Part shown: positions 1 to 40,228 of the stretch, in pieces
How the letters are laid out: each line of letters opens with the position of its first letter
Numbering within the stretch: position 1 is the first letter of the stretch
IMG/VR virus record: IMGVR_UViG_3300013100_000008
Coordinates: 1-40,228 of that record
Direction: 5' to 3' (one strand)
Length of the DNA: 40,228 nt
Origin: a virus
Made by a program: the position numbers and the translations under genes
The notes under the pieces: generated by a model
The model's input: only the letters and a program-made list of their open reading frames with translations
Database searches by the model: none
What the model was told of the DNA's origin: nothing

Positions 1-123
1 CCGGTCAACTACGCCGGATGGTTGGGTTCGATTCCCTCCCGCTTCACCCACATATAACTTCACAGTGCATGTTCGGGGCATATGCCCACCCTGGCTATCT
101 GAAAGGTGACCCCAGTGTCGCTC
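1..123. repeat. Left copy of 123-bp terminal direct repeat
   Basis: Bases 1-123 are identical to 40106-40228. The repeat starts inside a tRNA-like sequence and ends within the first codons of the gene at 115, so it has no natural boundary at either end. This is what a circular or circularly permuted genome looks like when opened with an assembly overlap. A true short terminal repeat of the virion is possible but less likely, because the repeat cuts through a gene. Confidence 0.9.
76..87. promoter_or_regulatory. 12-bp perfect palindrome upstream of first gene
   Basis: GGGCATATGCCC is a perfect palindrome lying 27 bases upstream of the GTG at 115. Its repeat copy is at 40181-40192. It could be an operator for a dimeric repressor or a short hairpin in the leader. 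No clear -35/-10 pair was recognised next to it. Confidence 0.35.
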
Positions 124-324
124 GCCGATGAACTCGCAACACTCAGACCCAACCCGCGAACGTTCGACCAATGGCTGGCACTGAAGCCAGAAGACGCCGA
201 CGCCGTAATCGGGTACCTCCGCGATTCAACCATCCAGGTGGAGCCACTGCTCCGCACCCTACGGAAACACGGCATCCCGTGCACCCGCGAAACAGTGAAG
301 GCATACCGTGACTCTGACGAGTGA
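115..324 (+). CDS. Small conserved phage protein with HTH-like C-terminus
   Basis: This is a 69-residue protein starting at GTG 115. GAAAGG at 101-106 lies about 8 bases upstream, which favours 115 over the in-frame GTG at 106 that overlaps the ribosome site. The C-terminal half (LLRTLRKHGIPCTRETVKAYR) has the spacing of a helix-turn-helix in which the last helix would contact DNA. Small proteins of this pattern are common in actinophage early regions. Its stop overlaps the exonuclease start at 308, implying translational coupling. DNA binding is inferred; no exact function is known. Confidence 0.7.
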   Translation: MSLADELATLRPNPRTFDQWLALKPEDADAVIGYLRDSTIQVEPLLRTLRKHGIPCTRETVKAYRDSDE

Positions 325-1138
325 TCTGAAAGCTCTCCACCCGGATGTCCGCAACCGAATCCTCATCCTTGACGTTGAACGAGTCGCCGGTATCACCCAG
401 CAGGCTTGGTGGGAACGCAAGGATCTGCAGAAACGGTACATCCACCACGAGACGGTGATCCGGGAACCGCGAACAACGATCGTGTGTGCGAAGTGGTACG
501 ACTCACCGGATATCATCCGCCTCACCGAGTGGGACAAGGGTGGGCGCGGACAGTTCCTCAAGAACGTTCACGAGCTCATGTCGTCCGCCGACATCATCGT
601 CGGCCACAACCTCGACAACGCGGACATCCCTTGGCTCGAGGGCGACCTGTACTTCCCTCGCATCGGTCACAAGCACAAACCGAGCCTGCCCCCGCTGCCA
701 CCGTTCAAAACGGTCGACACGCTCAAGGTTGCACGCCGCTTCAAGTCCGGTGTGGCATTCAAGTCACTCAACGCTCTCTGCCAGATCCTCGAGATCCCTG
801 CAAAGACCGACGAGTACGACCGTGACCGCATGGAACGTGCAGTCGCCGGCAACCAGGAAGACCGTGACAGGCTCGTCGAATACTGTGCCGGTGACGTCAT
901 CGCCACCCAAGGCCTATACGACTGGTTACGGCCACACATCAAAAACCACCCGGCACTGTTCGTAGACGGACGCGACAAGCTCACCGTCTGCAACCGGTGC
1001 GGGTCAACCACGATGCCCACCTCACGACGTTACGTGGCAAACGTGCTCACGTACACGATGCTCAAGTGCACGAGCTGCGGCGGTTACTCACGCCTCAGCA
1101 TCGAACCTGAGCGCATGTCGATGATCCGCGGCGTCTAA
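308..1138 (+). CDS. DEDDy-type 3'-5' exonuclease with C-terminal zinc ribbon
   Basis: The protein has 276 residues. ExoI is the D-x-E at D22/E24 (LDVE), ExoII is the GHNLDNAD block ending at D106, and ExoIII is the Y-x3-D of YCAGD at Y192-D196. These are the four metal-binding acids of RNase H-like DEDD exonucleases, DnaQ/DNA polymerase B exonuclease class. After residue 225 comes a CxxC...CxxC zinc ribbon (C228, C231, C254, C257). It is free-standing, with no polymerase domain attached. It probably trims DNA or RNA 3' ends during replication or recombination. The GTG start at 308 is preceded by TGAAGG at 295-300 and overlaps the upstream gene by 17 bases. Confidence 0.8.
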   Translation: MTLTSDLKALHPDVRNRILILDVERVAGITQQAWWERKDLQKRYIHHETVIREPRTTIVCAKWYDSPDIIRLTEWDKGGRGQFLKNVHELMSSADIIVGHNLDNADIPWLEGDLYFPRIGHKHKPSLPPLPPFKTVDTLKVARRFKSGVAFKSLNALCQILEIPAKTDEYDRDRMERAVAGNQEDRDRLVEYCAGDVIATQGLYDWLRPHIKNHPALFVDGRDKLTVCNRCGSTTMPTSRRYVANVLTYTMLKCTSCGGYSRLSIEPERMSMIRGV

Positions 1139-1226
1139 CAAACCTCCCACCTCCCACGCGAATAGCCATAGGCAGAAGCCACATCGTAAGGCAACCGGCG
1201 TCGAGGCATGGTGGGGACAACCAAAA

Positions 1227-1277
1227 GAGTCCAATACTCTGCACGCAACCATGTGCTGTGTGCAGAGTATTGGGCTC
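1227..1277. promoter_or_regulatory. 18-bp-arm inverted repeat in leader of the 1302 gene
   Basis: Bases 1227-1244 are complementary to 1260-1277 over 18 positions with one T/G wobble, enclosing a 15-base loop. The core is CCAATACTCTGCAC and its complement. No U-run follows, so it does not look like an intrinsic terminator. It ends 25 bases before the GTG at 1302 and could be an operator, an RNA processing site or a stabilising leader hairpin. An ATG at 1251 lies in the loop but lacks a ribosome site. The adjacent 1139-1226 stretch shows no gene. Confidence 0.6.
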
Positions 1278-1301
1278 CACCTTTCGTGCAGGGAGCTGAT
1301 C

Positions 1302-1481
1302 GTGGATGACGAAGACTTCACCGCAGCAACCTGCGACGCGTGCGGCACGAATGTTCGTGCACGCGGCGTCATCTCACTACCCAGCGGACGAGTACTCGCT
1401 TACTGCTTTCACCACCTGAACCGTCATCGGTCAGCAGCGGAAGCAATGGGTGCACTCGTCGTCGAACTCGTCGCTGTCTGA
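1302..1481 (+). CDS. DUF7455-like small zinc-binding protein
   Basis: The 59-residue protein starts at GTG 1302 behind GGGAG at 1291-1295. An upstream in-frame ATG at 1251 lies in the loop of a large hairpin without a ribosome site. The sequence has CDAC near residue 11, then LPSGRVLAYCFHH and a basic helix. The CxxC...CxHH layout matches the DUF7455 family of small actinobacterial and phage proteins, which presumably bind zinc. The role is unknown. Confidence 0.7.
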   Translation: MDDEDFTAATCDACGTNVRARGVISLPSGRVLAYCFHHLNRHRSAAEAMGALVVELVAV

Positions 1482-1493
1482 AAGGACACGCTC

Positions 1494-1601
1494 ATGGAGA
1501 GCGATCGACTGACCGTGCACGCGATGGCCGTGCAAGCCCTTGAGGGTGAGGGCGATTTCCTGCTATCCCTCGACTCGCACGTTGGTGAAGACGATGAATG
1601 A
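1494..1601 (+). CDS. Tiny acidic hypothetical protein
   Basis: This is a 35-residue reading frame (MESDRLTVHAMAVQ..., ending HVGEDDE). GAAAGGAC at 1480-1487 gives a well-placed ribosome site. It overlaps the next small frame at 1594 in the ATGAATGA style seen throughout this region, which is the main support. It is not recognised. Confidence 0.5.
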   Translation: MESDRLTVHAMAVQALEGEGDFLLSLDSHVGEDDE

Positions 1602-1698
1602 ACGCGAACTCGAAGTAGACGCACACGTCGCAGCAGGACGAATCACCGTGTACGCGGACGGGCAAGACTTCCTCGAAAGAGCAATCCCACATGAGTGA
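1594..1698 (+). CDS. Tiny hypothetical protein
   Basis: This is a 34-residue frame (MNERELEVDAHVAAG...) that starts inside the end of the 1494 gene and runs into the start of the 1691 gene. GGTGA at 1584-1588 can act as ribosome site. The tight start-stop overlaps on both sides support it. The content (alternating acidic residues, then GRITVYADG) suggests a small beta-rich protein. Function unknown. Confidence 0.45.
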   Translation: MNERELEVDAHVAAGRITVYADGQDFLERAIPHE

Positions 1699-1939
1699 CC
1701 AGACACGCGCCAACCTCGAACAATCCATCGGCGCACACATCGCAGACGCATTCCCCGGCGACTACACATCCGGGTGGATCGTCGTCGTCGCATCCTCATC
1801 CCTCGAAAGACCCGACGCCACCAACTACCGGCTCGTGTCACCAGACGGACAACCCTTCCACGTTGACGACGGGCTCATCAACGTCGGCAAGAAAATCATC
1901 CGCGATTCATGGGACGAAGACGGCGACGAAGATGACTGA
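1691..1939 (+). CDS. Conserved phage protein of unknown function
   Basis: This is an 82-residue protein with a helical N-terminus, a central beta segment (GWIVVVASSSLERP, then YRLVSPDGQPFHVDDGL) and a very acidic C-terminal tail (DEDGDEDD). Its ATG overlaps the previous stop. Proteins of this general layout are common in actinophages but have no assigned job. The next gene starts within its last codons. Confidence 0.65.
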   Translation: MSDQTRANLEQSIGAHIADAFPGDYTSGWIVVVASSSLERPDATNYRLVSPDGQPFHVDDGLINVGKKIIRDSWDEDGDEDD

Positions 1940-2066
1940 ACTTGCGTTCAACATCGCTGGATTCGGAATCGCCGCGCTCTTCGCCATTGGAGCATGCGTG
2001 CTACTCCTGCTGCACACATGGCTCAAGTCTCTCGAACGCGGCGAGCACGAGAACGAAGAAGAATGA
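1932..2066 (+). CDS. Small single-pass membrane protein
   Basis: This is a 44-residue protein. Residues about 5-27 (AFNIAGFGIAALFAIGACVL followed by LLL) form one hydrophobic membrane span, followed by a charged tail (LERGEHENEEE). It overlaps both neighbours by 4-8 bases. Such mini membrane proteins in early phage operons may act on the host envelope or in exclusion; that is only inference. Confidence 0.6.
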   Translation: MTELAFNIAGFGIAALFAIGACVLLLLHTWLKSLERGEHENEEE

Positions 2067-2254
2067 TGCGCACACTCAAAGGTGCAGTCATCATCATCAC
2101 ACTCGAGATCATGACCTGGATTCTTTGGAAGCCCGCGATCAAACCTGGCATCCGCTGGCTATTCACGCGCGTCGAAGTGCAAACACACCCCGACTGCAAA
2201 CCCCGCTACTGGACAACACGCAACGGTGTACGCACAGAAGGGCCATGGACATGA
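2063..2254 (+). CDS. Small membrane-anchored hypothetical protein
   Basis: This 63-residue protein begins MMRTLKG and has a hydrophobic segment at about residues 8-23 (AVIIITLEIMTWILW), followed by a polar tail with aromatic and basic residues (DCKPRYWTTRNG). Two adjacent in-frame ATGs (2063, 2066) are possible starts; the first overlaps the previous stop. Function unknown. Confidence 0.55.
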   Translation: MMRTLKGAVIIITLEIMTWILWKPAIKPGIRWLFTRVEVQTHPDCKPRYWTTRNGVRTEGPWT

Positions 2255-2370
2255 CCACCCACACCTGTGCATGCTGCAACCGTGTCATCCTCGTAGCCAC
2301 CGCCGGCATCACCACATGCGTATGCGGAGTACGACACCACGCAGCACCCACCAACGGGGCCAGCTCGTGA
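2251..2370 (+). CDS. Tiny CxxC zinc-ribbon-like protein
   Basis: The protein has 39 residues with two cysteine pairs (CACC at about 6-9 and CVCG at about 23-26), as in a minimal zinc ribbon. GAAGGG at 2237-2242 is about 8 bases before ATG 2251, which favours it over the in-frame ATG at 2245. It overlaps both neighbours by 4 bases. Confidence 0.5.
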   Translation: MTTHTCACCNRVILVATAGITTCVCGVRHHAAPTNGASS

Positions 2371-2519
2371 CCGAACTACACCACGACGAACACCCATGCG
2401 ACTACTGCGGCACCATCTGGTCAAGCGAATCCGCAATGGAACGATGCGACTGCGGCGACACCACCGCCACCCTCTCACCATCCAAGAGCAGGGTGCGCTA
2501 TGACTTGGGGTATGACTAA
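2367..2519 (+). CDS. Tiny zinc-ribbon-like protein
   Basis: The protein has 50 residues with CDYCG at about 11-15 and CDCGD at about 30-34, a second candidate four-cysteine zinc site directly after the one at 2251. The start is GTG 2367, overlapping the previous stop, and its TAA overlaps the next ATG (TAATG). Pairs of such small cysteine-rich proteins may bind nucleic acid or host proteins; no function can be assigned. Confidence 0.5.
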   Translation: MTELHHDEHPCDYCGTIWSSESAMERCDCGDTTATLSPSKSRVRYDLGYD

Positions 2520-2740
2520 TGTCTATTGAGATCCCGGCATCAGCAAAGGTGCTCCCGAAACGCATCGTCGTTGACGACATCAAGCGGGACATTCTCATCG
2601 ATGGCGTCTCAATCCCGTGGCACATCTCACCCCGCATCGAGGTCACTTCTCGACCAAACGAAGAGACCACCGTATGGATTGGTATACCTGCGTCCGATGT
2701 GCAAGTGATCCTAGACGCCTCGGCCACTACTAGACAATGA
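2519..2740 (+). CDS. Hypothetical beta-rich phage protein
   Basis: This is a 73-residue protein with alternating hydrophobic strands (RIVVDDIKRDILIDGVSIPW, then TTVWIGIPASDVQVIL). It starts at ATG 2519 overlapping the upstream stop. It is the last gene before a hairpin at 2757-2786, so it closes this small operon. Not recognised. Confidence 0.6.
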   Translation: MSIEIPASAKVLPKRIVVDDIKRDILIDGVSIPWHISPRIEVTSRPNEETTVWIGIPASDVQVILDASATTRQ

Positions 2741-2756
2741 ACTCCACACCCCACAC

Positions 2757-2786
2757 AGATGCCCTCGCCAACGTGCGAGGGCATCT
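2757..2786 (+). terminator. Intrinsic-terminator-like hairpin
   Basis: The arms AGATGCCCTCG (2757-2767) and CGAGGGCATCT (2776-2786) are perfectly complementary over 11 bp with an 8-base loop. The downstream sequence is only weakly T-rich (GTCGTT). It separates the tiny-gene operon from the HNH gene at 2805. Confidence 0.6.
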
Positions 2787-2804
2787 GTCGTTAACGAGGT
2801 GAAC

Positions 2805-3074
2805 ATGCGTGAAGGACGAAGTGATGCGCTCCGCAAGAAACACCGAGCCATCATCGCCAAAGCAAAACCCTCATGCCACATCTGCGGCAAGCCCATCGAC
2901 TACACGCTGCCCTACCCAGACCCAGGATGCTTCGTCGTCGACCACGTAGTCGCGATCGCTAACGGCGGGTCGGACACGATCGAGAACAAGAAGGCAGCGC
3001 ATCATGCCTGCAACTCGAAGAAGAGAGCGCGAGTCTACGCGCCAATCATTCGACGCAGCGGCGCACTCGACTGA
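2805..3074 (+). CDS. HNH endonuclease
   Basis: The 89-residue protein has CHIC near residue 25, then a VVDHVVAIANGGSD block and HHACNSKK. This is the beta-beta-alpha-metal fold of HNH nucleases, with the DH pair at about residues 47-48 and zinc-binding cysteines around it. GAGGTG at 2796-2801 precedes ATG 2805; GTG 2799 is an in-frame alternative. Free-standing HNH enzymes near the terminase genes are known in HK97-like phages to assist packaging or to act as homing nucleases. Which applies here cannot be told. Confidence 0.8.
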   Translation: MREGRSDALRKKHRAIIAKAKPSCHICGKPIDYTLPYPDPGCFVVDHVVAIANGGSDTIENKKAAHHACNSKKRARVYAPIIRRSGALD

Positions 3075-3083
3075 CAAGAAGAA

Positions 3084-3112
3084 ACCCCGCAACGGCGGCA
3101 ACCGTTCGGGGT
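3084..3112 (+). terminator. Hairpin between the two HNH genes
   Basis: ACCCCG-c-AACGG pairs with CCGTT-CGGGGT, 11 bp with a one-base bulge and a CGGCAA loop. It is followed by GTGACCGAACCC and then a strong AGGAGG ribosome site. No U-run is present, so it may be a leader structure of the next HNH gene rather than a terminator. A similar CGGGG...ACCGAA order occurs upstream of the HNH gene at 11147. Confidence 0.5.
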
Positions 3113-3141
3113 CGTGACCGAACCCATAGGAGGAGTTCGAT

Positions 3142-3846
3142 ATGAACAATCGTACATGCACCGGCTGCGAAAAGATATTCATTCCCACACATGGGCGGCA
3201 ACGATGCTGCTCCATCGAATGCCGCAAGCCAAACCACGCAATCGTCACACTCACATGCGACTGCTGTGGTGGGCCTGCCACCAAGTACCGGCAAGCCAGG
3301 CGCTACAACGCAACCTACTGCGGCACGCTATGCCGCGACTTTGCCAAGTATGGACCGACATCGTGCACCATCCCCAAACATCACTGGGCGAGATGGTACG
3401 GACGAACTTCAATATGGAAGCCACCACTCACCCGCAACGATGGCACCTGCCAATGGTGCGGGTCGGCCAACCCGCGCGGCATCTCCGCCTCCTTCTGCTC
3501 ACCCAGGTGCAAGCAGGGTGCTAAGCATCAACGGCGCCGCGCCCGCGAGTACGACGCACCCGGTGAGTACAGATACGCCGACGTCATCCACCAGTTCAGG
3601 CGACAGGGCCACGCCTGCGCCTACTGCCTCCGCCGCATCGATGGCCTGCCAGATCCAGAACACGTTCGAGCCCTGTCCCGAGGTGGACGCAATGACATGA
3701 CCAACATCGTTGCCGCATGTGGACCATGCAACTCGGACAAGCGCGACCTAAGCCTGACCGAATGGTCCGCTGACCGAGCTCGACGCGGGCTTGATGCCGT
3801 GAACATCACGCTTGCCGGTCCCGCTTACGCGAACCTAATCCTCTGA
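3142..3846 (+). CDS. HNH endonuclease with N-terminal zinc fingers
   Basis: This is a 234-residue protein. Three cysteine-rich modules come first: CTGC...CCSIEC, CDCC...YCGTLC and CQWC...FCSPRC, each resembling a treble-clef or zinc-finger DNA-binding unit. The C-terminal part (about 150-205) is an HNH domain with CAYC, DPEHVRALSRGG and CGPCNSDK. AGGAGG at 3129-3134 gives a strong start. The build (sequence-reading fingers plus HNH) fits a homing endonuclease. It is followed by a 129-base gap before terminase. Confidence 0.8.
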   Translation: MNNRTCTGCEKIFIPTHGRQRCCSIECRKPNHAIVTLTCDCCGGPATKYRQARRYNATYCGTLCRDFAKYGPTSCTIPKHHWARWYGRTSIWKPPLTRNDGTCQWCGSANPRGISASFCSPRCKQGAKHQRRRAREYDAPGEYRYADVIHQFRRQGHACAYCLRRIDGLPDPEHVRALSRGGRNDMTNIVAACGPCNSDKRDLSLTEWSADRARRGLDAVNITLAGPAYANLIL

Positions 3847-3975
3847 GAAAGAACACTCGTTCGGTTCCACCCTGAGCACCAGGGGGAGGGGAGGGGGTGG
3901 GCGTCTCGCTGTAGGTCTCGGGGTCTTCGGATCGTCTCTCTCTGGTGTTTTTTTCGTTTCCCTCAGGAGGTTCCC
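3847..3975 (+). other. Gap before terminase, with G-quadruplex motif
   Basis: No gene is present. Bases 3882-3901 read G5-A-G4-A-G5-T-G3, four G-runs with single-base loops on the plus strand, the pattern of a very stable G-quadruplex. A T-run (3948-3954) and then the terminase ribosome site CAGGAGG (3964-3970) follow. Gaps just upstream of terminase genes often hold the packaging site; whether cos or pac lies here is not visible. Confidence 0.6.
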
Positions 3976-4275
3976 ATGTCGAGCATTCGAAAGTCTGTTC
4001 TGCGCGCCGTGGCCCCTGACGAGGCTCCGGAGCCCCCGAAGATCCTGACTCTCGCTGAGGCGATCGAGTCGGGTGACTACTTGCAGATTCTTCTGGCTCA
4101 GCGTCGTGATATTGCTACGGATCTTCCTGATGAGAAGGGGCCAGCGAAGGCTGCCCTGCATCGTCAGCTCTCTCTTCTGTCGAAGGAGATTGAGGGTTTG
4201 CAGCGGGGCGATGAGGAGGGCGCGGAGGGCGGCGCGAATGTCGAAGATGGAGAGTTCGAAGCCGCGGCTATCTGA
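3976..4275 (+). CDS. terS: Terminase small subunit
   Basis: This is a 99-residue protein. The central part (ILTLAEAIESGDYLQILLAQ, then helices rich in K/E/L) matches short actinophage terminase small subunits, and the C-terminus is acidic and low complexity. The protein would bind the packaging site and stimulate the large subunit. Start at ATG 3976 behind CAGGAGG. Its last 38 bases overlap the start of the large subunit, a usual arrangement for this pair. Confidence 0.8.
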   Translation: MSSIRKSVLRAVAPDEAPEPPKILTLAEAIESGDYLQILLAQRRDIATDLPDEKGPAKAALHRQLSLLSKEIEGLQRGDEEGAEGGANVEDGEFEAAAI

Positions 4276-5764
4276 CGTTGCGCGGCATGTTGTGTACCCG
4301 TCTGGGATCGTTTCTACTGCGTGGCCTCGTGTGGTTGCGCAGTGTGCGGCGATGGGTGTTGAGTTCGATTCTTGGCAGCATGGTGTTGGTTCGATTGCTC
4401 TGGGTAAGTCGAAGAATGGGAAGTATGCGGCCACCATTGGTGGCGTCGTGCTTTCGATTCCGAGGCAGGTAGGGAAGACCTTCCTTGTCGGGATGATCGT
4501 GATTGCGCTGTGCATTCTGAACAAGCGTATGACCGTGTTGTGGACTGCTCATCGGACGAAGACCGCAACGAAGACCTTTCAGACCATGCAGGGCATGGTG
4601 AAGAAGAAGAAGATCCGCGGTCATCTCGCTGCAGGGCGAAATGACGGCATCCGTACGGCGAACGGTGAGCAGGAGATCCGGTTCCGCAACGGCTCCGTGA
4701 TCATGTTCGGCGCCCGTGAGGGTGGTTTCGGGCGTGGTTTCGATGAGGTCGACGTCGAGGTGTTCGATGAGGCGCAGATCCTTGGCGAGAAGGCACTTGA
4801 GGACATGGTTGCGGCGACGAACCAGTCTCGCCAAGAGGCTGGCGCTCTGTTGTTCTTCATGGGCACGCCGCCGAGGCCTTCTGATGCTGGTGAGGAATGG
4901 CTGGGTCGACGCGACGACGCGCTGAGCACGAAGCCTGATGACGAGGTTGTGGGTCTGTCGGAGGACATGGTGTACGTCGAGTTTTCGGCGGACAAGGATG
5001 CTGATCCTGACGACCGGAGCCAGTGGGCGAAGGCGAACCCGTCGTTTCCGCATCGTACTCCGCTCGAGTCGATGTTGCGTATGCGCAAGCAGCTCAAGAA
5101 CGAGGATTCGTTCAAGCGCGAGGCGCTTGGTATCTATGACGCTCTCGACTCCGGGCAGGTCATCGATGACGCTTCTTGGGGTGCCGTTTCCGATCCGGCC
5201 TCTATGCCTATTGAGCGCTTGACGTTGGCGGTTGATGTTTCTCCCGATCGTCGCGTTGCTGCTGTGTCGCTGGCTGGTCAACGTGCTGATGGGCTTTGGC
5301 ATGTTGAGCTCGATCAGCACCGCAAGCACACCGACTGGGTGGCGGCATGGGTGACTTCTCGCGCCGAGAGGAATCGGCTGCATGCGGTCGTCATTGATGA
5401 GCTGTCGGGGCTTGTTGAGGAGCGCAAGGGGCGCAACTACCTCAAGGGGACCGATGTGGTTGTGACGTTGGCTGCATCGGAGGGGCGTGACATGGCGATT
5501 GCTTCTGGTCAGCTCTATGACGCGGTGATGGAACCTCGTCCTCGTGTGCGTCATGTGGATCAGCCTCAGTTGAACGTGTCTGTGTCGGTTGCTCGTAAGC
5601 GTGTGATGCGTTCGGGCGGTTGGGCGTGGACGCCGAACGATGAGTCGTCTGATATCACGCCGATTGTGTCGGCGACTTTGGCGCTTTGGGGTGCTCAGAA
5701 GGATGACGTGGAGCGTCCGACTCGACGTAGGACTAGTGAACGGACGGCGGTGATGCTTTCGTGA
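4238..5764 (+). CDS. terL: Terminase large subunit
   Basis: This is a 508-residue packaging motor. Walker A is PRQVGKT at about residues 75-81, the variant P-loop typical of phage terminases, and Walker B is VEVFDE at about 173-178. The C-terminal nuclease part shows LAVDVSPDR and VVIDELSG segments with the expected acids. ATG 4238 is chosen because GGAGGG at 4224-4229 lies 8 bases upstream; ATG 4247 is a possible alternative. The open frame extends further upstream into the small subunit gene, but that part is shadow. It overlaps portal by four bases. Confidence 0.93.
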   Translation: MSKMESSKPRLSDVARHVVYPSGIVSTAWPRVVAQCAAMGVEFDSWQHGVGSIALGKSKNGKYAATIGGVVLSIPRQVGKTFLVGMIVIALCILNKRMTVLWTAHRTKTATKTFQTMQGMVKKKKIRGHLAAGRNDGIRTANGEQEIRFRNGSVIMFGAREGGFGRGFDEVDVEVFDEAQILGEKALEDMVAATNQSRQEAGALLFFMGTPPRPSDAGEEWLGRRDDALSTKPDDEVVGLSEDMVYVEFSADKDADPDDRSQWAKANPSFPHRTPLESMLRMRKQLKNEDSFKREALGIYDALDSGQVIDDASWGAVSDPASMPIERLTLAVDVSPDRRVAAVSLAGQRADGLWHVELDQHRKHTDWVAAWVTSRAERNRLHAVVIDELSGLVEERKGRNYLKGTDVVVTLAASEGRDMAIASGQLYDAVMEPRPRVRHVDQPQLNVSVSVARKRVMRSGGWAWTPNDESSDITPIVSATLALWGAQKDDVERPTRRRTSERTAVMLS

Positions 5765-7197
5765 TTGATTCGGTGCGTATCCCGCAGTTTTCTGATGATG
5801 AGAATCGGACTGTGAACAGGCTTCTTGAGCGGCTTGGTGAGAAGGCTCCTCGAAATCTGTTGCGTTCGTCGTTCTATGATGGTCGTCGGGCGGTTGAGCA
5901 GGTTGGGACGATCATCCCTCCGCAGTATTCGAACATCGCTCTGGCGTTGGGGTGGACTGCGAAGGGTGTTGATGGGCTTGCTCGTCGGTGCAACATCGAC
6001 CGTTTTGTGTGGACTGATGGCGAGCTCGATTCACTTGGTTACAGCGAGTTCGTTGACTCTAACTTTCTATTCTCGGAGCTCTCTCAGGGCCGCACGGACT
6101 CTCTGATTCATGGCGTCTCGTATGTTGTGAACACTCAGGGTGGCGAGGGTGAGCCTGAGTCCCTGGTGCATGTGCGTGACGGGCTGTCGTCGGTCGGTAC
6201 GTGGAACCCTCGAAAGCGTCGTCTTGATGACTTCTTGTCGATCACTGATGTGGATGAGTCGGGCGTGAAGGAATTGAACCTTTACCTCGAGAACGTGATT
6301 CTGACGGCTGTCCGCGAGGGGAGTATGTGGGAGGTCACGGAGCAGCGTCACGGTTGGGGCGTCCCTGCTGAGCCTCTGGTGTACCGCCCGCGCACATCGC
6401 GACCGATGGGGCGCTCGAGGATCACTCGCCCGGCTATGGCGATCCAGGAGGCTGCACTTCGCGCTCTGGTTCGGCTTGAGGCGCACATGGACATCTATGC
6501 GATCCCGAAGCTGATGCTTCTTGGCGCTGATGAGTCGATCTTCAAGAACCCGGATGGTTCGTTGAAGGCTTCTTGGCAGATCGCGATGGGCCGAGCGTTT
6601 GGTATCCCCGATGATGATGAGGCTTCGAATCCGCGCGCGGATGTGAAGCAGTTCTCTGCTGAGTCGCCTGAGCCGCATCTTGCCCAGTTGAATGCGTTGG
6701 CGAAGCTGATGGCGCGTGAGACGGATCTTCCTGATTCTGATTTCGCTTTGACGGACATGGCTAACCCGACTTCTGCGGATGCGTATAACGCATCTCGGGA
6801 GAACTTGATCGCTGAGGCCGAGGGGAGCATGTCGGATTGGGATGCTTCGATCCGGCGAGCGTTCACTCGTGGGCTTGCAATCCAGAACGGCCTTTCTGAG
6901 ATCCCGGATTCGTGGGGTTCGATGCAGGTTGGTTGGCGTTCACCGATCTACCTGTCTCGCGCGGCTGAGGCTGATGCTGGCGCGAAGGAGATCGCTTCTC
7001 TGCCGGATTGGGTGAAGGAGACGACGGTTGCTATGCGGCGCCTTGGGTGGTCTCAGCAGGAGATCAATGAGGCTCTTGCAGAGCGTCAGAAGAGCGTGGG
7101 TCGTCAGGCGGCGGCGTCTTTGATTGCTGCACGTCAGACGGAGGTTCCGAATGGTGACAGCGCAGGAGTCGAAGCAGCTTCTAACGCTGCTGGGTGA
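5761..7197 (+). CDS. Portal protein
   Basis: The protein has 478 residues, the usual size for SPP1-gp6-like actinophage portals. It shows the family's N-terminal region (GTIIPPQYSNIALALGWTAKGVD), a central domain, and a C-terminal MANPTSADAYNASRENLIAEAEG segment followed by helices that form the crown. Twelve copies would form the ring at the capsid vertex that binds terminase and then the connector. The GTG start at 5761 overlaps the terminase stop. The end overlaps the MuF-like gene. Confidence 0.92.
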   Translation: MIDSVRIPQFSDDENRTVNRLLERLGEKAPRNLLRSSFYDGRRAVEQVGTIIPPQYSNIALALGWTAKGVDGLARRCNIDRFVWTDGELDSLGYSEFVDSNFLFSELSQGRTDSLIHGVSYVVNTQGGEGEPESLVHVRDGLSSVGTWNPRKRRLDDFLSITDVDESGVKELNLYLENVILTAVREGSMWEVTEQRHGWGVPAEPLVYRPRTSRPMGRSRITRPAMAIQEAALRALVRLEAHMDIYAIPKLMLLGADESIFKNPDGSLKASWQIAMGRAFGIPDDDEASNPRADVKQFSAESPEPHLAQLNALAKLMARETDLPDSDFALTDMANPTSADAYNASRENLIAEAEGSMSDWDASIRRAFTRGLAIQNGLSEIPDSWGSMQVGWRSPIYLSRAAEADAGAKEIASLPDWVKETTVAMRRLGWSQQEINEALAERQKSVGRQAAASLIAARQTEVPNGDSAGVEAASNAAG

Positions 7198-7819
7198 TGA
7201 TGCGGAGGATCAGGTGCGGTGGATGCTGCGCCGGTCTTCCGGGTCGTGGGAGTCGCGTCGGCTGCAGTTGCTTGACACTGTGCCTGATGTTGTGGGCTTC
7301 TATTCGGAGGGGTCGTCGGCGCTTGCTGCTGATTTCTATGACGATTCCCGTGTGGGTGCGCCTGGTTCGTATGCTGCGAGTCCGGTGATTCTTGATCGAA
7401 CGGTGAAGATCCGCCGGGGGATTGCGTGGGCGTCTGAGCCGTTGTCTGTCGATGATGACGAGCTGGCCGCGGCCCGGTTCGCTCAGTTGATGCGGACGGA
7501 GATGGCGCGCCCGTATCGCGACACGATTCTCACGAATCGGAAGCAAGATCCGGCGTGTGTGGGGTGGAAGCGGATCACACGCGGTTCGGCGTCGTGCAAG
7601 TTCTGCCGGATGCTTGCCGCTCGTGGCGCTGTGTACCGCGAGGAGACGGCGACGTTCGCTTCTCATGATTCGTGCATGTGTACGGCGGCACCTGTTTTTA
7701 AGGGCGGCACGATCGGGCCTGAGGCGGACGCGGTGCAGTACATGGCGTCGAAACGTCGTCGCACCGCTAAGGAGAAGGCGTTCCTGCGTGACTACCTCGC
7801 AGGAAACTTCCCCGATTGA
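7151..7819 (+). CDS. MuF-like head morphogenesis protein
   Basis: This is a 222-residue protein directly after portal. The C-terminal CKFCRMLAARGAVY and SHDSCMCTAAPVF segments are the conserved cysteine/histidine signature of actinophage MuF-like minor capsid proteins. GGAGG at 7140-7144 selects ATG 7151 over the upstream in-frame ATG at 7124. It may be internalised in the procapsid. A strong terminator follows at 7842. Confidence 0.85.
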   Translation: MVTAQESKQLLTLLGDDAEDQVRWMLRRSSGSWESRRLQLLDTVPDVVGFYSEGSSALAADFYDDSRVGAPGSYAASPVILDRTVKIRRGIAWASEPLSVDDDELAAARFAQLMRTEMARPYRDTILTNRKQDPACVGWKRITRGSASCKFCRMLAARGAVYREETATFASHDSCMCTAAPVFKGGTIGPEADAVQYMASKRRRTAKEKAFLRDYLAGNFPD

Positions 7820-7841
7820 TCGCACATCTCAACCAAAGCTT

Positions 7842-7870
7842 CGGCCACCTTCGGGTGGCCGTTTGTGTTT
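7842..7870 (+). terminator. Intrinsic terminator after MuF gene
   Basis: CGGCCACC and GGTGGCCG form an 8-bp GC-rich stem with a TTCG tetraloop, followed by TTTGTGTTT. It would reduce or separate transcription between the packaging genes and the scaffold/capsid genes. Confidence 0.85.
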
Positions 7871-7948
7871 CACGGGTTCTTCCGTGGCCGCACCTCGACG
7901 GCTTCGAGGGTCATGGGCGTACGGCCCCTAAACGGAAGAGGTCTCGGC

Positions 7949-8443
7949 ATGGCTGAGGAAACGGCCCCCACTACGGGCACGGAAGAAACCAACGGGCAGG
8001 GCACGGACGATAAGGAGTTCCAGGCGATCACGTCGCAGGAGGACTTCGACAAGGCAATCCAGGCCCGACTTGCTCGGGAGCGCGCGAAGTTCAACGACTA
8101 CGACGACCTGAAGGCGAAGGCCGACAAGTTCAAGAAGTTTGAGGACGCTCAGAAGACAGAAGCGCAGAAGGCGCAGGAGCGACTCGAGGCCGCTGAGAAG
8201 CGTGCCGTCGAGCTCGAACTGAAAGCCACTCGCGCTGAGGTCGCTGCGGCCAAGGGTGTCCCGGTGGAGCTGCTGTCTGGCAGCACCCAGGCGGAACTTG
8301 AGGCAGCCGCAGATGCGCTCATTCAGTTCAGGGGAGAGCAGGCGCCGGCTGGCAGTCTGCGCGTCCCCAGTGAAGGCAAACGTGCCGCGGTTGGTGGCAC
8401 GACGGCGGACGCTTTTGCGGCGTTCGCTGCTAATAAACTCTAG
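7949..8443 (+). CDS. Capsid scaffolding protein
   Basis: This is a 164-residue protein, acidic at the N-terminus and mostly a long charged helix in the middle (DDLKAKADKFKKFEDAQKTE onward), as in DUF4355-type scaffolds that lie before the capsid gene. It would guide capsid assembly and be removed afterwards. GGAAGAGG at 7934-7941 selects ATG 7949; an upstream in-frame start at 7865 would lie over the terminator tail. Confidence 0.85.
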   Translation: MAEETAPTTGTEETNGQGTDDKEFQAITSQEDFDKAIQARLARERAKFNDYDDLKAKADKFKKFEDAQKTEAQKAQERLEAAEKRAVELELKATRAEVAAAKGVPVELLSGSTQAELEAAADALIQFRGEQAPAGSLRVPSEGKRAAVGGTTADAFAAFAANKL

Positions 8444-8457
8444 GAAAGGACAACCCA

Positions 8458-9375
8458 ATGGTTGATCTCTCTCGCGGCACTACGAACGCCGCTGACCTTC
8501 TCCCCAAGGAGATTTCGGCCGAGATCTGGTCGGACGCACAGGAGCAGTCGGCTGTCATGCAGCTTGCTACCCCGATCCGCGTTCCCGGTTCCGGTCTCAC
8601 CATCCCGATCATTACCGGCGATGCTGCTGCTGACTGGGTTGCTGAAACCGGCAAGAAGCCGGTTTCTCGCGCGACCCTCGGCAAGAAGGTTCTGACGCCG
8701 TACAAGCTGGCGGTCATCGAGACGTTCTCTGACGAGTTCCGTCGTGACCTTCCCGGTGTTTACGCCGAGCTTCGTCGCCGTCTGCCTGGTGCGATCGCGA
8801 AGAAGTTCGACTCGACTGTGTTTGGTACGACCGCTCCCGGTTCTGGCTTCGACACTCTTGGTGGCGCGACTGCGGTCCCGATTGGTCCGCACGCTACCGA
8901 CGTGAAGAAGAACACCTATAGCGGACTGGTGAAGGCTTACACCGATATCGCCGCAGCGGGTGGAACCCTCGATGGTTGGGCTCTGTCCAGTCAGGCGAAG
9001 GGTCTTCTGCTTGGACAGGTCGACTCGACCGGTCGCCCGCTCCTGTTCAACGACATTCAGGCAGGTTCCCCCGTTGGAAGCCTGCTGGGCGAGCCCGTGT
9101 ACTACACGCAGGGCGTCAACAACGGATCGACGATCGGCTTCGCTGGCGACTGGTCTTCGGCGTACTACGGCACGGTTGAGGGCATCAAGGTCGACATTTC
9201 GAACCAGGCTTCGATTGTTGATGGCACGGTCGAGGTTGCGACGGGTGTCAACATCCCGAACGTGATCAACCTGTGGCAGCAGAACATGTTCGCGGTGCTT
9301 GTTGAGGTCGAGATCGGCTTCATTGCACGCGACGTGGCTCGTTTCCGCAAGATCACCAACACCACCATCTCCTAA
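8458..9375 (+). CDS. Major capsid protein (HK97 fold)
   Basis: This is a 305-residue protein, a common size for HK97-fold capsid proteins without a fused protease. Residues about 25-75 (QEQSAVMQLATPIRVPGSG..., ADWVAETGKKPVS) and the C-terminal FAVLVEVEIGFIARDVARF block fit the family. AGGAAAGG at 8442-8449 is the ribosome site. It follows scaffold and precedes the connector genes, the canonical order. Confidence 0.95.
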   Translation: MVDLSRGTTNAADLLPKEISAEIWSDAQEQSAVMQLATPIRVPGSGLTIPIITGDAAADWVAETGKKPVSRATLGKKVLTPYKLAVIETFSDEFRRDLPGVYAELRRRLPGAIAKKFDSTVFGTTAPGSGFDTLGGATAVPIGPHATDVKKNTYSGLVKAYTDIAAAGGTLDGWALSSQAKGLLLGQVDSTGRPLLFNDIQAGSPVGSLLGEPVYYTQGVNNGSTIGFAGDWSSAYYGTVEGIKVDISNQASIVDGTVEVATGVNIPNVINLWQQNMFAVLVEVEIGFIARDVARFRKITNTTIS

Positions 9376-9401
9376 GCAGGAGTGACAGAGAGGGGGCGGT
9401 C

Positions 9402-9839
9402 ATGGCTGTGACTCCCGCAACAATCGCGGTCGCACTTGGTGTGGCCGCCCCCGAATCTGGGTCGATCACGGAGAAGCAGTGGGATCTGTGGATTGATGAT
9501 GCGACGATGCTGATTGAGTTGCGCGCCGAGCAGGTGGGTGTGGACTTTGATGGCATTGGCGAGGCGAAGATCGACTATGTGGTGCGTGAGGCGGTTGTCG
9601 CTCAGGTGAAGAAGCCTGATGATGCCACTCAGGTGTCGATCACGGTTGATGATGGCACGACGTCGCGTTCGTACCGTTCGGGTAAGGGCCGCGTTTCGAT
9701 CCTGGATGAGTGGTGGTCGCTTCTTGGCCTAACTGATCCTTCCGGGGCATTCTCGCTCGACATGGCGCCGGATCTGTACAGGCTTCCGCCTGACGACTGG
9801 TTCCCCACGACCACGGACGATTGGCGGGGGTGGCCGTGA
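9402..9839 (+). CDS. Head-to-tail adaptor
   Basis: This is a 145-residue protein immediately after the capsid gene. The acidic helical N-terminal half (WDLWIDDATMLIELRAEQVG, YVVREAVVAQVKKPDD) and the tail that follows resemble gp15/gp6-like connector proteins that sit under the portal. GAGAGGGGG precedes ATG 9402. Its stop overlaps the next start. Confidence 0.8.
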   Translation: MAVTPATIAVALGVAAPESGSITEKQWDLWIDDATMLIELRAEQVGVDFDGIGEAKIDYVVREAVVAQVKKPDDATQVSITVDDGTTSRSYRSGKGRVSILDEWWSLLGLTDPSGAFSLDMAPDLYRLPPDDWFPTTTDDWRGWP

Positions 9840-10237
9840 GTCTTGGTGGCGACATTACTGCTGCTCTTCCGGGGTTGCGGGCTGAGGCCGAGTCGCGGAT
9901 GTCTGAGACGGTGCAGGTTGGCCGGTTTACGGATGGCACTGATCCTGTGACTGGTGACCCGACACGGGTGCTCGCGACCTCACGTTACGAGGGTAAGGCT
10001 CGTATCCGTTGGGGTTCGCGTGAGGTGTCCAACTCGGATGCGACTAGTTCGCCGGTTGGTTCGCAGGAGCCGTACCTGTCTGTGCCGTTTGGTACTGGCC
10101 GGTTTTGGGCTGATGACGAGGTGTTGGTGACGGGCTCTTCTGATCCGTTGCTGGTTGGTCGTCAGTTCAGGGTGCAGGGTGCGGCTGTTGCTGGTCAGGT
10201 CACCGCGTACAGGTACCCGCTCACAGAACTGGGGTGA
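9836..10237 (+). CDS. Head-tail connector, DUF6093-like
   Basis: The 133-residue protein begins at GTG 9836, overlapping the previous stop, with GGCGGGGG as ribosome site. The LPGLRAEAESRMSETVQVGR opening and following beta-strands fit the DUF6093 family found at this position in actinophages. It probably acts as a stopper or adaptor between head and tail. Confidence 0.75.
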   Translation: MSLGGDITAALPGLRAEAESRMSETVQVGRFTDGTDPVTGDPTRVLATSRYEGKARIRWGSREVSNSDATSSPVGSQEPYLSVPFGTGRFWADDEVLVTGSSDPLLVGRQFRVQGAAVAGQVTAYRYPLTELG

Positions 10238-10240
10238 GTG

Positions 10241-10633
10241 ATGGCTGATGACTTTTCGGAGTTGCGTGAGCTTGCCGCGGATCTGACTCGGGCGCCGGCT
10301 GAGGCTCGACCGTTCGTTCGGAAGGCGTTGCAGGTAACAGCGCAGCACATTAAGGATGACTGGCGCAAGGGCGCGAACCGTTCTGGCCTGGCACGGTATG
10401 CGGCAGACATCACGTACGAGACCAAAGAGAAGGCATCCGAGATCGAGGCCGAGATTGGCCCGACGATCGGCGACTCTGGTTCGTTTGGTTTCGTTGAGGA
10501 TGCGGGTGGTGGCGTGAAGTCGGCGCCCCAGCATGCGGGTCGTGACGCGATGGAAGCGAACGAAGATGACTTCGCTGACGGCCTCGAGCATGCGATCTTC
10601 GATGGTCTTCGTGCTGCGATCGAGAAGGGGTGA
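10241..10633 (+). CDS. HK97 gp10-like head-tail connector
   Basis: The 130-residue protein starts with helices (LRELAADLTRAPAEARPFVR) followed by QHIKDDWRKGA and the IGPTIGDSGSFGFVEDAGG loop, the usual pattern of HK97-gp10-like proteins. Start is ATG 10241; GTG 10238 is in frame just before. It overlaps or abuts both neighbours. Confidence 0.8.
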   Translation: MADDFSELRELAADLTRAPAEARPFVRKALQVTAQHIKDDWRKGANRSGLARYAADITYETKEKASEIEAEIGPTIGDSGSFGFVEDAGGGVKSAPQHAGRDAMEANEDDFADGLEHAIFDGLRAAIEKG

Positions 10634-10635
10634 CG

Positions 10636-11055
10636 ATGCGCGCTCATTTCAACGCATTCAAGGCGCTCCTGGTTGCAGTGTCGATCCTGTCAAACAAGGT
10701 GTTCTCGAACGTGCGCATCACGAACGGGACACCGGTTCGCGCGAACTACGTGATCCTGTTTCCTGATGGGCCGGCCGAGCTTGGTGATGGTCGCCTGACT
10801 GCACTGCAGCGGGCTGTCTCACGCGCTAAGTATCGCTATGACGTACGGATTGTCGCTGTTGACGCAGACGGGCTTCTGCTGCTCGCTGATGCCGTCCTAT
10901 CGCTCATTGGGACTGTCCCTGTGGTGGATGGTCGCGACTGCGCGCCCGTGAAACTCGTGCCGGGTGTCGAAGAGGGTAAGGGCCGGTACGACTCGGTGAC
11001 CGACCTCCACTACCTTGACCTTTCTCTTGAGTTCTGGTCGCAACCCGACGCCTAA
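10636..11055 (+). CDS. Tail terminator protein
   Basis: This is a 139-residue protein placed between the gp10-like connector and (past an inserted HNH gene) the major tail protein. Size and alternating strands (YRYDVRIVAVDADGLLLLAD, YLDLSLEFWSQ) suit tail terminators that cap the tail tube. GAGAAGGGG at 10622-10630 favours ATG 10636; GTG 10630 is in frame. Confidence 0.75.
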   Translation: MRAHFNAFKALLVAVSILSNKVFSNVRITNGTPVRANYVILFPDGPAELGDGRLTALQRAVSRAKYRYDVRIVAVDADGLLLLADAVLSLIGTVPVVDGRDCAPVKLVPGVEEGKGRYDSVTDLHYLDLSLEFWSQPDA

Positions 11056-11063
11056 AAGTCGGC

Positions 11064-11130
11064 GATATCGGTTAAACTAAAAGCGGCCCCAAACCGAGTG
11101 GTGGAACACTCGCCGGGGCCTAACCGAATC
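11064..11130 (+). ncRNA. Long bulged hairpin leader upstream of HNH gene
   Basis: Three nested stems line up: 11064-11074 with 11121-11130 (10 bp, one bulged A), GGCCCC 11085-11090 with GGGGCC 11115-11120, and CGAGTG 11095-11100 with CACTCG 11107-11112, closed by a GTGGAA loop. It fills the gap between the tail terminator stop and the HNH start. It could be a transcription attenuator or the recognisable edge of the inserted HNH unit. Confidence 0.65.
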
Positions 11131-11146
11131 GTTGGGAGATTCAGCT

Positions 11147-11800
11147 GTGGACAAGTCTACCTGCACCTATGGCGAATGCGACGCACCAGCCGTGACGAAG
11201 CTTATGTGTACCAAGCATTACGGGCGCACGCGCTACCTGGCAAATCGTGATCAAGTTCTGGCGCGTGCTGCTGTGTACCGCTCGAAAAATCGCGAGATCA
11301 TCCGAGAGAGAAATGCTGCTTCCTACCTGAAGCATCGCGACTCGCGGACGGCTGCAGCCCAAGCGAGGCGAGCCGTCCCGGAGTACGCAGAAGCTGCGCG
11401 ACGCCGATCTCAGGAGTGGCGCGCGGCGAACCCGGATAGGTTTCGGGAAAGTATCAAGTCATACCGCGAGCGATTCCCGGAAAAGGTTGCCGAAAACTTG
11501 CGCAGGTGGCACGCAGCGAATCCAGAAAAGGTTCGCGTGCACCGGTCTCGCCGCAAAGATCACATCCGCCGGGCGGGCCGAATCGACTTCACGTCTGATC
11601 AGCTGGCCGCACGGATTGCCTACTACGGCGGTAAGTGCTGGATGTGCCGTGGCGAGTTCGAACACCTAGACCATGTGAAGCCGCTATCCCGCGGTGGAAT
11701 CACCGCGCTGGCCAACCTGCGTCCAGCATGTGCGCGCTGCAACCTGTCTAAGAAGGACAGGTGGTTCGGCGTTTCCGAACTTCAGCGCTTTACTCGCTAA
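11147..11800 (+). CDS. Free-standing HNH homing endonuclease
   Basis: This is a 217-residue protein. Residues about 1-30 hold cysteines (CTYGEC...MCTKHYG). The middle is very basic with repeats of the type WHAANPEK, AANPDRF and YRERFPEK, as in other phage HNH proteins. The C-terminal HNH domain has CWMC, HLDHVKPLSRGG and CARCNLSKKDR. It interrupts the otherwise continuous tail gene order and has its own leader structure and terminator, so it looks like a mobile insertion. The GTG 11147 start follows GGGAGA. Confidence 0.85.
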   Translation: MDKSTCTYGECDAPAVTKLMCTKHYGRTRYLANRDQVLARAAVYRSKNREIIRERNAASYLKHRDSRTAAAQARRAVPEYAEAARRRSQEWRAANPDRFRESIKSYRERFPEKVAENLRRWHAANPEKVRVHRSRRKDHIRRAGRIDFTSDQLAARIAYYGGKCWMCRGEFEHLDHVKPLSRGGITALANLRPACARCNLSKKDRWFGVSELQRFTR

Positions 11801-11817
11801 CTCAACTACTCGAAGAA

Positions 11818-11843
11818 GGCTCCACTCCGGTGGGGCCTTTTTT
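11818..11843 (+). terminator. Intrinsic terminator after HNH gene
   Basis: GGCTCCAC pairs with GTGGGGCC (8 bp, one wobble) around a TCCG loop, followed directly by six T. It is the most canonical terminator in the structural region and insulates the major tail gene from the HNH gene. Confidence 0.9.
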
Positions 11844-11909
11844 GTTGCCCACGCGCAGCCGCTCGTAGGCTCCGTTGCCCCTCTGGGGCAGTGATTCCAA
11901 GGAGGCAAA

Positions 11910-12401
11910 ATGCCGCTGGATGTTATCCCCCAGAGCTCGCAGAGCGATGGGAAATGGAAGATCGCTTTCGTGCCGAGCGGTAACCCGCTGTCGGTTGCGA
12001 TTATCAAGGGCGCGAGCTCAAAAAACCTCACCTACTCGTACACGCCCGATGGGTTCAACTGGTCGATCACTCAGGCTGAGGTTGCTGACCCGCGTCTGAC
12101 GCTCGTTCAGGATCTCTCTCGCCCCGGCAAGAAGAAGGAAACGCTCGAGCTCAAGTATGTGGACTCGGCGGATGCGAATGCTGCCGCGACGATCCTGACC
12201 GAAGGCACTTCGGGGTTCTTTGTTGTTCGTCGCGGTACGGACAATGCGACCGACTGGACCGTGGGCGACAAGGTGGACGTGATCACGTTCATTGCGGGCG
12301 CTCAGCGCCCGGACGCGCCAACCGAGAACGGCGTAGACACAGTGAGCCAGACGGCCTACATCACATCTGTCACGCAGCGTAAGGCAACGCTGATCGCGTG
12401 A
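11910..12401 (+). CDS. Major tail protein
   Basis: This is a 163-residue protein preceded by a perfect AAGGAGG at 11899-11905. Beta-rich sequence with an IAFVPSGNPLSV start and a C-terminal TAYITSVTQRKATLIA segment resembles short actinophage tail tube proteins. It lies before a terminator and the frameshifted chaperone genes, as expected. Strong expression is suggested by the flanking terminators. Confidence 0.88.
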   Translation: MPLDVIPQSSQSDGKWKIAFVPSGNPLSVAIIKGASSKNLTYSYTPDGFNWSITQAEVADPRLTLVQDLSRPGKKKETLELKYVDSADANAAATILTEGTSGFFVVRRGTDNATDWTVGDKVDVITFIAGAQRPDAPTENGVDTVSQTAYITSVTQRKATLIA

Positions 12402-12409
12402 CTCAAGCC

Positions 12410-12449
12410 CCGGGGATGGGGTGATCTCACCCATCCCATCCCCGGTTTG
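12410..12449 (+). terminator. Terminator after major tail gene
   Basis: CCGGGGATGGG (12410-12420) pairs perfectly with CCCATCCCCGG (12435-12445), with an inner GTGA/TCAC stem, followed by TTTG. This would be a partial terminator that keeps the tail tube gene more expressed than the chaperones downstream. Confidence 0.75.
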
Positions 12450-12485
12450 TTCGTTAGGTGAGAGACACGGTGAGAGGTGAGAAAC

Positions 12486-12884
12486 ATGAGTAGCAGGATC
12501 AAGGATCTGATCGCGAAGCAGCGGGCCGAGATCGAGACATCGGCGCAGCAGAGCGTGGATGTTGTTCTGGGTGGCGAGCTGGTGACGTTGACATTTGATC
12601 GCGCGCAGCCTGATGAGTGGGATGCGCTGATGGTTGCGAATCCGGCGCGTCAGGGTGCGAAGAGTGATGCTTCCGTTGGGTACAACGTGAAGGCGGTGTC
12701 GAGGGCATACCCGCACGTGTCTGTCGATGATGAGGCTTTGGATGCGGAGACTTGGGGCGAGCTGTTTGACGCGCTCGACTCGGTGAACCGCAACAACGTC
12801 GAGGTCGTGATCTGGGGCGTGAATATCAATGACGCTCTGATGAAGTTGCGTGAACTGGGAAAAGCACGCGCGGACCAGAAGTAG
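12486..12884 (+). CDS. Tail assembly chaperone, short form (gpG-like)
   Basis: The 132-residue zero-frame product ends in a lysine-rich tail. Position between major tail protein and tape measure is canonical. The start is ATG 12486 behind GAGAGGTGAG. Near its end lies the slippery heptamer GGGAAAA in the right phase, so most ribosomes make this form and a fraction shift into the -1 frame. Confidence 0.88.
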   Translation: MSSRIKDLIAKQRAEIETSAQQSVDVVLGGELVTLTFDRAQPDEWDALMVANPARQGAKSDASVGYNVKAVSRAYPHVSVDDEALDAETWGELFDALDSVNRNNVEVVIWGVNINDALMKLRELGKARADQK

Positions 12885-13288
12885 CTCTGGCCCGCGGACT
12901 AGGTGTCTCAGTACGACGCTTCCTGGGATGGGAGCCCGCCGAGGTGACGTCGTACGAGTATGACGATGATGGGCGGATGGTTGCTGCGGTGACCGTTCGC
13001 GAGGCTGAGTTCTCTGGTTGGGATAGGGCGCTGTTCTATGACCTGTGGAGTAGGGAGAAGGAGCCGCGCGGACCGCATGGGCTGCTTCTTTCTGAGACAA
13101 CAGATCCTGAGAACCAGTACGCCTATGATGTGCCCCGGAATGAGAAGGGCATCCCGACACCGGCTACCGACTATGCCCAGAAAGCGTTGGAAGACGCCCA
13201 GGCGGAGTACCGATCAAGGTACCCGAACGAGCCAATGGGTTCCAAGTTGTGGCGGGTTAGGAAGAAGAATCAGCCTCGTTCGGCGTAG
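12486..13288 (+). CDS. Tail assembly chaperone, -1 frameshift fusion (gpGT-like)
   Basis: Reading 126 codons in frame 0 to AAA at 12861-12863 and then moving back one base opens a stop-free -1 frame from 12863 to the TAG at 13288, giving a fusion of about 267 residues. The T part is charged (YEYDDDGRMVAAVTVREAEF; later YAQKALEDAQAEYRSRY). As in lambda gpG/gpGT, the fusion is expected to hold the tape measure protein while the tail tube polymerises. A GTG at 12944 exists in the -1 frame, but the shift explains the whole open frame better. Confidence 0.88.
12857..12896 (+). promoter_or_regulatory. Programmed -1 ribosomal frameshift signal
   Basis: The heptamer GGGAAAA at 12857-12863 reads G-GGA-AAA in frame 0, so both tRNAs can re-pair in -1. 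A hairpin starts 5 bases later: CGCGG 12869-12873 with CCGCG 12892-12896, then CCAGA 12875-12879 with TCTGG 12886-12890, one A/C mismatch and a 6-base loop. The short-form stop TAG lies in that loop. Spacing and structure fit a stimulatory stem. Confidence 0.88.
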
Positions 13289-13440
13289 TGCTTTGCTCCG
13301 CCGACTGCGGTGATCGCTAGGCCGAGTGCGGTGACCACGAATCCCCATAGCGGCTGACCGACGAGCAGCATCACGGCGATCAGGAACAGTCCGACCGCTG
13401 CTACGGCGAGTCCCAAGGCGACGATCGCTGACCATTTCAT
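13270..13440 (-). CDS. Reverse-strand small two-span membrane protein
   Basis: This is a 56-residue protein on the minus strand, start ATG at 13440. Two clear membrane spans at about residues 4-24 (SAIVALGLAVAAVGLFLIAV) and 28-46 (LWGFVVTALGLAITAVGG) are joined by a short loop, with a basic C-terminus. Between the chaperone and tape measure genes, it is the only convincing leftward gene in the structural region. Its end overlaps the T frame by 19 bases. GAGGGG lies just upstream of the start but very close. It may be a lysogeny-expressed membrane protein; that is inference. Confidence 0.65.
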   Translation of the reverse strand: MKWSAIVALGLAVAAVGLFLIAVMLLVGQPLWGFVVTALGLAITAVGGAKHYAERG

Positions 13441-13465
13441 GCCCCTCAGTGTAGGGGCTTCTTGC

Positions 13466-16258
13466 ATGTTGGGGGTGGTCCGGTTGGCGCAGCGGGTCGT
13501 ATCGGTCAAGTTGTCGGCGGTTGTCGATGACTTTAAGAAGAACATGGCGGAAGCGGCAGATGCCGTCCGCGCGGTGGGTTCCCAGTCGGAGAAGCTTGCT
13601 CAGCAGCGCCAAGCGTTCACCATGCTCGGCACTGCCGGTGTTGCGATGGGCGCTGCTATTGCTGCCGGTATCGGTGTCGCGGTGTCTCGGTTTGCGGAGT
13701 TCGACCAGGCCATGTCGTTTGTTGCGGCTACTGGCGAGGACGCGCGGGGGAGCATGGAGGGGCTGCGTCAGGCGGCTCTGGACGCTGGTGCAGACACTGT
13801 GTTTTCTGCGACGGAGGCGGCTAATGCGATCGAGGAGATGGCGAAGGCTGGCCTGTCTGCGGCGGACATTCTTGACGGCGGTCTGACTGGTGCTCTGGAT
13901 CTTGCTGCGGCTGGTGGTCTTGAGGTTGCGGATGCGGCTGGGATTGCTGCTACTGCTCTGAAGACTTTCAATCTTGAGGGTACGGACATGTCTCATGTCG
14001 CTGACCTTCTGGCTGCGGGTGCCGGTAAGGCTATGGGCGACGTGACTGACCTGTCTGCCGCGCTGAACCAGACAGCACTGGTTGCCAATTCGACCGGCCT
14101 GTCTATCGAGGAGACGACTGCTGGCCTCGCCGCCTTCGCTTCTCAGGGTCTGCTGGGTTCTGATGCGGGCACGAGCTTCAAGACCATGCTGGGAGCCCTC
14201 ACGCCGAACTCTGCGAAGGCTGCAGATGAGATGGAGCGACTGGGCATCTCGGCGTATGACTCTCAGGGCAAGTTTGTTGGCCTGTCTCAGTTCGCGGGGC
14301 AGTTGAAGACTCAGATGGCTGGTCTGACGGATGAGCAGCGTAACGCGTCGCTCGAGATCATGTTTGGTTCGGATGCTGTCCGTGCTGCGACTGTCCTCTA
14401 TTCGGAGGGTGAGTCTGGGATTCGTGACTGGATCTCTGCGGTTGATGATCAGGGTTACGCGGCTGAGACTGCGGCGACCCGTCTTGACAACTTGATCGGC
14501 GATTGGGAGAAGTTCACGGGCGCCCTGGACACCGCGTTCATCACCATGGGCGAGGGCGCAGACGGCCCGTTGCGGGCTATTGTGCAGGGACTTACCGGGC
14601 TGGTGGATCAGTTCAGTTCTCTGCCTGGTTGGGCGCAGCAGGCGGCTCTTGGCGTCGCGGTTGTCACGGCTGGGATCGGTCTTGTTGGCGGGGCGGCATT
14701 GCTTGCTATTCCGAAGGTTGTAGAGCTGAAGATCGCGGTCGAGACGCTGGGTGTGTCCGCTTCGACTACTTCCCGACTCATGGGTCTTCTGGGCAGGGCT
14801 GCTGGCGTAGCGGGGGTAGTGGGCGTGTTCGCGTTGGCTACTGCTGCCGCCAACGAGCTCGGCAATGCCCTTGCCGACTCCATCGGCCCTTCTGCTGAGG
14901 AAGTCGCCTCTAAGACGGCGCTAGCTAAGACCGGTGTTGAACTCTTCTATGCGGCATTGCAGCGCAGGGATGCGAACGTGTCGATCGAGAAGGTTCCCGA
15001 GCTGCTGAGCAAGGCTGGTGGCGCTCTTGATGACGCCGCCGATCAGGCGAACGAGTGGTGGAATGCCATTGGCGCCGAGAATCGGGACACGCTTTCAACG
15101 GTGTACGCGCTTGGTGAGGAGCTCAAGAACCTGGCTCAGACGGATATTGGCGCTGCTTCGGCACAGTTCCGCACCTTCGCCGAAGATGCTGGCCTGACCG
15201 AGCGCCAGATCAGTCAGGCGTTGAAGGAGATGCCCGGGTTCCGCGATGAGCTGATCAAAGCGGCGAAGGCTGCTGGTGTCGCTTCGGATGAGCAGTCCCT
15301 ACTGAACTTTGTTATGGATGAGGGGACTGAGGTTACGTCGTCGGCTGCTGATTCGTATCTTGAGGAAGCGGATGCTGTTTCTGATTTGCAGGATCAGTTG
15401 ATGACTCTGATCGAGACAATCAACGAGGCAAATGGGATCGGGCAGGATGCGATCTCTCAGAACATTCGTTATGAGGAGACTCTGGACGCGGTTGCTCAGG
15501 CGATTGCGGAGGGTGCTCGCGGTTTGGATATTGGCACCGAGGCCGGCCGTAAGAACATGGACATGCTGAATAGCTTGGCCATAGATGCGCAGTCCGCAGC
15601 AGCCGCTCAATTGGAGCTTGACGGTTCGACTGAGGGCTATACGGCACGGATGAAGACGGGTCGGGATGCCCTAATTAATTCGGCGATTGCGATGGGGGCG
15701 ACCCGGGATCAGGCCGTGGCGTTGGCTGATGATATCTTTGCGATTCCTTCGCAGAGGAAGATCGACATCATTGCGAACACGGCACAGGCTAAGAACCGGA
15801 TTCTGGATTTGGTGAACAGTTTCAACAAGTTGCCGGCGTTCAAGAACATCACTGTTCAGACGACGCAGGTTGGTGTGGGGACGGTGTTGAAGCCGGATGG
15901 GAACGCGAATGGTGGGTTCTACTCGAACGGTGTGAAGGCGTTTGCGGGTGGCGGGTTTGAGCCTGGCATTTACCCGTATGCGCAGGGTGGTATTCATAAG
16001 TTCGCTGAGGAGTATGACGAGGCGTATATCAGTCTTGATCCTGCTCGCCGGTCTCGTTCTGAGTCTGTGTGGGTGAAGACGGGTCAGGAGATGGGCATGT
16101 TCTCGAACGGGGTTCAGCAGGCCATCTCTCTCGACGGGCTGGCTATCACCGGCACGCTCGAGATCGGTGGCGACGGTCTTGCCCGCATCGTCGACGGACA
16201 CATCAACCAGTACGACAACAGCCGGTCGCAGACGACACGTAGGGGAGTGAGGCGGTAA
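13466..16258 (+). CDS. Tape measure protein
   Basis: The protein has about 930 residues, the longest gene of the window, in the expected place after the chaperones. The N-terminal third holds the TP901-type core (FAEFDQAMSFVAATGEDARG, AANAIEEMAKAGLSAADIL). Hydrophobic segments (AALGVAVVTAGIGLVGG; VAGVVGVFALATAAA) fall near the middle. Its length sets tail length, and at roughly 1.5 A per residue predicts about 140 nm. ATG 13466 has GGGGC upstream; ATG 13439 is an in-frame alternative that would overlap the reverse gene start. Confidence 0.92.
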   Translation: MLGVVRLAQRVVSVKLSAVVDDFKKNMAEAADAVRAVGSQSEKLAQQRQAFTMLGTAGVAMGAAIAAGIGVAVSRFAEFDQAMSFVAATGEDARGSMEGLRQAALDAGADTVFSATEAANAIEEMAKAGLSAADILDGGLTGALDLAAAGGLEVADAAGIAATALKTFNLEGTDMSHVADLLAAGAGKAMGDVTDLSAALNQTALVANSTGLSIEETTAGLAAFASQGLLGSDAGTSFKTMLGALTPNSAKAADEMERLGISAYDSQGKFVGLSQFAGQLKTQMAGLTDEQRNASLEIMFGSDAVRAATVLYSEGESGIRDWISAVDDQGYAAETAATRLDNLIGDWEKFTGALDTAFITMGEGADGPLRAIVQGLTGLVDQFSSLPGWAQQAALGVAVVTAGIGLVGGAALLAIPKVVELKIAVETLGVSASTTSRLMGLLGRAAGVAGVVGVFALATAAANELGNALADSIGPSAEEVASKTALAKTGVELFYAALQRRDANVSIEKVPELLSKAGGALDDAADQANEWWNAIGAENRDTLSTVYALGEELKNLAQTDIGAASAQFRTFAEDAGLTERQISQALKEMPGFRDELIKAAKAAGVASDEQSLLNFVMDEGTEVTSSAADSYLEEADAVSDLQDQLMTLIETINEANGIGQDAISQNIRYEETLDAVAQAIAEGARGLDIGTEAGRKNMDMLNSLAIDAQSAAAAQLELDGSTEGYTARMKTGRDALINSAIAMGATRDQAVALADDIFAIPSQRKIDIIANTAQAKNRILDLVNSFNKLPAFKNITVQTTQVGVGTVLKPDGNANGGFYSNGVKAFAGGGFEPGIYPYAQGGIHKFAEEYDEAYISLDPARRSRSESVWVKTGQEMGMFSNGVQQAISLDGLAITGTLEIGGDGLARIVDGHINQYDNSRSQTTRRGVRR

Positions 16259-17088
16259 TGAGTGCTCCTACGTTGACTGTGTATTCGAACGCGGCGCCGT
16301 GCCCGCGCGTGGAGGTGTTCTTTCCTTCGTTTGATGCGGGCACGGCGTCGGTTACGGTGTATCGGATTGCGGCTGGTGAGGAGCGGCAGGTTCGGGGCGC
16401 GGTTCTGGCCCCGACTGGTGGAACGTTGACGCGCATCGATTTTGAGGTGCCGTTCAATATTCCGGTCACCTACCGGGCCGAGCAGTTCAACTCGGCTGGT
16501 GTTTCGTTGGGGTTCACGCCGTCTGCTGTCGTGACCCTTGCAAGCGCAACGACGTGGATGCACAACCCGCTTGACCCTCAGGGGTCGGTTGTTGTGTTCT
16601 TCGGTGAGGATGGCGATTGGTCTGTGACGCGTCCCACTCCGGGTTCCGTTTCGCACCCGAAGGGGCGGCGTGTAGGTGTCGTGCTGTCGGAGCCGCGTCA
16701 GGGTGTTGTGGGTTTGAAGTTGACCGTGCGCACTTCGAACGATGAGGACGCAGACCGGGTTCAGACGATGTGTGGTGCGAATGGGATGCCGCCCGTGCTG
16801 TGCATCCGTATGGGGCTGCGGGATCAGAATCTTCGAGTTCCGCAGCCACTGTTCTTGTCTGCCCTGAATGTTGCCGAGGTTGATATGACAACCCGGTGGG
16901 GTGGTAGCGAGCTCGCACACAAGGTCGATGGTGACGAGGTTGATCCTCCGATCCCAGGGCTGTTCGTTCCGCTGCTTCGTCGCAAGGATCTGAACTTCGT
17001 GTTCGCGAACAGGACCGCACTGAACGCCGCGGGTCTGACCCGTGCGGACATCAACCGTTTGTATCAGTACGCCGGCGCTGCCGGGTAA
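16258..17088 (+). CDS. Minor tail protein (distal tail-like)
   Basis: This is a 276-residue beta-rich protein directly after the tape measure, with a TAATG overlap. Gene order (tape measure, then distal tail protein, then hub) suggests a Dit-like ring protein that links the tube to the tip. No catalytic motif is visible. GGGGAGTGAGG precedes the start. Confidence 0.75.
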   Translation: MSAPTLTVYSNAAPCPRVEVFFPSFDAGTASVTVYRIAAGEERQVRGAVLAPTGGTLTRIDFEVPFNIPVTYRAEQFNSAGVSLGFTPSAVVTLASATTWMHNPLDPQGSVVVFFGEDGDWSVTRPTPGSVSHPKGRRVGVVLSEPRQGVVGLKLTVRTSNDEDADRVQTMCGANGMPPVLCIRMGLRDQNLRVPQPLFLSALNVAEVDMTTRWGGSELAHKVDGDEVDPPIPGLFVPLLRRKDLNFVFANRTALNAAGLTRADINRLYQYAGAAG

Positions 17089-17097
17089 GGGGGCGTC

Positions 17098-18210
17098 ATG
17101 CGTCAGTCGAGTGCTGAGCTTGTGGAGGTCCTGTCAGGCTCTTTCGAACGTGACCTGACGGTGAATGTGTTCACTGGGTCTGACCGGGTGTTGGAGGATG
17201 AGCGCTTCGAGTCGTGGCAGTTGGATTCCGATCTTGGGGGGAAGGTGTGTTCGTCGGGTTCGGGGACGATCGTTCACGATTCGGTGAATGGTGAGTCTCT
17301 GAGCCCGGTGGGTACGTCTGGCCCGTTGTCCGCTTTCCGGGCGCGTGTTGAACCGGTCATGACGATTCGTGCAGGGACGTTTGTTGAATCGGTGTCGTTG
17401 GGGACTTTTCGTGTCACCGGCAACCCGTTCGCGGTCGATTCGACCGCAACTTTCGATGATCGTGAGCTGGTGACTGTCTCGACTGTCGGCATGCGGTTCT
17501 TCTCGCTGGATGAGGACATCAACCGGTGGGGGTTCCGCTTCCCGGAACAGTCGAAAGCTGGTTCGTCTGCGTACGGTGAGATCCGACGCATCACGGGCAT
17601 GCCGGTTGAGGAGATGCTCCCTGACGTGAACTTATCGGTAGCGAAGGTGTGGGAGGCGAAGCAGGGGAGCAGGCTCGAGGCGGTTCTCGAGTTGGGGCGC
17701 ATCTTGGGTGGTTCGGCTGTGGTGAATAGCCGTGGCGCGTGGGAGATCATCCCGGACGTTATCGGCACCCCTGTCGCGACGCTGAGGCTTGGTGAGTACG
17801 GGACCGTTCTTGACGTAGCCGACGAGATTGACACGGACGCTGTCTACAACGAGGTTGTGGGAACGTTTGAGAACGCGAACGGTGACCCCATCTATTCGGT
17901 CGCTGCCGTTTCGACCGGCGACCTGTCGATCGATGGCCCATACGGGCGGAACACGCAGTACTACTCGTCTGATTTGGTGAAGACGCAAGCGCAGGCGGAT
18001 GCGGCAGTGAAGTCTGTGCTGGCTTTGTCTACCGGGTCACAGGCGTATGAGGTTCAGATTCAGTGTCACGTGAATCCACTGGTCGAGATCGGTGACGTTG
18101 TGTCCCTTGAGGGGTGGAAGCGTCCGATGGTCGGGCAGGTGCGCAAGGTTTCGCTTTCGGATTCTGCGTACATGAATGTGACGATGAGGGTGTATCGGGA
18201 GTTGTCGTGA
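17098..18210 (+). CDS. Minor tail protein, DUF5047-like hub
   Basis: This is a 370-residue protein. The start (SAELVEVLSGSFERDLTVNVF) and a later EVQIQCHVNPLVEIGDVVSL segment are typical of DUF5047 proteins in actinophage tail tips, which have a hub-like fold. TAAGGGGGC precedes ATG 17098. It is probably part of the baseplate core that contacts the next protein. Confidence 0.75.
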   Translation: MRQSSAELVEVLSGSFERDLTVNVFTGSDRVLEDERFESWQLDSDLGGKVCSSGSGTIVHDSVNGESLSPVGTSGPLSAFRARVEPVMTIRAGTFVESVSLGTFRVTGNPFAVDSTATFDDRELVTVSTVGMRFFSLDEDINRWGFRFPEQSKAGSSAYGEIRRITGMPVEEMLPDVNLSVAKVWEAKQGSRLEAVLELGRILGGSAVVNSRGAWEIIPDVIGTPVATLRLGEYGTVLDVADEIDTDAVYNEVVGTFENANGDPIYSVAAVSTGDLSIDGPYGRNTQYYSSDLVKTQAQADAAVKSVLALSTGSQAYEVQIQCHVNPLVEIGDVVSLEGWKRPMVGQVRKVSLSDSAYMNVTMRVYRELS

Positions 18211-19079
18211 CGGATGCTGAGGATCTTGCTGTCCGTGCTGCTGCGGCTACGACGTCTCGGTCTGAGATTGGCACGTTCGTTCGCATGGATGGCCGGTTCG
18301 CTGTTGTCAATATCGGTGCGTCGACTATCCCCATTCCGTGTGATGGCTTCTACCCGCCGGTGGCTGGTATGTCGGTCCGGGTTGACTGGGTGAACGGTGT
18401 TGCCGCAGTGAAGGGTCCGGTTCGACCGTTGAACCCGCTGGGGAAGATCACTGCGACAGGTTCACCTCGGGCGACGGCGACGGTTGATGGGACGGCCTAC
18501 CTTCTGTATTACAGGTCCGGCTACACCCCGACGTTGAATGACGACGTGGAGATCAACTGGGCGACCGGGATTATCCAGGGGAAGGTTACGGGGGTTAGTA
18601 CCCCTGATGCTCCTGGTGAGAACGGTGGCAGCACGGCGCCGTTTAGTCTGATCGTCCGTGCGGCGAACAGTTCCCGCTACCAGCCTGGTTCCGGTTGGTG
18701 GGGGAATGATCCGTGGGCGAGCTCGAGCAACAACGGCATCTGGGTGTACGGGAACCGTGTCAAGGATGCGGTGGGGTCGGGGACTGTGACTTCGGTCGAC
18801 ATCTACTTGCCGCTGATCGGTGAGGTTGGCCTGGCGTCGATCGGTGTGCACGCGCACCCATCCATACCGGGCGGTGCGCCTACGATCGGTTCCCTTTCTG
18901 CCATGCCCTTGGGTCGCCGGAACGGTTGGATTCGCTTGCCTGGTTCGTTCGGTTCCTACCTGGCGGCCGGTGGCCGCGGTATCGGTGTCACGGCTCCTGG
19001 CGGTGGCGGTTACACGCGGTGGCGGGGGACTGCTTCCGATTCGCTTTCGGGCGCGCTGCGCATCAACGGCACCCGCTAA
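18207..19079 (+). CDS. Minor tail protein
   Basis: This 290-residue protein starts at GTG 18207, overlapping the previous stop. It has an OB-like opening (RMDGRFAVVNIGASTIPIP) and a beta-rich body with aromatic loops (GWWGNDPWASSSNNGIWVYG), ending in GGGGYTRWRGTASD. Position suggests a tail tip or host-contact protein. It is followed by a terminator. Confidence 0.7.
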   Translation: MTDAEDLAVRAAAATTSRSEIGTFVRMDGRFAVVNIGASTIPIPCDGFYPPVAGMSVRVDWVNGVAAVKGPVRPLNPLGKITATGSPRATATVDGTAYLLYYRSGYTPTLNDDVEINWATGIIQGKVTGVSTPDAPGENGGSTAPFSLIVRAANSSRYQPGSGWWGNDPWASSSNNGIWVYGNRVKDAVGSGTVTSVDIYLPLIGEVGLASIGVHAHPSIPGGAPTIGSLSAMPLGRRNGWIRLPGSFGSYLAAGGRGIGVTAPGGGGYTRWRGTASDSLSGALRINGTR

Positions 19080-19100
19080 CCCCCACCCGCACATTCTTCT

Positions 19101-19125
19101 GGCTCACCTTCGGGTGGGCCTTCTC
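19101..19125 (+). terminator. Terminator after minor tail gene
   Basis: GGCTCACC and GGTGGGCC (8 bp, one wobble) surround a TTCG tetraloop and are followed by TTCTCT. The stem-loop type matches that at 7842. Confidence 0.75.
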
Positions 19126-19143
19126 TCGTTAAGGAGGCCCACC

Positions 19144-19713
19144 TTGGCCGTTGACTCTTATGACCCGACTACGGGTCGCCCAATCTTCCTCGACACGGGC
19201 GCGCCTGATATTGGCGTGGACCCTACTGAGGTCGGTAAGTATGCGGCTGACGTCGGGAACCGGATCGTGCGAGCAGACCTCGCCGCGCTTGACGCCTACA
19301 CGTATAAGCGTCAGGGGCTCAGCGGGCACGCGTTGGACACGAAGATCAACTATGTCCACGATGGTGTCGGTTGGGTTCCTGCCAGTGGTGGGGGGACGGT
19401 AACGCTCACGGCTTTCGGTGCGAACTGGAACGCAACCTCGGGGTATGAGCCTTTCCTTGTGGTCGATGGTGAATGGCGTGAGCTGATCGGTGCGGCCAGT
19501 CGTCTTTCGGGTGGTTCTCTTGCGACGATCCTGACAATCCCTACCGGCCATCGCCCGACTGGGAACCAGTTCCTTGGGGCGCACATCACTTCTACAGGAA
19601 CGTTCTACGAGCTGCACCTGAATGCGTCTGGGGTGCTGTCGGTCCCGACCGGTTACGGCAACTCGACCGCGCCGGGTGCTTATCCGTTGCGTTCACGCTG
19701 GCGCGTCAGCTAG
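19144..19713 (+). CDS. Virion structural protein with TTG start
   Basis: This 189-residue protein starts at TTG 19144, 6 bases after a perfect AAGGAGG at 19131-19137. The N-terminus (DPTTGRPIFLDTGAPDIGVD) and the beta-rich C-terminal part (GHRPTGNQFLGAHITSTGTF) are typical of short actinophage tail or decoration proteins that lie before the lysis genes. The receptor-binding role is only a guess. Confidence 0.75.
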   Translation: MAVDSYDPTTGRPIFLDTGAPDIGVDPTEVGKYAADVGNRIVRADLAALDAYTYKRQGLSGHALDTKINYVHDGVGWVPASGGGTVTLTAFGANWNATSGYEPFLVVDGEWRELIGAASRLSGGSLATILTIPTGHRPTGNQFLGAHITSTGTFYELHLNASGVLSVPTGYGNSTAPGAYPLRSRWRVS

Positions 19714-19721
19714 GGGGAGCT

Positions 19722-20522
19722 ATGGCCCGTAGGTATCGGAATGGTGAGGTTCCCGTGTCGTGGTTGATCGAGTTCGATTCGGGCTACAACAGCGTGGATG
19801 GGGCGTGGGTTCATAGCCTGCCGCCGTCCACGTACCGGAAGCATCTGGCGTTGGTTGCTCTGGCGAAACGGAACACGGGCCGGGATCTTCGGATCGGTGT
19901 TGGCTGGTGCGCTTATCGACCCATTGGTCCCCAGCGGATGCTCAAGAAGCGGTTCGGGATCATGGCCGCAACTCCTGGCACTTCGTCGCATGGCGGGTTC
20001 TGGGAAAACGAAGAGGTCATGGCGATCGATTACGGCAATTGGTCGCACGTGTACGCCGGCAACCGGGCTGCATGGTTCCGTGATGTGCGCGCTGTGGGTC
20101 TGGTTCCAGACATGATCTCGCCCCGCCGCGGTTATCCGGATGAGCCATGGCACGTGATCGACCGCGACCCGTGGGCTGCGGTCCCGAGTGGCGGCAACGT
20201 GTCGCGACCTGGTGTGGGTGTCCCCACAGAACCTATTGAAGAGATCGTTGATGAAGAGGAGGACGAGATGAAGCCTCGTCAGATTCACTATGTCCAGCCG
20301 AACGGGAAGATCGTTCGGGCAGAGTTCGTGCCTGGCACGTCGTACTTTGTGCCTTGGGGTGAGGGTACGGCGTCGGTGATCGCGAATGCCCTGTCGACTT
20401 CGCACGAGACGGGTGCTTCGGTGCTGCTGCCGCAGAAGGTGTGGGAGAACTTCCGTGCCGCTGCTGAGGCGATGCTGCCGAAAGATCGTGTCCGTGTGGA
20501 GATCGTTGACGCGGAGAGTTGA
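19722..20522 (+). CDS. Endolysin, M15-type peptidase
   Basis: This is a 266-residue protein. SSHGG with H90, AIDYG with D103, and EPWH with E141/H144 give the zinc ligands and general base of the M15 (VanY/DD-peptidase) fold, so it should cut peptidoglycan peptide stems. After an acidic linker at about residues 170-182 (EEIVDEEEDE), a second domain (about 184-266) probably binds the cell wall or substrate; it is not recognised. The start follows AGGGGAG. Membrane proteins that could release it lie just downstream. Confidence 0.82.
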   Translation: MARRYRNGEVPVSWLIEFDSGYNSVDGAWVHSLPPSTYRKHLALVALAKRNTGRDLRIGVGWCAYRPIGPQRMLKKRFGIMAATPGTSSHGGFWENEEVMAIDYGNWSHVYAGNRAAWFRDVRAVGLVPDMISPRRGYPDEPWHVIDRDPWAAVPSGGNVSRPGVGVPTEPIEEIVDEEEDEMKPRQIHYVQPNGKIVRAEFVPGTSYFVPWGEGTASVIANALSTSHETGASVLLPQKVWENFRAAAEAMLPKDRVRVEIVDAES

Positions 20523-20586
20523 TTCCGGTGCCTTACCGGTATTTGGATAACGTGGCGCCGCGTTCTCGTCTGGCGGGGGTGGTCGA

Positions 20587-20901
20587 GTGGATGTGCTGTC
20601 GTTCTTCGCCAACCCGGTAGTCCGCGACATTGGTGCGGTTGGTCTCGTCGCTCTCGTCGTTCTGATGATCTTGACTGGCCGACTGATCCCGAAGTCCACG
20701 CACGATCGTGAGCTTGCTGCTGCAGATCAGCGAACGTCCGATGCTGTGGCTCGCGGCGACGAGTGGAAGCAGACAGCGAAGGACACTGAGTCTGTCAACG
20801 CTGTTGTGCGTGCCCAGAACAGCGAGCTCATCGAGGCGAACAAGGTTGTCAAGGCGTTCCTGCAATCTGCAGGCCCTGCCGTCATGGACGGAGGTGCGTG
20901 A
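20587..20901 (+). CDS. Membrane protein with coiled coil, holin-cluster
   Basis: This is a 104-residue protein with one membrane span at about 12-33 (RDIGAVGLVALVVLMILTGR) and then a charged helical coiled-coil tail. GTG 20587 follows a G-rich stretch (20573-20579). Such proteins beside endolysins are often annotated as holin or spanin-like partners. Which of the three membrane proteins here forms the lysis hole cannot be told from sequence. Confidence 0.7.
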   Translation: MDVLSFFANPVVRDIGAVGLVALVVLMILTGRLIPKSTHDRELAAADQRTSDAVARGDEWKQTAKDTESVNAVVRAQNSELIEANKVVKAFLQSAGPAVMDGGA

Positions 20902-21116
20902 TGTGGGGCAACAAACCAAAGACGGAATCGATTGTCGTTCCCGACGATGTTCACGAGGCCCAGTCGATGCGCGCTAAGGCATCGGAAGACTTGCGCGAGT
21001 TGGAGAACCAGGGTCCAGCGATCACGCGCCTTGCGTCCTATCTTTCTGAGCGCCGTCAACTGAATCACTTCGGTGAGTCAATCCAGATCACATTCACTCG
21101 GAGGGGTCATGCCTGA
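20901..21116 (+). CDS. Small conserved protein, DUF7620-like
   Basis: The 71-residue soluble protein (MWGNKPKTE..., ending SYLSERRQLNHFGESIQITF) resembles the short DUF7620 proteins found in actinophage lysis regions; that link is from memory. ATG 20901 has GGAGG 20890-20894 at 6 bases; GTG 20898 is also in frame. It overlaps the previous stop and the next start. Confidence 0.65.
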   Translation: MWGNKPKTESIVVPDDVHEAQSMRAKASEDLRELENQGPAITRLASYLSERRQLNHFGESIQITFTRRGHA

Positions 21117-21450
21117 GCTGCTTACTTTCACCGACCCCATTGCGGACGTGGGGATCATCTTCGCGTTCTTCTCCGCGCTGGCGTTCGTCATTTCTTACGC
21201 CACGTTCTTCAACTGGAAACTCACCCAGGCAGGACGCGCGCTCATGTATTTCGTGATCGCGCTGCTTTCAGTCGCCCTGCTGTCTTTCCTTGGGCGGTGG
21301 CTTGGTCCTGAGTATTGGGGGCGAGAAGTCCTTCGACCGGTCACGTGGTGGGCGGTCGCTATCACTTCCATGCGCCTCACGTGGGTGCTGTGGACATCAT
21401 CTCGACAGGGCCAGTCACTCGACATCGAGTCCCGGTCTCGAAAGAACTAA
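21109..21450 (+). CDS. Three-span membrane protein, lysis-region
   Basis: This is a 113-residue protein with three hydrophobic spans at about 10-32, 42-60 and 74-92, the second being MYFVIALLSVALLSFLG. GGAGGGG at 21100-21106 precedes ATG 21109. The short polar tail is cytoplasmic or periplasmic depending on topology. It is a candidate holin or a conserved membrane partner of the lysis cassette. Confidence 0.7.
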   Translation: MPELLTFTDPIADVGIIFAFFSALAFVISYATFFNWKLTQAGRALMYFVIALLSVALLSFLGRWLGPEYWGREVLRPVTWWAVAITSMRLTWVLWTSSRQGQSLDIESRSRKN

Positions 21451-21462
21451 GGAGTAACACAC

Positions 21463-21786
21463 ATGAGTATCCCTACTTCGGACGCTCTCGGCTCGATCAT
21501 CGGATCAGCTCGAGTTCGTAAGGCCATCTATGCGGCGTACGTTGTCGCGATCGTCGTCATTGGTGCGATCCAGGTTGGGTTCGCTGCGGTGAGCGCCGGC
21601 CAGCCTGAGTGGCTGACCGTAGCGCTTGCCGTGACTGCCTATCTGGGTGTGCCAGTCGGCGGTCTCGCTGTTGCCAACGCAAGCCCGTCCGTGTCGCGTG
21701 ATGACGTACTGGCACCACTGGTCAACCTGACCCCCACTGAAATCGAGGCGGACATTCAGGCCGCCGCATCCCGGAAGGGGATCTAA
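21463..21786 (+). CDS. Putative holin
   Basis: This is a 107-residue protein with two spans at about 21-42 (AIYAAYVVAIVVIGAIQVGF) and 49-68 (WLTVALAVTAYLGVPVGGL) and a polar C-terminal tail. Size, spans and place after the endolysin match actinophage holins that open the membrane for the endolysin. AAGGAG lies upstream. Confidence 0.75.
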   Translation: MSIPTSDALGSIIGSARVRKAIYAAYVVAIVVIGAIQVGFAAVSAGQPEWLTVALAVTAYLGVPVGGLAVANASPSVSRDDVLAPLVNLTPTEIEADIQAAASRKGI

Positions 21787-21788
21787 CT

Positions 21789-22226
21789 ATGGCTGTTAGC
21801 GCGTTTGTCTTCGGACAGTTCCTGGATCACCTCGCTCAGAAGCGGATTGATCTGGATTCGGACACGATCAAGGTTGCTCTGGCGACGTCGGCGTGGACTC
21901 CGAACCAGGACACGAACGACTACTTCGATGATGTGACGAATCAGGCGACGGGCACGGGGTACACGGCTGGTGGTGCAACGCTGACGGGTGTCACGTGGGC
22001 GTACACGGCTGGTACGAACACGTGGAAGTTTGATGCGGCTGACGTGTCGTGGCCGTCGTCGACAATCACGGCACGGTACGCGGTCATCTATGTGGAGACT
22101 GCGGGTGCGGCTTCCACTGACCCTCTGATCGCGTACGTCGACTTCGGTGCCGACGTTGCAACCACGGCTGGCACGTTCTCGATCGTGTGGGACGCGGCTG
22201 GGATTTTCACGGTAACGGTGGCTTAG
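21789..22226 (+). CDS. Tail-associated structural protein
   Basis: This is a 145-residue beta-rich protein (DSDTIKVALATSAWTPNQDT; later YAVIYVETAGAASTDPLIAY). This type is widespread in siphoviruses, where it is usually called a virion or tail protein. It starts three bases after the holin stop. No motif for enzyme activity is visible. Confidence 0.75.
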   Translation: MAVSAFVFGQFLDHLAQKRIDLDSDTIKVALATSAWTPNQDTNDYFDDVTNQATGTGYTAGGATLTGVTWAYTAGTNTWKFDAADVSWPSSTITARYAVIYVETAGAASTDPLIAYVDFGADVATTAGTFSIVWDAAGIFTVTVA

Positions 22227-22230
22227 TCCG

Positions 22231-22320
22231 GTGGGGATCGATGCCACGGTGAGTCTCGGTTCGCCGGTTGACGAAGATGCTGGTTTCGGTGCCGCTTTCG
22301 GTATGAGTTTTGGGGCGTGA
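22231..22320 (+). CDS. Possible tiny tail-region protein
   Basis: This is a 29-residue frame from GTG 22231 (MGIDATVSLGSPVDEDAGFG...) that fills the gap between two tail genes and ends 3 bases before the next start. Composition is like its neighbours. No good ribosome site is seen, so it depends on coupling. Confidence 0.35.
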   Translation: MGIDATVSLGSPVDEDAGFGAAFGMSFGA

Positions 22321-22323
22321 GTC

Positions 22324-23559
22324 ATGGTCGGTATCCGCGATGTCTCACGCCCCACCCCAGGCGCCTCTTGGGAGGCTTGGGGTGGGGCGGTTGACCAGCA
22401 CATCCGTGCGATGGCTGCTGAGGGCATTCGGCTCGACGAGTACACAGGCACGGATGACGAGAAGCTGACTGCAGCTATCGCGGACCAGCAGGCGGCGACG
22501 GATCGCAACATGCCGGCGATCGTTCTGCCCTCGAGGCCGATGACTTTCACGATCCCGCGGGTTCTGTACTCGGGGTTGAAGATCATGGGTGCTGCGGAGT
22601 ATTCAGGCCAGAAGAACCCGGACATTTCGGGTGGTTCGAGGTCTGGGCCTGAGTGCACGCTGTCGGGGTCGATCGGCTCGGGAACGTCGTCGTGGTGGCG
22701 ATCACCGGGTGGGGACGTGAACAACATCCTGTTCGCGAACTTCCAGGTGCAGGGCTCACAAGGCTCGTCGACGCACCAGTTTTTGGACTATGCGGGCGGC
22801 GGGTCCATGTACCCGGCGAGCTTCCACAGCCTGTCGTTCAACTTCATGCGGGGCGTGTTCGGTCGCAGTGACCGGAAGGCACTGATGACTCAGGTGACGA
22901 TGACGGGTGACTGGACGATCAACAACTGTTGGGACACACCCATCTTCGTCGGCGGGTCTGACTTCAACATCTCCCCATCGATGATGAACATTGGCGTCTC
23001 CCAGTCCGCAGCACAGACAGGCGACGTCAACCGCTACTTCCTCAAGCTGGACACCGCTGAGGTCACGTTGGGCGGCAAGGTGTACATCTCTGCAATGAAC
23101 GGTTGGCGCGGGGTGCTGATCTCGGGCAACTCGTCTGTCGACTGGTATGGCGGCATCATCGAGGGCTTCAAGGGCACGCGCACGAACGGTCTCCTTGCTG
23201 GTCCTGGTCCCGGTTCGCTCGTCAAGATCACGGGCGGGTCGGTGAACCTGTTCGGTACGAAAATCGGGCAGGGCATGGACAACCCGGACGCGTCTGAGGG
23301 TGGCCTGATCGACATCTCCGGAAACACGTCCGGGCAGGCATCGACAGAGGTCGGTCTTCATGGCGTGCAGCTCTACGGTCAGAACCTTGGCACGATGAAC
23401 GCGATCCGTCACACGGGCGGTCGACTGTACGCAACGGTCACACGGCGCACCGCTGAGACTGGCGTGTGGTCTGGTCGTCCGAAGATCGCCACGACCGCAA
23501 CGCCGGGTGCTGGTGCGTACGCGTTCACGAACCCGGACCAGTCGCTAACAGTCGTATAG
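22324..23559 (+). CDS. Beta-helix-like tail protein (tailspike-like)
   Basis: This is a 411-residue protein. The N-terminus contains DDEKLTAAIADQQAATDRNMP followed by AIVLPSRPMTFTI, the usual entry into pectate-lyase-type right-handed beta-helices, and the body has the repeated short strand-turn pattern (KITGGSVNLFGTKI, VDWYGGIIEGF). Such proteins act as receptor-binding or polysaccharide-degrading tailspikes. Catalytic residues could not be assigned. Confidence 0.75.
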   Translation: MVGIRDVSRPTPGASWEAWGGAVDQHIRAMAAEGIRLDEYTGTDDEKLTAAIADQQAATDRNMPAIVLPSRPMTFTIPRVLYSGLKIMGAAEYSGQKNPDISGGSRSGPECTLSGSIGSGTSSWWRSPGGDVNNILFANFQVQGSQGSSTHQFLDYAGGGSMYPASFHSLSFNFMRGVFGRSDRKALMTQVTMTGDWTINNCWDTPIFVGGSDFNISPSMMNIGVSQSAAQTGDVNRYFLKLDTAEVTLGGKVYISAMNGWRGVLISGNSSVDWYGGIIEGFKGTRTNGLLAGPGPGSLVKITGGSVNLFGTKIGQGMDNPDASEGGLIDISGNTSGQASTEVGLHGVQLYGQNLGTMNAIRHTGGRLYATVTRRTAETGVWSGRPKIATTATPGAGAYAFTNPDQSLTVV

Positions 23560-23569
23560 GGAGGATCGG

Positions 23570-25138
23570 ATGACACTCTCATACGTTGATCACGGCGGGG
23601 CTGTGGCAGTGACCACATCGGCGGCACCCGCATACCCGGCAACGGTTCTCGCGAACGACATTCTCGTCTACTACGTCGCATCCGATTCCGCCACGATGCC
23701 GTCAACGCTGTCTGGGTGGACTGCGCTCGGTTCGCCCACTCGTGCGGGTGGCATCACGTCGATGGCGTTCCTCAAGATCGCGACAGGTGGCGAAACCGGC
23801 ACAGTCACACTCACGGGAATTACGGGTGGCACGAAGGGTTGGGCTGACATCGTTCGGTCGCGCTCTAACGTGCCGGGTGCGACGATCCTGGCTGACATTC
23901 AGTACGGGTCGGATTCAACGGCAACCACAACCACACTGCAGGCGGTCGGTGGTTCCTGGACTATCGCGACCGGTGATCTCCTCGTTGCTCCCTACTCGGG
24001 TCTCGCGGACACGGGTTCGTTCTCCGCATCACCATCCGGCGTCTCGATCAGCCACACGAACGCCACGATCAGTTCGACGGCGGCGTTCGGTTCACGTACA
24101 GGCACAAACACCATCGGTTACGGTGCCGCATACGCATCCGTCACCACTGGCGGTACGGGTGTTCCGACGATCAACGGAACCTTCACGGGTGCGAACGTTG
24201 GCGGTACGGGTGCGATCGTGCGTCTACGCGAATCTGTATCCACACCCGCAACCGTCAATGCTGTTGTTGCGACGGTCACCATCGGGATGGTTGTTGCTGC
24301 ACCGTCTACGTCACAGGCCGTGGATGGGGTTGTCGCTACGGTCACGTTGGCGGCATCTGCTCCTGTGGTTACTGCTTCCGCATCGGCAAGCGTCACTGCG
24401 GTTGTTGCCACAGTCGCCACTCAGGGTCTTGCCCCGGTCGCCACTAGTTCGGCTTCCGTGCAGGGTGTCATTGCGGTGGGCTCTGTCACTGCACTCGCGC
24501 CTGTGGTTGCATCCGGTAGCCAGGTCATTGCGCCTGCAGCATCGGTGAGCGTGACTGGGATGGCTCCTTCCGTATCCGCTGGTGCCGTCGTGTCTGGCAT
24601 CCGCGCACAGACGAACGTGAGCGCACTGGCACCCGTCGTTCAGGCTGGTGCGTCAGGGATCGTCAACGCGCCAGCCAGCGTCATCACGATCACCGCTCGA
24701 GTCCCTGTCATCGCGGCAGGGGCATCAGCAACAGTCACCGCGGTACGTGCACAAGTGACACTCACCACACCCGCACCACTCGTATCCGCGGGCGCACAAG
24801 TCCAAGCCGTACCCGCACAACTACAGATGCTCGCACACGTCGTCCAGGTGGCGGCAGGATACGGCGCAACCATCCAGCCACCACGCGCAACCATGACCAT
24901 CGTCGCCGGAACACCAGACGTCATCGGCACACAAACCGCAGTCATGTACGCCGTCGCAGCAGCCATCATGGTCGCCGCAAACCCACCCGAAATCACAGGT
25001 GGCAGCGGTGGCGGGGAACCATTCGAACGAGTGCTCACCCTCACCGCAACCGTCGAACCACTGACGCTCGCCGGCACCACGGAACAGTTCACGCTCGAGG
25101 CCACAGCGCCAACACTCACATTGGAGGCCACATGGTGA
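23570..25138 (+). CDS. Large repeat-containing tail fibre-like protein
   Basis: This is a 522-residue protein. Residues 1-220 form a beta-sandwich-like domain (GDLLVAPYSG, VPTINGTFTGANVGGTGAI) as seen in many siphovirus tail proteins. From about residue 225 to 470 there are about eleven degenerate repeats of 22-24 residues with consensus V-x-A-V-x-A-x-V-x-V-x-A-x-A-P-V-V-x-A-G-A. The C-terminal 50 residues are threonine-rich short strands (TLTATVEPLTLAG). Base usage changes inside the gene near 24,750. Repeats could form an extended shaft. Confidence 0.75.
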   Translation: MTLSYVDHGGAVAVTTSAAPAYPATVLANDILVYYVASDSATMPSTLSGWTALGSPTRAGGITSMAFLKIATGGETGTVTLTGITGGTKGWADIVRSRSNVPGATILADIQYGSDSTATTTTLQAVGGSWTIATGDLLVAPYSGLADTGSFSASPSGVSISHTNATISSTAAFGSRTGTNTIGYGAAYASVTTGGTGVPTINGTFTGANVGGTGAIVRLRESVSTPATVNAVVATVTIGMVVAAPSTSQAVDGVVATVTLAASAPVVTASASASVTAVVATVATQGLAPVATSSASVQGVIAVGSVTALAPVVASGSQVIAPAASVSVTGMAPSVSAGAVVSGIRAQTNVSALAPVVQAGASGIVNAPASVITITARVPVIAAGASATVTAVRAQVTLTTPAPLVSAGAQVQAVPAQLQMLAHVVQVAAGYGATIQPPRATMTIVAGTPDVIGTQTAVMYAVAAAIMVAANPPEITGGSGGGEPFERVLTLTATVEPLTLAGTTEQFTLEATAPTLTLEATW

Positions 25139-25431
25139 TCTCGATCAAACGAGGCGACAAGTTCCCGGTCACATTCACCGTGAACCACGACCTCACCTCC
25201 GCAACAACCCGACTCATCGTCCGACACCTCACACGCGACGGGGTATTCGCACAACTCGCACACACCGTCACCGATGCGGCAACCGGGCAAGTTCGATACA
25301 ACCTCGACGGCACATGGGCGATCGGCAAACACTACATCGAGCTCGAAATCACACAAGCCGGTGAGATCCGCACGGCCCCATCCGTCGACCAGTTCGTCAT
25401 CCGTATCGTCGAAGACCTCGACAACCATTGA
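25132..25431 (+). CDS. Small tail protein, BppU/Ig-like fold
   Basis: This is a 99-residue beta-rich protein (ISIKRGDKFPVTFTV, GVFAQLAHTVTDAATGQVRY, AIGKHYIELEITQAGEI). This pattern is that of the N-terminal domain of baseplate upper proteins and similar short tail proteins in actinophages. The ATG overlaps the previous stop and a strong terminator follows, so it closes the structural operon. Confidence 0.7.
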   Translation: MVISIKRGDKFPVTFTVNHDLTSATTRLIVRHLTRDGVFAQLAHTVTDAATGQVRYNLDGTWAIGKHYIELEITQAGEIRTAPSVDQFVIRIVEDLDNH

Positions 25432-25437
25432 ACGAAA

Positions 25438-25474
25438 CGCCCCGCCCAAGTCCAAGCGACGGGCGGGGCGTTTT
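25438..25474 (+). terminator. Strong terminator closing the structural operon
   Basis: CGCCCCGCCC (25438-25447) and GGGCGGGGCG (25461-25470) form a perfect 10-bp GC-only stem with a 13-base loop, followed by TTTT. It ends the rightward late transcript before attP. Confidence 0.9.
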
Positions 25475-25498
25475 CGTCATTCACGCCCAACGTGTCGT

Positions 25499-25742
25499 GG
25501 TGGCTACTTAGTGGCCACTTTCAGGAACTACCTGGGATTACTTGGAGCTACCAACCCTTGAGAATCCGCGGAGTGGTAACCCAAAGTAGCCCCAGGGAAA
25601 CGGAACGGCATATCAGACTGCATTGCATTCGGGGGTTCGAATCCCTCACTCGCCACCTCTAGAAAACACTGACGAAAACGCCCCTCTGGTCTTCGGATCG
25701 GAGGGGCGTTTTTCTGTTCGGTGGCTACTTAGTGGCTACTTA
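25499..25742. promoter_or_regulatory. attP: attP region: tRNA-derived core and integrase arm-type repeats
   Basis: The core candidate, 25631-25655, is the T-arm and acceptor 3' strand of a tRNA: GGGGG-TTCGAAT-CCCTC then ACTCGCC-A, which fits a host tRNA beginning GGCGAGT. Arm-type repeats surround it: GTGGCTACTTA followed by GTGGCCACTTT at 25500-25521, tandem GTGGCTACTTA at 25721-25731 and 25732-25742, GATTACTT at 25536 and an inverted AAGTAGCC at 25584. The site is next to the integrase 3' end, and no gene lies in the gap. The core would let the phage restore the tRNA gene on integration. Confidence 0.85.
25675..25712. terminator. Bidirectional terminator beside integrase
   Basis: AAAACGCCCCTC (25675-25686) pairs with GAGGGGCGTTTT (25701-25712), 12 bp, with U-runs on both strands. 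It would stop the leftward integrase transcript and any rightward read-through. Confidence 0.88.
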
Positions 25743-26881
25743 CTCAGAAGCTTCTGAACCGCGCCTGCCGAAGCCGGCCCCCTAGACGCGCGCTCCACAT
25801 AGTTCTTGAGGTTTCCGAAGCCCGTGTGACCGAGTTGGTCACGCGCAGCCTCGGCCCCCATCTCCTCGGCAAGCAGGGTTGCGACAGCCTTCCGGAAAGC
25901 TCCGGGCGTGATATGGGCGTAGGGGCTACCCGCTAGTGCGTTCCGATAGTCACGCCGCAGGTTGTCGGGCCAGCGCGGGGTTCCAACCGCAGACGGGAAA
26001 ACGAGCTCGCTGTATGCCACCTTCGCTCGCGCCGTCAGCATCGGCACGACAAAGGGCGGTAGCTCAAGCTCGCGATGGGACTTGTCTGTCTTGAGGCGAT
26101 CCTGAATGGTCAGCTTCCCATCCAGCCCCCGTGTAACTGTGCCGTTCAAGGTGACTGTGGGCGGCGTGGTGGTGAAGTCAAAGTCCTTCCACCTGAGCGC
26201 TAGCACCTCTGAGGTACGCGCGCCGGTCGATGCATACATATCCATCGTGTCGCGGACGCTGCCGTTGCGCGGTCGGTTGTACTTGTCTAAACCTGAATCC
26301 CACGCTTCCAGGAGATCCCGGATCGTCGCGATGTCATCCGCTCGCAAGGCCTTCACCTTTGGCGTGCGCGGTGTGACCGCCTTGGTTTCCTTCACGGGAT
26401 TGCTCGCGATGGCGCCCGCGTAGACGGCGTAATCAAACATGTGCTTCAAGACGATGCGCGCCGTTCGGGCAGATCCAGGCGTCGTCTTGGCTACGGCCTG
26501 GATGAAACGGTGGAGCTTCGAGGGGGTCGACTCCACGACGCGAACGCCCGACAAGCCGCGCAGAATCGTCCCGATAGCGTCCTGATACGTCCTCTTGGTT
26601 CCATCGGAGAGCTTCTCATCGGTGAGCATCTCCGACTTCCACGACGCGGCTAGCTGGTCGATCGTCGAGTCTCGGGTAATCACGTCGCCAACCGGGGCTA
26701 GGCGGTCACGCAAGGCCTCTTTAAGCGCCGCTTCTGCGGCGGCAGGGGTCTTGCCGGTCCGAAGCATTTTGCGCGTCACGCCGTCGCTGTCGCGGTAGTA
26801 CGCCCGCGCAGCAGGCTTCCCGTTGTGTGTAGTCCTGTTGATCTTGCCGTATGTCTCGAGCGGCAATGGCGGTCTAGGCAT
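25736..26881 (-). CDS. int: Tyrosine integrase
   Basis: This is a 381-residue protein. Residues 1-60 form a basic arm-binding domain, about 70-165 the core-binding helices, and about 178-381 the catalytic domain. Catalytic residues are R222 (TGARTSE), a lysine in the KTDKSHR turn, R330 (GAFRK), H352 (LGH) and the nucleophile Y361 (KNYVER). The first His of the usual HxxR motif is Gly here (G327). ATG 26881 has GGAGG upstream on its strand; a longer open frame to 27019 crosses the LexA box and is rejected. It catalyses attP/attB recombination into a host tRNA gene. Confidence 0.93.
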   Translation of the reverse strand: MPRPPLPLETYGKINRTTHNGKPAARAYYRDSDGVTRKMLRTGKTPAAAEAALKEALRDRLAPVGDVITRDSTIDQLAASWKSEMLTDEKLSDGTKRTYQDAIGTILRGLSGVRVVESTPSKLHRFIQAVAKTTPGSARTARIVLKHMFDYAVYAGAIASNPVKETKAVTPRTPKVKALRADDIATIRDLLEAWDSGLDKYNRPRNGSVRDTMDMYASTGARTSEVLALRWKDFDFTTTPPTVTLNGTVTRGLDGKLTIQDRLKTDKSHRELELPPFVVPMLTARAKVAYSELVFPSAVGTPRWPDNLRRDYRNALAGSPYAHITPGAFRKAVATLLAEEMGAEAARDQLGHTGFGNLKNYVERASRGPASAGAVQKLLSK

Positions 26882-26901
26882 GACGCCTCCTCGCTGAATG
26901 T

Positions 26902-26919
26902 CCGTACAGTGCACTACGG
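26902..26919. promoter_or_regulatory. Inverted repeat in integrase upstream region
   Basis: CCGTACAGTGCACTACGG has perfect 5-bp outer arms and a palindromic GTGCAC centre. It lies between the LexA box and the integrase ribosome site and may be an operator for integrase control. Confidence 0.35.
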
Positions 26920-26928
26920 TGACATGCA

Positions 26929-26944
26929 TCGAACAAATGTTCGA
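26929..26944. promoter_or_regulatory. LexA (SOS) box
   Basis: TCGAACAAATGTTCGA is an exact match to TCGAAC-N4-GTTCGA, the actinobacterial LexA operator. It lies 47 bases upstream of the integrase start (leftward) and 21 bases upstream of a small rightward ORF at 26966. Host LexA should repress one or both of these until DNA damage. A 16-bp perfect match of this kind by chance in 40 kb is very unlikely. Confidence 0.85.
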
Positions 26945-26965
26945 ACTTTTGAACCAGGGGGAACG

Positions 26966-27103
26966 ATGATCGCAACAGTGAAAGACCTCGCTGATACCGC
27001 ACGACTGGTTGGCATGCACCCGTCATGCCTGCTCCACCGCGTTCTCGGCACTGATGAAGATTGCCTGAGGGGACACGCCGAGTGCTCCACACAGTTCAAC
27101 TAG
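26966..27103 (+). CDS. Small SOS-box-associated ORF antisense to repressor 3' end
   Basis: This is a 45-residue frame (MIATVKDLADTARLVGMHPS..., ending CSTQFN). AGGGGGA at 26956-26962 is a good ribosome site 4 bases from the ATG, and a perfect LexA box sits just upstream, so an SOS-induced rightward transcript would read it. Its last 81 bases are antisense to the repressor gene. The helical leucine-rich sequence has no recognised domain. It could be an antirepressor similar in logic to Tum of coliphage 186, or the transcript itself may act as antisense RNA. The frame could also be fortuitous. Confidence 0.5.
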   Translation: MIATVKDLADTARLVGMHPSCLLHRVLGTDEDCLRGHAECSTQFN

Positions 27104-27268
27104 CGCCGGCGTCGGGATGTCACGCTTGCCGTTGAGGTAATTGAGGACCGCGCTCTTGGAGAGTCCAGTCGCGGCAACGAGCTGTTCGATGGTCATCTGC
27201 ACCCGTCCGCGCTGCGCGCGAAGCTCGGCTGCGACCGCAGCGTTGAATCTGTCTCCGTAAGTACCCAT
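27023..27268 (-). CDS. XRE-family immunity repressor (short)
   Basis: This is an 81-residue protein on the minus strand. An XRE helix-turn-helix lies at about residues 26-62 (MTIEQLVAATGLSKSAVLNY, then GKRDIPTPALVELCGALGVS). There is no room for an S24 self-cleavage domain. ATG 27268 is placed 6 bases after a TATAGT -10 box, so the mRNA is probably leaderless. It is transcribed divergently from the Cro-like gene and toward the integrase, the standard lysogeny arrangement. Confidence 0.82.
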   Translation of the reverse strand: MGTYGDRFNAAVAAELRAQRGRVQMTIEQLVAATGLSKSAVLNYLNGKRDIPTPALVELCGALGVSPQAIFISAENAVEQA

Positions 27269-27372
27269 GCGGCCACTATAGCGCCATTGTGAACACCAAT
27301 GGAAGTCAAACTGGTCAAAAAAGATTCCGTTTGGCGGTTGTGCGGTGTTCAAACGGCGCGTATGGTGTTCAT
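27269..27372. promoter_or_regulatory. Divergent repressor/Cro promoters with shared operators
   Basis: Leftward: TATAGT (reverse of 27275-27280) ends 6 bases before the repressor ATG. Rightward: TTGTGC 27338-27343, 17 bases, TATGGT 27361-27366, with the ATG at 27373 at about +1. The motif GGTGTTCA occurs in both promoters exactly 9 bases before the -10 (27344-27351 on plus; TGAACACC 27290-27297) and once more at 27364-27371. The left copy sits in the dyad CCATTG-N7-CAATGG (27284-27302). Another dyad CCGTTTG/CAAACGG spans 27327-27356. These are probable repressor/Cro operators. Confidence 0.7.
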
Positions 27373-27618
27373 ATGGATACCAACCCGAACCCCCCGAACG
27401 ACTCGGTTCCTGGTCTGATCGAGAATCAGATCCGATCCGCAGATCGCACGAAGAAGTGGACTGCCGATCGGGCCGGGATACCCGAAACCACCTTCCGCCG
27501 CAAGCTTCGTGCAGGTGCGGACTTCACTGTGGGAGAGGTTGCGCGCATCGCTAAGGCGCTCGGCATCTCTCCCAGTGAACTCCTCCCAGCAGAGTTCCGA
27601 AGGGACGCGGCGGCATGA
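27373..27618 (+). CDS. Cro-like helix-turn-helix protein
   Basis: This is an 81-residue protein with an HTH at about residues 28-68 (WTADRAGIPETTFRRKLRAG, then FTVGEVARIAKALGISPSEL). It is divergent from the repressor and first gene of the rightward transcript. No ribosome site lies before ATG 27373 and the likely transcription start is at the A of the ATG, so translation should be leaderless. It is expected to oppose the repressor at the shared operators. Confidence 0.8.
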   Translation: MDTNPNPPNDSVPGLIENQIRSADRTKKWTADRAGIPETTFRRKLRAGADFTVGEVARIAKALGISPSELLPAEFRRDAAA

Positions 27619-27797
27619 GCGCCGTGCTCACGTCGCAGCAGGCGGCGATTCACTGCGGCATTTCCGTCCAGACTCTCTATAACAAGATCAGCCAGGGTGA
27701 CGGCCCGAAGCACTACAAGCAGGGTCGACGCAACGCTTTCTATGAGGAAGACCTGGACGCGTGGAACAAGACGCGCCTCGTTGAGGTGACGTCATGA
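27615..27797 (+). CDS. xis: Excisionase-like MerR/HTH_17 protein
   Basis: This is a 60-residue winged-HTH protein: LTSQQAAIHCGISVQTLYNK then GPKHYKQGRRNAFYEEDLDAW, the pattern of the HTH_17/excisionase family. The second gene of the early operon, it overlaps both neighbours by 4 bases. It could direct excision by binding attP arms, or it could be a transcription factor. A second gene of the same type lies at 39513. Confidence 0.72.
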   Translation: MSAVLTSQQAAIHCGISVQTLYNKISQGDGPKHYKQGRRNAFYEEDLDAWNKTRLVEVTS

Positions 27798-28207
27798 ATG
27801 CCGACCAGATCCTTGCGAGAACGGTTCGCGAGTCCGACTGTCAGATCTGGCAGGGCGCCACCAACAGCAAGGGCTACGGCTCGGTTCGCCACAACGGCGC
27901 ATCACACCTTGCGCACCGCGTCATCTTCACCGAGATGGTTGGCCCAATCGAAGAGGGCATGACGGTTGATCATCTGTGCTGCAACAAGCTCTGCCAGAAC
28001 GTCTTTCACATGGAGCTTGTCACCCGCAGCGAGAACGCTCGCCGTAAGAACGAGCGCCAGACGCACTGCCTCAAAGGTCACGAGCTAAGCGGCGAGAACC
28101 TGCGCACATCCATGAAGCACGACGGACACGAGCGCCGCGTGTGCATGACATGCCACCGCGGACACGCTGCCGCATACCGCGCTCGACTTAAGGAGAAGGC
28201 GGCATGA
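27794..28207 (+). CDS. HNH endonuclease (HNH_3-type)
   Basis: This is a 137-residue protein with GYGSVRHNGASHLAHRVIF, then MTVDHLCCNKLCQNVFHMEL (the His-Asn-metal motif) and a C-terminal CxxGH...CMTCHRG zinc element. It overlaps the excisionase-like gene by 4 bases and the next gene by 4, so it has been built into the early operon. It is a paralogue of the HNH gene at 32067. Confidence 0.82.
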   Translation: MNADQILARTVRESDCQIWQGATNSKGYGSVRHNGASHLAHRVIFTEMVGPIEEGMTVDHLCCNKLCQNVFHMELVTRSENARRKNERQTHCLKGHELSGENLRTSMKHDGHERRVCMTCHRGHAAAYRARLKEKAA

Positions 28208-28671
28208 CCGCAACAGAAGAATGGTTCGCGCTTCCTAGCGCAAAGGTCTCATGCAACCTCGTGGATGCCGAGATTCGCGCTTGGCGCCCGGGGGACGGGC
28301 TGTCTTGCCGCGGAGCCCAGCAGGCAAAGAGGGTTCCCTGCGGTCCCCCTGTAGCTGTTGTGCGATCAGAGAAGAAGGACACCCGGTACTCGGGCTTGGA
28401 GCCGCGTAGCAGGGTGCGTGTCGTCACTTCCATCTATTGCGAACGCCACACTGCAGAGCTGATTCGCGTCCAGGTCGGCGACTCTGACTGGCTCGGCAAC
28501 AGCAGCGTGCCTCAGTCGATTCGAAAGGCGGAGGAGACCGTGCTAGCCGCCCATTGGGATGAGTACCAGGCGGCTCTGAGCTCGATCCTCTCCGAGCAGA
28601 AGGACAAGTACCTATCGAAGCTGCCCGAGTGGCTGCGCGAGCGGTTCGAAAGCCTGACGGTGGCGTCGTGA
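28204..28671 (+). CDS. Hypothetical early protein
   Basis: This is a 155-residue protein not recognised. The N-terminal half holds scattered cysteines (VSCNLV, GLSCRGAQQ, RVPCGPP, IYCERH) that may bind metal, and the C-terminal 55 residues are helical and charged (SILSEQKDKYLSKLPEWLRE). It overlaps both neighbours and belongs to the Cro-like operon. Confidence 0.6.
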   Translation: MTATEEWFALPSAKVSCNLVDAEIRAWRPGDGLSCRGAQQAKRVPCGPPVAVVRSEKKDTRYSGLEPRSRVRVVTSIYCERHTAELIRVQVGDSDWLGNSSVPQSIRKAEETVLAAHWDEYQAALSSILSEQKDKYLSKLPEWLRERFESLTVAS

Positions 28672-28829
28672 AATTTCTTCGGCGGATCATCCGGGAAGAA
28701 ATAGCCGCTCATGACAGGTGGCAAGTGTCAATCATTCGCGGCGCCTCTCATCGCATCGATGGCGTGCCCTTGAGCGCCGATGGATTCGATGGCGACAACC
28801 CGCCAGGCGTGAATACCCTCGCCGGCTGA
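28668..28829 (+). CDS. Small hypothetical protein
   Basis: This is a 53-residue protein from GTG 28668, overlapping the upstream stop. It is basic at the N-terminus (MKFLRRIIREEIAAHDRW), then DGVPLSADGFDGDNPPGVN. It ends the Cro-like operon; a 440-base non-coding stretch follows. Not recognised. Confidence 0.5.
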   Translation: MKFLRRIIREEIAAHDRWQVSIIRGASHRIDGVPLSADGFDGDNPPGVNTLAG

Positions 28830-29268
28830 TCCCCGTTAAACGATCCGGCTGGTAGGTCGCACTGATCTACCCGCTACTCGTCGACTCCAAATGTCGGCTC
28901 TAACTGAATCCCGACCCCATCCCGTCAACCGAACGGCTAAGGGGCACCGGGCTAACTACATAGAGGTAAGCGTTCGGACGTGTTGGAGGCCGCTAAATGG
29001 TGCGGATGGCGTCTGGGTGTGAGGTCCATGCATTGGGTTGTGTGGCCGCTCGGTCTCGTGGGGGCTGGGTGTGGAGTAAATGAAAGGTTCCCGCGAGTTA
29101 CCCGTACGACTATCACCATTCGTGGTGTTCGGGTGCTTAGAACCGTTGGTGCGCTTAGGTCGGCGCATAGGCGAACGGATGGGGAACCTGGCGCGCAGAG
29201 CCGTTGGGGGTTGTCCGGGTTCGAATCCCGGCTGCGCACGAGCAATCACACAACCAAGGAGGACGCTC
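28830..29268. other. Non-coding, hairpin-rich intergenic region
   Basis: No convincing gene is seen on either strand. Visible structure includes GGTAGGTC/GATCTACC (28851-28871), CCGAACG/CGTTCGG (28929-28935 with 28971-28977) and a tRNA T-arm mimic with an acceptor-like stem at 29193-29237. Composition turns G/T-rich around 28980-29090. It may carry one or more structured RNAs or a remnant of another element. Confidence 0.55.
29193..29237 (+). ncRNA. tRNA acceptor/T-arm mimic (minihelix-like)
   Basis: CCGGG-TTCGAAT-CCCGG (29215-29231) is a perfect T-arm with the invariant TTCRA loop. GCGCAG 29193-29198 pairs with CTGCGC 29232-29237 as an acceptor-like stem. D and anticodon arms are missing; only 16 bases lie between. 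A second possible partner TGCGC at 29150 would give a longer but poorly fitting tRNA. Likely a tRNA remnant or former attachment core; a working tRNA is unlikely. Confidence 0.45.
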
Positions 29269-29442
29269 ATGGCAATTACGAACGTGAACGGCAAGCGATC
29301 GAAGCTGATCGGCGTTTGGGTCGACGGCAGCCTGAAATTGCAGACCAGAGACGCAGGTGTCGCATATAGCGCTGCCGCCGAGTTCATGAAGCAGCGCAAC
29401 CGGGGCGTGTGGCTTGCGCCGGTCGGATCGTTCTACATCTGA
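29269..29442 (+). CDS. Small hypothetical protein
   Basis: This 57-residue protein starts at ATG 29269 after a perfect AAGGAGG at 29256-29262. Sequence is basic and beta-rich (KLIGVWVDGSLKLQTRDAG; later GVWLAPVGSFYI). It stands alone between two structured gaps. The open frame extends upstream through the tRNA-like element but that part is not coding. Function unknown. Confidence 0.65.
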   Translation: MAITNVNGKRSKLIGVWVDGSLKLQTRDAGVAYSAAAEFMKQRNRGVWLAPVGSFYI

Positions 29443-29448
29443 ACACCA

Positions 29449-29568
29449 GCCCGTGCGTGCGCTCACAGATCGGCGCACGGGCACTAAACCCGCGTTCTGG
29501 GGTTCGCGGGTTGCGTGGTCTGGGGTCACGCGTTGGGAGGTCGGGTGCATGGGGTTATCCAGCCTCCC
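29449..29568 (+). other. Three consecutive inverted repeats in a gap
   Basis: GCCCGTGCG/CGCACGGGC (29449-29457 with 29474-29482), AACCCGCG/CGCGGGTT (29487-29494 with 29505-29512) and GGGAGG/CCTCCC (29535-29540 with 29563-29568) follow each other. The last is followed by a short A/T run. The first two are perfect and may terminate the 29269 transcript; the series may also include a leader of the next operon. Confidence 0.6.
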
Positions 29569-29606
29569 ACAAAAAGTTTTGGTGATGACACGAAGGAGTG
29601 AACGAC

Positions 29607-29963
29607 ATGGAACGTGAAGCGCAAGCAATGTTCGTATCGCCGGGTGTGATCACGCACGTTACTGGTGAACGTGGAGTAGTAAAACACGTCATCCATGATC
29701 GCTATGGCGAGACCACCGGCGCGATCGTACGGCTAGACGAGAGACCATCACTCTTCTATGTGGAACTCGGCATGAGAGCGATCACGTGTACGTGTGGCGC
29801 AGATGCGTTAAGGCGAGAACATCACCACGAGCAGTGCGACCTGATGTCCAATCTCTCCACCCTGTACCGCGAGGTGACAGGTTGGCGCGAGATTAGCCGT
29901 GACGATTTCGATGAACTAACCGGCATCGATTCATTGCGACGCGAGTTCGGGTGGGACGTCTGA
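29607..29963 (+). CDS. Hypothetical protein with CxC-HH-C element
   Basis: This is a 118-residue protein, first of the long early operon. AAGGAG 29593-29598 precedes ATG 29607. The N-terminal part is beta-rich (GVITHVTGERGVVKHVIHDR); residues about 62-80 contain CTCGADALRREHHHEQC, a likely metal site. Not recognised. Confidence 0.62.
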   Translation: MEREAQAMFVSPGVITHVTGERGVVKHVIHDRYGETTGAIVRLDERPSLFYVELGMRAITCTCGADALRREHHHEQCDLMSNLSTLYREVTGWREISRDDFDELTGIDSLRREFGWDV

Positions 29964-30073
29964 TGTTCGCGTTCTTGTGTCGCCTGCACCGTGATCGTCG
30001 TCTTCGTGATGCGGGTGTGGTTGTTGGCACGCTCGCATACCAACGCGCAATGAACAAAGGAGTCCACCGATGA
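29963..30073 (+). CDS. Tiny basic hypothetical protein
   Basis: This is a 36-residue frame (MFAFLCRLHRDRRLRDAG...) with TGATG overlap upstream and ATGA overlap downstream, fully bridging two genes. It has an arginine-rich centre and hydrophobic C-half. The overlap pattern is the main support. Confidence 0.5.
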   Translation: MFAFLCRLHRDRRLRDAGVVVGTLAYQRAMNKGVHR

Positions 30074-30585
30074 ATGGATTTACGGCAAGCAACGGCGTTC
30101 GAGTATCCACAAACGATAGTGGTGGTGTCGATGTCGGGTTGAAAACTCTCTACGCTAGCGAGTCATTAGCGGTTCGCGAGTTCTTCCAGCACGAACGTGA
30201 CAAACAACTCGGGCGGTGGCGTTGGCCCGAAAACCCTGATGTCGTCGTGTACCTCGACGGGCACGCATCGCGCCGAAGCGTCACCGTCTTCCTCGAGAAG
30301 ACGGGCGGAATCATAATTGGAATGACTGAAAGATTCCTCGACTCCGTTCCCAACGACGGCTTCGAAGCGCGGGCCGCGGCCCGCGCGTACTTCGAGGCTC
30401 ACCCGGAACGTAAGCCTTGGCATGACGCGAAGACCGGTGAGGTGTGGGTAATTACGGTTGACGGCGAAGAGTCAGCGTGGACGGTGAACAACAAGGACAA
30501 GTTCGAAAACCCGGATTCGACGTATGAGCTGACGAACCCGACTATCACTGCCGCTCGTCGCATTTGGCCGGTGTCTGATGACTGA
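30070..30585 (+). CDS. Conserved actinophage protein, unknown function
   Basis: This is a 171-residue protein. The C-terminal part (EAHPERKPWHDAKTGEVWVI then TVDGEESAWTVNNKDKFE) recurs in many actinophage early regions, from memory. Strands alternate with polar loops. Overlaps both neighbours; no enzyme motif seen. Confidence 0.7.
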   Translation: MNGFTASNGVRVSTNDSGGVDVGLKTLYASESLAVREFFQHERDKQLGRWRWPENPDVVVYLDGHASRRSVTVFLEKTGGIIIGMTERFLDSVPNDGFEARAAARAYFEAHPERKPWHDAKTGEVWVITVDGEESAWTVNNKDKFENPDSTYELTNPTITAARRIWPVSDD

Positions 30586-30760
30586 TACGCCTTGGGTGCT
30601 GATTGAACGGGTTGCGGCGGCAATGTACACGACACCTGACCCTAACGAACCGGATGCACCCATCGCACCATGGCCACCAACACACCCGGATGATCACGCC
30701 TGGTGGATGGCACACGCAAAAGCAGCAATCAACGCAATTGAGGAGTCGGATCATGGATGA
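30578..30760 (+). CDS. Small conserved phage protein
   Basis: This is a 60-residue protein (WVLIERVAAAMYTTPDPNEP, then WWMAHAKAAINAIEES). It consists of two helices around a proline/aspartate-rich loop. The same helix-PD-loop-WW-helix style recurs at 36107 and is common in actinophages. Overlaps neighbours by 8 bases each side. Confidence 0.6.
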   Translation: MTDTPWVLIERVAAAMYTTPDPNEPDAPIAPWPPTHPDDHAWWMAHAKAAINAIEESDHG

Positions 30761-30905
30761 CGCGATTTTCCGTGCCCTTGTGGACGGCAACAGGTTGAAC
30801 CTCGCATACCGGATTGGTCTCGGTGACATGTGGGACGCGATCGAACAAACACTTGGTCACCGTGCCACATTCATGACCACCGAACAGAGAGAAGCAGCAC
30901 GATGA
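30753..30905 (+). CDS. Small hypothetical protein
   Basis: This is a 50-residue protein, largely helical (MDDAIFRALVDGNRLNLAYR then DMWDAIEQTLGHRATF). ATG 30753 overlaps the previous stop and its end overlaps the next ATG. Not recognised. Confidence 0.55.
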   Translation: MDDAIFRALVDGNRLNLAYRIGLGDMWDAIEQTLGHRATFMTTEQREAAR

Positions 30906-31120
30906 ACACCTACACGGATGCACAGATGCTTTACATGCTCTGCCTTGCGCTGGATGAAGGTATCGAAGGCATCGAACACACCGAAGACCTGAACGTACTC
31001 CTGGTCAAGATGATCGGCGAGCACTGGGGCATGTCCGACGAGGAAACGCCGATTGATCAGGTGGATGCCGCTTTCGAACAGTTGGCTCCGTACATTCCTG
31101 CTCATCTGGTGGAGACGTGA
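30902..31120 (+). CDS. Small acidic hypothetical protein
   Basis: This is a 72-residue, strongly acidic helical protein (MNTYTDAQMLYMLCLALDEG, later DEETPIDQVDAAFEQLAPY). Acidic mini-proteins in phage early operons can mimic DNA or inhibit host enzymes; nothing specific is seen here. Confidence 0.6.
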   Translation: MNTYTDAQMLYMLCLALDEGIEGIEHTEDLNVLLVKMIGEHWGMSDEETPIDQVDAAFEQLAPYIPAHLVET

Positions 31121-31311
31121 TCACCATTCGTTTTGCGGCGTTCACTCTCGCCGCCACATGTCTGATAGCACTCGCAATCACACCCAACAGCCCCGCGACA
31201 ATCATTCTCGCGGGGTTCTTTTTCGCCTGCTTCGGGGTAGTCGCATGGACATGCCGCAGCGGTAAGAACACGAGGAGACGTGAGACATGTCGAAACCAAG
31301 CGATCGATTGA
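31117..31311 (+). CDS. Small two-span membrane protein
   Basis: This is a 64-residue protein from GTG 31117, overlapping the previous stop. Hydrophobic spans lie at about 3-22 (TIRFAAFTLAATCLIALAIT) and 27-45 (ATIILAGFFFACFGVVAW), followed by a basic tail that overlaps the next gene. Superinfection or envelope role possible; not shown. Confidence 0.6.
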   Translation: MITIRFAAFTLAATCLIALAITPNSPATIILAGFFFACFGVVAWTCRSGKNTRRRETCRNQAID

Positions 31312-31550
31312 TTGCCCGACTGATCCGAGAAGGACACATAGAGCCCGGTGAGTATCGAGTGCGGCGAACTTACGCCGGCTTTTGGCAGCGGCGCGAGGGG
31401 GCATTCTCCTGGGATCTCGAAACTACTGACGGACACCACGCGAATGTCGGATCACAGTACACGGTAAAAGAGTGTGTGGACGCCGACGATTGGGAATGGT
31501 CGGGGTCTGGGATCTTGCCAGGCGCAAAGGTGGCTCGTGATGACTCTTGA
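31287..31550 (+). CDS. Hypothetical protein
   Basis: This is an 87-residue protein with GAGGAGACGTGAGAC before ATG 31287. It has a basic N-terminal helix (RLIARLIREGHIEPGEYRVR) and an aromatic beta-rich remainder (GFWQRREGAFSWDLETTDGH; DDWEWSGSG). Not recognised. Confidence 0.6.
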   Translation: MSKPSDRLIARLIREGHIEPGEYRVRRTYAGFWQRREGAFSWDLETTDGHHANVGSQYTVKECVDADDWEWSGSGILPGAKVARDDS

Positions 31551-31722
31551 TGAGGCGGAAACACGGCTATCCCAAGAACGCGCATACCTCATCCGCGCCG
31601 AACACACCGGCATCGGATCAGTAATCGCACTCGCACAGGGCAACGTCGAGCGCTGGGAGAAAGTTGTTCGCCAACTTCGGCTAGAGGATTCGGGCGGATG
31701 GAAAGGACTAGGCCATGGCTGA
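31540..31722 (+). CDS. Small helical hypothetical protein
   Basis: This 60-residue helix-rich protein (LDEAETRLSQERAYLIRAEH then GNVERWEKVVRQLRLED) resembles a short coiled-coil. It overlaps the upstream gene by 11 bases and the downstream gene by 8. Not recognised. Confidence 0.55.
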   Translation: MTLDEAETRLSQERAYLIRAEHTGIGSVIALAQGNVERWEKVVRQLRLEDSGGWKGLGHG

Positions 31723-31903
31723 ATACACTGACGCACAGATTGAACGCGCCATACGTCTCGCACTCGAAAAGCAGGACGTGAACGCGATACCTGGACTCAT
31801 CAGACTGCTCGCACTACAGAACCCTAGACGTGCCGACATGGTGCGTCAGACCATCCTCTACGGCCTCAACATTGCCGCGAATAGAGAAGGAGACGCGACA
31901 TGA
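31715..31903 (+). CDS. Small helical hypothetical protein
   Basis: This is a 62-residue protein, almost all helix (YTDAQIERAIRLALEKQDVN, then ALQNPRRADMVRQTILYGLN). The YTDAQ start is shared with the 30902 gene, which may point to a common origin. Overlaps both neighbours. Confidence 0.55.
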   Translation: MAEYTDAQIERAIRLALEKQDVNAIPGLIRLLALQNPRRADMVRQTILYGLNIAANREGDAT

Positions 31904-32070
31904 GTTCACGCATATCAGTCACACACTCCGAATCCGGCTGCTGGCTCGTCAAACGCGGCGAATATGTTCTCGCCATCTTCCCCCGCCACTACTGGAAAGA
32001 CGCACTCAGAGAAGCACACGTCGAAGCCAGATACAACAATTTAGGCATCGTCGGATTGGAATTCGTATGA
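31900..32070 (+). CDS. Small hypothetical protein
   Basis: This is a 56-residue protein (MSSRISVTHSESGCWLVKRG, YWKDALREAHVEARYNN) with a beta-hairpin-like start and one helix. The ATGA and ATGA overlaps on both sides link it into the operon. Not recognised. Confidence 0.55.
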   Translation: MSSRISVTHSESGCWLVKRGEYVLAIFPRHYWKDALREAHVEARYNNLGIVGLEFV

Positions 32071-32540
32071 TCGACACGGACATGCCCGCCAAGCGTATTG
32101 GGCGTCCGCCAGTTCCGGTAATGGATCGGCTTATGTCTCGCGTTACCGAGACCAACCAGGGGTGCTGGAACTATGCACCAGACACTCGCGGCGGAACCTC
32201 CTACCGACAGATCGCGCTAAGGGAGAGCGGCAGGCCCGTACTCAGGTACGCACACCGCGTCTCATATGAGCATCTGGTCGGGCCAATCCCGAAGGGGATG
32301 CAGCTCGACCACTTGTGCAGGAACCGCATGTGCGTGAACCCGGCACACCTCGAGCCTGTCACTGCTAGGGAGAACACGCGTAGGGCAACATCCCTCATCA
32401 CCGCGTGCCCCAGCGGGCACGCCTACACGGACGAGAACACGGGCATTTCCTCGGGCGACGGAATGAACCGGCGCTACTGCCGTGAGTGCAAGCGCATCAA
32501 GGCACGTGACCGCCATCGCAGAATCAAGGAGACCACATGA
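32067..32540 (+). CDS. HNH endonuclease (HNH_3-type)
   Basis: This is a 157-residue protein: TSYRQIALRESGRPVLRYAH, then MQLDHLCRNRMCVNPAHLEP (HNH metal motif) and a C-terminal CPSGH...YCRECKR zinc element. It matches the 27794 protein in domain order. It overlaps neighbours by 4 bases each, so insertion was followed by tight fitting or the gene serves a phage role. Confidence 0.82.
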   Translation: MIDTDMPAKRIGRPPVPVMDRLMSRVTETNQGCWNYAPDTRGGTSYRQIALRESGRPVLRYAHRVSYEHLVGPIPKGMQLDHLCRNRMCVNPAHLEPVTARENTRRATSLITACPSGHAYTDENTGISSGDGMNRRYCRECKRIKARDRHRRIKETT

Positions 32541-33214
32541 CTCTCACGACTTACGCCGATCTCGAACAAGGAAGCCCGGAGTGGCTGGCTGCGAGATGCG
32601 GACTCCTCACCGCGTCGACCGTGGGGAAGCTGATAACGCCGTCCACCCTCAAAGTGGCTGACAACGAAACCTCACGCGGACTCACCATGACGCTTGCCGC
32701 CGAGAGGATTACAGGGCATGTCGACTACGTGTACCCCACGGCGGATATGCAGCGCGGAAACGACGACGAGCCATTCGCGCGAGAGGCATACCGTCAGGCA
32801 TATGCACCGGTCACTGAGGTCGGGTTTATGACTCTCAAGCGGGATGACTTCACGCTGGGCTACTCGCCTGATGGTCTCGTTGGCGACGACGGACTCGTGG
32901 AAATTAAGAGCCGCAAGCCCAAGGAGCAGTTAGCTACGGTACTCCGAGGTCTTCCGCCTCTCTACAACGTGGCGCAGCTACAGACGGCCCTCTACGTGAC
33001 CGGACGCTACTGGATCGATTATGTGTCGTTCAGCGCTGGCCTTCCGCTTTGGGTGTTCCGTGTCATCCCGGATGATCGCTGGTTCGCTGCCATCGAAGCA
33101 GCGGCTAAGACATTCGAGATCAACGTCACCAACATCGTCAACAACTTCACCAGCGCCACGGCAGGACTACCCGCCACCGAACGGCGACCCGAGTACGAGG
33201 AGATCCGAATCTGA
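32537..33214 (+). CDS. YqaJ-like (lambda Exo-type) recombination exonuclease
   Basis: This is a 225-residue protein. The N-terminal GSPEWLAARCGLLTAS block and the PD-(D/E)xK core GYSPDGLV (D112) with VEIKSRK (E122, K124) define the YqaJ/lambda exonuclease fold, which digests duplex DNA 5' to 3' for single-strand annealing recombination. It is followed at once by a conserved partner gene whose ATG overlaps its stop, in the place where annealing proteins usually sit. Confidence 0.88.
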   Translation: MTLTTYADLEQGSPEWLAARCGLLTASTVGKLITPSTLKVADNETSRGLTMTLAAERITGHVDYVYPTADMQRGNDDEPFAREAYRQAYAPVTEVGFMTLKRDDFTLGYSPDGLVGDDGLVEIKSRKPKEQLATVLRGLPPLYNVAQLQTALYVTGRYWIDYVSFSAGLPLWVFRVIPDDRWFAAIEAAAKTFEINVTNIVNNFTSATAGLPATERRPEYEEIRI

Positions 33215-33765
33215 TGAACCTCGACATCAGCGACACCGTCCAGGCCAACAGCGCGCAAGTCAACGCCGACGACCTGGTACACCCCGTCACCGTGACCATC
33301 ACGAACGTTGAAAAGGGCAACACAGAACAGCCCGTATTCATCCACCTCGCAGAGTTCCCCGGACGCACGTTCAGGCCCGCAAAGACAGTTCGCCGCCTCC
33401 TGGTGGCCGCGTGGGGGAGTGATGCCGCCGCCTACATCGGGAAGCGACTCACCATCTTCAACGACCACACTGTCAAATGGGGAGGCCAGGCGGTTGGAGG
33501 CGTGCGCGTCTCTCACATGTCTGGCATCGACGGCCCGTTGACAGTGCAGCTCACGGTGACTAGAGGAAAGCGAGCACCATTCAAGGTCGAACCGCTACCC
33601 GACGCACCCGTTGTTGACCCGGCGAAGATCACTGCCGCACTCACAGCGATCAACGATGCAACCGACACCACCAAACTCGACGGCATCGAAACCTACGCAC
33701 ACACACTCGGCATCCACGCCGACGTTGCTACTGCCATCGAACAGCGACGAACCGAACTCGCATAA
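33214..33765 (+). CDS. Conserved partner of YqaJ exonuclease, candidate annealing protein
   Basis: This is a 183-residue protein. Conserved-looking blocks are QPVFIHLAEFPGRTFRPAKT, WGSDAAAYIGKRLTIFND, VGGVRVSHMSGIDGP and LTVTRGKRAPFKVEPL, which suggest an OB-like or beta-barrel fold with basic surface. The last 45 residues are helical. Phage exonucleases of this type work with a single-strand annealing protein (RecT, Redbeta, Erf); no such gene is otherwise visible here. The annealing role is inferred from position alone. Confidence 0.7.
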   Translation: MNLDISDTVQANSAQVNADDLVHPVTVTITNVEKGNTEQPVFIHLAEFPGRTFRPAKTVRRLLVAAWGSDAAAYIGKRLTIFNDHTVKWGGQAVGGVRVSHMSGIDGPLTVQLTVTRGKRAPFKVEPLPDAPVVDPAKITAALTAINDATDTTKLDGIETYAHTLGIHADVATAIEQRRTELA

Positions 33766-33777
33766 ACCAAACCACTT

Positions 33778-33810
33778 GAGGGCGCGCAACCACCACGGAT
33801 GCGCGCCCTC
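33778..33810 (+). terminator. GC-rich hairpin after recombination genes
   Basis: GAGGGCGCGC (33778-33787) and GCGCGCCCTC (33801-33810) pair perfectly over 10 bp with a 13-base loop. No U-run follows, so it may stall or protect RNA rather than terminate fully. Confidence 0.55.
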
Positions 33811-33836
33811 ACCCATACCCACAGGAGCACAGAGAC

Positions 33837-34043
33837 ATGGCCGACAGAATCGACAAGCAAGACGTCGTAGAAGCAATCGCTGAAGCGATGGATGACTTCC
33901 GGCATGAACGGCTTGGCTTCACCCTGGCCGCCTCAGACGGTAGTGAATGGGGAACTCTAGTCATCCAGACCTGGCCGGATGGTGAAGAAAGCCCATCCGT
34001 TGATTTCCTCGCCCGTGTGACGCGTCTTCGTGTCGCGAGGTAA
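33837..34043 (+). CDS. Small hypothetical protein
   Basis: This 68-residue protein starts at ATG 33837 after AGGAG. It has a helical acidic N-terminus (DKQDVVEAIAEAMDDFRHER) and beta C-terminus (GTLVIQTWPDGEESPSVDFL). It lies just before the resolvase. Not recognised. Confidence 0.6.
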   Translation: MADRIDKQDVVEAIAEAMDDFRHERLGFTLAASDGSEWGTLVIQTWPDGEESPSVDFLARVTRLRVAR

Positions 34044-34047
34044 ACCG

Positions 34048-34437
34048 GTGACGGTTTCGTTTCAGGTGCACGGAGCCCCGGCACCCCAAGGATCCAAGAC
34101 ACGCACCAGATACGGGATGTTCGAGTCATCCAAACGGGTCAAACCGTGGCGTGAAGCAGTAACCGCAGCCGCATCCAAGGAGACGCCGCTCGAGCCGCCA
34201 TACGACGTCAAAGTGTTCTTCTTCATCCAGGCACCCAAGAAGACGGACGCGCTCTACCCCGTCGCACCCAACATCGGAGACATCGACAAAATGCTCCGAG
34301 CAACCTACGACGGGCTCACAGCATCCGGCATCATCACCGACGACCGACACATCGTTGCCGGTGAACAATCCAAGGAATGGGCCGGTGTAGACGGTCCAGG
34401 CGCCGTCATCATCATCAAATCGCTGGCCGCATCGTGA
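34048..34437 (+). CDS. rusA: RusA-like Holliday junction resolvase
   Basis: This is a 129-residue protein. The opening VSFQVHGAPAPQGSKTRTR and the acidic core IGDIDKMLRATYDGL...IITDD (D78, D80, D99) match RusA family resolvases, which cut four-way junctions as dimers. The GTG 34048 start has GAGG about 8 bases upstream; GTG 34030 is in frame. It would process recombination intermediates made by the YqaJ system and clear branches before packaging. Confidence 0.85.
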   Translation: MTVSFQVHGAPAPQGSKTRTRYGMFESSKRVKPWREAVTAAASKETPLEPPYDVKVFFFIQAPKKTDALYPVAPNIGDIDKMLRATYDGLTASGIITDDRHIVAGEQSKEWAGVDGPGAVIIIKSLAAS

Positions 34438-34450
34438 ACAGGAACCAACC

Positions 34451-34582
34451 ATGACTTTCATCACAGCACCCGGCGCTATCCCCACAACGATCCCGCATGA
34501 GGCGAGACCGCACGTGTGTGGAGTTTGTCGCAACCCATTCACGGTAGGTAACCCGAACTGCCCCAACGCACCAAAGAGGTGA
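34451..34582 (+). CDS. Tiny CxxC protein
   Basis: This is a 43-residue frame (MTFITAPGAIPTTIPHEARP, then CGVCRNPFTVGNPNC) ending 6 bases before the replication gene. The cysteines could form a small zinc knuckle. Position and ribosome-like AGGAACC support it moderately. Confidence 0.5.
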   Translation: MTFITAPGAIPTTIPHEARPHVCGVCRNPFTVGNPNCPNAPKR

Positions 34583-34588
34583 TTGCCG

Positions 34589-35431
34589 ATGCCGAGAGAC
34601 AAGCGGTTGTACATGACGTTCCCGATTGATTTCTGGACGCACCCGAAGGTGTCTCGCCTGTCTGATGCGGCGTTTAGGGCGTTCGTTGAGTCAAACGGGC
34701 ACTCGAGGATGATCGAGTCTGATGGGCGTATTGAGGCTGAGGATGCGGAGTTCATGTGGCAGCCGGATGTTCTTGCCGAGCTGCTGAGATCGCACCCGAC
34801 ACGGCCTCTGATGCTCCGAAACGGCGACGAGTACGTGTTGCGTGACTATGCGGAACACCAGTTCACGAAGGCCGATCGGGATGCCCTGACGGAGAAGAAA
34901 TCGAGGGCTGGCAAGGCTTCCGCAGAGTCACGAGAGCGAGCACGCGTTCAACAGGTGTTGAACACAACTCAACAGGAGCCAACAGGGATAGAGATAGGGA
35001 TAGGGGAAGAGATAGGGGAAAGGGAAGAACTAAAAGATTCTTCGTCCGACGCTGACGCGTCCGACCCCGAAGGTGACCCCGCAGCTATCTACACCGATGG
35101 CGTCAAAGAGCTATGCGATCTTCTGGCGGAGAAGGTAAGAGCCAACGGACACACGGTCAACACTGTCGGCAAGACGTGGTGGCAAGCATGCGAACGACTC
35201 ATCCGCATCGACGGGTACTCGCTCGAGCAAATCGCATGGATGATCCACTGGTGCACCGCTGACGAGTTCTGGGCAGGGAACATCCGCTCAATGTCGAAGA
35301 TGCGGGAGAAGTTCTCGCAGATGAAAGCTCAGGCAATGCGGGGGAAAAAGCCGTCGAGTTCGAAGCCGACCCCCACGGATCGTATCGCCGCCATCCTCGC
35401 GATCGGCGAGCAAGGAGAAGTCGAAGCATGA
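34589..35431 (+). CDS. Replication initiator-like protein
   Basis: This is a 280-residue protein. The N-terminal 110 residues (LYMTFPIDFWTHPKVSRLSD, later VLRDYAEHQFTKADRDAL) form the winged-helix-like domain found in actinophage replication initiators. A low-complexity linker GIEIGIGEEIGEREE follows, then a C-terminal helical domain (TWWQACERLIRIDGYSLEQI, AWMIHWCTADEFWAGNI) similar to DnaD/phage replication proteins. AGAGGTGA precedes ATG 34589. The linker DNA carries iteron-like repeats, as lambda O does for its origin. It probably recruits helicase through the next gene. Confidence 0.78.
   Translation: MPRDKRLYMTFPIDFWTHPKVSRLSDAAFRAFVESNGHSRMIESDGRIEAEDAEFMWQPDVLAELLRSHPTRPLMLRNGDEYVLRDYAEHQFTKADRDALTEKKSRAGKASAESRERARVQQVLNTTQQEPTGIEIGIGEEIGEREELKDSSSDADASDPEGDPAAIYTDGVKELCDLLAEKVRANGHTVNTVGKTWWQACERLIRIDGYSLEQIAWMIHWCTADEFWAGNIRSMSKMREKFSQMKAQAMRGKKPSSSKPTPTDRIAAILAIGEQGEVEA
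34985..35027 (+). repeat. Iteron-like GATAG repeats, candidate replication origin
   Basis: GATAG occurs at 34987, 34993, 34999 and 35011, at 6-base spacing and then 12, within a purine-rich stretch of G and A with few T. It codes for the linker of the replication protein. An AT-richer stretch (ACTAAAAGATTCTTC) follows directly. The layout of initiator gene, internal repeats and AT-rich neighbour is that of lambda O/ori. Confidence 0.45.
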
Positions 35432-35745
35432 ACAGTTTCGAGATGAAGCGTCTGCTAGCGAAGATCAGCATCGGTGACAACAGGCAGGTTGATCAGCTGG
35501 TGATTGATGACTGGTTGGAGACGATCGGACACCTCACATACCAGGACGCTTACCAGGCGGTCGTGGCGCATCGGCGTGACTCGACCGAGTATCTGATGCC
35601 CGGTCACATCACGCGCCTTGTACGACAGCGCACACCAACCCGTGCGGTCACCATGTCGCCGGCTGTCAGCGATTGTGGCAAGCACAGGTGGTTTGACGAC
35701 GGCACGTGCAACTTCTGCGAGACAAGGAGGGATGCCGATGTCTAG
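35428..35745 (+). CDS. Probable helicase-loader-like protein with zinc ribbon
   Basis: This is a 105-residue protein overlapping the replication initiator stop. Residues 1-70 are helical (MKRLLAKISIGDNRQVDQLV, then DWLETIGHLTYQDAY) and the last 30 hold CGKHRW...CNFCETR, a short zinc ribbon. Small genes of this kind directly follow replication initiators in actinophages and are thought to help load helicase. The role is inferred from position. Confidence 0.55.
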   Translation: MNSFEMKRLLAKISIGDNRQVDQLVIDDWLETIGHLTYQDAYQAVVAHRRDSTEYLMPGHITRLVRQRTPTRAVTMSPAVSDCGKHRWFDDGTCNFCETRRDADV

Positions 35746-36106
35746 GCCGGTTGGTTTGTCAGCCTGGTATGCGGCTGAGCGTGATGCGGAGTTTGTGGCG
35801 TGTGACAGGGCTGGCATGTCGACGAAACAGTTGTCGGAACGGTTCAACGTGTCGGAGCGCACGATCTCACGGTGGCGTACACGGTTGCACATCAACCATG
35901 TGGAGCCTGCTGTACGTCACCCCGATGAGGACCGTGAACAAGCACTCGCGTTGATTCGTGAGGGTGCGTCGTTCAGTGAAGCAGCCCGAACGGTTGGCGC
36001 ACACCAGACAACGGTGCGTAGGTGGTTCCCGGATGTGGATGCGTGGTCACCGCGACAGTGCATCGAGTGGGCCGTATTTGTTCGAACCTTTAAGGACGTG
36101 GCGTAA
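35738..36106 (+). CDS. Double helix-turn-helix protein
   Basis: This is a 122-residue protein with two HTH units: MSTKQLSERFNVSERTISRW and ASFSEAARTVGAHQTTVRRW, the HTH_23/transposase-like type. A perfect AAGGAGG (35724-35730) selects ATG 35738 over ATG 35732. It may act as a regulator of early genes or at the origin. Confidence 0.7.
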   Translation: MSRPVGLSAWYAAERDAEFVACDRAGMSTKQLSERFNVSERTISRWRTRLHINHVEPAVRHPDEDREQALALIREGASFSEAARTVGAHQTTVRRWFPDVDAWSPRQCIEWAVFVRTFKDVA

Positions 36107-36388
36107 ATGGATGACAACGAGAAGCTGATCGAAGAAGCGGTGTCAGCGATGTACGAGGCAACGTTTGGTTACGCACCGTCAGCGATGGAGCCTGACACGA
36201 ACGCCGACTGGGAAAGCCTCGCCCGCGCCGCTCTGGCCGTGTTTGAGAAGGAACAGGTCGAACCGTCCGACGCGCAGGTGCATGCCGCGCTGTGCGAGTA
36301 CAACGGGATGTGGATCGATCATCCATGGTCACCCGCCGCGATGGAACGGATGCGCCGAACCCTGCGTGCTGCTGGGGGTGTGCGGTGA
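36107..36388 (+). CDS. Small conserved phage protein
   Basis: This is a 93-residue protein (LIEEAVSAMYEATFGYAPSA, then WESLARAALAVFEKEQVEP and WIDHPWSPAAMERMRRTLRA). It shares the helix-PD-loop-helix style of the 30578 gene. It starts immediately after the previous stop. Confidence 0.6.
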   Translation: MDDNEKLIEEAVSAMYEATFGYAPSAMEPDTNADWESLARAALAVFEKEQVEPSDAQVHAALCEYNGMWIDHPWSPAAMERMRRTLRAAGGVR

Positions 36389-36717
36389 AGGTGACGCTTG
36401 AGCTGCCTGATCCGATCGGTTGGGCGTTGACGGATCATGCGGAGAAACGTGGCACGGACCTCCCACACCTGATCGGCGGGATGGTGCTCAAAGCGTTCCG
36501 ACCGAAAGCGGACGGTCAAGCACCATCATTCCGTGACCGTGTGGAAACTGAATGGTCGAAGGGTGCACCAGACCCCGTGATCGCACACCGTCTGGGTGAA
36601 CCTGTCGAGTCTGTTCGTGTCGCACGCCGGTCACTGCATGTTGACCCGCACAAGTTCAAGCGCGACGAATGGGCTGCCGAACTATCCGAACCACAACAGA
36701 TCGCAGGAGCCGCATGA
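36385..36717 (+). CDS. Hypothetical protein
   Basis: The 110-residue protein starts at GTG 36385, overlapping the previous stop. It has an RHH-like opening (VKVTLELPDPIGWALTDHAE) and a C-terminal region (HRLGEPVESVRVARRSLHVD) that may be an HTH. Possible DNA-binding protein; not assigned. Confidence 0.58.
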   Translation: MKVTLELPDPIGWALTDHAEKRGTDLPHLIGGMVLKAFRPKADGQAPSFRDRVETEWSKGAPDPVIAHRLGEPVESVRVARRSLHVDPHKFKRDEWAAELSEPQQIAGAA

Positions 36718-36947
36718 CTGAGGTGGTGGTGTACACGCAACCCAACTGCCAACCCTGCAAAGCCACACTACGCAGGTTCCAAGAAGCCGGTGTTGTCGTA
36801 ATCGAGAACAGTGCAGCCGACCATGCAGGACTACTCAAAGCCATGGGACACATGCAGGCGCCGATCGTGATGGATGGCGTCCGGCATTGGAGTGGCTACC
36901 GACCCGACCTGATTGACAAGACCATCGAAGCAAGGAGAAACACGTGA
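36714..36947 (+). CDS. NrdH-like glutaredoxin
   Basis: This is a 77-residue thioredoxin-fold protein: YTQPNCQPCKATLRRF with the CQPC active site at C12/C15, an AP-x-V cis-proline loop (QAPIVMDG) and WSGYRPDLI near the end, as in NrdH redoxins that reduce class Ib ribonucleotide reductase. It may raise dNTP supply during phage replication. Overlaps neighbours by 4 bases. Confidence 0.82.
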   Translation: MTEVVVYTQPNCQPCKATLRRFQEAGVVVIENSAADHAGLLKAMGHMQAPIVMDGVRHWSGYRPDLIDKTIEARRNT

Positions 36948-37195
36948 GCAAAGCGCTCGAAGTAGTCATCAAGGAGCCGCGAGTCGGATGGGAAGGATTC
37001 ACTTCTCGACTCGTCGCAGGCCTGATAGTCACGTTCGTGAACGCATGGATCATCTACATGCTGGCGCCGATCGTACTTGGTATTGATATTGGCTACTGGC
37101 AGGCGGTCGGAGGTCTCGTGCTGATTCGTGCCGCGTGGCCGACGACGAGTTTCCCGTACCTGAGATCAACCGAGAAACAGAAGCCGAGCAAGTAA
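36944..37195 (+). CDS. Small membrane protein
   Basis: This is an 83-residue protein from GTG 36944. Hydrophobic spans lie at about 22-44 (RLVAGLIVTFVNAWIIYMLA) and 46-65 (VLGIDIGYWQAVGGLVLI). The basic tail ends KQKPSK. Not recognised. Confidence 0.62.
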   Translation: MSKALEVVIKEPRVGWEGFTSRLVAGLIVTFVNAWIIYMLAPIVLGIDIGYWQAVGGLVLIRAAWPTTSFPYLRSTEKQKPSK

Positions 37196-37318
37196 ATGAT
37201 GCATGCAGAGGAGCGCTCGTACCGGGCCGCCCAGGATGATGACGAGTGGAGTGAGTGGATGGCGGAAGACGGCTTTGCCCCCACCTCCAACCAGAACGAA
37301 ACCAAGGAGAACAACTGA
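37196..37318 (+). CDS. Tiny acidic hypothetical protein
   Basis: This 40-residue frame ([20 protein letters not shown]...) ends exactly on the A of the SSB start codon. Rich in acidic residues. AAGGAGA near its end is the ribosome site of SSB. Moderate support from spacing. Confidence 0.5.
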
Positions 37319-37785
37319 TGGCTGGCGAAACTGTAATCACCGTGGTTGGCAACCTGACCGCTGACCCCGAGCTCAGGTACACGCAGAACGGGCTTGCGGT
37401 GGCGAACTTCACCATCGCATCCACCCCACGCAACTACGACAAGCAGGCGAATGAGTGGAAGGACGGTGAAGCACTGTTCCTGCGTGCATCCGTGTGGCGC
37501 GAGTTCGCTGAGCATGTTGTCGGGTCACTCACGAAGGGCATGCGGGTGATCGCACAGGGCAGGCTCAAGCAGACGTCGTACAAGGACAAGGATGGCAACC
37601 AGCGGACGGCGATCGAACTCGAGGTCGATGAGATCGGACCGAGTTTGAAGTACGCGACTGCACAGGTGACACGTGCCGCATCGGGTGGGTCACAGCAGCC
37701 TGCACAGTCCGCGCCCGCACAGACACCCACCAGCACCGACACGTGGACGACAGCAGGGAGCTTCGGCGATGACACACCATTCTGA
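37318..37785 (+). CDS. ssb: Single-stranded DNA-binding protein
   Basis: This is a 155-residue OB-fold protein: [48 protein letters not shown] and [20 protein letters not shown] are the bacterial SSB signature. The linker is Q/P/A/T-rich and the tail ends GDDTPF, the acidic tip that contacts partner proteins. It coats single-stranded DNA in replication and recombination. AAGGAGA precedes ATG 37318. Confidence 0.95.
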
Positions 37786-38071
37786 AAACCCGACCATCGG
37801 TGACCTTAGTACAGTCACCTCGGCAGAGTCGCAGGCGTGGGCTCGGATGGCCCTCATTAGCGTTTACGCCCACATCGAGAGAACTGGAAACTACGCGGAG
37901 GGCAACGACCGAACCATACTCGGCGAGGATGACAACGGGCTCCTAATGGCACCCAAGCCTGGATCAGACGACTGGTGGGAACCGTTCGATCTGACCAAGC
38001 CGGAGCATGTTGCAGCCGCACACGAGAGTCGTCGGCGCCTTGCGTTGGCGTTCTTGGATCTCGAACGCTGA
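37769..38071 (+). CDS. Hypothetical protein
   Basis: This is a 100-residue protein overlapping the SSB end by 17 bases. It has a helical opening ([20 protein letters not shown]), an acidic centre with [15 protein letters not shown] and a helical end ([13 protein letters not shown]). Not recognised. Confidence 0.6.
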
Positions 38072-38205
38072 TGCCTGCCGTAACTGATTCGAAACCGCGC
38101 GTCATCATGTCGCGTTCGGGTTTTTGTGCGTTCCCGTCAACCACCAAACACACAGGATGCCCAAACCGTACATGCGACTGTAACTGCCACAGGAAGAACA
38201 CGTGA
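38071..38205 (+). CDS. Tiny cysteine-rich protein
   Basis: This is a 44-residue protein with a cysteine cluster near the end (CPNRTCDCNCH), a likely zinc knuckle. ATG 38071 overlaps the previous TGA, and its end overlaps the next ATG. Similar tiny zinc proteins lie at 2251, 2367 and 34451. Confidence 0.5.
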   Translation: MPAVTDSKPRVIMSRSGFCAFPSTTKHTGCPNRTCDCNCHRKNT

Positions 38206-38360
38206 TGACCGTAACCCTATGGCGATGCCCAACATGCCCACTCATCCTCGTCGGGTCTCAAATCGCAGGCGCCGAACAACACCTCGAAACACATGCCGCC
38301 GGAAGGAGTGATCATGAGTCCCTTGCCGCCATCCCGAAAAGCTCAGAGGCACTTCCCTGA
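38205..38360 (+). CDS. Small C2H2-like zinc finger protein
   Basis: This is a 51-residue frame with CPTC at about 8-11 and HLETH at about 26-30, spaced C-x2-C-x14-H-x3-H as in classical zinc fingers. The last 47 bases overlap the GIY-YIG gene in another frame. DNA or RNA binding is possible. Confidence 0.5.
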   Translation: MTVTLWRCPTCPLILVGSQIAGAEQHLETHAAGRSDHESLAAIPKSSEALP

Positions 38361-38994
38361 GAACATCGCGGCCACCATCAAAAGCGAAGAGGCCCGCGAA
38401 CGATTGCGTGCACGTCGACTTGAGGAAAGCCGCCAGAAGTCGGAAGCCGCATCACGTGAACTGTGGTGCTCATGGGGTAATCACCACACCTTCAAGCATC
38501 AGTACCTCAAGGAGCATTTCTCTCACGGTTCGATGTGCATGAAGTGTCAGCTCGACATGGTGTCGAACGTGGAAGCAGCAGTCGAACTACCCGCCGTCAC
38601 CGAAGCTATCGCCCGCCAGGGGCGAACGCGTCACCTCGAGAAGAAGCAGGACGCGATCATGGCAAAGATCCGTGTCTCAGCAGACCCTGACGCCGATGGG
38701 TGGGTGTACTACATGCGCATCAACGGGCACATCAAGATCGGCTACACAGCCAACCTTCGTCAACGCTCTCGGAACTATCCGCCCGGGACCGAACTGCTGG
38801 CCGTCGAGCCCGGCACGCGCGACCTTGAGAAGCGCCGACACGGCCAATTCTCCCGGTCACTAGCGCAAGGGCGTGAGTGGTTCGCTGAATCGCCGGATCT
38901 CGAAGAGCACATCAAGGCGTTGGCATCCGAGTACGTGACACCGACTGCGCTGATGCATAGCTACACGAAGCATGAAGGGATCAAGCATGTTTGA
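38314..38994 (+). CDS. GIY-YIG nuclease family protein (T5orf172-like)
   Basis: This is a 226-residue protein. Residues about 130-210 hold the T5orf172/MUG113 type of GIY-YIG fold: WVYYMRINGHIKIGYTANLR, RNYPPGTELLAVEPG and a GREWF end. The N-terminal half has a cysteine pair CMKC and basic helices that probably bind DNA. AAGGAG 38303-38308 gives the start ATG 38314. Might be a homing nuclease or a DNA-repair-like nuclease. Confidence 0.78.
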   Translation: MSPLPPSRKAQRHFPENIAATIKSEEARERLRARRLEESRQKSEAASRELWCSWGNHHTFKHQYLKEHFSHGSMCMKCQLDMVSNVEAAVELPAVTEAIARQGRTRHLEKKQDAIMAKIRVSADPDADGWVYYMRINGHIKIGYTANLRQRSRNYPPGTELLAVEPGTRDLEKRRHGQFSRSLAQGREWFAESPDLEEHIKALASEYVTPTALMHSYTKHEGIKHV

Positions 38995-39640
38995 CGGCTA
39001 CAACGTCGGATACATGACATACGACGAGTTCAACCGATTCCGCCGCTCAGTGAACTACTCCATGAAGCTCGTGCCATGGTTGCGGGTCGCCGGCTACATC
39101 AAGACCGGCGACCCCGACGAGATCCGCGGCAAATCGGTAGAACCGCCTCTTGGCATCCCGCCCACATGGTTGGCGGCAGAGGAGATCACGCAACTGTCGC
39201 AAGCGCTGAACCGGTGGCATGATCTCGAGGACGTCGCAGCGGACGATGGCGGCTTCGAGCTCGCGTTGATCTTCACCCGTGAGGTGGAGACCGCAGCAGC
39301 CAAGTGGCCGTTCGAGGATTGTGCACACCGCGTCCAGTTCGTCCGTTGTCCCGCCTGCCGAACGGTAGGGCTGCGATACGAACCACCATCATTCGCAGGC
39401 GACCCCATCTCGGTCAAGTGCCGCGAATGCCACCACCACGTTTCCGAACAAGAGTTCGCACGACTCACGGCACTTATCGCCATCGAGTTCGCGGAAGCCA
39501 AGGAGAGAACCCGTGAGAGACGACTGGGTGACCGTCGAACAGGCAATGACAATGACGGGCAGAACGCGGCAGACGATCTACAAGTGGGTTCGGTTGGGGA
39601 AGGTGGAAACCCTCAGACCCGGACGGACAATGTGGCTTAG
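38987..39640 (+). CDS. Hypothetical protein with zinc ribbon
   Basis: This is a 217-residue protein. A zinc ribbon CPAC...CREC lies at about residues 124-152 and a basic, acidic-mixed low-complexity tail follows (RTRERRLGDRRTGNDNDGQN). The N-terminal part is aromatic and helical (YMTYDEFNRFRRSVNYS). GAAGGGA selects ATG 38987. Its last 128 bases overlap the next gene in a different frame, so the tail may not be functionally important. Confidence 0.65.
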   Translation: MFDGYNVGYMTYDEFNRFRRSVNYSMKLVPWLRVAGYIKTGDPDEIRGKSVEPPLGIPPTWLAAEEITQLSQALNRWHDLEDVAADDGGFELALIFTREVETAAAKWPFEDCAHRVQFVRCPACRTVGLRYEPPSFAGDPISVKCRECHHHVSEQEFARLTALIAIEFAEAKERTRERRLGDRRTGNDNDGQNAADDLQVGSVGEGGNPQTRTDNVA

Positions 39641-39701
39641 TGTGGCCGACATACGCCGCGCCGAAAAACAATTGCCCGGAAGGCCACCAAAAATAGGTTA
39701 A
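39513..39701 (+). CDS. MerR/HTH_17-like DNA-binding protein
   Basis: This is a 62-residue winged HTH: WVTVEQAMTMTGRTRQTIYK, then GKVETLRPGRTMWLSVADIR. It is similar in form to the excisionase-like protein at 27615. GTG 39513 follows AAGGAGAGA. Last gene of the early operon, directly before the junction, so it may regulate promoters there. Confidence 0.72.
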   Translation: MRDDWVTVEQAMTMTGRTRQTIYKWVRLGKVETLRPGRTMWLSVADIRRAEKQLPGRPPKIG

Positions 39702-39711
39702 ATGTGTTACA

Positions 39712-39723
39712 CTCACAAGTGAG
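39712..39723. promoter_or_regulatory. CTCAC-aa-GTGAG palindrome after last early gene
   Basis: CTCACAAGTGAG is a perfect palindrome. A possible promoter lies before it: TTGCCC at 39673-39678, 16 bases, TAGGTT at 39695-39700. GGATC/GATCC arms at 39723-39744 follow. It could be an operator for a junction transcript. The promoter match is weak. Confidence 0.35.
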
Positions 39724-39752
39724 GATCGAGAACTGTACTTAGATCCAACTCC

Positions 39753-39788
39753 AAGCCGCTTCACCATTCCAGGTGGGCGGCTTTCTTA
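39753..39788 (+). terminator. Terminator closing the early operon
   Basis: AAGCCGC (39753-39759) and GCGGCTT (39777-39783) pair over 7 bp, with an inner CACC/GGTG stem, followed by TCTTAT. It ends the long early transcript shortly after the HTH gene. Confidence 0.75.
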
Positions 39789-40086
39789 TACTCCCTGCAA
39801 GCTCATGGTTACCCGTGGCGAGGCAGGTTGAGGGCCACTGTGACGAGGTGGCAACAATGCGCACGCGACACCTAGGCCGGTGTCCCATAACGCGTGCGCT
39901 CACACAAACGAACGACAGCCCCCACCGGTCACGCAACCACCACGGCAGACGACACACTCCCTGCCCCCTAGTGGACGCCCGACCAAAGCGCGCACACCGT
40001 CGTTCCATCACGCTCGAGCCGAGTCATGTCGTTGGCGAGCAAACGGTAACAGCGTGACCTAGCGATCAAACGCGAAGGGTTGCGCC
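39789..40086. other. Non-coding junction region with long hairpin
   Basis: No gene with a ribosome site is seen. A strong hairpin lies at 39859-39899: GCGCACGC (39859-39866) with GCGTGCGC (39892-39899) and GACACC (39867-39872) with GGTGTC (39879-39884), a TAGGCC loop and a 6-base bulge. The remainder is C/A-rich and unstructured to the eye. Confidence 0.55.
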
Positions 40087-40151
40087 GAAGCGACAGGTTG
40101 GTAAGCCGGTCAACTACGCCGGATGGTTGGGTTCGATTCCCTCCCGCTTCA
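40087..40151 (+). other. Degenerate tRNA-like sequence at the genome junction
   Basis: GAAGCG (40087-40092) pairs with CGCTTC (40145-40150) as acceptor stem. CCGGT-CAACTAC-GCCGG makes a 17-base anticodon-like arm, and GGG-TTCGATT-CCC gives the T-loop with only 3 clear stem pairs. Length is 65 bases: half of the D-arm is missing and position 33 is A instead of U, with ACT in the anticodon place. It looks like a decayed tRNA or mimic. Part of it recurs at 1-46. Confidence 0.45.
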
Positions 40152-40228
40152 CCCACATATAACTTCACAGTGCATGTTCGGGGCATATGCCCACCCTGGC
40201 TATCTGAAAGGTGACCCCAGTGTCGCTC
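40106..40228. repeat. Right copy of 123-bp terminal direct repeat
   Basis: Identical to bases 1-123. It contains the 3' part of the tRNA-like sequence, the GGGCATATGCCC palindrome and the first bases of the gene that is complete at 115. It is an assembly overlap of a circular map rather than new sequence. Confidence 0.9.

Follow-up and report, generated by a model that had tools for sequence, protein, structure and literature searches.

The repressor region of the window (the whole 40,228-nt stretch of viral DNA analysed) probably contains a DNA-damage-controlled antirepressor gene that is repressed by LexA and activated by PafBC, and we put the probability of this reading at roughly 0.6. An SOS-induced antirepressor had been proposed in an earlier note on this DNA and is still the best reading. 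Its LexA box, a real small gene and a non-cleavable repressor were all found, while a PafBC-type promoter that belongs to the same unit had not been foreseen. The features are listed in Table 1. By its tail genes the window is closest to Microbacterium phage Footloose, whose immunity region is different, and its repressor shows 61% identity to those of Propionibacterium phages E1, E6 and Anatole. Between the repressor gene and the cro-like gene lie repeats of the likely operator region (TGAACACC at 27290 and GGTGTTCA at 27344 and 27364). The attP-like region contains a core resembling a tRNA 3' end (approximately 25631–25657) between two 22-nt arm repeats (25499–25520 and 25720–25741) that differ at one base. 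Integration-dependent immunity, in which attP lies within the repressor gene, was rejected because this tRNA-like core and the arm repeats are located beyond the 3' end of the integrase gene.

Table 1 Features of the immunity region of the window and genes found behind the same composite promoter elsewhere.
Feature	Position	Strand	Remarks
Likely attP	25499..25741	.	From repeats and sequence; putative core
Tyrosine integrase, 381 aa	25736..26881	-	PF00589, phrog_1
RecA-NDp/PafBC-type promoter, ATGTCCGTA-CAGTGCAC-TACGGT	26898..26920	+	TGTC at 26899-26902, -10 element at 26915-26920
LexA box, TCGAACAAATGTTCGA	26929..26944	.	Over the expected transcription start; resembles host LexA boxes
Ribosome-binding site of the small ORF, GGGGG	26957..26961	+	
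Small ORF, 45 aa	26966..27103	+	ATG start; putative DNA-damage-induced antirepressor
Antisense overlap of the small ORF and the repressor 3' end	27023-27103		81 nt
Repressor, 81 aa	27023..27268	-	XRE helix-turn-helix only (Pfam HTH_31/HTH_3); annotated as immunity repressor in relatives
Likely operators, intergenic between repressor and cro-like genes	27290..27371	.	Repeated octamer; putative function
Cro-like gene, 81 aa	27373..27618	+	phrog_4583 transcriptional repressor, E 9e-14
Excisionase-like HTH_17 protein, 60 aa	27615..27797	+	PF12728, phrog_66
ImmA/IrrE-type metallopeptidase genes	L268:1286-1747, L278:1-430, L288:1-424; possibly L285:1-170		
Other phage genes behind the composite pattern	L282:7674-9223, L291, L262, L154		

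No S24 domain or any other second domain was found in the window repressor, in agreement with the earlier claim that it is too short for S24 self-cleavage. The repressors of all 41 loci assembled in this study are similarly short (76–86 aa, one incomplete extract excepted) and have no cleavage domain. The window repressor therefore shares with Tum and GfoA/GftA-type systems the absence of a domain for RecA-stimulated self-cleavage.

The LexA box has exactly the position and sequence claimed for it, and TCGAACAAATGTTCGA is the sole perfect match in the window. To score it we used a matrix trained on host lexA promoters alone (89 boxes from 56 genomes, drawn from an Actinomycetes sample and Microbacteriaceae; consensus TTCGAACATATGTTCGAA). 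The box reached 25.7 bits, a level expected by chance at approximately 5e-7 per site, or approximately 0.02 sites per window strand; the second-best site in the 40 kb scored 12.5. Relatives were gathered with the repressor protein from IMG/VR, bacterial genomes and phage records. Within 120 bp of the start of the small ORF, a strong LexA box was present in 20 of the 26 loci with homologous repressors, located 1–27 bp before the start codon. Judged by its sequence, the site at 26929 is a LexA box, and like the promoters of the LexA regulon this one carries a box matching the host LexA motif. An operator of the phage repressor was considered for the same site and rejected, since the repeats on the repressor side are GGTGTTCA, the box matches host LexA sites, and it persists where the repressors differ.

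The second element, TGTC-N12-TANNNT, has its only plus-strand match in the window at 26899, so that the strict core of the PafBC (RecA-NDp) promoter is present. Of the 26 loci, 23 have this strict core ahead of the small ORF, with an expectation of approximately 0.002 per 100 bp. Against the full consensus, which we take to be TTGTCRGTG-N8-TANNNT and whose core was checked on host recA promoters, the window has three mismatches and L035, L034 and L002 have 0–1, L035 matching the full motif. In an independent check, 22 of 23 Microbacteriaceae recA genes had the core upstream, and all eight host-family genomes carried WYL-domain genes in a tandem pair, the arrangement that PafB-PafC would show. 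The promoter is imperfect in L042 and L016. It is retained in four loci that have no convincing LexA box (L034, L035, L043 and L044). The earlier idea of LexA as the switch thus holds as far as the box goes, but because the promoter at 26898–26920 persists where the box has been lost, LexA appears to be only half of the control. One relative (L003/L018) keeps the small ORF although it lacks a LexA box and matches the promoter poorly; an integrase gene lies upstream in the same direction, so that expression may be coupled differently there. The RecA-NDp motif, its regulator PafBC, the activation of PafBC by single-stranded DNA and the extension of the system to other Actinobacteria have been described, and some host genes, recA included, combine a RecA-NDp promoter with an SOS box (PMC8223512, PMC6789036, PMC11804915). 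A published study reports a lack of conservation of the mycobacterial motif in Streptomyces (PMC9380542), which calls for caution in the PafBC reading. Going by the two motifs, the promoter and the box would be used by PafBC and LexA, respectively.

The rightward ORF, its ribosome-binding site and its antisense overlap with the 3' end of the repressor gene are present as the earlier note described them. A small ORF directed at the repressor 3' end occupies the same place in the 26 loci, and over the whole set, small genes of 31–84 aa that run towards and into short XRE repressor genes are found in many IMG/VR contigs as well as in Propionibacterium, Arthrobacter and Microbacterium phages. A G-rich ribosome-binding site stands just 5' of the start in nearly all relatives, the exception being E1/E6, in which the ATG is beside the box. 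Alignment of the 26 relatives revealed a conserved core, T-x7-A-x3-G-x6-L. The comparison with related phages therefore bore out the module, with ORF position, ribosome-binding site and core kept alongside the box. The gene is annotated as a hypothetical protein in Arthrobacter phages Sarge, Bauer and ArV2, and as a helix-turn-helix protein in Arthrobacter phages Maja, Shoya and Zucker. In the group of 61-aa versions, the 53 codons outside the repressor gave pS of 0.60 and pN of 0.29, with pN below pS in 36 of 36 pairs. Neither of the remaining forward frames shows this pattern. A similar ratio was obtained in one reverse frame, where the silent positions coincide; the test thus shows coding, and the strand is assigned from the start codon, ribosome-binding site and length. 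In the window's own group, pS and pN outside the overlap were 0.74 and 0.60, a small synonymous excess that makes the test weak, and part of the conservation of the ORF stems from the overlapping repressor gene. Taken together, these comparisons indicate that the small gene is real.

The strongest alternative, which we nevertheless consider unlikely, is that the induced RNA acts and not the protein, with antisense pairing or transcriptional collision lowering repressor synthesis. The oop RNA of phage lambda, a LexA-controlled, non-coding transcript antisense to cII, acts on its target in such a way. The likeness to the present case is that a transcript under LexA control runs opposite the 3' end of a gene encoding a regulator; in contrast to oop, the window transcript encodes a conserved protein and lies opposite the main repressor. 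In every locus the ORF and the repressor gene overlap in antisense orientation over 24–201 nt, and no strong terminator was found between the promoter and the repressor gene. In addition, Propionibacterium phage E6 has a second cassette beside repressor gp34 (L001:8830-8881) with the same composite promoter (TTGTCTGTG-N8-TACATT, then TCGTACACATGTACGA) and only a 16-codon ORF behind it, possibly an antisense-only version. However, the shortage of amino acid changes relative to silent ones in the 61-aa group and the retention of ribosome-binding sites and starts point to a protein, and halting synthesis alone would not quickly clear the repressor already made. An antisense or collision effect, which the earlier note had also put forward, is less favoured given that conservation of the ORF is at the protein level and that the overlap in the Arthrobacter group is just 24 nt, although it may contribute.

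Structure prediction gave an XRE-like fold for the 61-aa version (pLDDT 90.6). The best PDB matches of this model are XRE proteins (TM 0.70, Foldseek E 0.05), and the 61-aa relatives have weak Pfam matches only. The 45-aa window protein had no match in Pfam or PHROG profile searches and was modelled as helices with a mediocre pLDDT of 72.6; its resemblance to the last two helices of an XRE fold is suggestive. The core and the last helices of the repressor share a register (position 52 in most loci), which is not significant locus by locus, and profile comparison showed weak similarity. No cognate match between small protein and repressor, and no cognate preference, was detectable in the profile and register comparisons, which were set aside on these grounds.

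These models bear on a further possibility, that the small protein competes for the repressor operators as a Cro-like DNA-binding protein and does not bind the repressor. The 61-aa versions, modelled as a whole XRE-like fold, would suit such a role. The versions of 31–45 aa, the window's included, lack the segment in which a DNA-reading helix would lie, and a separate cro-like gene is present; we regard this alternative as improbable.

We give little credence to the proposal that the box and promoter control the integrase gene, or that an SOS transcript reads through the repressor gene into the lytic operon with no role for the small protein. The integrase start is close by on the other strand in the window and in L002, but the neighbour and the orientation of the integrase vary among loci while promoter, box and small ORF stay. 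An adjacent leftward integrase gene is confined to these two; elsewhere the neighbour is another gene, or an integrase gene in the opposite orientation. The earlier suggestion that the same box also switches integrase was dropped, as the arrangement is not conserved.

The composite DNA pattern alone was scanned over 2.9 million viral contigs and gave 38 hits, 18 of which precede a small ORF that runs towards the gene of a short XRE repressor. When the spacing was shortened by three as a control, the scan returned 14 hits, and no hit (0/14) belonged to this module. Three scans together added 15 new loci, including some repressor groups with less than 50% identity to the starting set; the first composite scan was too loose, and most of its hits were due to chance. 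The total of 41 loci corresponds to 37 repressor clusters at 90% identity and 16 at 70%, and loci within one cluster are not independent. An unused palindrome beside an accidental ORF is scarcely credible: although a single perfect palindrome of 12 bases could arise in 40 kb, the comparative data contradict it, as both promoter elements and the ORF recur in 16 repressor groups and were recovered by the blind scan.

Among 300 Microbacteriaceae genomes, the composite pattern was found in 28 (L307-L335) and the backward control in none. The host genes behind it, named by reading their sequences, include ImuA-like, dnaE2-operon-type, UmuD-like and LysM genes; the presence of SOS mutasome-type genes indicates that the pattern marks DNA-damage promoters. 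In one bacterial genome (L315), probably within a prophage, it stands before a 49-aa ORF (MELSAADIMRAASEMNVAPSVLL...) that resembles the core of the small gene. In L268, L278 and L288, the composite promoter precedes an ImmA/IrrE-type metallopeptidase gene (PF06114, above the cut-off), and in L268 this promoter lies beside a helix-turn-helix gene and a serine recombinase gene. The metallopeptidase genes are apparently leaderless, with the ATG within the LexA box. Other phage genes behind the pattern encode an HD-domain protein, a tyrosine recombinase, a serine recombinase and an excisionase-like protein; these could be further damage-induced genes or chance hits.

The antirepressor reading suggests the following course of events. 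In a lysogen, LexA bound to its box would cover the start of transcription, and as long as single-stranded DNA is absent the PafBC-type promoter would be inactive. Upon DNA damage, LexA would be cleaved, and PafBC activated by single-stranded DNA would direct RNA polymerase to 26898–26920. The transcript would yield the 45-residue helical protein, which would bind and disable the 81-residue repressor, and the cro-like gene and the lytic operon would then be expressed. Production of new repressor may in addition be affected by antisense pairing or collision, as the two genes converge and overlap. We infer inactivation of the repressor by the small protein from its position, from the promoter it has in common with ImmA-type proteases and from its likeness to the XRE fold. 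We also lean slightly towards a broader view, in which a widespread class of temperate actinophages is wired to both LexA and the RecA-independent activator PafBC. Prophage induction would then depend on a PafBC-activated, LexA-gated promoter placed before antirepressors that can replace one another, either tiny XRE-like proteins whose genes converge on the repressor gene or proteases of the ImmA type, and some phages would have lost the LexA part and use PafBC only.

Several known systems resemble parts of this arrangement. ImmA-type metallopeptidases, such as that of the ImmA/ImmR pair of ICEBs1, inactivate XRE repressors that cannot cut themselves. The window repressor is likewise unable to self-cut, and the ImmA-like genes of L268, L278 and L288 share the window-type promoter, whereas the window product is a 45-aa peptide without an enzyme motif. 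SinI is a small helical antagonist of the XRE repressor SinR and resembles part of it, as the putative antirepressor of the window may do; SinI is a host protein that is not under DNA-damage control. Coliphage 186 Tum and Gifsy GfoA/GftA also combine a non-cleaved repressor with a LexA-controlled small protein expected to disable it after damage. The likeness drawn here is one of control, and the window adds the PafBC-type promoter. In the Gifsy phages, the antirepressor unit is apart from the immunity region (PMC3121763), while the window gene converges on and overlaps the repressor gene. Host genes of the PafBC/RecA-NDp regulon have the same TGTC-N12-TANNNT promoter and combine it with an SOS box (PMC8223512, PMC11804915); in the window, both elements are in one promoter of a phage gene. 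In the TF-smORF prophage modules, a small protein also inactivates a repressor of lysis, but these work independently of DNA damage and beside self-cleaving repressors (PMC10432266).

LexA-controlled antirepressors are already known (Tum, AntC, GfoA/GftA; PMC3121763), but the literature search turned up neither a PafBC-type promoter for prophage induction nor the family of convergent small genes. In the literature searched, which covered papers available without subscription, we found neither a link between PafBC and prophage induction nor a description of the small ORF-repressor module in Arthrobacter phages. If the reading is true, it would be the first such link, as far as the literature found. 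How actinobacterial phages with short uncleavable repressors sense DNA damage is largely unexplained, and the module offers a concrete, testable circuit common to sequenced laboratory phages (Arthrobacter Sarge, Bauer, Maja, Shoya, Zucker and ArV2; Propionibacterium E1 and E6). The composite promoter also provides a DNA handle for finding antirepressor genes that are too small for annotation. With such a circuit, a dormant phage could wake after damage although its repressor has no damage-cleavable part.
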